This document shows positions 1 to 64,000 of a stretch of DNA of 64,000 nucleotides, piece by piece. The notes under the pieces are model-generated. The model saw nothing but the letters and a program-made list of their open reading frames with translations. It ran no database searches and was not told the origin of the DNA. Origin of the DNA: Bradyrhizobium erythrophlei. GTDB lineage: Bacteria; Pseudomonadota; Alphaproteobacteria; Rhizobiales; Xanthobacteraceae. The position numbers were made by a program, and so were the translations under genes. The number at the start of each line of letters is the position of its first letter. The stretch's first letter is position 1. The DNA is taken from positions 744,001 to 808,000 of the forward strand of contig NZ_LT670849.1 in assembly GCF_900142985.1 (NCBI RefSeq), given 5' to 3'.

Positions 1-531
1 ACGGCATCGCGCGCCAATGCGTTGCAGAACCAGGCCGAACTCAATCTCTCCTACACCACGATCATTGCGCCGATCGACGGCGTGGCCGGAAACCGTACGC
101 TCCGCGCCGGCCAGTACGTGCAGGCTGGAACGCAGTTGATGTCGCTGGTGCCAACCAGCGGCGCCTATGTGATAGCGAACTTCAAGGAGACCCAGCTCAC
201 CAACGTGCAGGCCGGCCAGGCGGTCGACATCGACGTCGACATGTTCCCCGGTCGGCCGGTGCACGGTCACGTCGACAGTCTCGCGCCGGCCTCCGGCCAG
301 GAGTTCGCGCTACTGCCGCCGGATAACGCGACCGGCAACTTCACCAAGGTGGTGCAACGCATCCCGGTCAAGATCGCATTGGATGCATCGAGCGTTGAAC
401 TTCGCCCGGGCATGTCGGTGATCCCGACCATCCAGACGCAGAAGCAGCAGCCGGCAACCGCGAGCGCGCCGCAGCCGGCCTCACATTCTACCTCACACTC
501 CAGCGTCGCGCTGCTCGCGTCGCAGAAGTGA
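1..531 (+). CDS. EmrA/HlyD-type membrane-fusion (periplasmic adaptor) protein, C-terminal part
   Basis: The frame is open from the first base, so the gene begins before the window; 176 residues remain. Visible are the end of the lipoyl-like barrel-sandwich domain (IIAPIDGVAG near residue 20) and the following beta-barrel with YVIANFKETQL, both typical of HlyD/EmrA adaptors that link an inner-membrane exporter to an outer-membrane channel. A Pro/Ala/Ser-rich tail with an SHSTSHSS run closes the protein. The stop lies 35 bp before the likely ATG of a DHA2-type exporter, so the pair forms an EmrAB-like drug or acid efflux pump. Family is clear; the exported substrate cannot be read from the sequence. 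Confidence 0.9.
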   Translation, partial: TASRANALQNQAELNLSYTTIIAPIDGVAGNRTLRAGQYVQAGTQLMSLVPTSGAYVIANFKETQLTNVQAGQAVDIDVDMFPGRPVHGHVDSLAPASGQEFALLPPDNATGNFTKVVQRIPVKIALDASSVELRPGMSVIPTIQTQKQQPATASAPQPASHSTSHSSVALLASQK

Positions 532-566
532 GCGATGAAGCCAAAAAAGAGACCAAAGGTGATGCC

Positions 567-2192
567 ATGTCAGACCTTGCCCTCTCGACCTCATCCGCAA
601 CCCCTCGTCGCGTCACGCCAGCTAACGTGACGCCGGCAGCGCCGGAGCGCGCCAGCGCCACGGTCTGGATAGCCGTGATGGCCGCCATGATCGGCGCGTT
701 CATGGCGATCCTGAATATCCAGATCACCAACGCGTCGCTGCTCAACATCGAAGGCGGCATCGGCACCGGCGTCGATAACGGTTCGTGGATCTCGACATCC
801 TACCTGATCGGCGAGATCGTGGTGATCCCGCTGACCGACTACCTCAGCCGCGTGTTCTCCTACCGCAACATCATTCTGCCGTTTGCGGCATTGTTCGCCG
901 CGTTCTCCGTCGCCTGTGCCTTCACCCATGACTTGCCCTCGATGATCGCGATGCGCGGCTTTCAGGGCTTTTTCGGCGGCGTGCTGATTCCGATGGCGTT
1001 CACGCTGGTCTTCACCAAGCTGCCGAAGGCGCAGCAGCCGATTGGCTTGGCGATGTTCTCGCTTGCGGTGACTTTTGCGCCCGCGATCGGCCCGACCATC
1101 GGCGGCTATCTCACCGAGAATTACGGCTGGCAGACCATCTTCTTCGTCAATGTGATCCCCACCATCGTGATGGTCACGACGCTCTATTTCACGATCGAAC
1201 GGCAACCGATGCAGCTCGGCCTTCTGTCCGAAGGCGACTGGTTCGGCATTGCCACCATGGCGATCGGTCTGGCCTCGTTGCAGGCCGTGCTGGAAGAAGG
1301 CAACAAGGACGACTGGTTCGGCTCGCCCTTCATCGTCAAGCTCGCCGTTATTGCCGTCGTCAGCCTTTCGCTGTTCATCGCCAACGAGCTTCTGGTCGAA
1401 AAGCCGCTCTTACGTTTGCGGCTTCTGACCCAGCGCAGCTTTGGCCTCGGCACCGTTTCCGCCGTGTTCCTCGGCTTCGCTTTGTTCGGCTCGGTCTACC
1501 TGCTGCCGGCCTATCTCGGCCAGGTGCAGCACTACAACGCCGAGCAGATCGGAACGGTGCTGGCCTGGACCGGCCTGCCGCAGCTCCTGCTCATTCCACT
1601 CGTGCCGAAGCTGATGCAGCGCTTCGACGTTCGCCTGATCGCCTTTACCGGCATGGGGTTGTTTGCGCTCTCTGCCTTCATGAACACGACGATGTCGCTC
1701 GATTATTCCGGCGATCAACTGTTCATTCCGAATGTCATTCGCGCCGTCGGCCAGGCACTGACGCTGGCGCCGTTAAGCGCGATCTCGCTCGGCAGCGTGG
1801 CGCCGCAGGACGCGGCCGCAGCCTCTGGCATCTCCAACATGATGCGTAACCTCGGCGGCGCCGTCGGCACGGCGCTACTGTCCACCATCGTCACCAAGCG
1901 CGAACAGTTTCATTCCAACATCATCGGCCAGGCCGTCCATCTCGGCCGCGAGGAAGTCCGCGCCCGGATCGAACAGATGACCAACTTCTTCCTGGCGCAT
2001 GGCGTCAGCGATCCGGCAACCGCGCATCAGCAGGCGATCATCGCGCTCGGCAACCTCGTCAAGCAGCAGGCGCTGGTGATGGGTTTCAGCGATGCCTTCG
2101 CCGTGGTCGGCGCGGTGCTGGTGATTGCCGGAATCGCCATTGTGCTCACGGGCAAGCCGAAGGGCGGCGCTGCCGCCGGAGGTGGACACTAA
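567..2192 (+). CDS. EmrB-type MFS multidrug exporter (DHA2 family, 14 TM)
   Basis: A proton-driven inner-membrane exporter of about 541 residues with many hydrophobic segments, the length and 14-helix pattern of the DHA2 family. The N-terminal half has a TM1 region ending in NIQITNASLLNIEGG, seen in EmrB-like proteins, and the charged loop TDYLSRVFSYRN after TM2. It works with the adaptor encoded immediately upstream. I chose the ATG at 567 because AAAGG lies 7 nt before it. A GTG at 528 overlaps the adaptor's stop codon and would add 13 residues, but no ribosome-binding site precedes it. The C terminus ends in a Gly-rich tail. Confidence 0.92.
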   Translation: MSDLALSTSSATPRRVTPANVTPAAPERASATVWIAVMAAMIGAFMAILNIQITNASLLNIEGGIGTGVDNGSWISTSYLIGEIVVIPLTDYLSRVFSYRNIILPFAALFAAFSVACAFTHDLPSMIAMRGFQGFFGGVLIPMAFTLVFTKLPKAQQPIGLAMFSLAVTFAPAIGPTIGGYLTENYGWQTIFFVNVIPTIVMVTTLYFTIERQPMQLGLLSEGDWFGIATMAIGLASLQAVLEEGNKDDWFGSPFIVKLAVIAVVSLSLFIANELLVEKPLLRLRLLTQRSFGLGTVSAVFLGFALFGSVYLLPAYLGQVQHYNAEQIGTVLAWTGLPQLLLIPLVPKLMQRFDVRLIAFTGMGLFALSAFMNTTMSLDYSGDQLFIPNVIRAVGQALTLAPLSAISLGSVAPQDAAAASGISNMMRNLGGAVGTALLSTIVTKREQFHSNIIGQAVHLGREEVRARIEQMTNFFLAHGVSDPATAHQQAIIALGNLVKQQALVMGFSDAFAVVGAVLVIAGIAIVLTGKPKGGAAAGGGH

Positions 2193-2447
2193 GCGGTCCG
2201 GTGGCGACAGGACGCACCAGAGCGCGCGTTGGGACGAGGTTGACGCGGCCGATCTGGTTGGCCACGTCCGCTCTCAAGGCCAGAGCCGATATACCGTTCG
2301 GCTCGAACCAATTCCGCTTTTGAACCCCAGCGGACGTCAGCAACCACCAAAAGATGCACCTTAGGGCCGCCCCAGCGCCTTCTGTATGTCGGGTTTGGGA
2401 CTACACTGCTTCCGGCGGACGGCAAGCATGACTCCGCTGCCAAAGGG
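2193..2447. other. Intergenic region, no supported gene
   Basis: Short open frames occur here on both strands, but none has a convincing start, domain or codon pattern. The stretch contains two pieces resembling each other (gtccgctctcaag and ttccgcttttgaa), a kind of fragment scattered in intergenic regions of related genomes. No hairpin with a U-tract was seen after the exporter gene. Confidence 0.4.
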
Positions 2448-3767
2448 ATGACCGTGGAAGGCCCGATCAAATATGCCCGCATTGGCGATGCTTACATCGC
2501 CTACCGTGTTTTTGGTGATGGTCCCCGAGACATTGTGCTGGTCCCAGGCACCATCTCGCACGTCGAACTGCTATGGGAGATGCCGAGCTATGAACATCTG
2601 CTCAAGAGACTCACTATTTTCGCCCGGGTAATCACCTTTGACAAGCGCGGCCAGGGGCTTTCGGACCAGGTCGCCGAGCAGTCGTTGGAAGAACGGGTCG
2701 ATGACGTGCGCGCGGTGATGGACGCGGCAGGCTCTGAGAGCGCGACGATCTATGGCTGGTCGGAAGGCGGCCCGATGTGCCTGATGTTTGCTGCCACCTA
2801 TCCGGCGCGAGTCACCGCCTTGGTGCTGTTTGGCACTTTTGCGTCGATGAAGAGCGAACCTTGGATGCTGACCCGCGAGGCGTTGGATGAGTTCCTGGCC
2901 CGACTAATTGCGCACTGGGGAGAAGGCATCTTGGTGCGCCTGAACGCGCCGAGCCGGCGCGATGACCCCGTCTTCCTTCAATGGTTTGCTAGAATTGAAC
3001 GTGCAGCAGCGAGTCCTGGTTCAGTTCGCGCCTTAATGGAGGCGATTTACGAGATAGACGTCCGTCACCTGCTACCGACGATCCAAGCCCCAACGCTGAT
3101 ACTGCATCGAGCCGGTGATAAGCTCGTGCCGGTGAACATGGGCCGCTACCTGGCCGAGCACATCCCCGGTGCCAAGTACGTCGAGATACCCGGCACTGAT
3201 CACCTGGTGCTCGATCAGGAGACACAAGATCTCATTGCAGACGAGATCGAGGAGTTCATAACTGGCACACACCGGCTTCTCGAACCTGACCGGGTGCTCG
3301 CCACCATCATGTTCACCGATATTGTTCGATCTACCGAACGCGCCGTCGAACTGGGTGACGCGCGATGGAACGAGGTGCTCAGCAACTACTACGCCGTGTT
3401 GCGAAAAGAATTGACTGCATTCCGCGGCCACGAGGTGAACACCACAGGCGACGGTTTGCTTGCCACCTTCGACGGCCCGGCGCGCGCCATGCGTTGCGCC
3501 CGGTCGGTGCGCGAAAAGATACAGCCGCTGGGTCTACAGGTCCGCACTGGACTGCATACCGGCGAGTGTGAGCTGATTGGCGGCAACGTTGGCGGAATCG
3601 CGGTGCATATCGCGGCGCGCGTCGCCGCGATCGCAGGAGCGGACGAGGTGATGGTATCGAGCACGACCAAAGATCTGGTCGCGGGCTCGGGACTTCAGTT
3701 CGTCGATCGTGGCGCGTACAACCTCAAGGGCGTACCTGGCGAATGGCGGTTGTTCGTCGTTCAATAG
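2448..3767 (+). CDS. Alpha/beta-hydrolase fused to class III adenylate/guanylate cyclase
   Basis: Two domains in one 439-residue chain. Residues 1-270 are an alpha/beta hydrolase with nucleophile elbow GWSEGG (Ser105), AGDKLVP (Asp224) and GTDHLV (His252), a complete-looking catalytic triad. Residues 280-439 are a class III nucleotide cyclase with FTDIV (Asp291) and TTGDGLLATF (Asp335) as the metal-binding aspartates, and the GLHTGE and NxxGIAVHIAARV segments of the fold. The arrangement matches the mycobacterial Rv1900c-type fusion (established knowledge). It should make cAMP (or cGMP) in the cytoplasm, possibly gated by a ligand or substrate of the hydrolase domain. AAAGGG directly precedes the ATG. 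It stands alone, with no operon partners. Confidence 0.93.
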   Translation: MTVEGPIKYARIGDAYIAYRVFGDGPRDIVLVPGTISHVELLWEMPSYEHLLKRLTIFARVITFDKRGQGLSDQVAEQSLEERVDDVRAVMDAAGSESATIYGWSEGGPMCLMFAATYPARVTALVLFGTFASMKSEPWMLTREALDEFLARLIAHWGEGILVRLNAPSRRDDPVFLQWFARIERAAASPGSVRALMEAIYEIDVRHLLPTIQAPTLILHRAGDKLVPVNMGRYLAEHIPGAKYVEIPGTDHLVLDQETQDLIADEIEEFITGTHRLLEPDRVLATIMFTDIVRSTERAVELGDARWNEVLSNYYAVLRKELTAFRGHEVNTTGDGLLATFDGPARAMRCARSVREKIQPLGLQVRTGLHTGECELIGGNVGGIAVHIAARVAAIAGADEVMVSSTTKDLVAGSGLQFVDRGAYNLKGVPGEWRLFVVQ

Positions 3768-3981
3768 AAAGATGCCGAGCTTCTACCAGCCTTCAGACCA
3801 CTTCCGTTATTAGCACGAAGCGGACCAACCGGATCGGTCTGAGATGTCCGTTGATCGGGGTAGGCCGGAAGTAGCTGGCGCGCGGTCAAAACGGCGCGAA
3901 TGACCCAACCTGACATTGGCAAGTTATGCCCTGCGTCCTTACGTCTGTTGGATCGGTGGTGATAGCGGAAGGTCTATCGCA

Positions 3982-4236
3982 ATGAATCGAGACGTAAAGG
4001 ACGTCGTCGGGATCATAATGTCCGTCTTGGGCGGTGCTGATGTCACACACCAAGAATTAGACGATTTGGCATTCGAAGCTGACGGCGCGCTGGAGACTGC
4101 ACTCAACGAGGCGTACGTCAAGCTGCGAGAATTCGCAAATGATCGAAGTCTAAGGCTGAATGATCCTAAGCTGGATCAAAGAAAGCGCGCCGAGCTAAAG
4201 GATTGTCTGGACAATATTGTCAGGGCTTCCAACTGA
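3982..4236 (+). CDS. Small hypothetical protein
   Basis: An 84-residue acidic, helix-rich protein (MNRDVKDVVGII... EADGALETALNEAYVKLREF...). I do not recognise a family. I chose the ATG at 3982, with GGAAGG about 12 nt upstream; a TTG at 3916 would add 22 residues without a ribosome-binding site. It converges on the small membrane-protein gene on the other strand. No signal peptide or membrane segment is visible. It is probably real, judging from its charged amphipathic composition and plausible start, but its function is unknown. Confidence 0.5.
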   Translation: MNRDVKDVVGIIMSVLGGADVTHQELDDLAFEADGALETALNEAYVKLREFANDRSLRLNDPKLDQRKRAELKDCLDNIVRASN

Positions 4237-4268
4237 GCCGCTTTTCTCCGTGTTTGACCCTCGGTGTC

Positions 4269-4523
4269 CTAAATTGAATCCGGCAGTGTCCTAATTCGCT
4301 TTTTGGCGAACCGAGCCATCAGAAGAGACGCCCCAGTCACGGCCAACATCAAGATCAGGATGGCAATCACGCTTAGATCGCGGTCGGCTAGCTCTCTACT
4401 ATAGAGGACGTACACCCAAACCAGGGAGCTCGCGACACCCAAGCCGAAACAGGTGAGAGCCAGAACCAACACCGATCGCCAGCGAAGGCTTTCTGTCATT
4501 CGGTAGCGAAGGATTGCTTTCAT
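4269..4523 (-). CDS. Small hypothetical membrane protein (two TM helices)
   Basis: An 84-residue protein with two hydrophobic helices, SVLVLALTCFGLGVASSLVW and an ILILMLAVTGASLLMA stretch, separated by a short charged loop (YSRELADRD) and followed by a basic tail (RFAKKRIRT). The start at 4523 is set by a strong GGAGGGAGAG ribosome-binding site directly upstream; an alternative start five codons earlier lies within this site. Function unknown. The gene lies just outside the left end of the IS110-family element, so its upstream region borders an insertion. Confidence 0.55.
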   Translation of the reverse strand: MKAILRYRMTESLRWRSVLVLALTCFGLGVASSLVWVYVLYSRELADRDLSVIAILILMLAVTGASLLMARFAKKRIRTLPDSI

Positions 4524-4656
4524 CTCTCCCTCCGGCAAGGCCGCCTCAGTTGGCGGTCTCTTTCATAACATTCCAAGCGTGTAGTGTCTTCCATTGGCAC
4601 CTTTCGGACATGGAGTGATGACCGACTTAAGTCCGTTGTACGCACCTAAGATGGGG

Positions 4657-4666
4657 TTATCGGCCG
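4657..4666 (+). repeat. Left subterminal inverted repeat of the IS110/IS1111 element
   Basis: TTATCGGCCG here matches the reverse complement of 6070-6079 (TAATCGGCCG) at 9 of 10 positions. It lies about 104 bp before the transposase start. Confidence 0.65.
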
Positions 4667-4769
4667 GCCCAGCTTGTGGATAGCTGAAGATTTTGGGTGC
4701 TGCGCTTCAGGCTGATGGTGAAACGAGGTCCGTGGTAACGGCCTCAAGCATCAGAAGGAGAAGCGCAGC

Positions 4770-5801
4770 ATGGACCATTTTGCTGGATTGGACGTATCGG
4801 TCAAGGAGACAAGTGTCTGCATTGTGGATGACACGGGCAGGATCGCGAAGGAATTAAGGGTAGCAAGCGAGCCAGACGCTCTGCTGCGGGTTCTGGGGAA
4901 CCCGGCCTACCGTTTCAAGCGGATCGGATTGGAGGCTGGGCCGCTGTCGCAATGGCTTTTCGGTGCGCTTGCCGAAGCAGGCTTGCCTGTCATCTGTGTC
5001 GAGACGCGGCACATGCGGGCGGTTCTGAAGGCGCAGATCAACAAGACGGATCGCAACGATGCGCGCGGTATGGCCCAGATGATGCGGGCGGGGCTTTATC
5101 GCCCGGTGCATGTGAAGACGCTACGCAGTCAGAAACTGCGAATGCTGTTGACCCATCGCAAACTGCTGCAGTCCAAGGCCATCGCCATCGATAACGACCT
5201 GCGAGGTACTTTGCGCAACTTCGGCCTCAAGGTGGGCGTGGTAGGAACGATGAAGTTCGAGGCGCGCATCAAGGAGCTTGTCGAAAGCTTCCCGGATCTT
5301 GCTGAGTTAGTCGAACCGCTGCTGATTGTCCGGCGGACGCTTCGTGAGCAGATCGGCATTCTTCATCGTCACTTGCTGGCTATCGTTCGGAATGATGATG
5401 TGTGTCGGCGCCTGATGACCATCCCGGGTGTTGGTCCCGTTGTGGCACTGACCTATCGCGCAACTGTCGACGTGCCCGCCCGCTTCCGAAACTCCAAGGC
5501 GGTCGGGGCGGTGTTTGGGCTCACGCCTTCCAGGTATCAATCTGGCGAGATTGACCGACCCGGCGCCATATCAAGGTGCGGTGACGAGATGATGCGGGCA
5601 ATGCTCTACGAAGCGGCTCATATCATGCTGGTGCGTTTGGCAAAGTGGTCCTGGCTCAAGGCCTGGGCCATGAAGATCGCCAGGCACCGCGGGATGAAGA
5701 AGGCGATCGTGGCGCTGGCGCGCCGGTTGGCGGTGATCATGCACCGCATCTGGGTTGACGGTACCGAGTTCCGATGGAGCCGGGAAGTTACAGCGGCGTG
5801 A
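4770..5801 (+). CDS. IS110-family transposase (DEDD recombinase)
   Basis: A full-length 343-residue IS110 transposase. The N-terminal RuvC-like domain has the DEDD set: Asp8 (GLDVS), Glu55 (GLEAG), Asp94 and Asp97 (KTDRNDARG). The C-terminal Transposase_20 domain has IPGVGP (218-223) and FGLTPSRYQSG...GAISRCGDEMMR, where Ser268 is the expected catalytic serine. GAAGGAGAAG lies 5 nt before the ATG. Such enzymes act with a guide RNA encoded in the element's own non-coding DNA; in the IS1111 group it comes from the 3' tail, and a candidate follows here. No frameshift or stop is seen, so the protein should be active. Confidence 0.95.
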   Translation: MDHFAGLDVSVKETSVCIVDDTGRIAKELRVASEPDALLRVLGNPAYRFKRIGLEAGPLSQWLFGALAEAGLPVICVETRHMRAVLKAQINKTDRNDARGMAQMMRAGLYRPVHVKTLRSQKLRMLLTHRKLLQSKAIAIDNDLRGTLRNFGLKVGVVGTMKFEARIKELVESFPDLAELVEPLLIVRRTLREQIGILHRHLLAIVRNDDVCRRLMTIPGVGPVVALTYRATVDVPARFRNSKAVGAVFGLTPSRYQSGEIDRPGAISRCGDEMMRAMLYEAAHIMLVRLAKWSWLKAWAMKIARHRGMKKAIVALARRLAVIMHRIWVDGTEFRWSREVTAA

Positions 5802-6082
5802 GGACTAGCAGGATTAAACGCGATAGGAGGACACTCGAGTTCCACCGAGCGGTGGAATGATGTCCCTCACGGGACGATGGATGAGGTGAGTTCGTATGTC
5901 CGCTTGGACCCACTGTCTGTAAGACGGCAAGGCCGCCCCAAAGATTGTTCCGCCTCGTCTTCGAATCCCATACTGGAAGGGCCTTGGTGCCGATTCCGAA
6001 GAGAAGCACGAGCCCGTGGGCGACACCAACACCGCAAACATGGATAGTCTGAAAGTGCTTGACCCCTAACGGCCGATTAGAG
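5802..6082 (+). ncRNA. Candidate guide (seek/bridge) RNA in the 3' tail of the IS110 element
   Basis: This 280-bp non-coding tail has two adjacent perfect hairpins: TTCCACC/GGTGGAA at 5840-5857 and GTCCC/GGGAC at 5862-5875. Next comes ATGTCCGCTT at 5896-5905, the exact reverse complement of AAGCGGACAT at 6083-6092, which is the first sequence outside the predicted right end. A target-guide segment of an IS1111-group RNA should pair with the target in just this way. The exact 5' and 3' ends of the RNA cannot be set from sequence, and I found no convincing guide for the left flank. Confidence 0.45.
6070..6079 (+). repeat. Right subterminal inverted repeat of the IS110/IS1111 element
   Basis: CGGCCGATTA is the inverted partner of the left repeat at 4657-4666 with one mismatch. 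The flank beginning about 3 bp further on starts with the AAGCGGACAT motif complementary to the tail RNA candidate. Confidence 0.65.
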
Positions 6083-6109
6083 AAGCGGACATCAGATTTA
6101 TCGATTCAC

Positions 6110-6560
6110 GCACAAGGTCACCGTCGTCGGGCATACGGGAGCGTATCGCGATCGTCACGAACGTTGGGTGCGGGATGCGATGGACGCGTTGACGGCGCAA
6201 GACGCGAGCGGTCGAAGCGACCGGCGAAGTCGTGTGGTCCTGGCGCCCCGACGCTGGCGCTAACTCGGTGACGATTGCTTAGCAATCGCACCGGGGATGG
6301 TGACAACAAGCCCGGTTCACCAGGGAGAGCACGAAGGAAACCGTTAAAACCATTGCGCAGGGAAGGCCGGGCGTTTCCGGCGAACCTGTGGTGACTTACT
6401 CGTGTGCTTTTTTATTTCGCACGCGAGGCTGCGGGTGCGCTTGGGCATCCGGCCTTCCCTGCGCCCTCTTGTCGAGAGGGTTTTCGTTCAAACCTCGGGC
6501 GCCATCGCGTCGCGAGACTGCGCTTTGCTGTGCCTGGCTCTTTGACATGTGAATAGGATA
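6110..6560 (+). repeat. Structured intergenic repeat (Bradyrhizobium-type), possible non-coding RNA
   Basis: This stretch has no credible coding frame but is rich in secondary structure. There is a small hairpin at 6272-6288 (GATTGC/GCAATC) and a perfect 16-bp long-range stem between 6355-6370 and 6449-6464. Inside that lies a 9-bp stem at 6399-6427 with a T-rich loop, and then a CCCTCT/AGAGGG hairpin before TTTT. I recognise near-identical blocks from many intergenic sites in Bradyrhizobium genomes (memory, unverified). The nested stems suggest a transcribed RNA or a mobile repeat. Which genes, if any, it serves is unknown; it lies downstream of the minus-strand MFS gene. Confidence 0.6.
6464..6484 (+). 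terminator. Weak rho-independent terminator-like hairpin at the end of the structured repeat
   Basis: A 6-bp CCCTCT/AGAGGG stem with a five-base loop is followed by TTTT. It directly follows the 16-bp long-range stem and would end a plus-strand transcript of the repeat. The stem is short and the U-tract is only four bases, so it may be inefficient. Confidence 0.4.
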
Positions 6561-6656
6561 GGTGCGCCGGTTCCCGCGAGCGCGCCCAGAGGACGCTCTA
6601 AAACGGAGGACCCTCTAAAATGGAGCGGCAGTTAGCGCTGGAGTCCTCGTGCCGGC

Positions 6657-7949
6657 TCAGGCCTCGGCGTGCAGCACGCGCCCGCGCGTTTCCGGCAAGG
6701 CGTAGGCGGCTATGAAGAACACCGCGTAGGCCGCGACCGCAAAGATCGCGATGGCATTGGCGAGAGAGGTCGAGTTCGACAGCGCACCGACCAAGAACGG
6801 AAACAGCGCGCCGATTCCACGGCCGAAATTGTAGCAAAAGCCCTGACCGGAGCCGCGCAACCGCGTCGGGTATAGTTCGGTGAGGAAGGCGCCCATGCCG
6901 GAGAAATATCCCGAGGCAAAAAAGCCGAGCGGGAAACCAAGCACCCATAGCGCGTTGTTGGGCAGCGTCAGTTGCGTGTAGAGCAACACGACCGCGATCG
7001 CGCCCAGCGAAAAGGTCAGAAAGAGATTGCGCCGTCCGATCCGGTCGGCAAGCCAGGCGCCGACGAGATAGCCGGCGAACGAGCCGATGATCAGCGCCGA
7101 GAGATAGCCGGTGGACGAGACGATCGAGAGCTTTCTCTCGGTGGTGAGGAAGCGCGGCACCCAGAACGTGACCGCGTAATAGCCGCCCTGACATCCGGTC
7201 GCCGCGAGCGATGCCAGCACCGTCGTCTTCAGAATCGGGCCCGAGAAGATTTCCAGGATCGACGGCTGCTGTCCGGACCGCGACTGGCGCGCCGCCGCGG
7301 CGATCTCCGGTTCCTTCACGTAACGGCGCAGATAAAAGACGAGCAGCGCCGGCAGCGCACCGATCACAAACATCCAGCGCCAGGCGGTCTCGGCCGGAAA
7401 GGCGGAAAACAGGATGGCCTGCGCGAGCACCGCAAGGCCCCAGCCGACCGCCCAGCCCGACTGCACCGAGCCGACCGCACGTCCCCGGTATTGCGGGCGG
7501 ATCGCTTCGCCCATCAAAACGGCACCCGCCGCCCACTCGCCGCCGAAGCCCAGGCCGAGCACGGCGCGCGCAATCAGGAGCTGGTCGAAATTCTGGACGA
7601 CCGCGCAAACCAGCGAGAAGAACGAGAACCAGAGAATGGTGAATTGCAGCGTCCTGACCCGGCCAATGCGGTCCGCAATATAGCCGCCGAGCCAGCCGCC
7701 CACCGCCGAGGACAGCAGCGTGACCGTGCCGGCAAGGCCGGCATAGCCGGCATCGACCTTCCAGATCGCGATGATGGTTCCGATCACAAGCGGATAGATC
7801 ATGAAGTCCATGCCGTCGAGCGCCCAGCCTGCGGCGCAAGCCCAGAAGGTCCGGCGTTCGGCCGTATCCATATCGCGGTAAAACGCGGCGAGGCTGGTGT
7901 CTTCGATCGCAGCCGTTTCAAAGACCTGTGGCTGATCTGTCGTGCTCAT
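6657..7949 (-). CDS. MFS transporter, aromatic-acid/organic-acid:proton symporter type
   Basis: A 430-residue, 12-helix permease. DGMD at residues 45-48 in TM1 resembles the conserved DGxD of the aromatic-acid:H+ symporter and ShiA/NanT-like groups, and GGYIADRIGR at 88-97 is the MFS loop 2-3 motif. GAGGAAAC lies 4 nt before the ATG. It diverges from the dehydrogenase gene at 8224; the shared 274-bp region holds a candidate GntR operator at 8112-8126. Import of a hydroxylated or aromatic acid for the neighbouring enzymes is likely (inference). The exact substrate is not determined. Confidence 0.88.
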   Translation of the reverse strand: MSTTDQPQVFETAAIEDTSLAAFYRDMDTAERRTFWACAAGWALDGMDFMIYPLVIGTIIAIWKVDAGYAGLAGTVTLLSSAVGGWLGGYIADRIGRVRTLQFTILWFSFFSLVCAVVQNFDQLLIARAVLGLGFGGEWAAGAVLMGEAIRPQYRGRAVGSVQSGWAVGWGLAVLAQAILFSAFPAETAWRWMFVIGALPALLVFYLRRYVKEPEIAAAARQSRSGQQPSILEIFSGPILKTTVLASLAATGCQGGYYAVTFWVPRFLTTERKLSIVSSTGYLSALIIGSFAGYLVGAWLADRIGRRNLFLTFSLGAIAVVLLYTQLTLPNNALWVLGFPLGFFASGYFSGMGAFLTELYPTRLRGSGQGFCYNFGRGIGALFPFLVGALSNSTSLANAIAIFAVAAYAVFFIAAYALPETRGRVLHAEA

Positions 7950-8111
7950 GTCGTTTCCTCAGTGCCGAATTAGCGGCCGGCGACGCATCGTCCAGCGACA
8001 AATGCCTGATCCGCAGCGGCTTTTTTCAAGATTCCCCGGCGCATTTAACAGGGAAAGCGCGGTTGAGAACAGCGTTTTCAACCCGGACATCATCAACGCG
8101 TTGACGCCGTC

Positions 8112-8126
8112 AGATTGTCTGTCAAT
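8112..8126 (+). promoter_or_regulatory. Candidate GntR operator upstream of the dehydrogenase and MFS genes
   Basis: AGATTGTCTGTCAAT occurs here and, exactly but inverted, at 9734-9748 before the Liv-type importer. The core TTGnCnGnCAA has the partial symmetry of FCD-type GntR sites. It lies about 98 nt before the start at 8224. The regulator encoded at 16048 is the obvious candidate (inference). Confidence 0.5.
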
Positions 8127-8223
8127 ATTAACGGAGGATAGGGAGTGGCGTTTCTCGTCTGATGACGGCGGCAGGCGCACTTCCAAAAAAGCAACAACGA
8201 GATCCAGGAAGGAACGCCGGCAG

Positions 8224-9174
8224 ATGGAACTGGGATTTATCGGACTTGGCCAGATGGGCAGCCGCATGGCCATACGGCTGCTCGACGCAGGCTACAGCCT
8301 TACCGTGTTCGACCGCGATGAGGCCGCGATGGCGAAAATCGTGGCGCGCGGCGCACGGCGGGCGTCCAGCGCCGCCGAGGTGGCGGCAGCGTCCGAGACC
8401 GTGTTGATGAGCCTGCCGACACCCGACGTCGTCCGCAATGTCGTGTTCGGCCCGGCCGGTATCGCCGATTCCAACCGCACCACCAAGCTGGTCGACCTCT
8501 CGACCACCGGCCCGCGCATGGCGACCCAGATTGCCGCCGAACTGGATAAAGCCGGGCGTATCTCGCTAATCGATGCCCCCGTCAGCGGCGGCACCAACGG
8601 CGCGGAGAAAGGCACCCTCGCCGTCATGGTTTCCGGCGAGCAAAATGCCGTCGAGACGCTGCGTCCCGTACTGAGCGTCTTCGGCAAGGTGTTCGTGTGC
8701 GGCGACAAGCCGGGCATGGGGCAAACACTCAAGCTCGCCAACAACATCATCGCGGTCGCGGCGCTTGCGATCTCCTCGGAAGCGATGGCGATGGGCGCCA
8801 AGGCCGGCCTCGATCCGCAGATCATGATCGACACCATCATGGCGTCCAGTGGCGGCAACGTCGCGCTGCGCGACAAATTCCCGAAAGCCGTCCTCACCGG
8901 CACCTTCGACTTCGGCTTTGCCACCGGCCTTTCCTACAAGGACGTGCGCCTCTGCGTCGACGAGGCCGAGGGGATGGGCGTGCCGATGGTGGTCGGCGCG
9001 GCGGTGCGGCAACTCATGGCGGTGACCAACGCGACGTTCGGGGCCGACAGCGATTTTACGTCGGTGGCGCGGGTCGTGGAGGGATGGGCCGGCACGAAGA
9101 TCCGTTCGCGAAAAAAAGGGCGCAGTGCCAGTCCCTGGGAATGCAATCCGGCCGCAGTCGCCTGCGGCCGGTAA
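8224..9174 (+). CDS. NAD(P)-dependent beta-hydroxyacid dehydrogenase (3-hydroxyisobutyrate / tartronate semialdehyde reductase family)
   Basis: A 316-residue cytoplasmic oxidoreductase. The Rossmann motif GLGQMG is at 7-12, the substrate-binding DAPVSGG at 117-123, and the catalytic lysine in GQTLKLANN is Lys170, so all family hallmarks are present. Asp30 at the end of the second strand (VFDRD) hints at NAD preference. I chose the ATG at 8224, with GGAAGGAA about 10 nt upstream, over longer in-frame starts with non-family sequence. The C terminus carries about 25 extra basic residues after the usual end (IRSRKKGRSAS...). It probably oxidises or reduces a small hydroxyacid formed from the substrate taken up by the neighbouring transporters. 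Confidence 0.9.
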   Translation: MELGFIGLGQMGSRMAIRLLDAGYSLTVFDRDEAAMAKIVARGARRASSAAEVAAASETVLMSLPTPDVVRNVVFGPAGIADSNRTTKLVDLSTTGPRMATQIAAELDKAGRISLIDAPVSGGTNGAEKGTLAVMVSGEQNAVETLRPVLSVFGKVFVCGDKPGMGQTLKLANNIIAVAALAISSEAMAMGAKAGLDPQIMIDTIMASSGGNVALRDKFPKAVLTGTFDFGFATGLSYKDVRLCVDEAEGMGVPMVVGAAVRQLMAVTNATFGADSDFTSVARVVEGWAGTKIRSRKKGRSASPWECNPAAVACGR

Positions 9175-9198
9175 CGTCGTCTAGTTACTGATCGGCAA

Positions 9199-9582
9199 TT
9201 ACTTGCCCTGCACTTCCTTGATGGCTTCGCGCGCGTTGCGGAAGGAATCCATGCCGGCCGGGACGCCGCAATAGACTGCGACCTGAAGCAGGATTTCCTT
9301 GATCTCGTCGACGGTGACGCCATTGGTCAGGGCGCCCCTGACGTGCAGCTTCAACTCATGTGTCTTGCCGAGCGCGCTCAGCATCGCCAGATTGAGCATG
9401 CTGCGCGTCTTCTTGTCGAGGCCTGGCCGCGTCCAGCACGCGCCCCAGCAGAATTCGGTCGACCATTCCGCCATGGTGCGGGTGAACTCGTCGGCGCCGG
9501 CAATCGACTTGTTGACGTAGTCCTCGCCAAGCACTTCCTTGCGGACTTTGAGACCCTTTTCGAACAGCTCGGTCTTGCTCAT
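9199..9582 (-). CDS. Carboxymuconolactone decarboxylase family protein (PcaC-like)
   Basis: A 127-residue all-helical protein. EFCWGACWTRPGLDKKTRSMLNLAMLSALG-type sequence at about 47-76 and HVRGALTNGVTVDEIKEILLQVAVYCGVPAG at about 82-112 match the PcaC group of CMD proteins, which decarboxylate gamma-carboxymuconolactone in the protocatechuate pathway. AAAGGTTG precedes the ATG at 9582; a longer in-frame extension is rejected. It converges on the dehydrogenase gene. No other protocatechuate genes are present here, so a related lactone or keto acid substrate is as likely as the classical one. Confidence 0.85.
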   Translation of the reverse strand: MSKTELFEKGLKVRKEVLGEDYVNKSIAGADEFTRTMAEWSTEFCWGACWTRPGLDKKTRSMLNLAMLSALGKTHELKLHVRGALTNGVTVDEIKEILLQVAVYCGVPAGMDSFRNAREAIKEVQGK

Positions 9583-9923
9583 GATCAACCTTTCATTTTT
9601 TGATAGTTTCAGCGCACCCGGAATCGTCGTTTGAGCCGAGTGCCTCCACGCAGAGCGATTTCCTCGAATTGCCGTGCGCAATCCTATTCCGGGGTGCGAC
9701 CTACTGTCGACTGCAAATTCTCCTGCTTGACAGATTGACAGACAATCTCAACAGTTGCGCGCCCGGCTCGGCAATCGGACCGGGGCACAAAAGCGCTCGA
9801 TCCAACGCGGCGCGACAGGGAGCGACACTGGCCGAAACGCCTCGGATTTGGCCCGATGCACCGGATGCATCGTGACGGATGCGACGACGGAGCGGCTACA
9901 ACCCAAGAGGCAAACCGCCGCCG
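9583..9923. other. Divergent regulatory region between the CMD gene and the Liv-type importer operon
   Basis: The 341 bp between divergent starts contain no supported gene. Two overlapping TTGACA hexamers (9727-9732 and 9735-9740) and the candidate GntR operator at 9732-9748 lie here; no good -10 box could be assigned to either hexamer. Confidence 0.5.
9732..9748 (+). promoter_or_regulatory. Candidate GntR operator upstream of the importer operon
   Basis: AGATTG and CAATCT are perfect 6-bp arms around ACAGA, a 17-bp palindrome. Fifteen of its bases (9734-9748) are the exact reverse complement of 8112-8126. It lies about 176 nt before the permease start and overlaps the TTGACA at 9735, a position suited to repression. 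Confidence 0.55.
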
Positions 9924-10871
9924 ATGAGTCAATTCATCGAAAGCTTTCTGCAAGCCATGACCGCCGGGCTTTTGATCGGCGCAGTCTATGGCCTGATGTG
10001 CGTCGGACTCGGCCTCATCTTCGGGGTCATGCGGGTCATCAATTTCGCCCATGGCGACTTCATGATGCTCGGCATGTACACCGCGTTCTACCTCTTTACC
10101 CTGCTCGGCATGCAGGCCGTCTTCGGCAACACGGTCGGACCGTTTGTCTCCATCCTGCTCGCGGGCCCGATCCTCGCGGTTTTCGGCTACGCCGTTCACG
10201 CCCTCCTCATCTCCCGTGTTTCCGGCACACGAACCGCATCACTCGAAGGCGAAGGACATTACGCCCAGCTTATCCTGACACTGGGTATCGCTTTGATTCT
10301 GCAAAATGGCGGCCTGATCGTTTTCGGTTCGGTGCTGGCCTCGATCCGCACACCGCTATCGAGCTCGGCATGGGAGCTCGGCCCGTTTTTCGATATCAGC
10401 GTCTTCGTCAACAAGGCACGCGGGATCGATGCGATCGTATCGCTGATCACGATGGTGCTGCTGACCCTGATGATCACGCGGTCGCGCATCGGCAAGTCGT
10501 TGCGCGCCGCCGCCGATAATCCGACTGCGGCCACCTATATGGGAATCGACGTCGACCGCGCCCATCGCGTCGCTTTCGCATTGGGAACAGGTATCACCGC
10601 GATCGCGGGCGGCCTGCTCGCCACCAACTATCCGTTCCAGCCCTTCGTCGGCCTCGAATATGTGATCGTGATGTATGCCGGCGTCGTGCTCGGCGGCATG
10701 GGCAGCCTCGTCGGCGCGTTCTGGGGCGGCATGACCATCGGTCTCGTGCAGCAGATGTCGACTATCGTATTGCCGACGCAGTTGCAGAATGCCGCAATCT
10801 TCGTGGTGTTCCTCCTGATTATCTTTTTCCGTCCGCAAGGCTTCTTCGGACGGGTGGTCGAGAGGACTTAA
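9924..10871 (+). CDS. Branched-chain amino acid-type ABC importer permease (LivH-like)
   Basis: A 315-residue inner-membrane permease with about eight hydrophobic segments. The N-terminal GAVYGLMCVGLGLIFGVMRVINFAHGD is the LivH signature, and GMGSLVGAFWGGMTIGLVQ near residue 255 is the second conserved block. The ATG at 9924 is taken; a start at 9879 would add 15 polar residues. It is the first gene of a five-gene plus-strand operon (permease, permease-ATPase fusion, ATPase, two binding proteins). Given the catabolic neighbours, the operon probably imports an aromatic or hydroxy acid rather than leucine (inference). Confidence 0.93.
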   Translation: MSQFIESFLQAMTAGLLIGAVYGLMCVGLGLIFGVMRVINFAHGDFMMLGMYTAFYLFTLLGMQAVFGNTVGPFVSILLAGPILAVFGYAVHALLISRVSGTRTASLEGEGHYAQLILTLGIALILQNGGLIVFGSVLASIRTPLSSSAWELGPFFDISVFVNKARGIDAIVSLITMVLLTLMITRSRIGKSLRAAADNPTAATYMGIDVDRAHRVAFALGTGITAIAGGLLATNYPFQPFVGLEYVIVMYAGVVLGGMGSLVGAFWGGMTIGLVQQMSTIVLPTQLQNAAIFVVFLLIIFFRPQGFFGRVVERT

Positions 10872-10877
10872 ATCGTC

Positions 10878-12656
10878 ATGTCGGCCCAGCGCTCGGTTAT
10901 TTCCATCGCCGTCTTTGCTGTCGTCTACGCGGCGATTTCGCTTGTCGTCACCAATTCCTACTACCAGCTGATCATGACGCTGGTCCTGGTCTGGGCCGTG
11001 TTCGGCCTCTCCTGGAATTTGCTCAGCGGCTACACCGGGCTGATCTCGTTCGGCCATGCCGCCTTCTTTGGTATCGGTGCCTATACCACCGCGCTCGGCC
11101 AGATCTATTTCGACCTGTCGCCGTGGCTTCTGATTCCTGTCGCGGCCGTGTTCGGCGGCGTGGCCGGTCTTTTGATCGGCTATCCGACATTCCGCTTGCA
11201 GGGCCACTACTTTGCACTCGCAATGCTCGCTTACCCGCTCGCCATTCTCTACGTCTTCGAATGGCTTGGCTTTCAGGAGGTCACGCTGCCGATCAAGCGC
11301 GACAACCCGATCGCCTATATGCAGTTCAGCGATCCCCGCCTCTATACGATGCTGGCGCTGGTCATGCTGATCGGCACGATCGTGCTCACGCGCGCGGTCG
11401 AGCGCAGCCGCTTCGGCATGGCGCTTTTGGCCATCAAGCAAAACCAGGCGGCGGCGGAAGCGGCCGGCATCGACACGCTGCGCTGGAAGCTGCGTGCGAT
11501 TACCTTGAGCGGCGCCATCGCCGGCGCGCTCGGTGCGTTCTACGCGGTGGTCCTGCTGGTCGTCACGCCTCAGTCGGTGTTCGGCATGCTGGTCTCCGCG
11601 CAGGCGCTGACGGTCGCGATGTTCGGCGGCGTCGGCACGGTATGGGGACCGGTGATCGGAAGCGTCATTCTCATTCCACTCGCGGAAACGCTCAACGCGG
11701 AAGCCGGATCGTATTTGCCCGGCATCCAGGGCGTCATCTTTGGGCTCGCCATCATCTGCGTGATCCTGCTCGCGCCGGAGGGACTGTTCTGGAAAGTCCG
11801 TGACATCTGGCGTCGGCGGCAGCTGGAACAGACGCCGTCTCAAGCGACCGATGTAACGGCAACCGCGACCGTCGCACAGCTTCCCCTGCCTGCACGCCGC
11901 GATCGGCCCGCCGAACAAGGGGATGTCATCCTCGAGGTTCACAATCTCTCGCGCGCCTTCGGCGGCCTCAAGGCGGTCCAGGACGTCAGCTTCAAGCTAA
12001 GGCGTAACGAAATCCTCGGCATCATCGGGCCTAACGGCGCGGGCAAGACCACCGTCTTCAACCTGCTCAACGGTTTCCTGCGGCCCGACGGCGGCGAAGT
12101 CCTCCTCGAAGGCCGCGACATGTTTGCCCGCAAGCCGCATGAGCTGTGCGAAGCCGGCGTCGCGCGGACGTTCCAGATCATGCGGCCGTTCCAGCGCATG
12201 TCGATATCGGACAATGTCGTGGTCGGCGCCTATGTTCGGGCCAAGTCCGACACGGAAGCGCGAAGGCTCGCGGCAGATGCGATTTCACGCGTCGGTCTGA
12301 CGCCGATTGCCGGTCGCATCGCCGGCGAACTCTCGACCAAGGAATTGCGGCTGATGGAGCTGGCCCGCGCGCTCGCTGGCCAGCCCAAAATTCTCCTGCT
12401 CGACGAAACGCTGGCGGGTCTCGGCCACGATGAGGCCGATGAGGTCGTCACCGTGATCCAGCGCCTGGCGCGCGACAACATGACGATCGCCATCATCGAA
12501 CACACGATGCAGGCGATGGTCCGCCTGGTCGATAATTTCCTTGTGCTGGACCATGGCGCGGTCCTGCTCGAAGGCAAGCCCGAACATGTGACCCGCGACG
12601 TCAGGGTCATCGAGGCCTATCTCGGCAAAAAGTGGGTCGCGCATGCTGCACATTGA
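10878..12656 (+). CDS. Fused LivM-type permease and LivG-type ATPase
   Basis: One 592-residue chain joins two importer subunits. Residues 1-305 form a LivM permease with SWNLLSGYTGLISFGHAAFFGIGAY and about nine membrane segments. A Pro/Ala-rich linker (about 312-345) leads to a LivG ATPase with Walker A GPNGAGKTT near 384 and Walker B LLLDETLAGL near 505. The ABC signature is atypical, ELSTKELRL instead of LSGGQ. Spacing to the LivH gene is 6 bp, and the 3' end overlaps the next ATPase gene by 14 bp, so translation is probably coupled. The fusion is in frame with no sign of sequencing error. Confidence 0.93.
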   Translation: MSAQRSVISIAVFAVVYAAISLVVTNSYYQLIMTLVLVWAVFGLSWNLLSGYTGLISFGHAAFFGIGAYTTALGQIYFDLSPWLLIPVAAVFGGVAGLLIGYPTFRLQGHYFALAMLAYPLAILYVFEWLGFQEVTLPIKRDNPIAYMQFSDPRLYTMLALVMLIGTIVLTRAVERSRFGMALLAIKQNQAAAEAAGIDTLRWKLRAITLSGAIAGALGAFYAVVLLVVTPQSVFGMLVSAQALTVAMFGGVGTVWGPVIGSVILIPLAETLNAEAGSYLPGIQGVIFGLAIICVILLAPEGLFWKVRDIWRRRQLEQTPSQATDVTATATVAQLPLPARRDRPAEQGDVILEVHNLSRAFGGLKAVQDVSFKLRRNEILGIIGPNGAGKTTVFNLLNGFLRPDGGEVLLEGRDMFARKPHELCEAGVARTFQIMRPFQRMSISDNVVVGAYVRAKSDTEARRLAADAISRVGLTPIAGRIAGELSTKELRLMELARALAGQPKILLLDETLAGLGHDEADEVVTVIQRLARDNMTIAIIEHTMQAMVRLVDNFLVLDHGAVLLEGKPEHVTRDVRVIEAYLGKKWVAHAAH

Positions 12657-13350
12657 CGGGCTCTCGACCGGCTATTCCGCGCGCCCCGTGCTGAGCGATG
12701 TGTCGATCCATATCGAGGCCGGCCAGTTCGTCGCCATCGTCGGCCCCAATGGCGCCGGCAAGACGACGCTGTTCAAGACGATCTCCGGAATCCTGCGCCC
12801 GACCGCGGGTAGCATCAGCTTCGAAGGCCGCGATCTCCTGGCGATTGCACCCGCCCGACGCCCGCATCTCGGCATCGCCCATGTCCCGGAGGGCCGGCAG
12901 GTTTTTCCGTCGCTGACGGTGATGGAAAACCTCGAGATGGGCGCAATGACCGACGCCGGGCAGCGCGACTGGAAGAGCAATATCGAGCGAATCTTCGAAT
13001 GGCTTCCGGTGCTGGCGGAGCGCCGCGCCCAGTTTGCCGGAACGCTGTCGGGCGGACAGCAGCAGATGCTCGCGATCGGCCGCGGGCTTGCCTCCTCTCC
13101 AAAGCTTCTGATGCTGGACGAGCCTTCGATGGGCCTTGCGCCGACGACCGCCGACCTGATCTTCGACCGTTTGATCGAAATACGCCGCCAGACCAGGCTG
13201 ACGATTTTGCTGGTCGAACAGCGCGTCGCCGAAGCGCTGGAAACGGCCGATCATGGCTATGTGCTGGAAGCTGGCCGTATCGCACTCGAAGGCGACAAGC
13301 AAACCTTGCGTGCCGACGATCGCGTCAGACGGGCGTATCTCGGCATGTAG
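12643..13350 (+). CDS. Branched-chain amino acid-type ABC importer ATPase (LivF-like)
   Basis: A 235-residue ATPase. Walker A GPNGAGKTT begins at 34, HVPEGRQVFPSLTVMENL near 82-99 is typical of LivF, the signature is LSGGQQQM near 136, and Walker B LLMLDEPSMGL near 155. Because the partner LivG domain has a degenerate signature, this subunit supplies the canonical LSGGQ half-site. It starts inside the end of the preceding gene and is followed 37 bp later by the first binding protein, which has its own GGGAGG site. Confidence 0.93.
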   Translation: MLHIDGLSTGYSARPVLSDVSIHIEAGQFVAIVGPNGAGKTTLFKTISGILRPTAGSISFEGRDLLAIAPARRPHLGIAHVPEGRQVFPSLTVMENLEMGAMTDAGQRDWKSNIERIFEWLPVLAERRAQFAGTLSGGQQQMLAIGRGLASSPKLLMLDEPSMGLAPTTADLIFDRLIEIRRQTRLTILLVEQRVAEALETADHGYVLEAGRIALEGDKQTLRADDRVRRAYLGM

Positions 13351-13387
13351 CGATCACGTCAACAAAGAAAAGTCGGGAGGACAACAG

Positions 13388-14644
13388 ATGAGCCAGGATA
13401 AGAAATCGGCAGCGCGGCTTTCGCGACGAACGGTGCTCTCGGGCGCAGCCGCCGTGGGAGTATCGAGCGGACTGTCAACCGCCGTACGTGCGCAAGCGGT
13501 CGCGGAAGTGAAGGTCGGTCTGATCGTTCCGCTCTCCGGCATCTATACCCGGCCCGGCCAGGTGATGCGCATGGGCGCCGAGATGGGCATCGAGCACATC
13601 AATGCCAAAGGCGGCATCAAGTCCTTAGGAGGAGCCAAGCTCAAGCTCGTCGTCATCGATTGCGGCGATACGACCGAGAAAGCCAAGAATGCCGCGCAGC
13701 GGATGGTGGCGCAGGAAACCGATCTTGTTGCCGCGACCGGCTCCTATCTCTCTTCGTTTACACTCGCGACCACCGAAGTGACCGAGCGCGCGCAACTGCC
13801 GATGCTGACGCTGTCCTATTCGGATCTCATTACCGATCGCGGCTTCAAGTTCATTTTCCAGACCGCGGCAACCGCAAGCCGGCAATCGGAACTCGGCCTT
13901 CCCGAACTGATGAAGCTCGCCGAAACCGCCGCCGGCAAGCGTCCGAAAACGGTTGCCATGATCATGGACAACACCGCGACGTCGGTTGCGACCGCCAAGG
14001 CGCTCAAGGAAAAACTCTTCGCGCAGGAAGGCCTTCAGCTCACCGTCGACGAAGTGTGGACGCCGCCGCTGTCGGACGCCACGCCGCTGATCCAGAAGGT
14101 GCGCTCGGCCCGCCCCGATCTCCTCCTGTTCATGCCGAATGCTGTATCCGACGCCAAGCTTGGTCTTGAAAAGATCAACGAGTTCGGCCTCGGCCAGGGC
14201 AAGATCCCGACAGTCTCCTTCAGCATCACGATCGCCGAACCGGACATGCTGCAAAGCGTGTCGCCCGAGGCCGTGCAAGGCATCATGACCATTGTTGCCA
14301 ATTGGGGCACGAAGGGCCACGAAGACCTCATCGCCGAACTCAAGCAGAAATATAAAGAGCCGTGGATGACGCAGAACGTCATCTCCACCTATGGCGACAT
14401 GTGGCTGATGAAGGACGCGCTCGAGAAGGCCGGCAAGGCCGACCGCCTCGCCGTTGCGGATGCCTTCCGCACCATGGATGGCGGACCGTCCAGATACTAT
14501 CCGGGCGGCGAATTGAAGTTCGACGAAAAAGGCCGCCGCGTCGGCGCCGGCGTCGTGATCGTGCAGTGGCAGAACGGCATTCCGGTGACGGTCTATCCGT
14601 CGAACCTCGCGCTGGCCCAACCATTCTGGCCGAAGAAGGCCTAA
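13388..14644 (+). CDS. Tat-exported ABC substrate-binding protein (Liv/Amt type), copy 1
   Basis: A 418-residue periplasmic binding protein of the branched-chain family (Peripla_BP_6 fold). The N terminus MSQDKKSAARLSRRTVLSG followed by a hydrophobic stretch and VRAQA is a twin-arginine signal, suggesting export after folding. VGLIVPLSGIYTRPG is the conserved first strand and loop. GGGAGGACAACAG precedes the ATG at 13388; longer in-frame starts lie inside the ATPase gene. It is followed 26 bp later by a close paralogue. The pair may give the same permease two ligand specificities. Confidence 0.92.
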   Translation: MSQDKKSAARLSRRTVLSGAAAVGVSSGLSTAVRAQAVAEVKVGLIVPLSGIYTRPGQVMRMGAEMGIEHINAKGGIKSLGGAKLKLVVIDCGDTTEKAKNAAQRMVAQETDLVAATGSYLSSFTLATTEVTERAQLPMLTLSYSDLITDRGFKFIFQTAATASRQSELGLPELMKLAETAAGKRPKTVAMIMDNTATSVATAKALKEKLFAQEGLQLTVDEVWTPPLSDATPLIQKVRSARPDLLLFMPNAVSDAKLGLEKINEFGLGQGKIPTVSFSITIAEPDMLQSVSPEAVQGIMTIVANWGTKGHEDLIAELKQKYKEPWMTQNVISTYGDMWLMKDALEKAGKADRLAVADAFRTMDGGPSRYYPGGELKFDEKGRRVGAGVVIVQWQNGIPVTVYPSNLALAQPFWPKKA

Positions 14645-14670
14645 ATCAGTTTTCCGGGGAGGATTTCATC

Positions 14671-15918
14671 ATGCAAGAAGCCAAGAAAGGCGCCCAGAAG
14701 AGCGCATTGACACGCCGGGGCCTGCTCGCTGGCGCATCGGTCGGTCTCATTGCGTCGCGAGCCTGGGCGCAATCGCCATCCGAAATCAAGGTCGGATTGC
14801 TGGTGCCGGTTTCCGGCATGTATGCGCGTCCGGGCACCGTGATGCGCGAAGGCGCCGAAATGGCGGTCGACCACATCAACGCGCAAGGCGGAGTAAAAGC
14901 GCTCGGCGGCGCCAGGCTCAAACTCGTCGTGCTGGACTCCGGCGACACCACCGAAAAGGCGAAGAGCGCCGCCCAGCGCATGGTTGCGCAGGAGCCGGAC
15001 CTTGTGGCTGCAAGTGCGGCCTATCTGTCCTCGTTCACGCTGGCGGTGACCGAAGTGACGGAACGGGCGAGCCTTCCCGTGCTCACCCTCTCCTACTCCG
15101 ATCTGATCACCGAGCGCGGCTTCAAGTACGTCTTCCAGACCTCGGCAACCGCGGCATCGCAGGCCAAGCAGGCGCTGCCGCAAATCATCTCGTTGGCGGA
15201 AAGCGCCTCCGGCAAGAAGCCGAAGACGGTCGCAATCCTCACCGACAATACCGGCGCCTCGATCGCTTCCGCCAAGTCGATGCGGGAAGGATTGCTGGCG
15301 GCCAACGGCCTGCAACTGATCGTCGACGAGACCTTCACACCGCCGCTGGCGGACGCAACCTCGCTGGTTCAGAAGATCCGCTCCGCCCGGCCCGACCTGT
15401 TGTTCTTTCTGCCGACCGTGATTTCCGACGCAAAGCTCGTGCTGGAGAAGATGAACGAATTCGGCATGGGCCAGGGCAAGGTCCCGACCATCTCGTTTGG
15501 CATAGCGATTGCTGAACCGGACATGCTGCAAACGGTCAGTCCTGAACTGCTTCAGGGCGTGCTGACCTGCGTCGCGAGCTGGGGCGCCAAAGGCCACGAA
15601 GCGCTGATTGCCGAATTGAAGAAGCGCTACAACGAGCCGTGGATGACCCAGAACGCGATTTCGACCTACGGCGACATGTGGCTGATCAAGGATGCGCTGG
15701 AGAAAGCAGGAAAGGCCGATCGCACCGCCGTTGCCGAGGCGCTGCGAACGATGGACGGCGGTCCCTCGAAATACTACCCGCTCGGCAAGATCAAGTTCGA
15801 CGACAAGGGCCGCCGAATCGGGGCCGGCATGACCATCGTACAGTGGCAGTCCGGTATCCCCGTCACCGTGTTTCCGCCCGAGCTGGCCTTGGCCAAACCA
15901 ATTTGGCCCAAGACCTAG
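14671..15918 (+). CDS. Tat-exported ABC substrate-binding protein (Liv/Amt type), copy 2
   Basis: A 415-residue paralogue of the preceding protein, alignable over its full length and roughly two-thirds identical by eye (for example EKAKxAAQRMVAQExDLVAA, PWMTQNxISTYGDMW and the shared DALEKAGKADR). It has its own Tat signal (ALTRRGLLAGASVGLIASRAWAQ) and a GGGGAGG site before the ATG. Signal peptides and several pocket-facing stretches differ more than the core, as expected after duplication and specialisation. It ends the importer operon; the GntR gene follows after 129 bp. Confidence 0.92.
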   Translation: MQEAKKGAQKSALTRRGLLAGASVGLIASRAWAQSPSEIKVGLLVPVSGMYARPGTVMREGAEMAVDHINAQGGVKALGGARLKLVVLDSGDTTEKAKSAAQRMVAQEPDLVAASAAYLSSFTLAVTEVTERASLPVLTLSYSDLITERGFKYVFQTSATAASQAKQALPQIISLAESASGKKPKTVAILTDNTGASIASAKSMREGLLAANGLQLIVDETFTPPLADATSLVQKIRSARPDLLFFLPTVISDAKLVLEKMNEFGMGQGKVPTISFGIAIAEPDMLQTVSPELLQGVLTCVASWGAKGHEALIAELKKRYNEPWMTQNAISTYGDMWLIKDALEKAGKADRTAVAEALRTMDGGPSKYYPLGKIKFDDKGRRIGAGMTIVQWQSGIPVTVFPPELALAKPIWPKT

Positions 15919-16047
15919 CAGCTCAAGGCTGGAATCATGGGAGGATCGATATCGACGCCGACGAACAAAACGGGCTTTGTGGCCGCAATTGCCAATTTGG
16001 CCGGTAAATCGTAATTCAGAACGGAACAGACCGAAGGCACCCCGCCA

Positions 16048-16761
16048 ATGGACCGACGCACCGAACTGAAGTCTACGCTTCGCATCGAAGACGTCCCGAC
16101 CGTGCGGGCCATCGTCGCGCAGAAGCTGCGCGAAGCCATCATGTCCGGTACGTTCAAACCCGGCCAGCGGCTGGTCGAACGGGAGCTGTGCGAGATGACG
16201 GGCGTCAGCCGCCCCTCGATTCGCGAAGCCCTTCGGCTGCTGGAGGCCGACGGAATGGTCAGCACGGTGCCTCACCGCGGCCCCGTGGTCTCCACCATCA
16301 GCCTCGAGGAAGCCCGCCAGCTCTATGCCGCCCGCGCCGTGCTTGAAGGATACGCGGGGCGTGAATGTGCACGCCTTCGCGACCCCGCCGTCGTGCGCAG
16401 GATGGGCGACGCCCTCACCCGCCTGAAGGCAGCCTTCACCAAACCCGACATGATGGCGATCCTCGAGGCCAAGACCGACTTCTACGCCGCGCTGATCGGA
16501 GGGTGCCAGAACGCGTTCATCGAACGCATGTTGAAGCCGCTGCACGATCGCATCACGCTGCTGCGGATTACCTCGATGTCGCAACCCAAACGCGTCAACA
16601 AAAGCCTGCGTGAGGTGACGGCGATCTGGCGTGCGATCCAGAGCGGCGACGAGGATCTCGCCGAACGCTGCTGCGTCGATCACATCAGGGCGGCAGCTGT
16701 TGCCGCTCTCGACATGATCGAGCGGTCGACGGCGAAGGAGAAAGAGAAGGAAAAGGCTTAA
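16048..16761 (+). CDS. GntR-family transcriptional regulator, FCD type
   Basis: A 237-residue regulator. The winged helix-turn-helix spans about 18-85 (KLREAIMSGTFKPGQRLVERELCEMTGVSRPSIREALRLLEADGMV). The all-helical FCD ligand domain covers about 95-220 and ends in a lysine/glutamate tail (AKEKEKEKA). FCD domains usually bind small organic acids. It follows the importer genes in the same direction and is the likely owner of the two AGATTG...CAAT motifs at 8112 and 9732 (inference). It converges on the minus-strand hyu-ABC operon, with 26 bp between the stops. Confidence 0.92.
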   Translation: MDRRTELKSTLRIEDVPTVRAIVAQKLREAIMSGTFKPGQRLVERELCEMTGVSRPSIREALRLLEADGMVSTVPHRGPVVSTISLEEARQLYAARAVLEGYAGRECARLRDPAVVRRMGDALTRLKAAFTKPDMMAILEAKTDFYAALIGGCQNAFIERMLKPLHDRITLLRITSMSQPKRVNKSLREVTAIWRAIQSGDEDLAERCCVDHIRAAAVAALDMIERSTAKEKEKEKA

Positions 16762-16787
16762 GCCCTCGCGCGGTTCTGCTTGGCCTT

Positions 16788-17594
16788 TTAGGTCCCCGCT
16801 GATCGATCGCTGCGAGCTCGCTGCGAGACATGCCAGGGCAGCAACAATCGCTCGGCATAATCGACAAGGAAAAACAGCACGGTTCCAACGATGCCAAGCA
16901 GCAACAGCGAAACGAATACCCGCACGGTATCGAACTGCCCCTGCGCCACCAGGATCTGGAATCCGATACCATAATTGCCGGCGACGAACTCGCCGACGAT
17001 GGCGCCGACCAGCGCGAGCGAAATTCCGACTTTCATTCCCGCGAACAGGCTCGGCAACGCGCAAGGGAAACGGATTTTGGTCAGCACCGCCCAGGACGAT
17101 GCTTTGGAAACCCGCGCCAGATTCATCATGTCGGGGTCAACCGACCGTAAGCCCAGCACGGAATCGATGACGATCGGAAAGATTGCCAGCATCAAGGCAA
17201 TGGCAATCTTCGGCTCGGGCCCGGTTCCCATCCAGATCACGAATAGCGGCGCCAGCGCGACTTTCGGAATCGAGTTCAGCGCAACCAGAAGCGTGTAGAC
17301 CGTCCGTTCGAGAAACCGCGAATAGATGATCCCGACGGCGAGCGCGACGCCGAGCACGACGGCCAGCACAAAGCCAAACAACGTCATGACCAGCGTAAAT
17401 GCCAGATGGCGCAGGTATAAAGCCGGCGCCTGAAGAAATTCCACCACGACCATCGATGGCGCCGGCAATATCAGAGGCGACGGATGAAAGATGCGAACGC
17501 CCGCCTCCCACAGCAGGAGGGCCGCGGCGAGCACAACAACGATGTCGCGCGCCTCGCTTTCGCCGCCGAACAATCTCTTGAGCAGCGCCGTCAT
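16788..17594 (-). CDS. ABC importer permease, SsuC/TauC type
   Basis: A 268-residue permease with about six membrane helices. The cytoplasmic coupling (EAA) loop is the segment ...MMNLARVSKASSWAVLTKIRFPCALPSLFAGMKVG, and SLALVGAIVGEFVAGNYGIGF follows it as in nitrate/sulfonate/taurine-type permeases. Its start overlaps the stop of the ATPase gene (ATGA). It is the last gene of the minus-strand operon that begins with hyuA, so it probably imports the hydantoin- or lactam-like substrate of HyuAB (inference). Confidence 0.92.
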   Translation of the reverse strand: MTALLKRLFGGESEARDIVVVLAAALLLWEAGVRIFHPSPLILPAPSMVVVEFLQAPALYLRHLAFTLVMTLFGFVLAVVLGVALAVGIIYSRFLERTVYTLLVALNSIPKVALAPLFVIWMGTGPEPKIAIALMLAIFPIVIDSVLGLRSVDPDMMNLARVSKASSWAVLTKIRFPCALPSLFAGMKVGISLALVGAIVGEFVAGNYGIGFQILVAQGQFDTVRVFVSLLLLGIVGTVLFFLVDYAERLLLPWHVSQRARSDRSAGT

Positions 17595-18406
17595 TCCTTG
17601 AGAATCCCAAGCTCGGCGAAATGATGGCGGATACGCTGCACGTAGGCTGCGAATTCAGCGCTGTCGCGGACGGCAAGCCGCCGCGGCCGCGGCAGATCGA
17701 TCGTGATGGTGTCGACGATCTTGCCGGGCGCCTTGCTCATCATCACCACGCGATCGGACAGGAACACGGCTTCGACGATCGAATGGGTAATGAACAACAG
17801 CGTTTTTCGCGTGTCTTGCCAGATTTGCGCGAGTTCGACGTTGAGGTCGTCCCTCGTCATCGCATCGAGCGCGCCGAACGGCTCGTCCATCAGCAGCAGT
17901 TCGGGATCGGCCAGCAAGGCCCGGCAGATCGAGGCGCGCTGGCGCATGCCGCCGGAAAGCTCGAACGGGAAACGATCCTCGAATCCGGCGAGACCGAAGC
18001 GCTTGAGCAACGCCATCGCGCGGTCGCGCTCGGCCGGCGTCGGCTTGCGCGTAAATTCGATCGACAGCAACACGTTATCGAGAATGGTCCGCCAGTCGAG
18101 CAGCACGTCGCGCTGGAACACGGCCCCGAGCCTGTCCGGCGGCCCGTCCAGTTGACGCCCGGCGACACGCACCGAACCGGCGCTGACACCTTCCAGACCC
18201 GCGACCAGTTTCAGAAGCGTGCTCTTGCCGCAGCCCGACGGCCCGACCACGCTGATGAACTCATGCGGCCGGATGTCGAGATTGATGTCGACCAGCGCCG
18301 GAATCGGACCGCGCGACGACGCGTAGGTCTTGCTTACCTGGCTGAGAGAGACATAGGCGCCAGTCGCGTCGGGCACGCCGACCGCGGTCTCATTCGACGA
18401 GTACAT
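17591..18406 (-). CDS. ABC importer ATPase, SsuB/TauB type
   Basis: A 271-residue ATPase with Walker A GPSGCGKST, signature LSGGMRQR, Walker B LLLMDEPFGALD and the H-loop THSIVEA. These are in order and typical of nitrate/sulfonate/taurine importers. The ATG at 18406 overlaps the end of the binding-protein gene by 17 bp; a start at 18439 would add 11 residues. Neither has a strong ribosome-binding site, consistent with coupled translation. The stop overlaps the permease start. Confidence 0.92.
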   Translation of the reverse strand: MYSSNETAVGVPDATGAYVSLSQVSKTYASSRGPIPALVDINLDIRPHEFISVVGPSGCGKSTLLKLVAGLEGVSAGSVRVAGRQLDGPPDRLGAVFQRDVLLDWRTILDNVLLSIEFTRKPTPAERDRAMALLKRFGLAGFEDRFPFELSGGMRQRASICRALLADPELLLMDEPFGALDAMTRDDLNVELAQIWQDTRKTLLFITHSIVEAVFLSDRVVMMSKAPGKIVDTITIDLPRPRRLAVRDSAEFAAYVQRIRHHFAELGILKE

Positions 18407-19367
18407 TGGTATAGTAGTCCGAGACGTTCCAGCCCGCATTGACGACGCCGGCCGCTTCCATGGACTTGAGCGCGGCCTCCCAATCTTCCTTGGCCTGCCA
18501 CCCGATCGGCTTGCCCTTGCTCGCCGGCGTGTCGAAATAGTCGATCGTCAGCTTGATCTGACCGAGCAGGATCTTCTCATCGAGCCGCGCATCCGGCCGC
18601 TCGGCGATCATCGCCTTGACACCCTCCTCCGGATTTTCGCGCAGCACCTGCCAGGCGCGCTGCTCGACCTGGATCAGTTTATGCAAGGCGGCGCCCTTTG
18701 CCGCAATCGTATCCTCGCGAGCGACCAGACCGTAACTCGGGAAAGCGATGTTGGCGTCGGAAGCGAGCAGGCATTTCGACGGCCGGGACTGGTCGGCGAT
18801 CGGAAGCGCAGAGCCGACGGTCGACATCAGCCCGTCCGCGCGCTTCGCAATATACGTGCCCCACAGCGCCGCCGGGTCGACCACGTCGACCTTCAGGTCG
18901 CTGCGCGTCAGGCCGCCGGACTTCAGGTACTCATCGACGAATGGCGCCCATGGACTTGCCGCAAATACGACAACCGTCTTGCCGCGGAGGTCGGCGACCT
19001 TTCCGACCGGAGAATCCTTGTCGACGAGGACGCACAGATCGGTCTTGCGCTGAAAAGTGGCAATTGACTTGATGGTCGCGCCCTTGGCGCGCGCCGAGCC
19101 GACCAATCCAACCTGCACCTGTCCGACATCGGCCTGCCCGGCATTGACCAGCTGAATCGTATTGCCGGAGCCGCGGCCATCCTGGATATCGACGTCGAGG
19201 CCAGCTTCCTTGAACCAGCCCTTATATTGGGCGAGGTGCATCGCCGCCTGCACGCCCCAGGGCGAGAAGTCCAGCCGGACAGAGAGTTTGTCCGCCGCCG
19301 ATGCCGACGCTCCAGACAAGCCAGCACAGCCGGCAACAAGCAACGCCTTCAGCAGCAATCGTCTCAT
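18390..19367 (-). CDS. ABC importer substrate-binding protein, SsuA/NMT1 type
   Basis: A 325-residue secreted protein. A Sec signal peptide ends near SGASASA-AD, and the mature N terminus KLSVRLDFSPWGVQAAMHLAQYKGWFKEAGLDVDI is characteristic of the NMT1/ThiY/SsuA group, which binds pyrimidines, sulfonates and similar small molecules. GGAGTCGAAGG lies just before the ATG. It sits between tetR and the ATPase gene in the hyu operon. A WGVQAAM motif near the ligand site also occurs in pyrimidine-precursor binders, but specificity cannot be assigned. Confidence 0.9.
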   Translation of the reverse strand: MRRLLLKALLVAGCAGLSGASASAADKLSVRLDFSPWGVQAAMHLAQYKGWFKEAGLDVDIQDGRGSGNTIQLVNAGQADVGQVQVGLVGSARAKGATIKSIATFQRKTDLCVLVDKDSPVGKVADLRGKTVVVFAASPWAPFVDEYLKSGGLTRSDLKVDVVDPAALWGTYIAKRADGLMSTVGSALPIADQSRPSKCLLASDANIAFPSYGLVAREDTIAAKGAALHKLIQVEQRAWQVLRENPEEGVKAMIAERPDARLDEKILLGQIKLTIDYFDTPASKGKPIGWQAKEDWEAALKSMEAAGVVNAGWNVSDYYTNVLVE

Positions 19368-19400
19368 ACCTTCGACTCCGGTTTGATCGCGTCCATATCC

Positions 19401-20075
19401 TTAACCCTTCGCACCCGCCAGCGAAGATCCAAGCAGATAACCTAGCACGACCTCCACGACATGCTGACGGCGCTTGTTGACGCGCCTTCGCGCCGCCAGG
19501 TCCCGGTCAAGCAACCAGGAGAGCGTGTGCTGGTTGGAGAGGAAGAAATAGGCCAGGCCTGAAATCGACAGGTAAAGGTCGACGGCGTCGACGTCGGGGC
19601 GGAAAATGCCCGTAGACTGACCACGCTTGAGCAAGATCTCGATCGTGTCCAGCAGCCCGCTATAGAGCGGCTTGATCGACCGCGAGCGCTTCAAATACTC
19701 GCCGAAATGAATGTTCTCGACGCTCATCAGCCGGATCAGTTCGGGCGTCGCCACGAAGTGGTCGAAGGTGCTCTCTACCAGCCGCCGGATGCCTTCCACC
19801 GGCGGCAGCTCGCGCAAATCCTCGTCGCGCTGGCGCTCGCGTAGACCCGCATAGATGCCCTCGAGCACGGCAAGATAGAGTGCGTCCTTTGACCCGAAAT
19901 AATGATAGATCAGGTTCTTGTTGACGCCGGACAGGTTGGCAATGCGATCGACGCGCGCACCGCTTAGGCCGTAGGACACGAACTCCTGGCGTGCCGCATC
20001 CAGAATCCTGGCGCGGCTCGCTTCCGGATTGCGCGTTGCCTTGCGCGCGGCAGTTCCGGCGACCTCAACCGCCAT
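19401..20075 (-). CDS. TetR-family transcriptional regulator
   Basis: A 224-residue repressor. The N-terminal HTH (SRARILDAARQEFVSYGLSGARVDRIANLSGVNKNLIYHYFGSKDALYLAVLE) is complete; the C-terminal part is a helical ligand-binding domain of the kind that senses small effectors. The ATG at 20075 overlaps the end of hyuB by 11 bp; a longer frame reading back through hyuB is rejected. Lying inside the operon, it probably represses the whole unit through the palindrome at 23908-23925 (inference). Confidence 0.92.
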   Translation of the reverse strand: MAVEVAGTAARKATRNPEASRARILDAARQEFVSYGLSGARVDRIANLSGVNKNLIYHYFGSKDALYLAVLEGIYAGLRERQRDEDLRELPPVEGIRRLVESTFDHFVATPELIRLMSVENIHFGEYLKRSRSIKPLYSGLLDTIEILLKRGQSTGIFRPDVDAVDLYLSISGLAYFFLSNQHTLSWLLDRDLAARRRVNKRRQHVVEVVLGYLLGSSLAGAKG

Positions 20076-21810
20076 GGCGCTCGCCTTCACTGGCACCGGC
20101 ACGCGAGCTACGAAGTCGCACTGTTGCCGCCGCGTCCAACTGGCCAGACGGCGCCAGGACGACCGCATGGTGCTCGGCGGCGTAGGCCGCCGTGATCTTT
20201 CCGTCGAGCACATCCTCGATGACTTCCTGGGGATCGCGCGCCAGGGGATCGCCAAAACCGCCGGCGCCCGCCTGCTCGTGAACAATCAGCGTACCCTTGC
20301 CGATACGGGTTGTGATCTTTCCCGGCAATGCCTTCCGCTCGTTGCCGACTTCCATGAAATTGCGCGACCGCCCGCCGGGCGAACCGCCGGCAAGACCATA
20401 AGGCGCGAACCGCACGCGATCGGTGCGCATCTGCAATAGCGCCTCGTCGGCGAGGATGCGGTAACTCCGGCGGATGCCGACGCCGCCGCGATAGCGCCCC
20501 GCGCCACAACTGTCCGGCACAAAGGAATAATCCTCGATCCGCACCGGGTGCTCGGCCTCCATCACCTCGACCGGCATGTTGGACAGATTTTGCGACGCAT
20601 TGGTCACGGCCTCGATACCGTCTTTGTCCGGGCGGCCACCCCAGGCGCCACAGATCATGTCGACGATGATGAAAGGTTGCCGGTTCGGGCGCAGTCCGCT
20701 GATGCAGATCACGCTGTTGCCGCCCTCGCCAGCCGCCGGCACGCGATCCGGCACGATCTGGGCCAACGCGCCGAGCATGGTGTCAAACACCCGGTAACCC
20801 GTGAGCGCCCGCGCTGCGCACGGTCCAGGCATGACCGGATTCAACACCGACGCCTCCGGCGCCTTGACCTTGATGCAGCGGAACAGCCCGACATTGTTGG
20901 GCAGGTCCTTGGCGAGCACGCAGCGCACGCTCAGATAGGTGAGCGAGTGGGTGAAGCTCAATGTCGAGTTGAGCGCGCCGCGAACCTGCGGCGAGGAGCC
21001 GGTGTAGTCGACAAGCAGCGTGCCGTCGTCGTTGACCGTGATCGCAACCTTGATCGGAATCGGCTGATCCGAGAAACCGTCATCGTCGATGTGATCGACA
21101 AAGCGATAGGTACCCTTCGGCCAACCCTTGATTTCTTGTCGGGTCATGCGTTCGGCATAGTCGAGCAGCTCCTGCATGTAGGCGTCGACGTCGTCGGCGC
21201 CATAACGCTGCATGAGCTTTTCCAGGCCGCGCTTGCCGACCTGGGCCGCGGCAAACTGCGCCGACAGATCGCCCCAGACGCGATCCGGCACGCGTACATT
21301 GATCTTGATCAGCGCTTCTAGCGTCTTGTCGAGCACGCCACGGTCGTAGAGCTTCAGCGGCGGGATGCGAAGGCCTTCCTGATAGATCTCGGTGGAGTCC
21401 GACGCGTTCGAGCCCGGCACGCGGCCACCGACATCGGTGTGATGGCAGATCACCACGGCAAAGGCGCGCCGTTTGCCGCCATGGAAGATCGGCACGAACA
21501 TGAAGATATCGGGCAGATGCATACCGCCATGATAGGGATCGTTCATGATGACGACGTCCCCTTCATGAAGGTCGCCCTCGAACTTCCCGAGCACGGACGC
21601 CATCGCCTCGGGGATCGCGCCGAGGTGTTGGGCAATGGTCTTGGCCTGCGCCACCATCTGACCGTCGCCCGCGCACAGCGCCGCGGAGAAATCCATCACG
21701 TCCTTGACGATCTCGGACCGCGCAATGCGCACGACGGTGTAGGCCATGTCGTCGGCGATCGAGTCGAGGCCGCTCTTGATGACGGCAAAGGTGATGGGGT
21801 CGACCTTCAT
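20065..21810 (-). CDS. Hydantoinase B / oxoprolinase / acetophenone carboxylase family subunit (HyuB)
   Basis: A 581-residue subunit matching HyuB in length and in its opening (DPITFAVIKSGLDSIADDMAYTVVRIARS). It also has NDPYHGGMHLPDIFMFVPIFH near 90-110 and the H-T-D-V-G-G site. With HyuA it forms an ATP-dependent enzyme opening a cyclic amide (hydantoin, 5-oxoproline, lactam) or carboxylating a ketone. Its start overlaps the hyuA stop (ATGA). The operon setting with an importer favours catabolism of an imported cyclic compound; the sequence does not say which. Confidence 0.93.
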   Translation of the reverse strand: MKVDPITFAVIKSGLDSIADDMAYTVVRIARSEIVKDVMDFSAALCAGDGQMVAQAKTIAQHLGAIPEAMASVLGKFEGDLHEGDVVIMNDPYHGGMHLPDIFMFVPIFHGGKRRAFAVVICHHTDVGGRVPGSNASDSTEIYQEGLRIPPLKLYDRGVLDKTLEALIKINVRVPDRVWGDLSAQFAAAQVGKRGLEKLMQRYGADDVDAYMQELLDYAERMTRQEIKGWPKGTYRFVDHIDDDGFSDQPIPIKVAITVNDDGTLLVDYTGSSPQVRGALNSTLSFTHSLTYLSVRCVLAKDLPNNVGLFRCIKVKAPEASVLNPVMPGPCAARALTGYRVFDTMLGALAQIVPDRVPAAGEGGNSVICISGLRPNRQPFIIVDMICGAWGGRPDKDGIEAVTNASQNLSNMPVEVMEAEHPVRIEDYSFVPDSCGAGRYRGGVGIRRSYRILADEALLQMRTDRVRFAPYGLAGGSPGGRSRNFMEVGNERKALPGKITTRIGKGTLIVHEQAGAGGFGDPLARDPQEVIEDVLDGKITAAYAAEHHAVVLAPSGQLDAAATVRLRSSRAGASEGERHGG

Positions 21811-23891
21811 GGCGCAAACTCCAGCACGATGCAGCCGATGGCGTCCTTGTGGACGCGCGCATCCGGCGGCACCACGATCGTGGCATCGAACTCTTCGATG
21901 ATCAGCGGACCCGGTCGCGGCTTATCGTCGATAGCGGCGCGATCGACGATGTCGACGGCCAGCGCCGGCTCACCGCGCGCAAAGGATATCTGCCGTGTGC
22001 CCGAACCCGACGCGCCAGCCCGTGGCGCAATCTTCATGGCGCGAAAATCAAGCCGGTTGTCTCGCAAACCCCTGCCCGCGACGCGAACCTTCATCAGTTC
22101 GATCGGAGTATGGTCCTGATAGCCATAGGTCTTGAGATATTCGGCGACGAAGCGCTCGCGGATTTGCGCAAAGTCCTCACCCTCGAAGGGAACGGTGAGT
22201 TCGGTCGCCTGACCTTCGTGACGCAGGTCGGCCTCCCACAGGAACGCGGTGCGCCCGGTGTGATAGCCGTCACCCGCGAGCTGCGCGGCGACCTGATTTT
22301 GCAACTCGCGCTTGATGGCGCGGAGATCGTCGACGGTCATCGTATCGATCCGCCGGCCGATGGTCTTGAGCCCGGTATGCTCAACGTCAGAAGCCAGCAT
22401 GCCGATCGCGCTGAATACGCCGGACATCGGCGGCACCACCACGAGTGGAATCCCGAGCTGGCGCGCCAGATCAGGTGCGTGCACGCCGCCATTGCCACCA
22501 AACGCCATCAGCGTGAGATCGCGCGGATCGCGGCCGCGCTCGATGGTAACCGCACGCACGGCCCGCGCCATGGCGGCGTTCGCGACCGCCCGAATGCCGT
22601 GCGCGGCGTCGGCGAGCGGCAGCTTGAGCGGCTTGCCGACATGGTTCTGGATCGCAGCTTCGCTGCGTGAGCGGTCGATTGCGAGTTTGCCGCCAGCGAG
22701 CGAGTTCGGATTGATAAAACCGAGCACGACATTGGCGTCGGTTACGGTGGGCCGGTCGTTGCCAAGGCCGTAGCAGGCCGGCCCCGGCACAGCGCCCGCG
22801 GATTGAGGGCCGACCACGAGCAACCCGCCGTGATCGATCGAAGCCAGCGAGCCACCGCCTGCGCCGACCTCGGCGATGTCGATCGCGGGCACTTTGAGCA
22901 TATAACCGCCAGCCTTGATGAAACGGCTCGACGTCGAAATGCCGTCGCGAAACTCATATTCCGACGTCATCGTCGGCCGGCCGTCCTCGATGATAACGGC
23001 CTTGGCGGTGGTGCCGCCCATATCAAACACGATAACGTCGCGGTCATCGCGCGCGATGCCGAGACGCGCCGCGCCGATGACGCCACCCGCCGGTCCCGAC
23101 GCCACCACCATGACCGGCTTTTCACAAGTTACGTCGGCAGCCAGCATGCCCCCGTTGGAGGTCATGACCAGGATCGGCGCCTTGACGCCGATCCCGCGTA
23201 ACCCCTCCTGCAAGCGTTGCAGGTACGCACGCATCGTCGCGAGCAGATAGGCATTCACGACCGTGGTGCTGGTGCGCTCATATTCCTTCATCTCCGGCAG
23301 CACGGCGCATGATGTCGTGACCAGCAGCTTTGGAAAGCGCGCGCGCAAAATCGCCGCCGCTTCAAGCTCATGCGCGGGATTTCGATAGGAATTGATGAAG
23401 ACGACTGCGGCGGCCTCGATGTCCTGGGCAACCAGCGCTTCACCAGCAGCCACAACGTTCGCCTCGGACAGCGGCTCGACCACCGAACCATCGGCTGCCA
23501 TTCGTTCGGTCACCTCGAGCCGATGGCGGCGCGGCACCAGAGGCGCCGGCTTGTCCCAGGTCAGATCGAACATGTCGGGCATTCGGATACGCCCGATTTC
23601 CAGCACGTCGCGAAATCCCCGCGTCGTGATCAGGCCGGTCCGCGCGCCCTTTCGTTGCAGGATGGTGTTGGAGCCGACGGTCGTGCCATGCAGCACCTCG
23701 GCCACCGCAGCGGGATCGATCGAGAGCTCGGCAAGGAGCTGCGCCACGCCCTCGACCACAGCTATGCTGGGGTCATCCGGGGTCGATGAAATCTTGCTCT
23801 GATGGATCAGGCCCGCGTCGGCCAGCAATGCGATATCGGTAAACGTGCCGCCGATATCGACCGCTATCCGAACACGCCCCATCTGGTCCAT
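21807..23891 (-). CDS. Hydantoinase A / oxoprolinase family subunit (HyuA), ATP-binding
   Basis: A 694-residue subunit with the actin-like ATPase signature RIAVDIGGTFTDIALL near 7-22, a second phosphate motif VFDMGGTTAKA near 288-298, and VASGPAGGVIGA between them. The size and order match HyuA of N-methylhydantoinase, 5-oxoprolinase and acetophenone carboxylase. It is the first gene of a six-gene minus-strand operon: hyuA, hyuB, tetR, binding protein, ATPase, permease. The start at 23891 lies 16 bp downstream of a strong palindrome. TTGACA at 23949-23944 on this strand could serve as the -35 box. Confidence 0.93.
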   Translation of the reverse strand: MDQMGRVRIAVDIGGTFTDIALLADAGLIHQSKISSTPDDPSIAVVEGVAQLLAELSIDPAAVAEVLHGTTVGSNTILQRKGARTGLITTRGFRDVLEIGRIRMPDMFDLTWDKPAPLVPRRHRLEVTERMAADGSVVEPLSEANVVAAGEALVAQDIEAAAVVFINSYRNPAHELEAAAILRARFPKLLVTTSCAVLPEMKEYERTSTTVVNAYLLATMRAYLQRLQEGLRGIGVKAPILVMTSNGGMLAADVTCEKPVMVVASGPAGGVIGAARLGIARDDRDVIVFDMGGTTAKAVIIEDGRPTMTSEYEFRDGISTSSRFIKAGGYMLKVPAIDIAEVGAGGGSLASIDHGGLLVVGPQSAGAVPGPACYGLGNDRPTVTDANVVLGFINPNSLAGGKLAIDRSRSEAAIQNHVGKPLKLPLADAAHGIRAVANAAMARAVRAVTIERGRDPRDLTLMAFGGNGGVHAPDLARQLGIPLVVVPPMSGVFSAIGMLASDVEHTGLKTIGRRIDTMTVDDLRAIKRELQNQVAAQLAGDGYHTGRTAFLWEADLRHEGQATELTVPFEGEDFAQIRERFVAEYLKTYGYQDHTPIELMKVRVAGRGLRDNRLDFRAMKIAPRAGASGSGTRQISFARGEPALAVDIVDRAAIDDKPRPGPLIIEEFDATIVVPPDARVHKDAIGCIVLEFAP

Positions 23892-23907
23892 CTTTGCCCG
23901 CCCATGC

Positions 23908-23925
23908 TGACTAACCAGTTAGTCA
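23908..23925 (-). promoter_or_regulatory. Candidate TetR operator at the hyuA promoter
   Basis: TGACTAAC and GTTAGTCA are perfect 8-bp arms around a two-base centre, ending 16 bp before the hyuA start. The site overlaps the likely -10 region that would follow the TTGACA at 23949-23944. TetR-type operators commonly look like this, and a TetR gene lies within the operon. Confidence 0.65.
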
Positions 23926-24044
23926 ATACCGGGTCGCAATGCCTGTCAAGGCGCTGGCCCAGACGTCGAGGCCCTCATCGCTTCGGCGCAAACCTCCCCA
24001 TGGCTGCGATTGCCGATCAGGCCGAGCGCTGGCTGGGTGATTGG

Positions 24045-24947
24045 CTAGAGGGCGACCGATGAACGCCCGGCGAGGTCAGCTTTGACCAGACGATTTCGGA
24101 GTTCGCCGATACCCGACGCCCGAACAACGACCTCATCACTCTCTTTTAGGAAGACCTGGGGCTCGCGCGCGTTACCGATCCCGCTCGGCGTCCCCGTCAA
24201 CAGCACATCGCCGGGGTGCACGGTCATGCCAAACGTCAATTCCGCGATTAACTCCTCGATCGGAAAAGCCATCTGCCCCACCAGCGCACTTTGCATGGTC
24301 TGGCCATTGAGCGTCAGTTCGATGCGCAAGTTCGGCACATCGAGTTCGTCGGGGGTGACGATCACCGGACCGAGCGGCATGGTCCGATCGATACTCTTGC
24401 CTTTCAACCACTGCCCGCCATGCCGGCGTTGAAGGTCACGCTGCGAGACATCATTGGCGAGCGTAAGGCCAAAGACATGGTCCCAGGCGCAGTCAGCGGG
24501 AATGCTTCTGCCGGCCTTGCCAAAGACGATAGCGATCTCGGCTTCGTAGTCCCATTTTTTTGATACGCGTTCGTCGAACGCGATGTCATCGAACGGGCCG
24601 ATCACCGTTTCGGGCGATTTGGTGAAAAATGTCGGTCCGTGGGGGCGCGGCACATCCTGCCCTTCCCGCTTGCCTTCGCTTTCATAGAAGTGATCCCAGT
24701 AGTTCCAGCCGCAGCAAAGGACGTCGCGCCGAAATCGTATAATCGGGGAGCCGACTACGGCCTCGTCCAGCGGCACGCGCGCGGAACCGGCCGCGCGCAT
24801 ATGCGCGGCAAGTTCGGACCTGGCCGCCTCACCACCCTCGATAAAGGCGACGAGATCCTGGTAGCGCTCGGGAAGAACAACGGCTTGATCGCCGTCGATG
24901 ACGGCCGGGACCCAGGCCGCCCCGTTCCTGATCGTCAGAAACTTCAT
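24045..24947 (-). CDS. Fumarylacetoacetate hydrolase family protein
   Basis: A 300-residue FAH-fold enzyme. The metal-binding segment KWDYEAEIAIVFGKAGR lies near 130-146, followed by GLTLANDVSQRDLQ and a closing LTGTPSGIG. Family members hydrolyse C-C bonds or decarboxylate or isomerise 2-oxo acids late in aromatic pathways (fumarylpyruvate, oxalocrotonate, 2-oxohept-3-enedioate). GGTGGAAG precedes the ATG. It is the last gene of the eleven-gene operon and lies 37 bp after a small cupin gene. Confidence 0.92.
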   Translation of the reverse strand: MKFLTIRNGAAWVPAVIDGDQAVVLPERYQDLVAFIEGGEAARSELAAHMRAAGSARVPLDEAVVGSPIIRFRRDVLCCGWNYWDHFYESEGKREGQDVPRPHGPTFFTKSPETVIGPFDDIAFDERVSKKWDYEAEIAIVFGKAGRSIPADCAWDHVFGLTLANDVSQRDLQRRHGGQWLKGKSIDRTMPLGPVIVTPDELDVPNLRIELTLNGQTMQSALVGQMAFPIEELIAELTFGMTVHPGDVLLTGTPSGIGNAREPQVFLKESDEVVVRASGIGELRNRLVKADLAGRSSVAL

Positions 24948-24984
24948 CTTCCACCCGGGATCGAGGCGGCCATGCGCGAGAGCA

Positions 24985-25296
24985 TCACTTGATCTCGATC
25001 AGGACATTCCGGTATTGCCAATCGCTCACATTCAGCAATTCGTGCGGCGCCCCCGCTTCGCGCCAAAGCACCCCGCCAACCGTCTCGTTCGTTTCCTTTT
25101 CACGCCCATCTTCGAAATACATAATATTCTTGCCCTTGGTCATGGGAACAATGACGTAGGGAAGATCATGCTTGTGCCACGCCTGCCGTTCACCCGGATC
25201 GAGCTTCACGCCCCAGATACGAACGCGATCGTTCTCGAACAGGATCTCGTCCCCAATCGGACCAAGTTCCGGTCCGCGCGGTGATGGGCCTTTCAT
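24985..25296 (-). CDS. Small single-domain cupin
   Basis: A 103-residue protein forming one beta-barrel. Cupin motif 1 is HKHDLPYVIVPMTKG with an HxH pair and motif 2 is GAPHELLNVSD. It is too short for a typical ring-cleavage dioxygenase of the 3-hydroxyanthranilate type, so it may be a small isomerase or lyase-like cupin or an accessory protein. The ATG overlaps the amidohydrolase stop (ATGA), implying coupled translation. Function not assigned. Confidence 0.8.
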   Translation of the reverse strand: MKGPSPRGPELGPIGDEILFENDRVRIWGVKLDPGERQAWHKHDLPYVIVPMTKGKNIMYFEDGREKETNETVGGVLWREAGAPHELLNVSDWQYRNVLIEIK

Positions 25297-26273
25297 GCTT
25301 CCGTCTCCTTTGCGAGTCTGTCGGGATTGTCACAGAAAATACGCTTGCGGCGCGGCTCGTCGAGATCAGCCATTTGCGCGTGAGGCTCGATGAGCCCCAT
25401 CGGGAACGGCCAGTCGGACCCGAAGACCACATTGCCTTCGCCAAATGTCTGTTCCGCCAATGCCAAAGACTCAGCGTCATGCGCGATGCAATCGACGCAG
25501 ACGTTCCTGAAGATCTTTTTCGGCGACAGCCGCTTGGTATCGACACCTGGCCGTGCTGTGTCGAAACCCCGCTCAAAACGGCCGGCCACCATCGGCAGCA
25601 CGCCTCCGGAATGAGCGAAGCAGAAGCGAATCCTCGCGAAATGCTCAAACACACCGCCAAATGTCAGATGAGCGATCGCCATCGCCGTCTCATAGGGGTT
25701 GCCGAGCAGGTTGGACAAATAGAACGCGGTCAGTCGACCATCGGCGCACTCGCCCGGATGGAAAAACACAAACGCACCCGCCTCGTCGAGCACGCGCCAT
25801 AATGGCTCGTAGGCTTCGTCGGAGAGCACTTGGCCGCCGTCGCTGCTGGATGGCGCGCCGAACCGGCGATGACCACGCGCGATCCACTCTTTCGCCGTCG
25901 CGGCGGCGACGTCCGGCGCCTGCAAAGGCAGATGAGGCAGCGGTGCGAGACGATCGGGGTATTCGGAAGCGATGCCGGCAAGCCCGTTGTTGGCGTAAGT
26001 CGTCCAGGCGCGAGCGGCGTCACCCTGCAAGTGCCCGCGGTAGAGCGGCGGCGGAATCGAAACCCACGCCTTCGCCACGGCGTTGCGATCCATCCAGGCG
26101 ACCAGCGCCGGTGGATCGAATAATGGCTTCATGCCGACAGCATGGCCATCGACCAACAGGATATTTTTGTCGGCGTGCCACGTCACGCCATCGATCGCCG
26201 CCAGTTTCTCGGGCACGATCGGCGCAAGATGGGCGTGCACGTCAAGGGCTATGCGTTGCGACTTTCCGCTCAT
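25293..26273 (-). CDS. Amidohydrolase 2 family enzyme (ACMSD-like decarboxylase/hydrolase)
   Basis: A 326-residue TIM-barrel metalloenzyme. Its metal ligands can be picked out as DVHAH near residue 10, FFHPGE near the middle, FAHSGG and GSDWPFPMG near the end. That is the pattern of the aminocarboxymuconate-semialdehyde / carboxyvanillate / gamma-resorcylate decarboxylase family. GAGGAT lies upstream of the ATG at 26273; a longer in-frame start would run into the monooxygenase gene. The position between a monooxygenase and an FAH enzyme suggests decarboxylation or hydrolysis of a ring-opened or carboxylated intermediate. Confidence 0.9.
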   Translation of the reverse strand: MSGKSQRIALDVHAHLAPIVPEKLAAIDGVTWHADKNILLVDGHAVGMKPLFDPPALVAWMDRNAVAKAWVSIPPPLYRGHLQGDAARAWTTYANNGLAGIASEYPDRLAPLPHLPLQAPDVAAATAKEWIARGHRRFGAPSSSDGGQVLSDEAYEPLWRVLDEAGAFVFFHPGECADGRLTAFYLSNLLGNPYETAMAIAHLTFGGVFEHFARIRFCFAHSGGVLPMVAGRFERGFDTARPGVDTKRLSPKKIFRNVCVDCIAHDAESLALAEQTFGEGNVVFGSDWPFPMGLIEPHAQMADLDEPRRKRIFCDNPDRLAKETEA

Positions 26274-26280
26274 TGGATCC

Positions 26281-27849
26281 TCAAGCACCCGTGATGCGCG
26301 CGTAGACTTCCTCGATCGCGCCATCGCGCATCGGCAGGATCGCGGCGATATGGTCGTCCGGCCGGATCAGCATGACGGTGTCGGCGGCACACCCTGCCCG
26401 CTGCCGGAATTTGTCGCCGACATCGAACAGCGATCGTTCGCGCAAACCGGAATCGAGTGGCGCGTCGCGTCGCGACACGACGAAATGCTTCAGGCCCGGC
26501 CGGTCGGCCGGAAGCGATGGCCTGCGGCGCGCATCCGTAAAATACAGCGCGATAAACGAATCATCCGCCAAATCATGCAACCGCACAGGCTTGCCGTTGC
26601 CAGCATGCAGCACCGCATCCGGAAGGCGTTCGCCAACCCGCAGCGGCCCTGCCTCGGTTCTTACCATCGACCAGTCGCCGGACTGATCGACGTCAAGCCG
26701 CACGCCGAGCATCGTCCGCGTCAAGGCATTCGCCCACTGGCCGCCAGACATGGCCCGAATAGCGTCCTGCTGACCCAACATGTATTTGCGGGCGGCCTCG
26801 GCCATCTCACCCGAGCCGTGCGCCGCGACCGGCCGCTGCTCGCGCGCGTAGCCATTCAGCAGCGATGAGGTCGCCCACCCGCGCGCAACCCATGCAAGAC
26901 GCCACGGCAAGTTAACCGCGTCGAGCACGCCGGTATTCAAGCCAAGCGCCCACATCGGGGTAATGAGGTGCGCGGCATCACCCATCAGAAATACGCGGCC
27001 GCGCTGCCATTCCGTCGCGATACGGTGATGGATGCGATAGACAATCGTATTGATGATCTCGAGGTCGTTTACCGGTCCGATGAAACGCAGGATCTTTTCG
27101 CGGAATTCCTCACGAGACGGCTCCGGCCGGTCAGCCGGCAACGGGAACAGGAACCGCCAGCAGTGAGGCTGGCGGACAAGGATCATCCATTCGGCGGGAT
27201 CGGCAAAATAGGCCAGATACGGATAGTCACGCGGATTCTGAACATCGAGGTCGACCTTCACGTCGACCAGAATCGTCAGCACGTCGAGGGATTCTCCCTC
27301 GACGGCGACGCCAAGTTGGCTGCGGATTGTGCTGCGGCCACCATCGCAAGCCAGAAGGTATGAACCTTCGACTTCGCGTTCACCCTCCGGAGTATCGAAC
27401 GTCACGGTGACGCCGTCACCACTCTGCCGGAAGCTTTTCAGCTTTTGCCTGAGATGCACACATCCCGGGTATTTCTCGTCGAGTTGACGATGCAGAATGG
27501 GCTCCAGGTGATGCTGTGGCAAGTTAATAACGAAGGGATAACGCGTCTCGTCCGCCAGAAGATCTATGCTGACCGACGGCCGGGCCACATTTGTCGCGCG
27601 CTCCACGTCCCCGATCTCGTCGATCCGCAAAGCTTTGGAAAGCACTTGATCGGCTACGCCGTAGCGGCGAAATGCTTCGATCGTTCGCGTCAGGATCGTG
27701 CCGGCCTTGGTGTCGCTCGACAGCGCTTCGTCTTCTTCAAAGAGCTGGAACGGCAGCCCATAGAAGCCGAGACCCAGCGCTGTCGTGAGGCCTACCGGAC
27801 CTCCGCCAACGACAATGACCGGCTTTGTAAGGGTAATGTTCTCAGGCAT
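26281..27849 (-). CDS. FAD-dependent aromatic monooxygenase (PheA/TfdB/MhpA type)
   Basis: A 522-residue flavin hydroxylase. The dinucleotide-binding GGGPVG is at 15-20, the second FAD motif GRVFLMGDAAHLITPMWALGLNTG near 280-303, and a C-terminal thioredoxin-like region follows as in phenol and 3-(3-hydroxyphenyl)propionate hydroxylases. It should hydroxylate an aromatic ring using NAD(P)H and oxygen. It starts 8 bp inside the end of the SDR gene. It is the only clear oxygen-dependent entry enzyme of the operon, so the substrate is probably a phenol or hydroxylated N-heterocycle (inference). Confidence 0.92.
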   Translation of the reverse strand: MPENITLTKPVIVVGGGPVGLTTALGLGFYGLPFQLFEEDEALSSDTKAGTILTRTIEAFRRYGVADQVLSKALRIDEIGDVERATNVARPSVSIDLLADETRYPFVINLPQHHLEPILHRQLDEKYPGCVHLRQKLKSFRQSGDGVTVTFDTPEGEREVEGSYLLACDGGRSTIRSQLGVAVEGESLDVLTILVDVKVDLDVQNPRDYPYLAYFADPAEWMILVRQPHCWRFLFPLPADRPEPSREEFREKILRFIGPVNDLEIINTIVYRIHHRIATEWQRGRVFLMGDAAHLITPMWALGLNTGVLDAVNLPWRLAWVARGWATSSLLNGYAREQRPVAAHGSGEMAEAARKYMLGQQDAIRAMSGGQWANALTRTMLGVRLDVDQSGDWSMVRTEAGPLRVGERLPDAVLHAGNGKPVRLHDLADDSFIALYFTDARRRPSLPADRPGLKHFVVSRRDAPLDSGLRERSLFDVGDKFRQRAGCAADTVMLIRPDDHIAAILPMRDGAIEEVYARITGA

Positions 27850-28591
27850 GACCTGGCTTTTCCGCTGCGTAGGCCAAATCGCGCGACAGCAGCGACGCCG
27901 TCATGGTTCCGGCGTCCGAGAGCAAAAACAACAACGGGCCGACGACATCGTCCGGCGATCCAACGCCGGTCGAGGCCAACCAGCGTTCGTGATCGGCGCC
28001 CACGTTCGCGGCTCGATACTGAAGCGTATCGATAACGCCGGGGGAAATCAGGTTGAACTTGACGCGGTGCTGCGCGACTTCCTTGGCCGCACTCTTGGTG
28101 AAGGCGATCAAGGCTGCTTTCGTGGCGGCGTAGGCGGACGCTTCAGGCCAGCCTTGATGCGCCAGCCCGGACGTGAATGCCACGATGCTCCCGCGCCGGC
28201 GAGCAATCATACCGTTGATGACGGCCTGGTAACACCACACGACGCCGTCGAGATTGATCGCCATGACACGCCGCCATTCGTCCGGCGCCATCTCATGCAC
28301 GAGACGACGCGGCTGGATCGCTGCGGCGCAAATGAGCCCGTCGACGCGACCATAGTCACGCTCAATCCGGGCGAACGCAGCTATCACCGCATCTCGATTG
28401 CCGACATCCATGTTCTCGATGTCGATGGACTCATGTTCGGCCTTGGCCGAAGCCATGGCCGCGGCATCGACGTCGCAGATGACGACTTTCGCGCCAGCTT
28501 TGGCAGCGGCGACCGCAACTGCCCGGCCGATGCCATTGGCACCGCCGGTAATGACGATCACGTCTCCATCAGCCTCGAAACGCGCTTTCAT
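27842..28591 (-). CDS. Short-chain dehydrogenase/reductase
   Basis: A 249-residue classical SDR. The cofactor motif TGGANGIG is at 15-22, the active-site YAATK near 152-156, and Asp-rich CDVD after the second strand indicates NAD(H). It probably oxidises or reduces an alcohol or ketone intermediate of the operon's pathway. The 3' end overlaps the monooxygenase start by 8 bp; the RidA gene lies 7 bp upstream. Confidence 0.92.
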   Translation of the reverse strand: MKARFEADGDVIVITGGANGIGRAVAVAAAKAGAKVVICDVDAAAMASAKAEHESIDIENMDVGNRDAVIAAFARIERDYGRVDGLICAAAIQPRRLVHEMAPDEWRRVMAINLDGVVWCYQAVINGMIARRRGSIVAFTSGLAHQGWPEASAYAATKAALIAFTKSAAKEVAQHRVKFNLISPGVIDTLQYRAANVGADHERWLASTGVGSPDDVVGPLLFLLSDAGTMTASLLSRDLAYAAEKPGHA

Positions 28592-28598
28592 CGCTCGA

Positions 28599-28997
28599 TC
28601 AACCGTTCGGTAAAACAGCGATGGCGTTCATCTCGATCAGATATTCGGGCGACGTGAACTTGCAGACTTCGACCATGGTGGATGCTGGCGCGATGCCGGT
28701 GAAATACTCGCGGCGCACCTTATGGATGATATCGAAGTGCTCCATATTGCGTACATACACGTCGACGCGGCAGATATCATCGAGCGTGCCGCCTGCCTCT
28801 TCCACGGCCGCTTTAACGTTCTCGCAAACCTGGCGCGTCTGAACTTCGATATTGCCCAGGCCCGCGATCGAGCCATCCGGTACGCGAGCCGTCATCCCCG
28901 AGATGAAGACAAGCTTGCCCTGCGCGGCAATCGCCGTCGCCTGCGAGAAGTGGCCGTTCGGTTTGCGTAACTTGCTGGAGGTGATTTGCTGTTTCAT
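28599..28997 (-). CDS. RidA family protein (enamine/imine deaminase type)
   Basis: A 132-residue protein of the YjgF/RidA fold. The core FISGMTARVPDGSI, ENVKAAVEEAGGTLDDICRVDVYV and PASTMVEV segments are present. The family includes reactive-enamine deaminases and the 2-aminomuconate deaminases of aminoaromatic pathways. AGAGGACC precedes the ATG. In a cluster with an ACMSD-like amidohydrolase and an FAH enzyme, a deaminase role on a nitrogen-containing intermediate is plausible but not proven. Confidence 0.88.
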   Translation of the reverse strand: MKQQITSSKLRKPNGHFSQATAIAAQGKLVFISGMTARVPDGSIAGLGNIEVQTRQVCENVKAAVEEAGGTLDDICRVDVYVRNMEHFDIIHKVRREYFTGIAPASTMVEVCKFTSPEYLIEMNAIAVLPNG

Positions 28998-29020
28998 GTT
29001 GGTCCTCTTCGATCGCTGCC

Positions 29021-30097
29021 TTAGAGAAGTGGTTCGACCTGCACGCCGGCGCTCTTTGCCGCGGTCACGAAGCCGTCAAACGTCTGGCGGCTGAGCGTCA
29101 CCTTACCTGCATTGCCCTCCCGCGTTGCGTATGCCAGCTCACCCGGCGCGTAGACGCGCTCGATGCCTGGAGCGTGTTTCGAGCGGCTTACGCGCTGTGC
29201 CTGCTCGTTGACGCGCTCGGCGAAAGCTTCCGGATCGGTGAAATTCCTGACGTCGAGCGCCAGGAACAGCTGGCTGCAGCGATACGGCTGCGACGCGTCG
29301 CCGTAAAGCGGCCGTACCTCGGCGCCGATGGCGCCATCCGACAGCCCGCCGCACAAGAGATCGATGACAAAAGCAAGACCGAAGCCTTTCGGCCCCGCCG
29401 CCGGAGCCAACATGCCCTTGATCGCTTCATTCGGGTCGGTGGTCGGGCTCCCGTCCGCCGCCATAGCCCAGTCCGCCGGAATTGGTTTGCCAGCCGCGGC
29501 GGCGAGACGGATCTTGCCCATCGCCGTGGCGCTCAGCGCCATATCGACCTCGACCGGATGCGTGCCGTTGCTCGGCACCGCAAAGGCAATTGGATTGTTC
29601 CCAGTGATTGCTTCGGCGCCGCCTGGAGCCGGCAGCAAGGGCCGCGTGTTTGACATCACGATGCCGACGCAGCCCTGGCTCGCAATGAGGCGCGCATAGC
29701 GGCCGGCCGTGCCGAAGTGAAACGCGTTACGCACCGCAACCGTCGCCATGCCGTACTCACGCGCCCGCGATGTCACAAGGCCGACGGCCTGGTGCGCCGT
29801 GAGCTGTCCCAGCGCATGATGCGCATCAATACCAATGCTGGTGCGGTTATCGACAACGATCGCGCCGGCGCTTTCTTTCGATACCGACCCCTTCTGCAAG
29901 CGCTCGACATACATGGGCAGCAGCATCACGCCGTGCGAGCCAACGCCTTCCAGATCCGCCAGGACAAGATCTTCGGCGACGATGCGCGCACTCCCCGCCG
30001 CGACGCCAAGTGCCGCGAATGTATCGGCAACCACGCCTATAAGCTTATCGGCATCGACGCGAACGGAAGTTGTCGCAGCATTGGCTGACGAGGACAT
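29021..30097 (-). CDS. Malate/lactate/ureidoglycolate dehydrogenase (Ldh_2) family oxidoreductase
   Basis: A 358-residue NAD(P)-dependent 2-oxo acid reductase or imine reductase of the Ldh_2 fold. GSHGVMLLPMYVERLQKG near 55-72 contains the conserved active-site histidine region, and PLLPAPGGAEAITGNNPIAFAVPS is the family block. Members act on malate, lactate, ureidoglycolate or cyclic imines. The ATG at 30097 follows GAAGAGGATG and shares one base with the stop of the upstream cupin gene. Confidence 0.9.
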   Translation of the reverse strand: MSSSANAATTSVRVDADKLIGVVADTFAALGVAAGSARIVAEDLVLADLEGVGSHGVMLLPMYVERLQKGSVSKESAGAIVVDNRTSIGIDAHHALGQLTAHQAVGLVTSRAREYGMATVAVRNAFHFGTAGRYARLIASQGCVGIVMSNTRPLLPAPGGAEAITGNNPIAFAVPSNGTHPVEVDMALSATAMGKIRLAAAAGKPIPADWAMAADGSPTTDPNEAIKGMLAPAAGPKGFGLAFVIDLLCGGLSDGAIGAEVRPLYGDASQPYRCSQLFLALDVRNFTDPEAFAERVNEQAQRVSRSKHAPGIERVYAPGELAYATREGNAGKVTLSRQTFDGFVTAAKSAGVQVEPLL

Positions 30098-30513
30098 CAG
30101 CGCGCATCCTCTTCGTTGGCGTACCAATCCGGCTTAATCGGGTAATGCGGACCGTCATAGACTTCGACGACGACGGTGTCTTCGTGCGCAACGGCCGGTC
30201 CGTGCACATTTCCTTTCGGGTTCCAGTAAAAGCTGCCTGCCGTCAGAACGACACCGGTCTTGGTGTATTCGTATTTTCCTTCCAGACAGATCATGAACTG
30301 GTTGGAAGCGTGGCTGTGAGGCGCTGGAATTCCTGAACCCTTGGCGAAGCGAATAAGCGCGATCGATGCGCCGGTCTCTTCGTTGCGCCACAACATTTTC
30401 TCCGAGATGCCCTTCAGGGACTTCTCCCGCCAGGGCAATTCCTTGCTTTGCAGCAAAATCTCATCGAGGTTTTTCAAACCGCCGAGGGGAATTCCCGAAT
30501 AAGCGCCGCTCAT
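30097..30513 (-). CDS. Cupin-domain protein (ChrR-like)
   Basis: A 138-residue cupin. Motif 1 HSHASNQFMICLEGKYEY (near 76-93) and motif 2 GNVHGPAVAHED (near 107-118) supply the histidines for a metal. The N-terminal PWREKSLKGISEKMLWRNEETGASIALIRFAKGSGIPAPH resembles ChrR-type or dihydroxyacetophenone-dioxygenase-like cupins. It may be the ring-cleavage enzyme of the operon, but this is inference. GAGGAGAC precedes its ATG. Confidence 0.82.
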   Translation of the reverse strand: MSGAYSGIPLGGLKNLDEILLQSKELPWREKSLKGISEKMLWRNEETGASIALIRFAKGSGIPAPHSHASNQFMICLEGKYEYTKTGVVLTAGSFYWNPKGNVHGPAVAHEDTVVVEVYDGPHYPIKPDWYANEEDAR

Positions 30514-30530
30514 GTTCGTCTCCTCATGTT

Positions 30531-31265
30531 TTAGCGCGACCGCAGGAAAGGACGGCCGCTGTTTATATTCTGCGCGCGCATCAGGCGCGTACGGAGGCTC
30601 TCGAGATGGGCCCGCACCGCAGCCGCCGCGGCCTCGCCGTCGCCGCGCGCGATTGCGTCCGCGATCGCCGCGTGTTCGTTACCGCTCGCTCGGCCATCGA
30701 ATGTCTGCCACAGATGAAGATACCAGTACCGGATAGAGCGATCGTGCAGCTTGCCGGCGATATCGCTCATGACGGGATTGCCGGCGAGATCAGCGAAACG
30801 GCTGTGGAACGCGCGGTCGGCCTCGACAAAATTGTCGAGCTGCGACCGTGAATCGCCGACTACCTTGACGCGCGCCAGCTTTTTCAGTTCTGCGGCCTCC
30901 TCCGCCGTGACGCGGCTCGCGGCATTTCGCGCCAGATCCGCTTCGATCGTCACCCGAGAATCGAGAATCTTGAGGATTTCGGAGATGCTGCCCGGCTGGA
31001 CGATGACGCCCTTGCGCGGCATCACTTCGACCAGCCCATCGTGCTGCAGGCGCTGGAGCGCCTGATGCACGGGCGTGCGGCCAACCCCCAGAAGTTCGCA
31101 CAGCGCGCCCTCATTCAGGTATTGCCCCGGCAAGAAGAAGAGCCGAACGATCTTCTCCTTCAACGCAATATACGCCGCATCGGCCAACGAGCCGTCTTTC
31201 GCCGGCCGTGCCGTACCCTGTTTCCTGATCGCGACGACTTTCGAGCCTTTTGTTTTCCTTGCCAT
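30531..31265 (-). CDS. GntR-family transcriptional regulator, FCD type
   Basis: A 244-residue regulator with a basic N-terminal extension (MARKTKGSKVVAIRK), a winged HTH (LKEKIVRLFFLPGQYLNEGALCELLGVGRTPVHQALQRLQHDGLVEV) and a C-terminal FCD domain. The ATG at 31265 has AGGAC upstream; a longer frame overlapping the permease gene is rejected. It sits within the operon between the permease and the enzymes. The 20-bp palindrome at 32974-32993 in the divergent promoter region is its likely operator (inference). Confidence 0.92.
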   Translation of the reverse strand: MARKTKGSKVVAIRKQGTARPAKDGSLADAAYIALKEKIVRLFFLPGQYLNEGALCELLGVGRTPVHQALQRLQHDGLVEVMPRKGVIVQPGSISEILKILDSRVTIEADLARNAASRVTAEEAAELKKLARVKVVGDSRSQLDNFVEADRAFHSRFADLAGNPVMSDIAGKLHDRSIRYWYLHLWQTFDGRASGNEHAAIADAIARGDGEAAAAAVRAHLESLRTRLMRAQNINSGRPFLRSR

Positions 31266-31275
31266 GGCTTTCGTC

Positions 31276-32040
31276 CTAGTGCTGCGCCGGCGGCAACCAA
31301 GGCGCGGCCAACCGCTCGGCGCCTTCGACAAGCAGATAAACGAACACACCCATCAGCGACAACGCGACCAGCGCGGCGAATGCCAGTGGAGTATCGAGCT
31401 GAGACGTCGCTGTAAGAAGAAGAAAGCCAAGACCTTCGCTGGAGCCGACGAACTCCCCAATGACGGCACCGATGACCGATAAGGTTATAGCAACCTTGGC
31501 ACCCGTGAGGATGAACGGCAAAGCGGCCGGCAGTTGGGCCTTGACGAAAATCTGCAAGGGCGAGGCGCGAAGGCTGCGTGCCAGCTCAAGCAGCTCACGC
31601 GGGGTCGAGCGCAATCCAGCGACCGTATCAACGATGATGGGAAAGAAGGCCACGAGCCACACGATAGCAAGCTTCGACTGAATGCCGGTGCCTAGCCAGA
31701 CCAGGATGATCGGCGCGAGCGCGACTTTCGGAACGGACTGCAATCCGACCAGCAGCGGCGAAAAAATCAGATTGATCGGCCTTGAGTTCGCAACCAATAC
31801 CGCCATGGGAATGCCGACGACAACGGCTAAAATGAAACCAAGAACGGTTTCCTTCAGCGTAACCCACCCCTCTGCCATGATGAGGTCGATGCGGCTGGTT
31901 AGCGCATGCATCACCTTGTCCGGCGTCGGCAGCACGACCGTTGGAATGCGCAGATAGATACAAAGCAACCACCACAGCGCAATCAGAAACACCAAGCCGG
32001 CTAACGGATATAATATCTGTGTCGTGGCACGGCCTATCAT
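31276..32040 (-). CDS. ABC importer permease, SsuC/TauC type
   Basis: A 254-residue permease with about six helices. The coupling loop is ...LLELARSLRASPLQIFVKAQLPAALPFILTGAKVAITLSVIGAVIGE, nearly the textbook SsuC/TauC pattern. The start overlaps the ATPase stop (ATGA). With the ATPase and the divergently encoded binding protein it makes a complete importer for the operon's growth substrate. Confidence 0.92.
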   Translation of the reverse strand: MIGRATTQILYPLAGLVFLIALWWLLCIYLRIPTVVLPTPDKVMHALTSRIDLIMAEGWVTLKETVLGFILAVVVGIPMAVLVANSRPINLIFSPLLVGLQSVPKVALAPIILVWLGTGIQSKLAIVWLVAFFPIIVDTVAGLRSTPRELLELARSLRASPLQIFVKAQLPAALPFILTGAKVAITLSVIGAVIGEFVGSSEGLGFLLLTATSQLDTPLAFAALVALSLMGVFVYLLVEGAERLAAPWLPPAQH

Positions 32041-32840
32041 GCTGCCGTCCCTTCCGCTTCGACAGGAGAAATGATCCCGAGCGCTTCGCTCGCCAGCCGC
32101 TCGGCCCTCGTAAAGTCGGACGTAAATCGGATGCGTTGCGTTCGCGGATAAGGCAACGTGATCGGGATCTTGGTCGCAACGCGCGCCGGGCGGCGACTAA
32201 ACACGATGATCTGATCCGACACGTAGACAGCTTCCGAGATCGAATGCGTGACGAATAGCACCGTCGCGCCGATCTCCTTGCGGATCCGCAGCAGAAGATC
32301 GTTCATTTCAAGACGGGTTAGCTCGTCGAGCGCCCCAAACGGCTCGTCCATCAAAAGCAACTTCGGCTGATGAATAAGCGCCCGGCACAAGGCCACCCGC
32401 TGCTGCATGCCCCCCGACAATTGATGCGGACGGGCCCGGAGGAAGTCGCCGAGACCGACCATATCCAGCAGCTGCGCCGCGCGCGCCCGAGCCGCCTTGT
32501 CGTTCCGTCGCAGCACTTCCATTGTAAACAGGACATTGTCCAGCACCGTCCGCCACGGCATCAGGCTCGGGCTTTGGAACACAAAGCCGTAGTCGCCGAG
32601 CGGCTCCGTAATCTCCCGCCCGCCGATCTTCACCGAGCCGGAGGTTTTCTGAATAAGCCCGGCGACGATCCGCAAGAGCGTTGTCTTGCCGCAACCACTC
32701 GGTCCAAGCAACGCAACGAGCTCGCCCTCATCGAACTCGAAGTTGGCGTCGTCGAGTGCAACGACCGGCTCCGACGAGCGCGACTTCAGCTCGGCCGCGG
32801 AGAAAACCTTCCTGACGTTTTTGATCGTTCCGAAGGCCAT
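32037..32840 (-). CDS. ABC importer ATPase, SsuB/TauB type
   Basis: A 267-residue ATPase with Walker A GPSGCGKTT, signature LSGGMQQRV, Walker B LLLMDEPFGALDE and the THSISEAVY H-loop. The ATG at 32840 follows AAGAGTGGCAAGG; a TTG 10 codons earlier is less likely. It is the first gene of the eleven-gene minus-strand operon and diverges from the binding-protein gene. Confidence 0.92.
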   Translation of the reverse strand: MAFGTIKNVRKVFSAAELKSRSSEPVVALDDANFEFDEGELVALLGPSGCGKTTLLRIVAGLIQKTSGSVKIGGREITEPLGDYGFVFQSPSLMPWRTVLDNVLFTMEVLRRNDKAARARAAQLLDMVGLGDFLRARPHQLSGGMQQRVALCRALIHQPKLLLMDEPFGALDELTRLEMNDLLLRIRKEIGATVLFVTHSISEAVYVSDQIIVFSRRPARVATKIPITLPYPRTQRIRFTSDFTRAERLASEALGIISPVEAEGTAA

Positions 32841-32973
32841 CCTTGCCACTCTTTTGATCTTTTCCTGCAAGCCCGGCTGAGGTGAAACTGATCGACGAAG
32901 CCCAACAATGGCCGACGCTTCGGTTGCAGCTAGCGGCCCAGAGCGCGCATTCCCATTTTGTGACTGTTCACGT

Positions 32974-32993
32974 GAAATATCTTATGATATTTC
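32974..32993 (+). promoter_or_regulatory. Candidate GntR operator between the ABC operon and its binding protein gene
   Basis: GAAATATC and GATATTTC form perfect 8-bp arms around TTAT in a divergent intergenic region. The site is about 54 nt before the binding-protein start and 133 nt before the ATPase start. It is AT-rich against a GC-rich background. The FCD-type GntR in the operon is the probable ligand. Confidence 0.6.
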
Positions 32994-33047
32994 TGTTGTC
33001 AATTTCGACGTAAAGAACATCCGGCCGGTATTTGGGGAGTAATGGCT

Positions 33048-34043
33048 ATGATTGAGCGATTTCTGGTGGTTGCGGTCGCCCTAGCGCTTTCACTGCCGTC
33101 CGCCTATGCGCAGGAACGCGACGTAAAATTCGTGCTCGACTTCATTTCTCTCGGCCGCCATGCGCCCTGGTACGTCGCGCTCGGCAAAGGGTATTTCAAG
33201 GAAGAAGGACTGAACGTTACGATCATGCCGTCAAAGGGTACGGCTGACGCGATCCGCACGGTTGTGACCGGCGGTGCCGAGTTCGGGTTCATCGACATAC
33301 CGAGTCTTGTCGCAGCCGGCGGATCGGGCTCGACGATCAAGATCGTCGCGGCAAATTATCAAAAGCCGCCATATTGCGTCTTCAGCATCGACAATGGCGC
33401 CAATATCGATAGCGCAAAAAAATTGGCCGGGTTCGAGCTTGGCTCGAGCTCTGCGTCGTTCATGCCAAAGATCTGGCAAGCCATTATGGAGATGAATGGC
33501 GTCGATTCAAAAACGATGAAGATCGTCAACATCGATGCCCCAGCCCGCGTGCCAATGCTGGCTTCACGCAAAGTGCAGAGCATCGACCTGTTCATGATGA
33601 GCGAGCCGTCCATCAAACGCGCAATACCGGACGGCAAGCCGGTTTGCCTGTTCGCTGGCGACCTTGGCCTCGAAATCTACGCCAACTCCATCGGCGTGCA
33701 CGAAGACTTCCTGAAAAAAGACCCGGAAGCCGTCAAGAAATTTGTACGTGCGGCGTTGCGCGGCTGGAAATACACGTTCGATCATCCGGACGAAGCCGCC
33801 CAGATCGAGCTTCAGTACGTGAAGGCGCTTGATCCGCAAATCATCATCGAAGAGATCGATATCCTTCGCCGCGTCGCCATTACGCCGGACGTGCAGAAGA
33901 ACGGCTATGGCAGCATGACGTTGGAGCGGATGAAGAACACCGTCGATTTCATCAACAAGAACATCGACGTTCCCGGTGACAAATTGACCGTCGAGCAAAT
34001 CTACGCGCCGGGCTATCTGCCGGAAAAGCCGATCACGCCATAG
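33048..34043 (+). CDS. ABC importer substrate-binding protein, NMT1/SsuA type
   Basis: A 331-residue periplasmic protein. A signal peptide (MIERFLVVAVALALSLPSAYA) is followed by VKFVLDFISLGRHAPWYVALGKGYFKEEGLNVTIMPSKG, the NMT1-family opening. GGGGAG lies 8 nt before the ATG at 33048, a better spacing than for the ATG two codons earlier at 33042. It is divergent from the ATPase-permease pair and probably supplies its ligand. The second plus-strand gene downstream is a different type of binding protein. Confidence 0.9.
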   Translation: MIERFLVVAVALALSLPSAYAQERDVKFVLDFISLGRHAPWYVALGKGYFKEEGLNVTIMPSKGTADAIRTVVTGGAEFGFIDIPSLVAAGGSGSTIKIVAANYQKPPYCVFSIDNGANIDSAKKLAGFELGSSSASFMPKIWQAIMEMNGVDSKTMKIVNIDAPARVPMLASRKVQSIDLFMMSEPSIKRAIPDGKPVCLFAGDLGLEIYANSIGVHEDFLKKDPEAVKKFVRAALRGWKYTFDHPDEAAQIELQYVKALDPQIIIEEIDILRRVAITPDVQKNGYGSMTLERMKNTVDFINKNIDVPGDKLTVEQIYAPGYLPEKPITP

Positions 34044-34120
34044 GCCTGCGATTAGAGCCAAGCTTCCTTGCGCTACTTTCGATGCGGCGGGCGCCAGCCT
34101 TTCTTCGAAACGGAGCTTTC

Positions 34121-35083
34121 ATGCGCCGCGCTGTTCTTTTACTGCTTCTGGCATCGCTGCCGGCCGCTGCGGCGCACGCCGGCGACTTTCCATCGCGGAC
34201 CGTGACGATTGTCTCACCTTATCAAGCGGGCGGGACCAGCGATCTCGTCGCGCGCGTCCTGGCGCAAAAGCTCGGGGAGCGCTGGGGCAAGACCGTGATC
34301 GTCGAGAACAAGCCCGGCGCCAATGGCGGCACCGGCGTCAATGCCGTCGTTAGCGCGGCTCCGGACGGCCATACCTTGCTTGCCGCAGCATCAAGCGCGC
34401 TGACGCTCAATCCCCTCTTCTACCCGAAGCTGAACTACGACCCCGTGCGCGATCTGACGCCGATCACCCGCACCGGCCTGGTCGCCAACGTACTCGTGAT
34501 CAATCCCGCGCTACCCGTCAACGACGTCAAGTCACTTATCGGGCTGGCAAGGCAAAAGCCGGGAACGTTGACCTATGCTTCACAGGGCGTCGGTTCGAAT
34601 GGGCATGTCACAGGCGAATTCTTCAAACAGCGCGCCCAGATCGATATCCTTCACGTGCCGTACAAGGGAAGCGCTCCGGCTGTTCAGGATCTGCTCGCGG
34701 GCCACGTTCAGATCATGTTCGACAATCTGCCCTCGGTGCTGCCGCTCATTCGCGCCGGCGAGCTTCGCGCCCTGGCTGTCACCACAGCTGAACGTTCGCC
34801 CGAATTGCCCGAAGTGCCAACCATCTCGGAAGCAGCTCTGCCGGGGTTCGATACCAGCGCCTGGTTCGCGCTTCTGGCGCCAAAAGGCACGCCGGTCGCC
34901 ATCGTTCAGGAGATCGAGCACGCCGCCGTCACCGTCCTCACCGATCCCGAGACGCGAGAACGCTTTCGGACCGCAGGGGTGGCTGTCGTTGCCGACGGCT
35001 CTTCAGAATTGACGAAGCACATCGCCTCGGAGACGGTCATGTGGCGCGACGTGATCGCAAAGGCGGGAATCAAGGCCGAATAA
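34121..35083 (+). CDS. Tripartite tricarboxylate transporter-type binding protein (Bug/TctC family)
   Basis: A 320-residue secreted protein. The signal peptide MRRAVLLLLLASLPAAAAHA precedes DFPSRTVTIVSPYQAGGTSDLVARVLAQKLGERWGKTVIVENKPGANG, the standard Bug family N terminus, with further family blocks PDGHTLL and HVPYKGSAPAVQDLLAGHV. CGGAGC precedes the ATG at 34121. No TctA or TctB membrane partner is encoded in the window, so it is an orphan. Bug proteins are often amplified and can work with distant permeases or as sensors. Confidence 0.9.
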   Translation: MRRAVLLLLLASLPAAAAHAGDFPSRTVTIVSPYQAGGTSDLVARVLAQKLGERWGKTVIVENKPGANGGTGVNAVVSAAPDGHTLLAAASSALTLNPLFYPKLNYDPVRDLTPITRTGLVANVLVINPALPVNDVKSLIGLARQKPGTLTYASQGVGSNGHVTGEFFKQRAQIDILHVPYKGSAPAVQDLLAGHVQIMFDNLPSVLPLIRAGELRALAVTTAERSPELPEVPTISEAALPGFDTSAWFALLAPKGTPVAIVQEIEHAAVTVLTDPETRERFRTAGVAVVADGSSELTKHIASETVMWRDVIAKAGIKAE

Positions 35084-35256
35084 AATTAGGCCGAGCCCTT
35101 CGACACTCCTTCAGCTGGCGAAGACCTTCGGAAACTGCGCGGCCCGGCTTGGAGATTCACGACTGTTTAAAGTTTCTCGTGCGAGTTTTGATCTTTGAAA
35201 AGCTGCACTGCGTCCTTCGAAAGCCCCGTGGCGACCTGCGGAAGCGAGATTGGTCG

Positions 35257-36555
35257 ATGCTGAAGACTGTCATCGGAAATGCCGGTTGGCTCGGGCTCGT
35301 TCAATTGCTCAACTACGGCCTTCCTTTCCTGACTCTTCCGGTGATTACCCGGGCCTTTGGTTCTTCGATATTCGGTCTTTTTGCAACGATGTCCGCTTAT
35401 GCCGCCTACGTCGGCCTCATCACAAAATTCGGCTTTGATCTTACCGGACCGCGCCGTCTAGCAAGAATCCGCGATGATGCCTCGGCGATATCAGACTGCG
35501 TCAGCACAGTCGCTGTTTCTCAGCTTGTCCTGGCCGCAGCCGCCTCGTCCCTTTTCGTCTTGGTTCTTGCAACTGTTCCTGTCGATGCGACCTGGAAGCT
35601 GGTCACCTCGATCATGCTCATCGAGACCATTGCCAATTCGCTATGTCCACAGTGGGTGTTTCTGGGATTGGAACGGTTGAGAGATTTTGCGATGCTGCAA
35701 TTCTGTGTGCGGCTTGCCACGGCGTTGCTGATTGCCTGCCTGATCCGCACCCCTCAAGATCTAACGCTGCTTGCATCGATATATGCCGGTGCCGCGATCT
35801 TTGCCGCATTTGGTTCGTTCGTCGTGCTGCGGCTTTACGGGATCCGCTGGCGGGCGCCGAAGGCAGCAACCATTGCGTCGACGCTCGGCGGCGCATTTGG
35901 TTTGTTCGCCTCATCTCTGGCGATCAGCCTTTATACGACGACAAACGTAATCATCGTGACAAGCGTTCTTGGTACGTCGGCGGGAGGCACTTTTGCGCTG
36001 GCCGACCGGCTTCGACAGGCGACCAGCGGCGTTATGGGACCCATCACGAGCGCCGTGTATCCGTTCATCTGCAGAATTTCGGGCCGCGATGAAACGGCGG
36101 ACGAGCGCCGAGCGAAGCAGTTCTTCTTTCGAACAATCGCGCTGGTGTCCGCAGTCTTGTCCACCACGTTGCTTTTGTTTTCCGGATCGATCGTTCAGGT
36201 CGTCGGTGGCGATGGATACCAGGACGCCGTTCTCTTGCTGCGATGGATGGCATTTCTGCCTTTTATCATCGCGCTTTCGAACATCTTTGGAATACAGACC
36301 ATGATCCCGATGCACCTGGATCGCCAACTGACCTGCGTGGTTACGGCAGCGGCCATCATCGGCGTGGCAGGAATATTCGTTTTCTCGCGCATCTGGGGCC
36401 TCAACGGCGCGGGGCTCGCGGTGCTGGGAGTGGAATGTCTCGTGACGGTTGCCCTCGGGTCGATCGTGGCTCAGAAAGTCAGTCTTCGATCGCTTTTCTT
36501 TTCGGAGACGCGCTCGTTTTTGCGCCCGAAGGGGATCGATACGCCCGCGGCTTGA
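35257..36555 (+). CDS. Polysaccharide/oligosaccharide flippase (Wzx/RfbX-like)
   Basis: A 432-residue integral membrane protein with about 12 helices. It begins MLKTVIGNAGWLGLVQLLNYGLPFLTLPVITRAFGSSIFGLFATMSAYAAYVGLITKFGFDLTGPR, the typical start of the MOP-superfamily O-antigen or exopolysaccharide flippases. GAAGCGAGA lies 7 nt before the ATG at 35257; a longer frame reading back into the preceding gene is rejected. It translocates lipid-linked glycan units across the inner membrane. The two downstream TPR/glycosyltransferase-like genes suggest a small surface-glycan locus. Confidence 0.9.
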   Translation: MLKTVIGNAGWLGLVQLLNYGLPFLTLPVITRAFGSSIFGLFATMSAYAAYVGLITKFGFDLTGPRRLARIRDDASAISDCVSTVAVSQLVLAAAASSLFVLVLATVPVDATWKLVTSIMLIETIANSLCPQWVFLGLERLRDFAMLQFCVRLATALLIACLIRTPQDLTLLASIYAGAAIFAAFGSFVVLRLYGIRWRAPKAATIASTLGGAFGLFASSLAISLYTTTNVIIVTSVLGTSAGGTFALADRLRQATSGVMGPITSAVYPFICRISGRDETADERRAKQFFFRTIALVSAVLSTTLLLFSGSIVQVVGGDGYQDAVLLLRWMAFLPFIIALSNIFGIQTMIPMHLDRQLTCVVTAAAIIGVAGIFVFSRIWGLNGAGLAVLGVECLVTVALGSIVAQKVSLRSLFFSETRSFLRPKGIDTPAA

Positions 36556-36702
36556 AACGTGCAGGCTCGTTGTCAGCAGTCCGCAGATACGGCTTCGCCG
36601 TACACCCTCCAGGTCCCCGCTACTCAAGTCTTTTCTGCGCCGCTAGAATCACCTACAGGTCGCTGAATGATTTGCCGGGTCTAGAGACCTCTGGAATCCC
36701 CG

Positions 36703-38781
36703 ATGAGCCGTCGCGAACGCCGGGCCGCAAAGAAGACCGGAGTCGATCGGACTGCGGCCGGGGTGGGTACCGCCGGCAGGCTCTATGAGGTCGGCCTTGG
36801 CCACATGCAGGCGGGACGGCATCTCGACGCTCAGCTATGCTGCCAGCAAGCCCTTGCGTTGGATCCCAATCACGCGGACTCCCTGCACCTTCTGGGTCTT
36901 CTGTCGCTCGACGCCGGACAATACGACCATGCGCTAGAGTGGATATCTCGTGCGATCCGACAGGAGCCGAAAGCAGTTTATCTAACCAGTCTTGGCTCCA
37001 CGCTCGTGAACCAGGGGCGGACTGACGAGGCGCTCAAGGCGTTCGATAAGGCGGTGCAACTCAAACCGCTTGACGCCGATTTATGGAGAAATCTCGGTGC
37101 CGTCCTCATCGAGGTGAAACGCCCGGCGGACGCGATCCTGAGCTTTCAGCACGCGCTCAAACTGAATCCTCGTCATTGGGGTGCGGCAAACATGGTCGCG
37201 CTTCTTCTCTATCAATCGGAGACATTCCAAGACGCCCTCCCCTACTACAATCTGTGCGACGAGCTTGAGCCCAACCACTTCCAGACGCTGTATATGCGTG
37301 CGCTCACTCTGCAAAAACTCGGAAGGCTCGACGAAGCTCTCGCCGACAACAAGCGGGCGTTGGCGCTCGATCCGGCCAACGCAGACACATACGGCAATAT
37401 CGGCCACGTCCTGATGTCGTCCGGTCGGAACGAGGAGGCCCTATCGTGGTTCGACCGGAGCCTCGAACTCCAACCGAACTCCGCCGCAACTCTCATGAAC
37501 AAGGCGATCGCGCTCGGGGCAATGCGCCGTTTCGCTGAAGCCGTGTCATGGTACGATCGAAGCCTCGAACTTCAGCCGAACTCCGCCTTGACGCTCACCA
37601 ACAAGGCGATCGCCCTCGCTGAGCTTCGCCACTTTGACGAAGCTCTCGCGGTCTATCATCAAGCAAGGGCAATCGATCCCTCGCATGCCGTTGCCGATTG
37701 GAATTTGGCCCTGCTTCAACTGCTCACCGGGGATTTCGAGGCTGGTTGGGCCGGGCGCGAGGCCCGCTGGAAGATTCCGGCCCTTTCGACCCACTACCCA
37801 AAGCTCCCGCAGCCGATGTGGCTTGGGAAAGAGCCCATCGAAGGCAAGACAATCCTTATCAATGTTGACGAAGGATTGGGCGATACGATTCAGTTTGCAC
37901 GCTACGTCCCCATGGTCGCCGAGCTGGGTGCGCGCGTCATTCTGGCCGTGCAAGAACCTTTGCGCCCGCTGTTATCAGAACTCCCCGGTGTCTCCCAATG
38001 CCTCGCCTTCACAGCCAGTGAGCTGCCGGCGTTCGACATGTATTGCTCGATCTCCAGCCTGCCGCTCGCCTTTGGGACGAAGCTTGAGACGATCCCATCT
38101 GCGATCCCCTATTTGCCCGCGCCTGCGGAGGGCCGCTTGCAAGCCTGGGAGCACCGGCTCGGTCCTCACGAAAGGTTACGGGTTGGCCTCGTCTGGTCCG
38201 GCAATCCGCGACATGACAACGACCACAACCGCTCGATTCCGCTTCGCTTGCTGACCCATATCCTGGATGTGGATGCGACTTTTGTCAGTCTGCAGAAGGA
38301 CCCGAGACCTGACGACAAGGCGATCCTCGAACGGACTGAAATCATAGATCTCACCGCTCACCTCACCGATTTCGCAGAGACCGCGGCCCTCGTTTCGTGC
38401 CTCGATCTCGTGATCTCGGTAGATACCAGCGTCGTCCATCTCGCCGGCGCGCTGGGGCGCCCGACCTGGATCCTTTTGCCTTACAGGCCCGATTGGCGTT
38501 GGCTGCTCGGTCGGGACGACAGCCCGTGGTATCCGACGGCACGGCTGTTCAGGCAGAGCGAAACCCGTGAATATGGTAGCGTTCTGGATCGGGTGCGGAC
38601 CGAGTTGCATACGACGATCTCCGCCAGAAAGGCTCGTCGATCGCCTTGCGAGTCCCCCGACCGTCTCCAAGGGGGTTTTAAGGAAATGATTGCTCAATTG
38701 AATGTTCCAATTGGCATCAGATCTACGAATCAACTAAAAGGTGCATCGATAATCTTGAAGTGTACCGATGGACCGTCGTGA
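36703..38781 (+). CDS. TPR protein with C-terminal glycosyltransferase-9-like domain, copy 1
   Basis: A 692-residue soluble protein. A basic start (MSRRERRAAKKTG) leads to about ten tetratricopeptide units over residues 25-345 (for example SLHLLGLLSLDAGQYDHALEWISRAI, EALKAFDKAVQLKP). The C-terminal domain (about 385-640) has GLGDTIQFARYVPMVAELGARVILAVQ, GLVWSGNPRHDNDHNRSI and SVDTSVVHLAGALGRPTWILLPY, a heptosyltransferase (GT9)-like arrangement. Two TPR units near residues 249-308 are nearly identical, including at DNA level. The 3' end overlaps copy 2 by 14 bp. Acceptor and sugar are unknown; protein or surface-glycan glycosylation is likely. Confidence 0.88.
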   Translation: MSRRERRAAKKTGVDRTAAGVGTAGRLYEVGLGHMQAGRHLDAQLCCQQALALDPNHADSLHLLGLLSLDAGQYDHALEWISRAIRQEPKAVYLTSLGSTLVNQGRTDEALKAFDKAVQLKPLDADLWRNLGAVLIEVKRPADAILSFQHALKLNPRHWGAANMVALLLYQSETFQDALPYYNLCDELEPNHFQTLYMRALTLQKLGRLDEALADNKRALALDPANADTYGNIGHVLMSSGRNEEALSWFDRSLELQPNSAATLMNKAIALGAMRRFAEAVSWYDRSLELQPNSALTLTNKAIALAELRHFDEALAVYHQARAIDPSHAVADWNLALLQLLTGDFEAGWAGREARWKIPALSTHYPKLPQPMWLGKEPIEGKTILINVDEGLGDTIQFARYVPMVAELGARVILAVQEPLRPLLSELPGVSQCLAFTASELPAFDMYCSISSLPLAFGTKLETIPSAIPYLPAPAEGRLQAWEHRLGPHERLRVGLVWSGNPRHDNDHNRSIPLRLLTHILDVDATFVSLQKDPRPDDKAILERTEIIDLTAHLTDFAETAALVSCLDLVISVDTSVVHLAGALGRPTWILLPYRPDWRWLLGRDDSPWYPTARLFRQSETREYGSVLDRVRTELHTTISARKARRSPCESPDRLQGGFKEMIAQLNVPIGIRSTNQLKGASIILKCTDGPS
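37447..37626 (+). repeat. Recent internal duplication of a 102-bp TPR unit
   Basis: Two units spaced exactly 102 bp (34 codons) apart, starting at 37447 and 37549, share long runs such as AGCCTCGAACT...CCGAACTCCGCC and AACAAGGCGATCGC. Both encode DRSLELQPNSAxTLxNKAIAL. Neighbouring TPR units are far more divergent, so this is a recent duplication. Confidence 0.75.
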
Positions 38782-40663
38782 GCCCCGGGCTGCTGCCCGA
38801 AAATCCGATAAGCCCTCACGAGATACGTCTACAACGCTGTACGAGGCGGCTTGCGCACACGCCCAGGCCGGCCGATTTGCAGACGCGCAAATCTACTGCG
38901 AAAAGGCCCTCGCGATTGAACCAGATCAAGAGGCTGCCCTATACCTCGCCGGGCTGACCGCAATGCAGACCGGCCAGGGGGATCGGGCGATAGAATGGTT
39001 CGCGCGCGCCATCCGGCAAACACCCAAGGTGGAATACGTGTCCGCATTGGGCATCGCTTTGCACCGGCAGGGACGCCTACACGAGGCGTTGAAGGCCTTT
39101 GACAAGGCGGCAGCCATCCAGCCGGAAAACGGGGTGCATTGGAAAGACCTCGGTGGCGTCCTGATTGATCTGGATCGTCCGGATGAGGCCCTCCTAAGCC
39201 TACGAAGGGCGTTAGATTTGCATCCTCGATACGTTGAGGCAGCAAATTTGAGCGGACAAATCCTTTATCGACAGAATCGCTTTCAGGACGCCCTCGAAGC
39301 TTTCAATCTGTCGTTGGATGCAAGCTCGAATCAAGCAGATGCGCTCCATATGCGCGCGCTGGTCCTTCAGGATCTGGGACGGCTCGAAGAAGCCGCTGCC
39401 GATGGCTTGCGGTCGCAGACGCTCGATCCGGCCAATGCCGATACGCACAACAATCTTGGGTATGTTCTGCACAAACTTAGTCGCTATGACGAATCCCTGG
39501 TCTGTTACGAACGAGCCCTGTCGCTTCGTCCCGACCACATCCCAGCACTCAAAAACAAGGCGGATCTGCTGGCCGACTTCTTACGATTTGACGAAGCGAT
39601 GGCCTGCCACCGAACGGCCGAGGCAATCGCACCGAACGATCCAATCATCAAATGGAATATGGCGCTGATCCATATGGTCACGGGTGACTTCGAGGCTGGT
39701 TGGGTAGGCCGCGAAATAAGGTGGAAGACGGGTCTCGGCATGGCCGAGCCCAATTTCTCACAGCCGTTATGGTTAGGTAACGGTTCGCTTAGGGACAAGA
39801 CAATTCTCATCTTCGCAGACGAAGGGATCGGAGATTGTTTTCAATTTGCGCGTTATGTGCCGATGGTAGCTGATCTTGGAGCGGAAGTTATATTGGCGGT
39901 ACAGGACTCAGCACGGCCGTTCTTATCCAGACTGTCGGGGGTTGCTGAATGTATCTCGAAATCCGAGGCGGTTTTGCCAAATTTCGATGTGCATTGCTCG
40001 ATGTCAAGCCTGCCACTGGCGTTCAAAACCGAGCTTGAAACGATCCCGGCTTCAGTACCCTATTTGCCGGCCCCACTCCCCGGACGCAAAGACGAATGGG
40101 AGAGTCACCTCGGCACGCACGATAGGCTTCGCGTCGGACTGGTTTGGTCCGGCAATCCGCGCCACAGCAACGATCGGAATCGGTCGCTGCCGCTGCGAGT
40201 GTTAGCAAAGCTTCTGAACGTCGATGCGCAGTTTGTTAGTTTGCAAAAGGACCCGAGGGTAATAGACAAACAAGTCCTAATCGGACTCGATATGCTGGAT
40301 ATGACGGAGAAGCTTTCCGATTTCGAGGAGACCGCGGCGCTGATTTCCTGTCTGGACGTCGTCGTAACCGTCGACACTAGCGTGGCACATCTTGCTGGCG
40401 GCCTTGGGTGTCCAGTGTGGATCCTCTTGCCGTACCGGCCGGACTTTCGCTGGCTACTCGGCCGCGAGGATTCACCTTGGTACCCGACCGCGCGCCTGTT
40501 CAGGCAGGACGAACGGCGCGATTACGCCTCGGTGATCGATCGGATTTGCGACGAGCTAGCCGCGGAGCGGGAGACTTTCGAACTATTACGCGGAAGCGAC
40601 CTCTCAGAAACGGAACAGATCGGCCATAATACGAAGAGCCCTCATTTTAGAGGATCATCGTAA
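38768..40663 (+). CDS. TPR protein with C-terminal glycosyltransferase-9-like domain, copy 2
   Basis: A 631-residue paralogue of the preceding protein, alignable from the basic start (MDRREPRAAARKSDK) through the TPR array to the end (TSVAHLAGGLGCPVWILLPYRPDFRWLLGREDSPWYPTARLFRQ). It has fewer TPR units and lacks the duplicated one. The conserved GT9-like blocks GLVWSGNPRHSNDRNRSLPL and SCLDVVVTVDTSVAHLAGG are intact, so both copies are probably functional. It starts inside the end of copy 1 (14 bp overlap), implying coupled translation and possibly a heteromeric pair. Confidence 0.88.
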   Translation: MDRREPRAAARKSDKPSRDTSTTLYEAACAHAQAGRFADAQIYCEKALAIEPDQEAALYLAGLTAMQTGQGDRAIEWFARAIRQTPKVEYVSALGIALHRQGRLHEALKAFDKAAAIQPENGVHWKDLGGVLIDLDRPDEALLSLRRALDLHPRYVEAANLSGQILYRQNRFQDALEAFNLSLDASSNQADALHMRALVLQDLGRLEEAAADGLRSQTLDPANADTHNNLGYVLHKLSRYDESLVCYERALSLRPDHIPALKNKADLLADFLRFDEAMACHRTAEAIAPNDPIIKWNMALIHMVTGDFEAGWVGREIRWKTGLGMAEPNFSQPLWLGNGSLRDKTILIFADEGIGDCFQFARYVPMVADLGAEVILAVQDSARPFLSRLSGVAECISKSEAVLPNFDVHCSMSSLPLAFKTELETIPASVPYLPAPLPGRKDEWESHLGTHDRLRVGLVWSGNPRHSNDRNRSLPLRVLAKLLNVDAQFVSLQKDPRVIDKQVLIGLDMLDMTEKLSDFEETAALISCLDVVVTVDTSVAHLAGGLGCPVWILLPYRPDFRWLLGREDSPWYPTARLFRQDERRDYASVIDRICDELAAERETFELLRGSDLSETEQIGHNTKSPHFRGSS

Positions 40664-40821
40664 CCAAGATATCATCCATCTCAAGTTGAGAGGATGCCTG
40701 GCTGGCGACGCCGTGCTTATCGCACCAGTCTCCCTGCAAACAGGGAATTTTACAGGGAAAAATCACGATCTCGGGCCTAAAGGCGTCAGCCCAACTTCCC
40801 TCACTTGGACCTCTTCCGTCG

Positions 40822-41286
40822 TCATGAAATTCCACGCTGCTCGATCCAGTCGACATAGAGCAGGCGCTCGGCGAAGAGCCACGCGCCGTCGACCTTTGCG
40901 AAACTGTCGAGGTAGCGGAGATAGGCGACCATCATGCGCCGCTTTTCACCGTCTATCGTAAGGTGATGTGCGATGCAGTAGGCCTCCCCTTGCGCGCGAT
41001 CGCCGCCCAGGGCGGAGATCGTGCTCTGCCCGACAAAATGCATCGTGGCTGCGTACTGGTCCAGGTCAGCGAAGACCGGCGCAAGCGCTTCGCGCGAGCG
41101 CAGCTCCATGGAGGGAGTCGGGTCCTTGGCGTTCATATACACCACGAAATGCGTGTCCGCGGTGAACAGTGACATCTGGCCTTTCGCATCACGGCGATCC
41201 GCGCAGTGCGCGTAGGCCTCAATGAGCTTGCGGATGGCAAGACGATCCCCTGCTTCCTCGGGGGAAATGGCGAGGTGCCTGCTCAT
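40822..41286 (-). CDS. SnoaL/NTF2-like nuclear transport factor 2 family protein
   Basis: A 154-residue cone-fold protein. RLAIRKLIEAYAHCADRRDAKGQMSLFTADTHFVVYM is the usual SnoaL_4-type opening, and the C-terminal half has RRMMVAYLRYLDSFAKVDGAWLFAERLLYVDWIE. Relatives are small hydratases, isomerases or the small subunits of ring-hydroxylating dioxygenases; the active-site identity is not clear. GGAGCG precedes the ATG at 41286. The gene follows the aldehyde dehydrogenase gene by 11 bp, so the two are co-transcribed. Confidence 0.85.
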   Translation of the reverse strand: MSRHLAISPEEAGDRLAIRKLIEAYAHCADRRDAKGQMSLFTADTHFVVYMNAKDPTPSMELRSREALAPVFADLDQYAATMHFVGQSTISALGGDRAQGEAYCIAHHLTIDGEKRRMMVAYLRYLDSFAKVDGAWLFAERLLYVDWIEQRGIS

Positions 41287-41297
41287 TTTCGCTCCGT

Positions 41298-42719
41298 TCA
41301 AGCCTCGAGGATGGCGCGGGTTTCGAGAAAGGCCTCAATCCCGTAGCGGCCATATTCTCGACCGACCCCCGAATATTTGAATCCGCCCCAAGGCGCTTGC
41401 GGATCGTCCGTCATGCTATTGATAACGACCCTGCCAGCCCGCAGCTGGGCGGCCACGCGGCGCGCGCGCTGGATGTCGGTACCCAGCACGGCAGCGTGCA
41501 ACCCGTATCGGGAGTCATTCGCGATCGAGATAGCTTCATCTTCAGTGTCATAAGCGATGACACTGAGCACGGGGCCAAAAATTTCTTCCCGCGCGATCGT
41601 CATATCGTTCTTCACGTTGACGAAGACCGTCGGCTTCACAAAATAGCCTGCATCAAAGCTGCGTGGCCGTCCCTCGCCTCCGGCCAGCAGCTCGGCGCCT
41701 TCTTCGATGCCTTTGCGGATGTAAGACTGCACGCGCTCATACTGCTTCTGGGACACCATCGGACCGATGGCTGTCGTTGGATCGGCAGGGTCACCGACAC
41801 TAAATGCGTGCATGGCACTTGCGATGGCGCGTTTGACTGCATCGAGTTGGGTTCTTGGTACAAGAAGCCGCGACCCCGCGGCGCAGGCCTGCCCGCTGTT
41901 TAAGAAGGCCATGACGAGAGCCGCCGGGATAGCCTTGTCGAGATCGGCGTCATCCAGCAAGATCGTGGGCGACTTGCCGCCCAGTTCCAGCGTGACACGC
42001 TTCATCGTCGCGGCAGCGTCACGCATGATGCTTTGCCCAACGGCAACCGAGCCGGTGAACGAGATTTTGTCGACGTCCGGATTGCGTACAAGCTCCGCGC
42101 CGACGGTCGTGCCGAGGCCCGTGACCACATTGAGGAGGCCCTTTGGCAGCCTGGCCTCGTGCAGGGCCTCGACCAACACTTGCGTCTGCACTGAGCTAAG
42201 CTCGCTGGGTTTGATGACAACCGTGCAGCCGGCGGCAACGGCGGAAGCCAGCTTCAGGCAGATGAACAACGCATTTGCATTCCACGCGGTAATCAACCCG
42301 GCGACGCCGACTGGCTCCAAGGTCACTGTCGTCTTGTTCCAGCTACGGCTCAGTGGAATCTGCTGAAGCGCTTGCTCGGCTGCCAAAAACGCATTGACGC
42401 CGGACTCGACGATCAGTCTCGCAAATTGCGCGACGCCGCCATATTCCTCGACCATCGCCCCCGTCAGGTCATCAAGCCTCGCCGAAGCGGCCTCATGCAG
42501 CCGGCGCAATATCTCTGTACGATCTTCTTTCGTTGACCGGCCGTAAGTCGCGAATGCCCGCTTGGCAGCGGCGATTGCGCGCCGCGTGTCTTCCTCGTCG
42601 CCGAGCATCACGCGGCCGATGAGTTGACTGTCTTTGGGCCTTATGATGTCCAACATCTCGTGGCCGTGGGACTCGACGAACGCCCCATCGATGTAGTGCG
42701 TGGTAATGGTCTTGTTCAT
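41298..42719 (-). CDS. NAD(P)-dependent aldehyde dehydrogenase
   Basis: A 473-residue ALDH. The catalytic glutamate lies in VTLELGGKSP and the catalytic cysteine in FLNSGQACAAGSRLLVP. WNANALFICLKLASAVAAGCTVVIKPSE and the closing DDPQAPWGGFKYSGVGREYG are family landmarks. It oxidises an aldehyde to the acid in the cytoplasm. AAGGTG lies 8 nt before the ATG at 42719. It diverges from an AraC-family regulator, which probably controls it and the SnoaL-like gene behind it. Confidence 0.93.
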   Translation of the reverse strand: MNKTITTHYIDGAFVESHGHEMLDIIRPKDSQLIGRVMLGDEEDTRRAIAAAKRAFATYGRSTKEDRTEILRRLHEAASARLDDLTGAMVEEYGGVAQFARLIVESGVNAFLAAEQALQQIPLSRSWNKTTVTLEPVGVAGLITAWNANALFICLKLASAVAAGCTVVIKPSELSSVQTQVLVEALHEARLPKGLLNVVTGLGTTVGAELVRNPDVDKISFTGSVAVGQSIMRDAAATMKRVTLELGGKSPTILLDDADLDKAIPAALVMAFLNSGQACAAGSRLLVPRTQLDAVKRAIASAMHAFSVGDPADPTTAIGPMVSQKQYERVQSYIRKGIEEGAELLAGGEGRPRSFDAGYFVKPTVFVNVKNDMTIAREEIFGPVLSVIAYDTEDEAISIANDSRYGLHAAVLGTDIQRARRVAAQLRAGRVVINSMTDDPQAPWGGFKYSGVGREYGRYGIEAFLETRAILEA

Positions 42720-43020
42720 CAGCCAGCACCTTGGTTCACCCAACTCAGGCCGCCCGCCGAGTAGGTTAGAGGCCCAGAGCCGCGCGATCTTTCAAAAAGC
42801 CGCCGTCTATTTGAGAATTCGATCAAAATGGCTATACTTTTCAGATGTTTGTCTGAACCGCTTGTTGCAGGAAAATGGAGCGGCGATGCCCGGTTCGATT
42901 AACCCGGCGCATTCGTTCCTAGTATGCGGTGCGGCGTGGTAATATTGTTCGCCCGACAACCAGTTACGTCGCGAACTGCTCTGACGTATTGAGCCGGATA
43001 AGCTTTTGCGGAGTTCGATC
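42720..43020. other. Divergent regulatory region between ALDH and AraC genes
   Basis: These 301 bp have no supported gene. The middle part (about 42810-42870) is AT-rich compared with its surroundings, as expected for promoters. I saw no clear direct repeat or palindrome that could be named as an AraC site. Confidence 0.4.
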
Positions 43021-43929
43021 ATGGCAACGAGCGAAGGTTACGGGCAAGGTCTTGCCGAACGGCTGCGCGCCGAGCCAGCACAAGCAATCGTTACACGCGT
43101 GTTACGCACGACTGACATGGCCGTCACGGAGACGCGCTGTGACGTTCTGATGGGACAAGAAATGAGCTCGCACGCGCGCGAGGATGCTTTTTTCATCACG
43201 TTGACGTTTCGCGACTATCCCGGTCGCGAGTATTGGGAGGATGGCCGGCTCATGGCCGTTTCCGATGTGCGAAGCGGTCAGACTTGTATCCATGATTTGA
43301 AACGCGCTCCGTCCGCAGTGATCGACAAGCCCTTCCATGTTCTCTTCTTTTATCTGCCGCGTGGTGCGCTGGACGCGATCGCCGAAGAGGCCGACGCACC
43401 GCGAATTGGCGATTTGAGACATGCGCCCTTGCCGCAAGACGATGAGACGGTTGCAGGTTTCGGCAATGTGATGTTGCCGGCGCTTCATCGTCCGGACCAG
43501 GTAAACCAACTGTTTGTCGATCACGTCCTCCAAGGGCTCGGGATATACGTTGCCCAAAGCTACGGCGGGATGCGGCCGTTGCAGCCGCTAATCCGCGGCG
43601 GGCTGGCGGTCTGGCAAGTGAGGCGCGCCAAGGAAATCCTCAGCTCAAATCTCGATGGTCGTCTGCCGCTCAAGGAGGTGGCTCGCGAATGCGGCTTGTC
43701 GGCAAGCCATTTCGCGCGCGCGTTTCGCCGGTCGGTCGGCTCCGCGCCGCATCAATGGCTTCTGATGCATCGCGTTGAGGTCGCGAAGCAAAAACTGCGG
43801 GACGGCCGCTTGTCACTGCGCGAGATAGCGCTGAGCTGTGGCTTCGCAGACCAAAGCCACCTCACGCAAGTCTTCACCCGAACAATTGGCACGAGTCCGG
43901 GTGCCTGGCGCCGCGCACTCGACGAATAG
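43021..43929 (+). CDS. AraC-family transcriptional regulator
   Basis: A 302-residue regulator. The C-terminal 100 residues have both HTH units: LPLKEVARECGLSASHFARAFRRSVGSAPHQWLLMHRVEVAKQKL and LSLREIALSCGFADQSHLTQVFTRTIGTSPGAWRR. The N-terminal sensing domain is a divergent cupin-like region. GGAG lies 8 nt before the ATG at 43021. The neighbouring divergent aldehyde dehydrogenase gene is its probable target. Confidence 0.92.
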   Translation: MATSEGYGQGLAERLRAEPAQAIVTRVLRTTDMAVTETRCDVLMGQEMSSHAREDAFFITLTFRDYPGREYWEDGRLMAVSDVRSGQTCIHDLKRAPSAVIDKPFHVLFFYLPRGALDAIAEEADAPRIGDLRHAPLPQDDETVAGFGNVMLPALHRPDQVNQLFVDHVLQGLGIYVAQSYGGMRPLQPLIRGGLAVWQVRRAKEILSSNLDGRLPLKEVARECGLSASHFARAFRRSVGSAPHQWLLMHRVEVAKQKLRDGRLSLREIALSCGFADQSHLTQVFTRTIGTSPGAWRRALDE

Positions 43930-44204
43930 CGGTTTGACGCCGCGGGGTGCTCCGGACCTTGAGCCCGCCCTATACCGGTATTGATCGCCACGGCGAATCC
44001 TCGGCCGACGCCATGCGTGCGGCGGCACTGTCATCCCATGCGCAATATTGCCGACCGCCACCCACTGATCCACTTTCTCAACGCGATGCGCGCGGCATTT
44101 TCACCGCTTTCGCATGCGCCGTTGCCCGCATAAAAAAGGTTAGCCCCGGACCGCCAGCATCGGCGGTCGGGTGGTCGCAAATCGTCCAACTGAGGAGATA
44201 AGAA

Positions 44205-44642
44205 ATGGATACTGCAATTCTTTCCACGAGCGCCGGCTTGATCGGCTCATTGGTTGGCGGTGTATCGACATTTGCAGCTTCATGGGTCACACAGCACAGA
44301 ATGTCGGGCACTCAACGACGCTTGATCCACGCGACCCAACGCCAGGAACTCTACTCCGAATTCATCATTGAGGCGACGAAGCGCCTGGCAGAGGCATGGA
44401 ACCACCAGGCCGAGGGACCCGAGGTCGTTGGCAATCTTTATTCCGCGATCCAGCGCATGCGACTGATCTCGTCGAGCGAAGTCGTCGGTTGCGCGGAGGA
44501 AGTGCTGCGCGGAGTCATTGCAGCCTATGCAGAGCCCAACAGAACATTCGAGGAGTTGAAACGCCGCGTACAGCAGCGCATCGACGAGGACGACTATCTG
44601 AAGGCGTTCACCGAAGCTTGCAGGCGAGAGCTGGACTATTGA
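44205..44642 (+). CDS. Hypothetical membrane-anchored helical protein
   Basis: A 145-residue protein. An N-terminal hydrophobic segment (ILSTSAGLIGSLVGGVSTFAASWVTQ) is followed by a long, charged, helical cytoplasmic part without cysteines in motifs. GAGGAGATAAGAA gives a strong ribosome-binding site. A GACCGCC/GGCGGTC hairpin lies 36 nt upstream of the start. I do not recognise a named family; small proteins of this build are common in related bacteria. Function unknown. Confidence 0.7.
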   Translation: MDTAILSTSAGLIGSLVGGVSTFAASWVTQHRMSGTQRRLIHATQRQELYSEFIIEATKRLAEAWNHQAEGPEVVGNLYSAIQRMRLISSSEVVGCAEEVLRGVIAAYAEPNRTFEELKRRVQQRIDEDDYLKAFTEACRRELDY

Positions 44643-44718
44643 GCGCAACGGTCAAATAGACTCGGTTCTCGATGGTGGCCTCTGGACGTCGGAGTGCCCA
44701 GCAACATCGAACCGACAC

Positions 44719-46005
44719 CTAAGTCATTGCGGCCAGACGGGTGCGCACGAGATCAATATGACTTCGCAGAGTATATAAACTGCTCGCATAGACATTCGGT
44801 AGTTGCAGATGGTTCGCGCGTTGATCAATCAGGTTCAGTTTCGTATTCAAATCGCTACGGTCAATATCCGTTCCTTGAGCCTCCATCTCGCTCTCGATCG
44901 ACCTGATCTCGTCATACAGCCGCCTTATCCTGAGTTGCATCATCCAGTCGTACGTTTGCGGCAGGAACTTGAATCCCGGATATAGCAGCGCGATCAATGG
45001 GAGCATCACAACGAGTATCTTCTCGACCAGCGTCGCAACCCAAAACGGTAGATAACCTTGCAGGAATGGCCGTCCGGTTTTGTAAAAGCGCTGCGCCTCA
45101 TCACTCAACGGTATGTCGATTGATTCGGCTGCGGGAAATTGCCCCGCTTTCTGGAAGATCCCAGGCTGCGCATGAATTTGGACGGCCGCGTTAAGCAGCA
45201 GATACTGCAGGGCCGGATGCAGCTCAGCACGCACGACGAGGCTGGCTTTCGGCGCCACCAGGACGACATCTGTCGGCGGGCGGTTCGTCAGGAGGTCGAC
45301 AACCCCGGCAGGAAGCACCAACTTATGCAGAAAAGGATAAATCGCGACGAAAGCTTCCGCGCGCTGAAAACTTGAAAGCTCGATGCCTTTGGCCTGGATA
45401 AGCGACTGGATGACGGGAGAGTCCCAGGCAGTGACGATGAACGCCGCGTCGATATCGCCGGCGATCAACTTTTCAGCGGCAGTTTGCGGTGAAAGCCCTG
45501 ACGGTTCACCGACAATAGCGTCAAGTTTGGTCCTTTCAATTATTTGCAGGGCCAATGCGCGCCCGCCGCTTCCCTCGGGACCTATCGAAAGTCGCCTGCC
45601 TCGCAACCCCTGTATGCCCTCCCCGACTTCACTTCGACGGAAAAGCCATAGCGGCTCATAAAACACCGTGCCTAGCGATTCCAGCTCCGGAGCTTCCTGC
45701 CTTGTTGTGGTGCCACCTTGCAGGAATCCTACGTTTACGCGTGACCGCGGGTTACGCAGCAGCCGCAGGTTTTCCATGCTGCCGGATGTCGGCAGCAGCT
45801 GCAGTTTAACGCCTTCCTTGGCCAGGATTTCACGGTAACGGATGCCCAATTCATGGTTCGCGCCACCCTCGGCGCCGGTTACCATCACCAGCTCCCGCGG
45901 CGGCAACGTCGTCACGATGAACAGGCCCGCGCCGAAAACTACCGCCGCGGCTCCGGCAACTGCAAGATAGCTCCAGAATTTGCGGGCATGTTCTCCAATC
46001 ATCAT
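44719..46005 (-). CDS. TAXI-family TRAP-type solute-binding protein with C-terminal membrane anchor
   Basis: A 428-residue protein. An N-terminal membrane segment (FWSYLAVAGAAAVVFGAGLFIVTTL) precedes the TAXI binding domain (VTGAEGGANHELGIRYREILAKEGVKLQLLPTSGSMENLRLL...). A second membrane helix (TLVEKILVVMLPLIALLYPGF) follows, then a cytoplasmic coiled-coil-like tail of about 95 residues. The ATG at 46005 is taken; no strong ribosome-binding site was seen. No TRAP permease genes are near. The tail and anchors make a sensory or scaffold role as plausible as transport. Confidence 0.85.
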   Translation of the reverse strand: MMIGEHARKFWSYLAVAGAAAVVFGAGLFIVTTLPPRELVMVTGAEGGANHELGIRYREILAKEGVKLQLLPTSGSMENLRLLRNPRSRVNVGFLQGGTTTRQEAPELESLGTVFYEPLWLFRRSEVGEGIQGLRGRRLSIGPEGSGGRALALQIIERTKLDAIVGEPSGLSPQTAAEKLIAGDIDAAFIVTAWDSPVIQSLIQAKGIELSSFQRAEAFVAIYPFLHKLVLPAGVVDLLTNRPPTDVVLVAPKASLVVRAELHPALQYLLLNAAVQIHAQPGIFQKAGQFPAAESIDIPLSDEAQRFYKTGRPFLQGYLPFWVATLVEKILVVMLPLIALLYPGFKFLPQTYDWMMQLRIRRLYDEIRSIESEMEAQGTDIDRSDLNTKLNLIDQRANHLQLPNVYASSLYTLRSHIDLVRTRLAAMT

Positions 46006-46160
46006 CGCGCGTCGATCCAAGTCACCAAGGCACTGTCCATCATCGCGGTCCGGTACGCCATCGTCAAATTCCGGCAAAGCCGCTCACGACGCTTGGGCAG
46101 GGTTCGGCAAATTCGGCGCCACTTGATTTGAGGCGCAAGCGGAGGAGCGACCAGTCTGCT

Positions 46161-46188
46161 CTTGGAAACGAGCGCCGGGTGCTATCCT
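46161..46188 (+). promoter_or_regulatory. Possible sigma-70-type promoter for the small RNA candidate
   Basis: CTTGGA at 46161-46166 and TATCCT at 46183-46188 are separated by 16 bp and resemble -35 and -10 boxes. The predicted start would fall near 46195, about 150 nt before the terminator. Confidence 0.35.
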
Positions 46189-46194
46189 AAGTAC

Positions 46195-46344
46195 GACAAT
46201 CGCAATGGCACATTAGGATAGATTACAACAATACATGAAGGATTTTGACAAGACCGTCGGCACGCGTAGGAGGTAGCGTACATTCGCTCCCGGCCTACTC
46301 GACAAGCCCCAGCGCCCCCTCCTACGTCTGGGGTTTGTCTTTTT
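46195..46344 (+). ncRNA. Candidate trans-acting small RNA with anti-Shine-Dalgarno loop
   Basis: The predicted RNA of about 150 nt has an unstructured 5' part, a hairpin at 46266-46298 (GTAGG/CCTAC outer pairs, AGCG/CGCT inner pairs) and a terminator hairpin at 46301-46339. The terminator loop exposes CCCCCTCCT, complementary to AGGAGG. CGTAGGAGG at 46265-46273 is the exact complement of CCTCCTACG at 46318-46326, so the first hairpin could alternatively sequester the loop. Small RNAs with CCUCC loops are a known theme in alphaproteobacteria. The 5' end is a guess; no expression evidence is available. Confidence 0.45.
46301..46344 (+). terminator. Strong rho-independent terminator
   Basis: GACAAGCCCCAG (46301-46312) pairs with CTGGGGTTTGTC (46328-46339) over 12 bp with one G-U pair, followed directly by five T residues. 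The nearest annotated plus-strand gene upstream ends 1.7 kb earlier, so it must end a separate short transcript. Confidence 0.78.
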
Positions 46345-46535
46345 GGGAACACTTGGCAATGCGAATGCGATCCGCAGAATGCAGGACTCCAGCGCGACCG
46401 AGATTGACCATTTAGGCTTCAACAATGATGCTCGGCGCCCGACCCGGCGACATAAGTCCCTATTCGCCCAAAAGGATCGCGCGGACGCAGGAGAGAAAGC
46501 TGGTCCAGGTACCGATGACATGAGGAGATGCGCGC

Positions 46536-47183
46536 ATGTCTAGTTATCTTGTCTATATCTGCCAGGCGGTGAAGGACCGGGCGGGGCAAGAGCGTTACTG
46601 GCAGGTCGCGCGCTACCTCGAGAATATCGATGTGCTCGCAGCGTATGCTCCATTCGAGGTGCTCGATGCGGATCGGGATGAGAGCGTCGAGGGAGTTGTC
46701 ATAGCTGAGTTCCCTCCATTCGAGCAGACGGTCGAGTGGTTCAACAGTGACGCCTATGTCCAAGCCCGCAAACACAGAGCGGCAAACGAATATCTCGGGA
46801 TGCTTGTAGAGAGTGGAGTCGCGCCCGTTGGTAAACGCAGTGCTAAATCGCATGCCTACGTCGTCTTGGTTTGCCGCGAAATTGTAGATCGGAACGAACT
46901 CACTGCCTATTGGCAGCGCGTGAATGAAACGTTGGACGGTCACAAGGGTCGAGTCTTGATGGACCACGGTCGCTTCCTGATCCTGGAGGACCAGGGTCCG
47001 GTCGAGGGTGTGACGGTGTATGAATTCCCTTCAGCGGATGCCGCGCAAAGTTGGTATGACAGCGTCGCCTATCGGGAGCTTCGGCAACATCGGAAACTGA
47101 GTGCAAAATATCTGGTAATCTTGGCAGAGGGCGGAGTCGCGCCCGTCGAGCGACGGATGCCGCACACTATAACCGCTGGTTGA
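46536..47183 (+). CDS. Tandem DUF1330-type (dimeric alpha/beta barrel) protein
   Basis: A 215-residue protein made of two similar halves of about 105 residues. Each has a YLVYICQAVKDRAGQERYWQV-like first strand, a VEGVxxxEFPxxxxxxxWxxSxAYxxxRxHR block and an AxxYLxxLxExGVAPVxxR end, the DUF1330 pattern. The fold is the ferredoxin-like dimeric barrel, so the duplication probably makes a single-chain dimer. GAGGAGATG precedes the ATG. Function unknown. The gene lies 190 bp downstream of the terminator of the small RNA candidate. Confidence 0.82.
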   Translation: MSSYLVYICQAVKDRAGQERYWQVARYLENIDVLAAYAPFEVLDADRDESVEGVVIAEFPPFEQTVEWFNSDAYVQARKHRAANEYLGMLVESGVAPVGKRSAKSHAYVVLVCREIVDRNELTAYWQRVNETLDGHKGRVLMDHGRFLILEDQGPVEGVTVYEFPSADAAQSWYDSVAYRELRQHRKLSAKYLVILAEGGVAPVERRMPHTITAG

Positions 47184-47242
47184 GCAGCGCCGACGATGGG
47201 CGTATCCGGTTGGCACATGTTTTGCGATTGCGGACACTTAGC

Positions 47243-47830
47243 TTATGAGCCAGCGCCGATCATTCTAAAGAGCTCCGAGGTCACGGCATCGACGGGCTGC
47301 AAGCCGTCGATGGTTCTAAGAACCCTTCTTGAGCGATAGTAGTCAATGACCGGAGCGGTCTGTTCGTTGTAGGCATCAAGACGCACCTTCAGCGCTTCGT
47401 GATTGTCGTCCGCGCGGACCGCGCTACCGCCCTCCTTTGCCTCGCAAGCTCTGGTCGTGATCCGATCCAGCAATGCCTTCTGGTCAGCCTGAAGCTCGAT
47501 GACATGGTCGAGTTCAAGACCCTCGGTATCGAGAAAGTCATCAAATGTCACCGCCTGCGACATCGTCCGTGGAAATCCGTCGAGAACAAAGCCACGCGCG
47601 GCATCCTCCTGGACGGTCCGCTCAATAACGGCAGCCAGCACAAGCGGATCAGGAACGAGCTTGCCGCTCGCTATCGTCTGCTTGACTTGCTTTCCGATGC
47701 GCGTTTCCGCTTGCGCTGCAGCTCGTAACATGTCCCCTGTCGAGAGGTGGGGAATGTTGTACTCGCTGACAATGCGCTTCGCTTGCGTCCCCTTGCCAGC
47801 TCCGGGCGGCCCCAGCAAAACTATTCTCAT
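47243..47830 (-). CDS. adk: Adenylate kinase, short (zinc-free) form
   Basis: A 195-residue nucleotide kinase that interconverts AMP, ADP and ATP. The P-loop GPPGAGKGT is at 7-15, the NMP-binding STGDMLR region near 30-36, and DGFPRT near 84-89. The LID is the short version (TTRACEAKEGGSAVRADDNHEALKVRLDAY) without the zinc-binding insert. The surroundings contain no ribosomal or secY genes, the usual home of adk, so this is probably an additional copy. GGGAC precedes the ATG. Confidence 0.93.
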   Translation of the reverse strand: MRIVLLGPPGAGKGTQAKRIVSEYNIPHLSTGDMLRAAAQAETRIGKQVKQTIASGKLVPDPLVLAAVIERTVQEDAARGFVLDGFPRTMSQAVTFDDFLDTEGLELDHVIELQADQKALLDRITTRACEAKEGGSAVRADDNHEALKVRLDAYNEQTAPVIDYYRSRRVLRTIDGLQPVDAVTSELFRMIGAGS

Positions 47831-47905
47831 CGACTTGTCCCTAGATATTTGTGCAGGCGCGATCTTCCGGGCCCCTTCGTTTCCGCGGCTTTTCTTCTGC
47901 GAAAC

Positions 47906-48478
47906 TCATTCATTGCAAAGCCTGGCCTGCAATGCCGCCCAATAGGATTTCTGGGCATGGTCGAACAGGCCAACATGCTCGGCGACGGCATCGACGGCCA
48001 GACTACCTAGATCGGGCCGCGGCAAACGCACGAACGCTTCCGCCTCGGCGCCGGACACGGCGATCTTTAGTCCCTGCTTGTGCGCCAAGTGCATCATGGC
48101 GGCATTCTCGACCAGGCAGTTCATGAACATGACGCGCATACCCCAGTTGCGGGCGCGCGCCGCACAACGCGCGAGCAGAGCCCCGCCGATCCCCTGGCCC
48201 CGGCTGCGCGGCAAGACCGAGATGCCTAATTCGGCATGTCCATCCTCGCGCGCGAGGTGGGCCGCGCCATCGATCGCGAGATCGGTACTGGTGACGACAA
48301 AGACAGCGTCGCGTGTCAGGTCGATAGCTTCGACATAATGACGTATGCCATCGTCTGACAGCATATGCGCGAACCTGAGGTGACGGTCTTCCGGGTCGAG
48401 GGCCAGCAGATGGGCAAGCAAGTGTGGGCGTTCGTTCGCGTGTAACTCGCGCGTCAGCGTGCTCAGTCCCATGGACAT
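47906..48478 (-). CDS. GNAT-family N-acetyltransferase
   Basis: A 190-residue acetyl-CoA-dependent acetyltransferase. The acetyl-CoA loop is LPRSRGQGIGGALLARCAARARNWG (near 92-116), preceded by the HAELGISV strand. The C-terminal about 50 residues extend beyond the minimal GNAT core. AGGAT lies 6 nt before the ATG. Substrate unknown. It stands alone between the adenylate kinase and MFS genes on the same strand. Confidence 0.88.
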   Translation of the reverse strand: MSMGLSTLTRELHANERPHLLAHLLALDPEDRHLRFAHMLSDDGIRHYVEAIDLTRDAVFVVTSTDLAIDGAAHLAREDGHAELGISVLPRSRGQGIGGALLARCAARARNWGMRVMFMNCLVENAAMMHLAHKQGLKIAVSGAEAEAFVRLPRPDLGSLAVDAVAEHVGLFDHAQKSYWAALQARLCNE

Positions 48479-48525
48479 TGTTCGATCCTGGATTCGCCCG
48501 TGTTCGTTGATGCACCATGCGCGCC

Positions 48526-49875
48526 TTAATGCGCGGGCGCAGCCGCCGGCAGACCTTTGGCTGACGCTGGACGAATCGCCAGCAACAGAAACGTTCCGGA
48601 CAGCAGGTACAAAGCCATCACGAAGTAAATGCTGTAGACATTGTCGCCGGTGCTTCTCAGGATTAACCCGTTGATCGACGGGCTGACCGCCGGACCGAGG
48701 TTTCCGAGGCTGCTGATAAGAGCAAGACCGCCGGCGGCCGCACCGGCCGACAGATACTCGCTCGTCAGCGCGAAAAACAGCGGAGTTGCCGAGGCGATTC
48801 CGATGACAGCGACGGAGAGAGCCAGGATCGATCCGATGAGATTACCCTGCAACAGGGTCGTTATGAACAGGCCCACCGACGCGATGACAACGCAGGCCAC
48901 AAAGTGCCATCGTCGCTCGTGCGATTTGTCCGAATGGCGACCCATCAGGATCATACCGATGATGCCGGCGGCATTCGGGATGCTCGCGTAGATTCCGACG
49001 AGAAGCAGATCCTTGACGCCCCAGCTCTGGATCAGGGTCGGCACCCAGAACACCATTGTGTACGTGGCGCCCAGCAGAAAGAAATACACCAGCGCCAGCA
49101 TATAGGCCCTCGGGTCTTGCAGCATCTGCACGAACGTTCCCTCAGCCTCGCCCGCGACGTCCTTTGTGTCATGACGGAAGGCGTCCTCGACCACCGCCGT
49201 TTCCTCTGTCGAGAGCCAGGGGGCTTGGTCAGGTTTGTCCTTCAGGAGAAAGTAAACCAAAACGCCGATGAAAATGGCCGGTAATCCCTGCACCAGGAAC
49301 AGCCATTGCCAGCCATGAAGACCGGCGAGACCATCGAAGTATTTCAGAATAGACCCGCATAACGGTCCTGCGATAAGCGAAACTATCGTGGTGGCCGACA
49401 TGAAGATCGCAATGACCTGACCGCGGCGCACTGACGGATACCAGTAGGTGAAATACAGAATGACGCCGGGGAAGAACCCGGCCTCAAAGACGCCAAGCAG
49501 AAATCGCACAATGTAAAATTGGAGAGGCGTTGATACGAACATCATGGCGGACGCAGCCAGGCCCCAGAGCACCATGATGCGCAACAATGTCTTGCGTGCG
49601 CCGATTTTGGCCAAAAGAAGATTGCTGGGCACTTCAAAGAGGAAATATCCGAGGAAGAACACGCCCGCGCCGAGGCCGTAGACTGCATCATCAAACGGCA
49701 AGGTCTGCTTCATCTGCAGCTGCGCATAGCCGATGTTGATACGGTCCAGATAGGCGACCATGTAGGCAATGAGCAGCAGCGGCAGTAGACGCAAGTCGAT
49801 CTTCTTGAACACGTCCTTGACAAACGGGCTTTCCAGCGCAGGTGACGATGCGTTGTTTGCAGGCTGCGGATGCAT
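48526..49875 (-). CDS. MFS transporter, anion:cation symporter (ACS) family
   Basis: A 449-residue permease of 12 helices. RLLPLLLIAYMVAYLDRINIGYAQLQM is the characteristic first helix of the ACS family (tartrate, phthalate, glucarate and 4-hydroxyphenylacetate transporters). GPLCGSILKYFDGLAGLHGWQWLFLVQGLPAI is another conserved block. GGGGGAA precedes the ATG. It is upstream of no enzyme on its strand except possibly as a separate unit; the acyl-CoA ligase gene lies 71 bp behind its start. Import of a carboxylate for CoA activation is plausible. Confidence 0.9.
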   Translation of the reverse strand: MHPQPANNASSPALESPFVKDVFKKIDLRLLPLLLIAYMVAYLDRINIGYAQLQMKQTLPFDDAVYGLGAGVFFLGYFLFEVPSNLLLAKIGARKTLLRIMVLWGLAASAMMFVSTPLQFYIVRFLLGVFEAGFFPGVILYFTYWYPSVRRGQVIAIFMSATTIVSLIAGPLCGSILKYFDGLAGLHGWQWLFLVQGLPAIFIGVLVYFLLKDKPDQAPWLSTEETAVVEDAFRHDTKDVAGEAEGTFVQMLQDPRAYMLALVYFFLLGATYTMVFWVPTLIQSWGVKDLLLVGIYASIPNAAGIIGMILMGRHSDKSHERRWHFVACVVIASVGLFITTLLQGNLIGSILALSVAVIGIASATPLFFALTSEYLSAGAAAGGLALISSLGNLGPAVSPSINGLILRSTGDNVYSIYFVMALYLLSGTFLLLAIRPASAKGLPAAAPAH

Positions 49876-49946
49876 ATTCGTTCCCCCTATATTTCTGGAC
49901 TCTCGCCGCCCGAGTGCGCTCCGCTTGCGGAGGTTCGCAATTCCGA

Positions 49947-51653
49947 TCAGGCCGCCGTCGTCTTCCGCTCCTCTTGTTCGTACAGATCCTTCTTTGAGAT
50001 CTTGCCGACTGGCGTTCTCGGCAGCTCTTTTCGGATTTCGAGCGCCTGCACCATTTCGTGTTTGCCGAGCTTGTCCTTCAGAAACTTTTGCAGCTCGTCC
50101 AGCGTAAGCGCCGCCGCACCGCCCTTCAGCTTGACGAAGGCCTTCGGCGACTGGCCGCGATACTGGTCTTTGACTCCGATCACCGCCACCTCCTCGACCG
50201 CGGGGTGCTTGTAGATCGCTTCCTCGAGAACGCGCGGATAGACGTTGAAGCCGCTGCAGAGCAGCATGTCCTTGGTGCGGTCGACGATGAAGATGTAACC
50301 GTCCGCATCCATGTAGCCCACGTCGCCGGTGCGCAGGAAGCCGTCAAAGGTCGTCACCTCGGCTGTCGCATCCGGCTTGTTCCAATAGCCCTTCATCACA
50401 TTCGGACCCTTGATGCAGATTTCGCCGCGTTCGCCACGCGCCACGTACTGCTCTGGATTATCAAGGCTGAGGAACTTGATGACGATCCCGGGCATCGGCA
50501 TTCCGCAAGACCCTGCCTTGCGCACGCCATCCTTCTGGGCTGGCGTGAAGGTGCCTGCCGGCGAGGTCTCAGTCATGCCCCAGCCTTCGGTCAGGTTGCT
50601 GCCGGTGATCGCGGCGAATTGCTGCGCGACCTCAAGCGGCAACGGCGCCCCGCCCGAGCCACAGTATTTGAGCGTGCGCAAGTTGTGCCTGGGAGTCTCG
50701 GGATGGTTGATCAGCGCGGTAAACATCGTGGGCACGCCGCAGAAGACGCTGACCCCTTTCGCTGAGATATCCTCTAGCGCAGCCTTCGGATCGAAGCGCA
50801 CGTGCTGAATGATTTCCGCTCCCTGGAGAATAGCAAACAGAACATTCACTGCGAGCGCATAGATGTGGAATGGTGGAAGCACCGCAAGAAAGCGCTCCTG
50901 ACCTTCGACCAGGATTGGAGGTGAGCCGGCGGTCGTCGCCCTGTACTGCTGGCAGGTGCTGGTGAGATTGGCGTGCGTCAGCATGGCGCCCTTCGGCAGG
51001 CCCGTCGTCCCGCCGGTATATTGAAGAACGGCAATCGCTTCGGCCGGATCGGCGACAGGATGGGCCTGGAATTGTCCATCATTGTCGAGCAGTTGTGCGA
51101 AGCTGATCTGGCGCTCGCCCCAGGCGACATCACTGAGTTGCCGGCTGGCCTTCAGTTCACTCATCACCGCGTCGGGATCGCCGGCGAACTCGGCCAGAGT
51201 GCCCACCACAAGTTTCTTCAACCGCGTCTTGCCGAGCATCGCCGCCATCTGCGGATAGAGCGATGCCAGATCCAGCGTGACGAGGAAGTCGGTGCGGCTG
51301 TCCTCGACCTTGTGCTCCAGCACCTTGGCAGCATCGAGCGGCGAGTAGTTGACCACGCTGCCGCCGGCCTTGAGGACGCCGAAAAACGCGATGGCATAGT
51401 GCGGGGAGTTCGGCAGATAGAGGCCGACGTGAACGCCCGGTTTCACCCCAAGCTGCTGCAAGCCCTTCGCGGCACGGTTCACAAGGTCACCGAGATCGCG
51501 GTAGGTCATCCGCTTGCCCATGAAGTCGATCGCTGGACGATACGGCCATTTGGCCACGGCATCATCCAGAATGCCCTGCACCGGTCCAGGTATGATCTGG
51601 GCATCCCAGAGGACGCCGCGAGGATAGGAGTTGATCCAGGGCTTGTCGTTCAT
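49947..51653 (-). CDS. AMP-forming acyl-CoA ligase (long-chain fatty acid or aromatic acid type)
   Basis: A 568-residue adenylate-forming enzyme that activates a carboxylate with ATP and CoA. The P-loop YTGGTTGLPKG is at 212-222, the A5 motif GWGMTETSP near 357-365, and the hinge region TGDVGYMDADGYIFIVDRTKDM near 435. The catalytic lysine is in the C-terminal RTPVGKISKKDL. AAGGAGGGAAGGAA is an excellent ribosome-binding site. Next to the phasin, lipase and DGAT genes it probably supplies acyl-CoA for storage lipid (inference). Confidence 0.92.
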   Translation of the reverse strand: MNDKPWINSYPRGVLWDAQIIPGPVQGILDDAVAKWPYRPAIDFMGKRMTYRDLGDLVNRAAKGLQQLGVKPGVHVGLYLPNSPHYAIAFFGVLKAGGSVVNYSPLDAAKVLEHKVEDSRTDFLVTLDLASLYPQMAAMLGKTRLKKLVVGTLAEFAGDPDAVMSELKASRQLSDVAWGERQISFAQLLDNDGQFQAHPVADPAEAIAVLQYTGGTTGLPKGAMLTHANLTSTCQQYRATTAGSPPILVEGQERFLAVLPPFHIYALAVNVLFAILQGAEIIQHVRFDPKAALEDISAKGVSVFCGVPTMFTALINHPETPRHNLRTLKYCGSGGAPLPLEVAQQFAAITGSNLTEGWGMTETSPAGTFTPAQKDGVRKAGSCGMPMPGIVIKFLSLDNPEQYVARGERGEICIKGPNVMKGYWNKPDATAEVTTFDGFLRTGDVGYMDADGYIFIVDRTKDMLLCSGFNVYPRVLEEAIYKHPAVEEVAVIGVKDQYRGQSPKAFVKLKGGAAALTLDELQKFLKDKLGKHEMVQALEIRKELPRTPVGKISKKDLYEQEERKTTAA

Positions 51654-51875
51654 GGAAGTTCCTTCCCTCCTTGGTCATCAGGCCTCAGGCTAAGTAAACT
51701 CTCCCGTCGCGCGGCAACGTCCAGCCGGCTGTAAAGACGCAGTCGCCGGGGGCGAAAAGGCGCCGCCGCGCGGTTCAAATTTCCCGGCACGCCACCGCCT
51801 TTCAACGGCGCGACCAGTGCCGGGGCGCCCTGGTCGAGTTGCCGTCATGTAGACGGACCGATGCGGCGATGACCG

Positions 51876-52316
51876 TTACTTCGGCTGCAGCAGCTTCTGC
51901 AGGGTTGCCATATTCTCCTGCATACGCTCCTGCACGATCTTCCAAGCGTTGTTGCGCGATTGCGCTTCCATTTCCGAAAGCTCACGGAAATTCGCCATCG
52001 CCTTCTGCACACCCTGTTTTGCGGCCTCGGTCCGCTTCGCGATCGCCTCGGCGCTAGTGGCGTCTTTGACTGCGGCTTGCCATTCCGCCAGTGTTTCCCG
52101 GAGGATCTCGTTGCGTCGCTCCACGAGTGCCTTGAGACCTTCGGTAGCCTGGCGATTAGCCTCTGTCAGAGCTTCCATATCCCTGCGCTGCCAGTCGATG
52201 AGCGCGTCGATGTCAACGCTCGGCAACTGGAATTTCTCGATCAGCTTCTTGATATCCTCAAACCCGGGAAACACGCCTGCGTCCGAGGTGGAGGGTTGTC
52301 TGCTGTCGGTCTCCAT
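51876..52316 (-). CDS. Phasin-family protein
   Basis: A 146-residue, largely helical amphipathic protein. FEDIKKLIEKFQLPSVDIDALIDWQRRDMEALTEANRQATEGLKALVERRNEILRETLAEWQ matches the phasin pattern of granule-coating proteins on polyhydroxyalkanoate or lipid inclusions. AAGGAGGAAAT precedes the ATG. It is 38 bp downstream of the lipase-like hydrolase gene on the same strand and close to the wax ester synthase gene, supporting an inclusion-body role. Confidence 0.9.
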   Translation of the reverse strand: METDSRQPSTSDAGVFPGFEDIKKLIEKFQLPSVDIDALIDWQRRDMEALTEANRQATEGLKALVERRNEILRETLAEWQAAVKDATSAEAIAKRTEAAKQGVQKAMANFRELSEMEAQSRNNAWKIVQERMQENMATLQKLLQPK

Positions 52317-52354
52317 GGATTTCCTCCTTCAGGTTTGGATGTTGCAATGAATGA

Positions 52355-53188
52355 TCAGGCGCTGTGTCGAGAGAACTGCTCGGCGATTGGATCAGCTCCC
52401 AGCGCGGTATCGCTGTCTCCCTGGTGTCGTTTCGGATCGGAGTACAAGAGGCTGCGGAGCCCGCTGCGATCGAATGGCCGCCATTCGCCTTCCGGCAGCG
52501 CAAGCCGGTCCGCAATCGCGAAGAGCGCCATGGGGTTGTATCCGAGCCCCGAATGGCTGCCCTCAACCTCGATGTTTTCTGTCGTTGCGCTCTCCTGTTC
52601 GCGGCAGCCCTGCCAAGCAACGATCCCATCGCTGCGGGTATAGATTGCCGTGCTCGGCACCGGTGGCGGAAGCCTCATCGCTTCACGGCCGGGCCAGTCA
52701 TCGACTCGGCGTCCGCTCAAGGCTTCGTAGAGCCGCCAGGCGTTGCTCGCCTTCGGCTCATTGGCGAACGGACTGCCGAGAGTGATCACCTGACGTACCC
52801 GGTCCGGTGATCGCCGCGCCGCTTCGCGCGCAAAGACACCGCCGAGGCTCCATCCGATCAAGCTGACTTTACGGTCGTAGCGCTGAGCAAGTTCGGCGAG
52901 CCTCAAGTCTATTCCGGCTTCGACGCCCGGGCGCGGGCCATGGTTCGAACCCTGCTTCCACCCATGCGCGGCATAGCCCTGCGCTCTCAGATATGTTCGC
53001 AGCGGCCGAGTTGAAACGTCGCTCGCGGCAAGACCTGGCAGTACCAGCACCGGATGCCCGTCGCCTTGCGGCGCGCGCCGCAGCAGCGGATAAGCCGCAA
53101 GGAAGGCTTGGAATTCCCAGACCCCACGCACTTCAAGCGCCAGCAACAGCCGCGACGGCGGTCTTGATGGGTCAAGAGCCCTGTCCAT
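52355..53188 (-). CDS. Alpha/beta hydrolase, lipase/esterase-like
   Basis: A 277-residue hydrolase without signal peptide. The nucleophile elbow GWSLGG places Ser114, preceded by HPVLVLPGLAASD (oxyanion region) and followed by QVITLGSPFANEPKASNAWRLYEALSG, a lipase-like block. A C-terminal His in VEGSHSGLGYNPMAL completes a plausible triad. A candidate Crp-type operator lies about 100 nt upstream (53289-53308). It probably acts on storage lipid or acyl esters. A remnant of a second copy lies upstream at 54899-55039. Confidence 0.88.
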   Translation of the reverse strand: MDRALDPSRPPSRLLLALEVRGVWEFQAFLAAYPLLRRAPQGDGHPVLVLPGLAASDVSTRPLRTYLRAQGYAAHGWKQGSNHGPRPGVEAGIDLRLAELAQRYDRKVSLIGWSLGGVFAREAARRSPDRVRQVITLGSPFANEPKASNAWRLYEALSGRRVDDWPGREAMRLPPPVPSTAIYTRSDGIVAWQGCREQESATTENIEVEGSHSGLGYNPMALFAIADRLALPEGEWRPFDRSGLRSLLYSDPKRHQGDSDTALGADPIAEQFSRHSA

Positions 53189-53288
53189 ATCGGTACGTTC
53201 CCATCCCGTGTTGCGGATTTTCCGCTTGTCTTAGAGCGTCATGTTAGGGCGCTTTTATCAACTCAGCTAGTTCGCTTCTGAGACCGAC

Positions 53289-53308
53289 ATTGTCGCTGAA
53301 ACGACAAT
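53289..53308 (-). promoter_or_regulatory. Candidate Crp/Fnr-type operator upstream of the hydrolase gene
   Basis: ATTGTCG and CGACAAT form perfect 7-bp arms with a 6-bp spacer, the geometry of Crp-family sites. The same palindrome with one spacer difference occurs at 55079-55098, directly before the Crp/Fnr gene. Confidence 0.65.
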
Positions 53309-53354
53309 CTTCTCATTTTTTGTCCCGCGGCCCCCCGCCACGAGCCGTCAATCC

Positions 53355-54887
53355 TCACGATGCAGCGAGCCCCCAAGCCCGCTCCAGTCGATCCAACTCT
53401 ATCGGCATGGCGTCGGCCAGCGACTGAACATTCGGGAGAATGTTTGCCGCCGCGGTGAATCCGAAGTCCAAATGATCGCGATAGCTCTGCAGCGTGATAT
53501 TCAATCCCATCCCGTGGGTAACGATCGATACGGGATAGGAGTGCAACAGCTCAGCGCCATTGGCATAGAGCGCCACCCGCGGCCCCGGCACATTCGAGAT
53601 GGCGACATTGACGGCCGGAGGAAGCACGTTCGGCAGATTCGAGCGACTATATACGAGCGCGAACAATTGGTTTCCCATGGGCGAACCCAACGCGATCGAA
53701 TCCTCGACCAGAGGTGCAAGCCGTCTGAAGGGGCTGGTCAGTTCCTTCGACTTCGCCGAATCGGCCACGATCGCCTCCAGTCTTTGCTTCTGGTCCTCGA
53801 TCTCCGTGTGGAGGCTGCAGATCATACCCATGACCTTGTTGCTGGCGGAGCTGTCGCCTGCTTCTCGCGTGGAAATGGGCACGAATGCCGTGAGCGATTT
53901 TTCAGGGAGCGCGCCTTGCTCCAGAAGATGCTCGCGAACGACGCCACTCGAAACCGCGAGCACGACGTCATTCAGTTTCGTTCCAGATTTGGCGGCGATC
54001 GCCTTCATGCGCGTCATCGGCAGAGTAACCGTCGCATAGCTGCGTTCGGAGGAGATCGACCCGTTGATGATGGTTGGCGGCGCGACGAGCTTCCTCAAAT
54101 CATCCAGCCGCGACGCGCCGATCAGCTTGTTACCAAGCTCATTTGCCATTTCGATCACTTGAGGAAGTCCTGCGAGAAACTTGTTTCGCTGATGCAGCCC
54201 CTGAATCGCGGAGTCGACGAGCACCGAGACGAGATCGCTCTTTCCGGTCCGCGGCACTTCGACGGACGCGCTCAACCTTTCTTGCTCTCCCAACGTCCAA
54301 AACTCGAGCGAGGAGGCCACGAGCGCCGACACGAAGTCACGCCCATCGTCCGTTGTTGGAGTCTTGGGAGCCGGAGGAGCGTCGACTTCCCTCGGCGAAG
54401 GCGAGGCGTCGTAGATTATTTGAGCCATTGCAGCACCCGCGCCACCATCGATGCAGGCGTGGTGCATTTTGGAGTAGATTGCGACCTGGTTGTCCGGCAG
54501 GCAATCGAATACGTAGACCTCCCAGAGCGGCCTGGCGCGATTGAGCAATTTCGCATGTAGCCAGCCGACAATACGTTGAAGTGTCGCGTGATCCGACGGC
54601 GCCGGGAGTGCGCCCCGGAATATATGACGGTCGATATCGAACTGGTCGTCTTCGGTCCAGCTCGGATGATCGATGTCTAAAGGGGTGTGGGCAAGCTTCC
54701 ATCTCAGCATCGGCGCGAGATGCAAGCGGCGCCCGATCATCGTTTTTAAATCTTCGAAGAAATCTCCGCGATAGTTGTCGGGCAACTGGAAGATCGCCAT
54801 GCTGCCGATGTGCATGGGGACTTCGGGCGTTTCCAGATAAAGGTAGGATGCATCGGCCGCCGTGAGCTTTCGGATCGTGCGCGCCAT
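53355..54887 (-). CDS. Wax ester synthase / diacylglycerol acyltransferase (WS/DGAT)
   Basis: A 510-residue bifunctional acyltransferase that makes wax esters or triacylglycerol from acyl-CoA. The catalytic HHxxxDG motif is HHACIDG at 142-148. The N terminus (LTAADASYLYLETPEVPMHIGSMAIF) and the C-terminal NVAISNVPGPRVALYANGAELLHSYPVSIVTHGMGLNITLQSY are family hallmarks. A GAAG site precedes the ATG. It lies between the hydrolase gene and the divergent Crp/Fnr gene. With the ligase and phasin it makes a coherent storage-lipid set. Confidence 0.94.
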   Translation of the reverse strand: MARTIRKLTAADASYLYLETPEVPMHIGSMAIFQLPDNYRGDFFEDLKTMIGRRLHLAPMLRWKLAHTPLDIDHPSWTEDDQFDIDRHIFRGALPAPSDHATLQRIVGWLHAKLLNRARPLWEVYVFDCLPDNQVAIYSKMHHACIDGGAGAAMAQIIYDASPSPREVDAPPAPKTPTTDDGRDFVSALVASSLEFWTLGEQERLSASVEVPRTGKSDLVSVLVDSAIQGLHQRNKFLAGLPQVIEMANELGNKLIGASRLDDLRKLVAPPTIINGSISSERSYATVTLPMTRMKAIAAKSGTKLNDVVLAVSSGVVREHLLEQGALPEKSLTAFVPISTREAGDSSASNKVMGMICSLHTEIEDQKQRLEAIVADSAKSKELTSPFRRLAPLVEDSIALGSPMGNQLFALVYSRSNLPNVLPPAVNVAISNVPGPRVALYANGAELLHSYPVSIVTHGMGLNITLQSYRDHLDFGFTAAANILPNVQSLADAMPIELDRLERAWGLAAS

Positions 54888-54898
54888 CTTCGACGACT

Positions 54899-55039
54899 CC
54901 CAACTATTGAAATTTGGACCGGTTTCTCAAACCCTTTCGGGCGCGTGTAGGCCATTCCGAACTGGCCAAGGCCGCCGAGCGGCCGGAATTCGCCATCCGG
55001 CAGCGCAAGCCGATCGTCGGCGAAAACCGGACCATTCAC
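54899..55039 (-). pseudogene. Remnant of the C-terminus of a second lipase-like hydrolase gene
   Basis: The minus-strand reading DDRLALPDGEFRPLGG resembles ADRLALPEGEWRPFDR near the end of the hydrolase encoded at 52355-53188, and the DNA match (ATTCGCC.TCCGGCAGCGC) is clear. Immediately upstream, 55057-55100 matches the region upstream of the intact hydrolase (53267-53310) without gaps. The body of the gene is missing, so an internal deletion has joined the promoter to the last codons. Its downstream end runs into the WS/DGAT start region and is uncertain. Confidence 0.65.
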
Positions 55040-55078
55040 CGACCGAAGATCAAACGCTAGTTCGCCTCGAAGACTTTA

Positions 55079-55098
55079 ATTGTCGCCGAAACGACAAT
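55079..55098 (+). promoter_or_regulatory. Candidate Crp/Fnr-type operator upstream of the Crp/Fnr gene
   Basis: ATTGTCG and CGACAAT with a 6-bp spacer, ending 32 nt before the regulator's start and 192 nt before the divergent WS/DGAT start. The spacing suggests autoregulation. Confidence 0.65.
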
Positions 55099-55130
55099 CT
55101 TTTCCGCCTTTTTCTTGGTAAGAACGACGG

Positions 55131-55838
55131 ATGAACAAGACAGTCCTGAAGACTGTTCTGGGGAGGAACAACTGGTTTGCTGGATTGCCGTCCGAACTGG
55201 CGGACGACATCCTCCGGCTCGGTCGCGTGCGTCGGCTGAACGATGCCCTGATCTATTCGGCCAGCGACTGCGCAGACGGCATTGTTGCGCTTGTCTCGGG
55301 GCAGATACGGCTGACGAGCTTTTCGGTGTCGGGCCAGCCCTCGTTCCTGGTGCTGACTTCGCCGGGGTCGTGGATCGGCGTCACTTCAGCCCTGGACGGA
55401 AGGCCGCATGGTTACGACGCGTTCGCAGTCGGCGAGACCGTTCTGTTTCAACTCAGTCATGAGCGGTTCAATTCGCTGGCGGGTGAGAGCGTCGAACGTT
55501 ATTCCGCGTTCGTCAGGCTTCTATGCGATCACTTTCGGGTCACGACCCAATCCCTGATCATTCACCGCAACCGGCGACCTCTTTATTTGTTGGCGCGTGA
55601 ACTTTTGAGGTTGGCCGATCGCCATGGGAAACAGGCCAAAAATGGCGTCGTGATCGAGCTGCGGCTTTCGCAAGAGGATCTTGCAGTCATGATCGGGGTT
55701 GGCCGCCAAACAATTAACCGCCTGCTGAAGAGCTTTGAGCAGGATGGAATCGTCAGCACGAGCTACACCTCGCTCACGATCCACGATGTAGCGGCCCTCG
55801 AGCGGCTCAGATCGAGCGAAGATCCGGGCGAGGTCTGA
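55131..55838 (+). CDS. Crp/Fnr-family transcriptional regulator
   Basis: A 235-residue regulator. The N-terminal cyclic-nucleotide-binding-like beta-roll runs over about 20-125, a dimerisation helix follows, and the C-terminal winged HTH contains LSQEDLAVMIGVGRQTINRLLKSFEQDGIVS (near 178-208) with recognition-helix GRQTINR. The N-terminal cysteines typical of Fnr iron-sulfur sensors are absent. It diverges from the WS/DGAT gene and has a perfect palindrome 32 nt before its start. It probably controls itself and the storage-lipid genes (inference). Confidence 0.93.
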   Translation: MNKTVLKTVLGRNNWFAGLPSELADDILRLGRVRRLNDALIYSASDCADGIVALVSGQIRLTSFSVSGQPSFLVLTSPGSWIGVTSALDGRPHGYDAFAVGETVLFQLSHERFNSLAGESVERYSAFVRLLCDHFRVTTQSLIIHRNRRPLYLLARELLRLADRHGKQAKNGVVIELRLSQEDLAVMIGVGRQTINRLLKSFEQDGIVSTSYTSLTIHDVAALERLRSSEDPGEV

Positions 55839-55881
55839 TATCGGGGTAAACCGTCGTACCCGGCTCGGCCGAGACGCCAGA

Positions 55882-56727
55882 TCAATCATACGCCCGCAGG
55901 TGAGCGAGAATTGTGGGCTGCAGATCCGCCTCGCCTTCATTGGGAAGCCAGTGCGCATGTCCGGCCAGGCGCACGAATTGATACGGCGCCTTGACAAGAT
56001 CTTTCGTCCTCATGGCGGCGTCCTCGCCGAGCGCCATGTCGTTCTCGCCCCAGATGTAGAGGGTCGGAACGCGAACCTCGCCGGCGGGGACGTGGAGGTC
56101 ATCGTCGACGGCGCGATACCAATTGAGCGTCGCGGAAAGAGCTCCTGGCTCGGCAAGCCTCTGCGCGACCTCGTCAACGAGGTCTTTTGGCACACGCGGA
56201 TCGAATGCGTCGCGTAGCCGCCTGGCGCCGTCGGCAAGCAAGGCCGCCTCGGGAGAACCGTCACGGAGGCGAAAGAAGCGGACGTAGTCGAGACGGCGGT
56301 CTTGTGCGGGATCGGCTTTGCGGGAATCTTGAAGGGCGACCGGGTGAGGCGTCGAGAGCACGGTCAACGACTTGAGTCGCTGTGGGTGCGACGTTGCAAG
56401 CGCCCACGCAACCATCCCGCCCCAGTCGTGAGCAACGACATGGAAAGATTGCGCGCCAACGGCGTCGGCGATTCCAAGGACATCGCCCACGAGGCGATCC
56501 GGACAATATTCAGCCACGGCGAGCGGCCTGGCGCCGCGGGAATAGCCACGCTGGTCGAAAGCGATCGCGCGGTATCCTGCCGTACCCAAGGCTTTCAAGC
56601 TTTCCCGCCACCAGCTGGAGAACTCCGGCCAGCCGTGCAGCAGCACGACGACCGGACCGCCCTCTGGACCGCACAAGCGCGCGTCGAAAGTGAGGTCGCC
56701 GACCACAATGGACTGAGAAAGACCCAT
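55882..56727 (-). CDS. Epoxide hydrolase-like alpha/beta hydrolase
   Basis: A 281-residue hydrolase whose nucleophile is an aspartate: VAHDWGGMVAW places Asp101, and HGWPE at 31-35 provides the HGxP oxyanion motif. These mark the soluble epoxide hydrolase / haloacetate dehalogenase branch rather than serine esterases. A late AGHAHWLPNE supplies the catalytic histidine. GAGGGAAG lies before the ATG at 56727. It is the last gene of a three-gene operon with a 3-hydroxyacyl-CoA dehydrogenase and a cupin. Confidence 0.9.
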   Translation of the reverse strand: MGLSQSIVVGDLTFDARLCGPEGGPVVVLLHGWPEFSSWWRESLKALGTAGYRAIAFDQRGYSRGARPLAVAEYCPDRLVGDVLGIADAVGAQSFHVVAHDWGGMVAWALATSHPQRLKSLTVLSTPHPVALQDSRKADPAQDRRLDYVRFFRLRDGSPEAALLADGARRLRDAFDPRVPKDLVDEVAQRLAEPGALSATLNWYRAVDDDLHVPAGEVRVPTLYIWGENDMALGEDAAMRTKDLVKAPYQFVRLAGHAHWLPNEGEADLQPTILAHLRAYD

Positions 56728-56760
56728 CAAAGCTTCCCTCGGTTGGATCGGGCACCCGTG

Positions 56761-57666
56761 TCAGGCCTTCGTTGCGCGCGGCTGGAGGAAATCGGCGCGG
56801 CGATAGGCGGGATTGGGGTATTTGTAGAACCCCTCGCCTGTCTCGATTCCCAACTTGTTCTGGTCGATGTATTCGCGCCGCAGCCATTCGGCTTCTTCTG
56901 CCGCGGTGGCATCACCCGCTGCGGCCGCTGCGGTCAGGATTTGCAGGGGCGTCCGCAGTCCGACGAGGTCCAGTACGGCGAACGGACCCGTATCGCCGCC
57001 ACCCGCGATCATCCAGGTTCGATCAACGTCGTGCGGACTGGCGACGCCCTTCACGGCCAGACTGATTCCGGCACGCACCCAGGGGATCAGCAATGTGTTG
57101 ATGACGTAGCCGGGGTGTTCCTTGTGAAGAACGATTGGAACCATGCCGATCCGTTCGGCAAAGGCAATCACGCGGTCAAACGTCCTGTCGTCGGTTCCTG
57201 AATGGCGCATCACCTCCGCAATGTTGTTTCTCCAGAGACGGCTGGCGAAGTGAAGCGCCAGAAACCGTTCGGGCCGATCCGTGAATTGCGCAAGCTGACT
57301 TGGAAGGAGCGTCGATGAATTGGTCGCGAATATCGTCGTCTTGGGCGCGACGATAGAAAGCGCCTCATAGAAGCTGCGTTTCACCGTGACGCTTTCGGGC
57401 ACGGCCTCGATCACCAGATCCGACCCTTGGACTGCTTCGGCAAGATCCGATCCCGCCCGGAGCCGGTTGACGGCCGCGCCGATCGCGGCGTCGTCGGCCT
57501 TCAAATCCTTCCGGTAGGCGGCGCTCAGCTCGCGCCACTTATGCGGAAGCCGCGCGACGGCAGCAGGATCGATGTCGTAGATGCGCACGTCGCAGCCTTT
57601 GTATGCGCATTGGAACGCAATTTGAGAGCCCAAGACGCCTGATCCGGCGACGGTGACCTGATCCAT
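56761..57666 (-). CDS. 3-hydroxyacyl-CoA dehydrogenase (single-function, short)
   Basis: A 301-residue enzyme. The NAD motif GSGVLGS lies near 8-14, ATNSSTLLPSQLA near 113 and HFASRLWRNNIAEVM near 137 correspond to the catalytic NSS and H-F regions, and the C-terminal dimerisation domain ends in GEGFYKYPNPAY. It oxidises a 3-hydroxyacyl-CoA with NAD. GAGGAG precedes the ATG. It lies between the cupin and epoxide-hydrolase-like genes on the same strand. Confidence 0.92.
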   Translation of the reverse strand: MDQVTVAGSGVLGSQIAFQCAYKGCDVRIYDIDPAAVARLPHKWRELSAAYRKDLKADDAAIGAAVNRLRAGSDLAEAVQGSDLVIEAVPESVTVKRSFYEALSIVAPKTTIFATNSSTLLPSQLAQFTDRPERFLALHFASRLWRNNIAEVMRHSGTDDRTFDRVIAFAERIGMVPIVLHKEHPGYVINTLLIPWVRAGISLAVKGVASPHDVDRTWMIAGGGDTGPFAVLDLVGLRTPLQILTAAAAAGDATAAEEAEWLRREYIDQNKLGIETGEGFYKYPNPAYRRADFLQPRATKA

Positions 57667-57726
57667 GTTTGCTCCTCATCGGTTGCCGAGGCGTGATCGC
57701 AGGCGTCGAGTCGGATGACGTTCCTT

Positions 57727-58197
57727 TTAGGCGAACGCCGTGATGTCACGGGGCTCAATGCCGTTTTTCTTGCAATAGCCAAAATATTGCTTGGCGGCGG
57801 ATCGCCAATTCGCCGTGGCCATCACACTGTCGTCGTCGTTGAGATAGACGAGATCTCCGCTGACGATGTTGAGGACAACGACCTCAGGCCCGCCCTCCGG
57901 CACGGCTTCCGGCGCGTGAGTCGACGCGGCGGTCTCGTAGACGATGCTGCCCGGACCCGCGACCCAATCGTGCTCCTTGTATTTCCACTTGCCCTTCAAG
58001 GTGTAGACGACGACGGTCCCGCTGTGGTGGTGGCGCGGCAATTTGGCGTCTGCCGGCGCCTTCAGCAAGGCGATGACCTCGCCCCGGATCGGATCGGCCT
58101 TGAAGAACTTGACCTCGACGCCAGGCGCAAGGCCCAGCGGCATCCAGGGCATGGATTCGTCGGAAATGCAGCTCGCTTCGACATGCTCAAAGAACAT
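57727..58197 (-). CDS. Cupin of the 2,4'-dihydroxyacetophenone dioxygenase-like family
   Basis: A 156-residue single-domain cupin. RHHHSGTVVVYTLKGKWKYKEHDWVAGPGSIVYETAASTHAP contains both cupin motifs with three clustered histidines and a later His, and the YGYCKKNGIEPRDITAF end is typical of the DAD-like group (C-C bond cleavage of hydroxyaryl ketones). CGGAGAAAGCG precedes the ATG. It heads the minus-strand operon and diverges from an AraC regulator, so it is probably substrate-induced. Confidence 0.85.
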   Translation of the reverse strand: MFFEHVEASCISDESMPWMPLGLAPGVEVKFFKADPIRGEVIALLKAPADAKLPRHHHSGTVVVYTLKGKWKYKEHDWVAGPGSIVYETAASTHAPEAVPEGGPEVVVLNIVSGDLVYLNDDDSVMATANWRSAAKQYFGYCKKNGIEPRDITAFA

Positions 58198-58314
58198 CGC
58201 TTTCTCCGTTTTGATTTGGCCCCAGCGTTCGACCTGAGGGGCATTGTGCCGGATCTGACGAATTTGAACTTGTCAGAATTCGCCAATAAATTATCATTTC
58301 TCGCCGAGGACGCG

Positions 58315-59334
58315 ATGCATCCCTCTCTGTTTGTCTCAATCCGCTATGTGCGTTGCCTTGCCGACGCGCTGCCCGCGCGGGACAAGCCCGGTCTCGCGAG
58401 CCTGCTGCGCGCTGCGCGAATCAATCGTGCGTCCCTATCCTCGGCAGAAGCGTTCATCACACCGCGACAGCTCGATGATCTTCTGCTGATCGCGCGGGAG
58501 CGGACTGGGCGCTCCGATGTTGGCCTCGAACTGGGCTTGCGCATACCAGCCACCGCACATGAAGCCTTGGGCCTCGCGGCAATGAGCGCACCGAGCGTCG
58601 ATGCGGCGCTGCGGGTCGTGGAGCGCCACTATCCCCTGATCAGCGGGCTTTACAAGATGGTCTACACGCGAGGTGGATCGGGCGGCACGATCCGATTCCT
58701 CGCCGCCTGCGCATTGAACTCCGAGACAAGGCTCATGCACGCCGATATTCTCGTTGGCTCCTTCCACGCGCAACTGAGCCGCCCTCTCGCTGCCGCACTT
58801 TCGCCGGTGACAATGACGTTCGGAGCCGAGCGGCCGCGCCATGCCCGCCGATATTTCGAGATGGCTCCTGGCGGAATCGAATTTCTCCCCGACATGCCAG
58901 ATCTTGTCCGGATTTTTCTGCCGAACGCGGACCTCGACAAGCGGCCGGCCATGGCCAATGTTCAGACCTTTCGCCGGGCCGAGCGCACATGCCGGCAACA
59001 GCTCGTGCGGCTGCAGGCCCGCAATTCCTGGCGCGGTTGGACCGAGGACTGGATCAGAAGTGTCGAATACGCGTCGCCGAATTTGAAGGCGGCTGCGGCG
59101 GCGGGTAATTGCTCGACGCGAACGCTAGATCGGCGGCTCCGCGAGGAAGGGACGAGCTTTCGCAAAGTGGTCGCCGAAGTCCGGCATCAGCAGGCGATGG
59201 AATGGCTCGGCGAGGGCCATGCGCGAGTTTCCGATGTCGCAGCCCGTCTGGGCTACAATGAGGTGAGTAATTTCAGTCGTGCCTTTCGACGCGCGACAGG
59301 CAAGAGCCCGCGCTGCGCGCGCACGCGGTCCTAG
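58315..59334 (+). CDS. AraC-family transcriptional regulator (Arabinose_bd/OruR type)
   Basis: A 339-residue regulator. The N-terminal part (about 20-210) is the Arabinose_bd-type sensing domain (RTGRSDVGLELGLRIPATAHEALGLAAMSAPSVDAALRVVERHYPLI). The C-terminal HTH pair includes NLKAAAAAGNCSTRTLDRRLREEGTSFRKVVAEVRHQQAMEWL and VSDVAARLGYNEVSNFSRAFRRATGKSPR. The ATG at 58315 has GAGGA upstream; a long open frame running in from the divergent cupin region is rejected. It probably controls the divergent cupin operon. Confidence 0.92.
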   Translation: MHPSLFVSIRYVRCLADALPARDKPGLASLLRAARINRASLSSAEAFITPRQLDDLLLIARERTGRSDVGLELGLRIPATAHEALGLAAMSAPSVDAALRVVERHYPLISGLYKMVYTRGGSGGTIRFLAACALNSETRLMHADILVGSFHAQLSRPLAAALSPVTMTFGAERPRHARRYFEMAPGGIEFLPDMPDLVRIFLPNADLDKRPAMANVQTFRRAERTCRQQLVRLQARNSWRGWTEDWIRSVEYASPNLKAAAAAGNCSTRTLDRRLREEGTSFRKVVAEVRHQQAMEWLGEGHARVSDVAARLGYNEVSNFSRAFRRATGKSPRCARTRS

Positions 59335-59499
59335 TCGCGATCCGCGCGCTCGCCCCGCGTGAAGGCTCTTCGCGAACACCAAGGTTTCGCAACATACGTC
59401 TCCCCTAACTGCGCCAGGCACTCGCGAGCAATGCCACGAGGCACTTTTTCTACGTACCGTCGATGAAAAAGTCGGTCACGCGCCGCAGGGGCGGAATGT

Positions 59500-59966
59500 T
59501 CAGGCGATGAGCTGGCTTGCCTCCGCCGCGTCATTGCAGCCGGTAAGTTCGGAATATTCCAAAATCGGATGTGGCCGCCCCATCAGATAGCCCTGCACTT
59601 CATTGCAGGTCTCGGCCGCAAGAAAATCGAGCTGGGCCTTTGTCTCAACGCCCTCCGCCAGCACTGGTAGATCGAGTCCATGTGCCAACCCAATGACGGC
59701 ACGCACAATGGCGGCCGATTGCGGGTTGCTCTTCACATTCGATATGAATGACTGGTCAATCTTGATCTTGTCGAACGGGAACGCTTGCAAATACGACAAT
59801 GAGGAATATCCGGTGCCAAAGTCGTCCATTGCGATGCGAACGCCAAGCGCCTTTAGACGCCGCAGGATCGAGAGGCCACGGGCGAAATCCTCGACCAGCA
59901 CGCCCTCGGTGATTTCGAGTTCTAACCGTGTCGGTGCAAGGCCCGTCTCCACTCGCCCCTGAATTG
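59500..59966 (-). pseudogene. EAL-domain cyclic-di-GMP phosphodiesterase, C-terminal fragment
   Basis: The minus-strand frame encodes the last about 155 residues of an EAL domain: RLELEITEGVLVEDF, IAMDDFGTGYSSLSYLQAFPFDKIKIDQSFI and GVETKAQLDFL...VQGYLMGRPHP are intact. The EAL signature itself and everything before it are missing. Upstream of about 59966 the frame continues only as antisense of an IS110 transposase. With several active-site residues lost, the fragment is not expected to be an active phosphodiesterase. Confidence 0.85.
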
Positions 59967-60718
59967 AAGCGGTTTGCGAGGCGGTAACACGGCCTACGAT
60001 GCGGTTCGTGCCGGTCAAGTCACCCGAGCAACAGGCGGCGCTGTCGATGCACCGGACGCGAGATTTGCTGGTCAAGCAGCGTACGCAGCTGATCAACATG
60101 ATCCGCGGTCTACTGGCCGAATTTGGCGTCGACATCCCCAGGGGGCTGGAACGGGCGCTACTGATGGCGCGGCAGATCGTCGATGGCAAAGCGCTTGAGG
60201 TGCCGATGGAAGCTGCCAGGATCGTCGCTACACTGTCACGGCAGGCGCTCGACACCCACATTCGGCTTCGCGAGATTGATCGTGATCTGGCCGTTTGGCT
60301 ACGTGGCAGCGATGTTGCACGTCGTCTGATGACCATCCCAGGCATTGGGCCGGTCGGCGCGACGGCACTTGCCGCATCGGTCACCGATCCGCATCAGTTC
60401 CGCTCGGGGCGGCAGTTCGCTGCCTGGTTGGGACTGACGCCACTTCAGAAGTCGAGCGGTGGCAGAGAGCGGCTCGGTCGGATCACCAAGATGGGCGACA
60501 AATACCTGCGCAAGCTGCTCATTGTCGGCATGACGTCACGCGTGCGCCGTGCAAGGCACAATCCCACAGTCGATCCTCGCCTGGCGGATCTGCTCACCCG
60601 AAAGCCTACAAGGGTCGCCACCGTCGCGATGGCGAACAAGACCGCGCGGATCATCTGGGCAATCATGGCACGTGGCGACACCTATCGCGTCGGCCACCGG
60701 CCAGCGTTGGCTTCATAA
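59963..60718 (+). pseudogene. IS110-family transposase, N-terminally truncated
   Basis: About 250 residues remain, from (I)EAVCEAVTRPTMRFVPVKSPEQQ through DLLVKQRTQLINMIRGLLAEFG to the Transposase_20 domain (LMTIPGIGPVGATALAA; FAAWLGLTPLQKSSGGRERLGRITKMGDKYLRKLL). The first three acidic residues of the DEDD site lie in the missing part, so the product cannot be active. An ATG at 59999 is only an internal methionine. Confidence 0.85.
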
Positions 60719-60990
60719 ACAACGACACAAGGTTTAGCTGAAAAGGAGATCAGCTTCACGAGGTTGCGAGCGCGATGCGATGTGACGGCAGACCGGTCAG
60801 ACCGGGAACTGGGACAACCCAAGCGATGTCTGAGGCGTCATAGCCTGTTAAGCAGAATGGGACCTTGTTCGCGGACTCCATCAGGGCCAGCAGTCTCAAC
60901 TGACTGCATCAGTAGGCCGAACAGAAGACTGCACCCGACCAATGCCACTGCGTCAATTTAGCTCTTGCAACGCGGGGGCCATCCACAGAG
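59963..60990 (+). mobile_element. 5'-truncated IS110-family element
   Basis: The element lacks its left end and about the first 100 codons of the transposase. It keeps the C-terminal coding part and about 270 bp of 3' non-coding DNA, ending near a TCTTGCAACGCGGGGGCC stretch that I recall as close to the right end of related elements (memory, not verified). The long 3' tail again fits the IS1111 group. The left boundary coincides with the truncated EAL gene, so one deletion probably removed both the element's start and the EAL gene's start. Confidence 0.65.
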
Positions 60991-61274
60991 GACGTCGTCA
61001 GTTCGCCCATGACAGAGCTTCGCGACAATCCCCGCCGTGAAGACGAACCTTCTCGCCGTCAAACGATCTTTCGATTTCACTTAGCTTTTCCAATTTGGAG
61101 GGGAGCGAGGAAAGCCAAGCGAGGAGCGCCGATGCTGCGTTCTTGCGCTCTAACGTCGTCCGATCGCTCACGATCTACGGAATTATTTTCGTAATTCTAA
61201 TCTATGCTTCGCTGTTCATAACAACGCAAATACCTTCCGTAGCTTCCGTTCTGTAGCGAGCTTGCGGTGGATAT
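60719..61274. other. IS 3' tail and gene-free region
   Basis: The first about 270 bp are the non-coding tail of the truncated IS110 element and may encode its former guide RNA. The rest up to the GlcG-like gene has only short unsupported frames and an AT-rich stretch at about 61170-61250. Nothing else could be identified. Confidence 0.5.
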
Positions 61275-61787
61275 TTATTGCAAGCGATTGGCGATTTTGG
61301 CGACGGCGGCCTGTGAGCAGACCTCGTCTTTGTCGCCCCCCGGGGCGCCACCAACTCCGATCGCACCAATAACTTCATCGCCTGACTTTATGACGACTCC
61401 GCCGGCCACCAGAAACACGCCCGGAAGATGTTGCAGCGGCCCGAAGGCCGGTCCGCCGGAGACTCTGGCAACAATCGCACTCGTCGTATTTTCGCTGAAG
61501 TTGGGCCCAAGCGAAACTGCCGCATAAGCCTTTCCGCGGCTGCTATCGATGGTATGGGGCGGCGCCAGATCGCCCTTCGCCACAGCTTTGATGGCGCCGG
61601 ACGCGTCCAAAACCGTGGCCGTGGTGTGATAGCCAGTCCTCTCACACGTTGCCACCGCTTCGGCGGCCGCCTCCAAGGCGATTGCGAGGGAGATTTGTCT
61701 TCTTGTCGAAAGAGGCTCAGCACATGCGGAAGAGACCCACGACGAACCGATGACGACCAACGAAACAATCAACAAAGAGCGAGACAT
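61275..61787 (-). CDS. Exported GlcG/HbpS-like heme-binding-family protein
   Basis: A 170-residue protein. The signal peptide MSRSLLIVSLVVIGSSWVSSACA is followed by a single HbpS/GlcG domain (ISLAIALEAAAEAVATCERTGYHTTATVLDASGAIKAVAKGD; SRGKAYAAVSLG; PGVFLVAGGVVIKSGDEVIGAIGVGGAPGGDKDEVCSQAAVAKI). Exported relatives bind heme or small molecules; the role here is unknown. GGGAG lies about 10 nt before the ATG. It diverges from the metallo-hydrolase gene. Confidence 0.88.
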   Translation of the reverse strand: MSRSLLIVSLVVIGSSWVSSACAEPLSTRRQISLAIALEAAAEAVATCERTGYHTTATVLDASGAIKAVAKGDLAPPHTIDSSRGKAYAAVSLGPNFSENTTSAIVARVSGGPAFGPLQHLPGVFLVAGGVVIKSGDEVIGAIGVGGAPGGDKDEVCSQAAVAKIANRLQ

Positions 61788-62104
61788 GAAACGGATGCTC
61801 CCAAGGGCTGTGCTCTCGACGGGGCTTGCACATTTGACAAGGTCGATGCGTTACTACGTCGCTTAGGGTTGCTTTGTTACGCACCCTTTTCAGAAAAGTT
61901 TCTTCGCGGTGCACCACATCGGAGGCTGGCGTCGGCGATCACACGACGGGCACCCCGCATTCAAGGCCGCATCCCTGTCGCGATCGCAGACCAAACACCT
62001 GTCTCACGCAATCGTTAGGTGGCGAGTTTATCCCTGGTCGTTACGCTATCGCCTGCGAATTTTCCGCGCGACCGCTCAGCCGTGCGCGTTGGGGAGGAAA
62101 CTTC
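61788..62104. other. Divergent intergenic region
   Basis: These 317 bp between the GlcG-like gene and the metallo-hydrolase gene hold the promoters of both. No convincing operator, hairpin or small gene was recognised. Confidence 0.4.
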
Positions 62105-63652
62105 ATGAAACTTCTCTTTTTGTGCGGCAGCTTCATGCTGGCGACACTGGCGGCGCCGATTGCTGCGCGCGCGCAGAGCACGTCGCCGGTCGACGCCGTC
62201 AACCAGGCGGTGGGCGCCATTGGTGGCGCCGATGCGCTGCGTGCCATGAAAAGCTTGACGTTCAAGGCTGACGCGCAATTCTGGGAGCCTCAGCAAAGCT
62301 ACGTCGCCGATGGCGAACCCCGGCTCATCGGCAACTCCAAAATCACTTTCACCTGGAAAAATGACAACGACACATCGCGGACGGATTGGGAGCGCAAATT
62401 CGAGTATCCGTTCGTCGAGGAGAAGAAATATAGCGAAATCGTCACGTCGAAATACGGCGCTGTATCCGCAGGAAGCAGCGAGGTTCCGATGTCGAATATC
62501 AGGTTCGCTTCCTATCGGCGCGAGCTTGAACGGGCCCTTCCTAACCTCCTGCTGAAAGCGCTCGATGCGCCGGCGACGGTTTCTTCGTTGTCCAACCAAA
62601 CCCTCGACGGCAAGTCGCTGCCGTCCGTCGCCTTCTCCGACGGCAACTTCAAGTTCGCCATCTTGTTCGATCCCTCGACCAAGCTGCCGGCCGCAGTCCG
62701 CTCTTTTGACGACGACTGGGTCTACGGGGACATGATCTACGACCTCGTATTCGCCGATTGGCGGTCGGTTGATGGGATCAAGTTTGCATACTCGCAGACG
62801 TACAAAGTCAACGATATCAAGGTCGGTCACCTGGACGTCAAGGACTTCAAGGTGAATCCGACAATCCCGGCTGATACGTTCGCGATTCGCGACGAAAACC
62901 AAAGAGAAGCGAAAATGCCGGCGTCGGTGCCCTACCAATGGGTGATACGGCGTCTTTTCCTCGGACGCTTTCTCGACAGCGATGCGGTCAATTTTCCAGC
63001 GTCGGCAGCGGGCCTGAAGCTGATCGAGCTCTCGCCCAACGTGCAATTTGCGACCGGGGGCAGCCACAACAGCCTTATTATTTTGCGAAAAGATCATCTC
63101 GTTATCATCGATGCTCCGATCAACGAATGGCAATCGCGCTGGACCATTGATGCGGCGAAAGCGAAGTATCCGGGCAAGCCGGTCAAGTATCTGGTGCTCA
63201 CGCATCACCACAACGACCACACGGGCGGCGCGCGGACCTACGTGGCCGAGGGAGCGTCCATCGTCGTCGCCGCACCAAACAAGAAGCACTTCGAAACCGT
63301 GTTTCAGCTCCAGCATAAGCTCGTGCCCGACGAGCTTCAGAAGAGCAGAAAGCCGGCCAATATTATTGAATTTTCCGACCACATGACGCTAAAGGATGAA
63401 TCTGGCGACATCGAACTTTACAAAATTGCAAATCCGCACGCCGACGGCATGCTAATGGCACACCTTGTCAGCGATAATATTGTTTGGGTGACCGACTTGT
63501 ACTCGCCGGTCCGCGACAAGGACCGCACGGAAATGTTTGTCTCCTTCTACGAGGCGCTCAAGCAACGCCACATCGCGCCGGCCCGTATCGCGGGCGGGCA
63601 CGGTGGCGTCGTACCAATCTCAGAGATGGAAGCGGTGATGGCAGCACAATAG
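62105..63652 (+). CDS. Exported metallo-beta-lactamase-fold hydrolase with N-terminal lipoprotein-like domain
   Basis: A 515-residue protein. A signal peptide (MKLLFLCGSFMLATLAAPIAARA) leads to an about 270-residue N-terminal domain of mostly beta structure. The MBL-fold domain begins near 315 (GGSHNSLIILRKDHLVIIDAP), with the metal motif THHHNDHTGG near 366, a later NPHADGMLMAH, VTDLYSPV and a final GGHGG. The motif HxHxDH is intact. GAGGAAAC lies 4 nt before the ATG at 62105; upstream in-frame codons are rejected. A periplasmic hydrolase of unknown substrate. Confidence 0.9.
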   Translation: MKLLFLCGSFMLATLAAPIAARAQSTSPVDAVNQAVGAIGGADALRAMKSLTFKADAQFWEPQQSYVADGEPRLIGNSKITFTWKNDNDTSRTDWERKFEYPFVEEKKYSEIVTSKYGAVSAGSSEVPMSNIRFASYRRELERALPNLLLKALDAPATVSSLSNQTLDGKSLPSVAFSDGNFKFAILFDPSTKLPAAVRSFDDDWVYGDMIYDLVFADWRSVDGIKFAYSQTYKVNDIKVGHLDVKDFKVNPTIPADTFAIRDENQREAKMPASVPYQWVIRRLFLGRFLDSDAVNFPASAAGLKLIELSPNVQFATGGSHNSLIILRKDHLVIIDAPINEWQSRWTIDAAKAKYPGKPVKYLVLTHHHNDHTGGARTYVAEGASIVVAAPNKKHFETVFQLQHKLVPDELQKSRKPANIIEFSDHMTLKDESGDIELYKIANPHADGMLMAHLVSDNIVWVTDLYSPVRDKDRTEMFVSFYEALKQRHIAPARIAGGHGGVVPISEMEAVMAAQ

Positions 63653-64000
63653 CTCCTCCCCACGAGAACAAGCGATGCCTGACCGAAACATGGCGCCTGG
63701 GCCGTTTGTTTTCCTTTGGTCATCGCTCCGAGCCCGGGCTGTTTTCTCTCGATCACCTCGTTAGCTCTGTGGCTCCTGATACACGGCGCAGCGGTCGCTT
63801 TAACGTGATCGGCAGATGCGCAAATTCTGCGACGGCTCCGTAACAAGCGAATTGGAATCGCGAATTTAATGGGACGTAGTGCGCTTTGACCAAGGCCGGT
63901 GCGCTTCTTTGGCGCTCCGGAGTGATGGTCAGATCCAAAATCTGCAAACTGGTTCGATTTCCACTGCGACATTTGTTTTGTCGAAGCGAACCTTAACCTT
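63653..64000. other. Gene-free end of the window
   Basis: Short open frames on both strands lack family resemblance and credible starts. No terminator with a clear U-tract was found after the metallo-hydrolase gene. A gene may start just beyond the window. Confidence 0.4.

Follow-up and report, generated by a model that had tools for sequence, protein, structure and literature searches.

An IS1111-group insertion sequence in Bradyrhizobium erythrophlei encodes a predicted seekRNA whose target guides covary with both flanks

Anatomy of the element and its junctions

The window analyzed here is a stretch of 64,000 nucleotides of the Bradyrhizobium erythrophlei genome (contig NZ_LT670849.1, positions 744,001 to 808,000 of the forward strand). 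Positions 4650-6082 on its plus strand are, with great confidence, an insertion sequence of the IS1111 group in which the non-coding DNA downstream of the gene specifies a predicted seekRNA with target guides for both flanks. The element measures 1,433 bp between flanking AA dinucleotides, and nine copies have these ends with differing flanks. Its transposase gene (4770-5801, plus strand) encodes 343 amino acids with DEDD_Tnp_IS110 and Transposase_20 domains (PF01548 and PF02371, both IS110/IS1111), and the motif GLTPSRYQSG, read by eye, fits the IS1111 pattern GL-P----S(T)G. In the available text of PMC11187229, IS1111 transposases are defined as DEDD enzymes of 330-350 amino acids with both Pfam domains and this motif, and the protein agrees with that definition in domains, length, and motif. 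The non-coding DNA is longer downstream of the transposase gene (281 nt) than upstream (120 nt), as in IS1111 elements.

The subterminal inverted repeats TTATCGGCCG (4657-4666) and CGGCCGATTA (6070-6079), both given on the plus strand, lie where a preliminary description of this DNA had placed them, and 9 of their 10 positions are complementary. In IS1111 elements, the distance of the repeat from the right end is 3 bp. Here the repeats stand about 7 bp from the left end and about 3 bp from the right end, a spacing that is not unique given the duplicated AA; the IS1111 distance from the left end is 7 bp according to the available text of PMC11187229. TTGACC at 6059-6064 (plus strand) is a possible -35 box of a promoter that would form when the ends are joined, and of the 43 right ends found, 41 carry TTGAC upstream of their repeat, 37 of them at an identical distance.

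Empty sites in other genomes fixed the junctions. The left target half with the core, CACCTAAG (4643-4650, plus strand), precedes the element, its AAG being repeated at 6083-6085, and the right target half, AAGCGGACAT (6083-6092, plus strand), follows it. The empty sites L147, L148, and L151 read CGCACC-AAA-GCGG, and because they are 2 bases shorter than a simple join of the window flanks, insertion adds 1,435 bp and leaves AG (equally AA) on both sides. A further empty site, CTGGCACAAAGCGGACAT (L251; the sole match among 117 genomes), corresponds to the L021 copy. The exact end base is therefore ambiguous by 2-3 bp, so that the earlier placement of the right end near 6082 was a fair call without being exact to the base. 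AG is named as the core on the evidence of relatives with TAG, CAG, or GAG at the end of the left flank, where AG alone is common to both sides; judged from the sequences, the core in L210, L211, and L217 would be AC.

Repeated insertion at a short motif

The observation that led to this analysis holds: the 10 letters of AAGCGGACAT at 6083-6092 appear in exact reverse complement at 5896-5905, in the element's own tail. This 10-mer occurs 3 times in the window when both strands are counted, whereas 100 dinucleotide shuffles gave an expectation of 0.12. For 39 of 200,000 random window 10-mers, draws falling inside the element being skipped, the reverse complement was found in the 281-nt tail; the match had rightly been called unlikely by chance. 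We give practically no credence to a chance 10-nt match between tail and right flank: besides the rarity of equally good draws, 7 of 12 right ends in the genome show the match, which also returns with other letters in relatives, and the guide-flank covariation described below already refutes this reading.

A search of the genome (7.53 Mb, one contig) with the element DNA gave 14 matches, which comprise eight copies running from end to end (a 10-nt deletion in one of them), one split copy, and fragments. All 12 right ends lie at the same side of the motif, in keeping with the fixed site and orientation of IS1111 insertion. The right flanks read AAGCGGACAT in seven cases, AAGCAGACAT in two, AATTCGGACAT in two, and AAGTGGCCAT in one; two of the 12 are one base off the motif and three are further off. 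The same motif thus adjoins the other copies, exactly in 7 of 12 cases and within one base in 9 of 12; copies at flanks lacking the motif had been named as counterevidence, and the 5 inexact flanks, 3 of them by more than one base, go part of the way in that direction. Outside the motif, the flank DNA differs between the copies; the 9 left flanks are mutually different, and all end in AA before GATGGGG. The guide, readable for 11 of the 12 right ends, is TATGTCCGCTT in nine and TGTGTCCGCTT in two (L020 and L023). These two copies have different left flanks and both stand at AATTCGGACAT, which is one base longer than the usual motif; their guide change does not correspond to their flank change.

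The preliminary description regarded the flank motif as part of a scattered intergenic repeat, which would explain its targeting. AAGCGGACAT does occur 41 times in the genome versus 9 times for the reversed control, but the element's own copies account for 16 of these, as guides or right flanks. Repeat targeting is weaker than was claimed, the target behaving like a linear motif of short length: of 9 joined sites, 3 (L015, L018, and L021) have upstream a clear palindrome arm matching at 8-10 of 12 positions, and the other 6 match at 6-7 of 12, which we judge to be close to chance. Among 40 genomes of the genus, 7 contain the exact palindrome, TGTCCGCTT-N4-20-AAGCGGACA, which is absent from this genome. 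We rejected the palindrome as the target; a linear motif is the simpler reading.

Repeats are present on both sides of the window copy. The 57 bp to its left (4593-4649) belong to a repeat that reaches the insertion point and has matches in many genus genomes; at 10 places fetched from other genus members, this repeat stood without the element. Another short repeat matched in many genus genomes lies at 4537-4566. To the right, 6138-6522 is part of a repeat: 192 of 195 genus genomes match a 518-bp query, the best matches being mostly over 6138-6522 at 70-83% identity, and in Rfam this segment gave only a sub-threshold miRNA match (25 bits, gathering threshold 124).

A conserved RNA fold

The predicted seekRNA, or bridge-type RNA, extends over 5826-6009 on the plus strand, as judged by the extent of the model match. 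Its fold was derived from 23 relatives, window copy included (model R1), and the match of the window to this model (182 bits) is by construction because the window tail is among the 23 sequences. The fold consists of two hairpins, a long helix enclosing an inner hairpin, and a last hairpin, all on the plus strand. The two perfect hairpins that had been noticed in the tail are located at 5840-5857 and 5862-5875; the long helix that closes the target loop (5880-5959) pairs 5880-5894 with 5946-5959 around an inner hairpin at approximately 5913-5927; and the last conserved hairpin occupies 5975-5997. The internal loop carries one guide (T) on its 5' side and a second (B) on its 3' side. Folding, recommended as a check, gave for the aligned tails a structure that is kept via compensatory changes, 18 of 42 pairs being changed on both sides. 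In the fold, 94.5% of cells are paired, versus 35-51% when partners are slid by 1-3 columns, a comparison tilted toward the fold because the structure was derived from the same sequences. Folded alone, the window tail was no more stable than its shuffles (z -0.47); the signal came from the alignment.

The RNA model finds distant relatives, among them L208, L211, and L212 at E values of 1e-22, 7.5e-20, and 7.5e-16; their transposases are 57, 48, and 52% identical. With the own genome included in each count, the RNA is present in 57 of the 248 genomes sampled from the host's family and, for the class, in 14 of 337. Rfam yielded no family for window positions 4500-6300 at E up to 1. Second, weaker matches to the model within the loci L117 (836-999, E 5.5e-5) and L220 (1070-1261, E 1.4e-6) may be remnants of other nearby elements of the same kind. 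In L023, a 1,226-bp insertion (L023:1570-2795, between genome positions 6758423 and 6759650) splits the copy exactly inside the guide loop, T lying on one side of it and B on the other; it carries the gene of a 388-aa protein containing HTH_38 and rve domains, and we take the insertion to be IS30-like.

Covariation of two guides with the two flanks

The T guide, TATGTCCGCTT (5895-5905, plus strand), is complementary to the top strand of the right flank, and it covaries with right flanks among relatives drawn from genomes and plasmids. Among named loci, the closest transposases come from metagenome bins (labelled Enhydrobacter, Hyphomicrobiales, and others) and from Bradyrhizobium, Pseudolabrys, and Afipia, a set from which the window's own genome or a very near one is possibly omitted. 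In the RNA-anchor test, guides were obtained from 82 of 115 loci, and 48 rows with a right flank formed 20 guide clusters more than 2 bases apart, into which only one row from the own genome entered; both strands were scanned, and some of the 107 rows may be spurious. Guides matched their own flanks at 9.05 of 11 positions versus 4.86 for swapped flanks (0 of 100,000 permutations), the own flank being strictly best in 16 of the 20 clusters. A shift of up to two bases was permitted in these T scores; in a fixed register they were 6.30 versus 3.86, with the own flank strictly best in 8 of 20 (0 of 100,000). Removal of the three bases nearest the element left 6.60 versus 3.26 of 8 (0 of 100,000).

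The RNA-anchor test replaced a one-pass indel-tolerant anchor search, which had reached 47 of the 115 loci and had given 8.75 versus 4.96 of 11 for 8 T clusters (4 of 100,000) and 6.25 versus 2.98 of 8 for 8 B clusters (1 of 100,000). The covariance model yielded 108 matches (67 and 41), of which 49 were left out before the count, 46 having no usable right end or flank and 3 repeating earlier RNAs; the resulting 59 rows in 32 clusters scored 8.84 versus 4.74 of 11 (0 of 100,000). Six of the T clusters were seen only via the RNA model and scored 9.17 versus 5.13 (132 of 100,000). With an earlier, narrower right-end pattern that was one base out of register, 3 new guides, too small a set to be decisive, scored 8.67 versus 4.67 (16,675 of 100,000). 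Single cases illustrate the correspondence: guide TCGACCTGCTT stands beside flank AAGCAGGTCGA in L091, CGAGTCCGCTT beside AAGCGGACTCG in L104, CACAAAGGG beside CCCTTTGTG in L109, and GGATGCGCTT beside AAGCGCATCC in L242. L238 is a clear miss, its guide misfitting the right flank (4 of 11) in both T tests. Relatives with other guides therefore do adjoin correspondingly different right flanks, which is the covariation that had been proposed as a check.

The preliminary description lacked a second guide, for the left flank, as well as the core dinucleotide and the probable end-recognizing part of the RNA. This B guide, CCCCAAAGAT (5936-5945, plus strand), consists of letters of the left flank and the element's first bases, and it covaries with left flanks. 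In 15 clusters of the RNA-anchor test, it matched its own flank at 4.73 of 7 positions versus 1.86 for swapped flanks (0 of 100,000), and the own left flank was strictly best in 13, a row scoring 1 (L208) having been kept. The RNA letters before AGATTGTTCC repeat the left flank in L089 (CCGCAGAGAT), L117 (CGATTAGAT), and L235 (GCGACAGAT), and over the 9 left flanks in the genome, compared by eye at 7 positions each, 46 of 63 positions agree with the B guide. The RNA has guides for both target strands with T 5' of B, as is characteristic of IS1111.

The genome copies alone cannot separate cause from coincidence because they have nearly the same guide in common, and this would suit a transposase that prefers the motif by itself, or copies spread by recombination, with the tail match being a captured flank without function. 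We consider such an origin very improbable, since the guides of relatives differ in step with the flanks on both sides, a conserved fold holds the guides in its loop, and the flanks outside the motif differ between copies. The guide-flank covariation, the conserved fold, and the empty sites instead support the original proposal that the tail match is the target guide of a seek or bridge RNA. Once transcribed and bound by the transposase, the RNA would pair through T with the top strand of the right target half and through B with the bottom strand of the left half; T and B together would place the element, in one orientation, at sites near CCCCAAGCGGACAT, with joining at the AG core, so that pairing would be the cause of target choice.

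Relation to known systems

Within the available text of PMC11187229, this mechanism is the one already published for IS1111 seekRNA elements. As in ISEc11, ISPa11, ISKpn4, and ISPst6, which that text describes, the RNA lies downstream of the transposase gene; it likewise has two short guides with the top-strand match 5' of the bottom-strand match, overlapping target matches, subterminal inverted repeats, orientation-specific insertion, and naturally redirected relatives. One of these members, ISPa11, is described there as targeting a REP sequence. The target here is another one (the AAGCGGACAT side), and the fold and guides are those of another lineage. Moreover, AG stands on both sides here, whereas the same available text reports no added bases. 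The IS1111 family is further characterized by an RNA from the non-coding region that is purified together with the transposase and required for movement, and by a circular intermediate with a junction promoter; here the RNA is predicted from sequence, and a corresponding circle would have the predicted junction GATTAGAGA-AG-ATGGGGTTAT. The IS110 bridge RNA of IS621, as given in the available text of PMC11208160, lies upstream of the gene with B 5' of T, in contrast to the downstream position and 5' T guide of this element, which also differs in its long subterminal inverted repeats and in that its donor guides are inferred.

Among the papers listed from a collection with few subscription articles and no bioRxiv set, none had a title or abstract beginning that described this element or the end test below. 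What is new is a well-documented lineage with both target guides and a resolved junction, together with evidence suggesting that the ends of the element are read by this RNA as well. The lineage is naturally reprogrammed, its 32 distinct guide clusters being readable and checkable against flanks, and elements of this kind are interesting as tools for DNA insertion that can be programmed through RNA.

Candidate end-recognizing part of the RNA

Two segments in the 3' part of the RNA resemble the element's ends. A candidate left-end guide, AATCCCATA (5964-5972, plus strand), is nearly complementary to the left end GATGGGGTT, and a candidate right-end guide, AGAGAAGC (6000-6007, plus strand), is identical to 6079-6086, that is, the right end and core. 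Element ends were placed by the inverted repeats in these tests, in which wrongly placed repeats (e.g., L219 and L292) were kept in the counts, and the use of one element per end type is a partial control for shared ancestry. Guides were located by model columns because a fixed-offset window misplaces the guide in L220, L224, and L269; L114 and L115 were left out of both the model-column and the fixed-window tests.

The right end covaries clearly. Across 42 distinct elements, the own end matched at 6.69 of 7 positions versus 6.10 for swapped ends (0 of 100,000), and with one element for each of the 9 end types the count was 7 of 100,000. With repeats of at least 8 it was 38 of 100,000 (8 types), with repeats of at least 9, 1,701 (5 types), in a separate test that included L114 and L115, 227 (7 types), and in the fixed-offset window, 157 (8 types). 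RNA and right end have changed alike to ACAGAAG in L132, L212, and L215, to AGAGAAC in L211, and to AGACAAC in L269, a locus fetched via the RNA model that carries AGACAACC in both places. For the left end, model columns gave 14 of 100,000 for the 42 elements and 827 for 18 types, and the separate test that included L114 and L115 gave 191 and 893. The best cases are L245 (left end GATAGGA, RNA ATCCTAT), L224, and L269; in L087, L116, and L242, the left ends have changed and the RNA has not, which speaks against left-end pairing.

The likeness of the 3' part to the ends, with clear right-end and weak left-end covariation, suggests a four-guide, bridge-type RNA. We favor, with some reserve, the reading that the long RNA is a complete bridge RNA, in which the 3' part directs the recognition of the joined ends of the element itself, probably by pairing with them, and both halves read the core, AG here and AC in the clade of L210, L211, and L217. 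A somewhat less probable account, which we nevertheless take seriously, is that the RNA has target guides only, that the protein reads the ends via the inverted repeats, and that the 3' likeness reflects shared ancestry or another cause. It gains from the weak left-end result, which was non-significant in the fixed-offset window (6,785 and 38,431 of 100,000) and likewise, with repeats of at least 9, for one element per end type (8,068 of 100,000, against 3,847 over all elements); a short seekRNA with target guides also sufficed for ISEc11 (available text of PMC11187229). It is opposed by the right-end covariation, both over the 42 elements and over the 9 types, and by L269 with its shared sequence.

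According to the available text of PMC11208160, bridge RNAs were predicted in 93.0% of IS1111 elements, and potential donor-binding letters were seen in the multiloop of many of them, six IS110 and IS1111 elements having been inspected manually. The role of the long seekRNA is called unestablished in the available text of PMC11187229; if the four-guide reading is true, the long seekRNA gets a definite job, and IS1111 and IS110 come under one four-guide mechanism despite their reversed guide order. The end tests provide covariation evidence on how IS1111 elements recognize their own ends and name the letters to change in a test. As a separate observation, L114 and L115, two plasmid copies from Microvirga VF16, have CCCCATG at the left end, versus GATGGGG before the inverted repeat in relatives.
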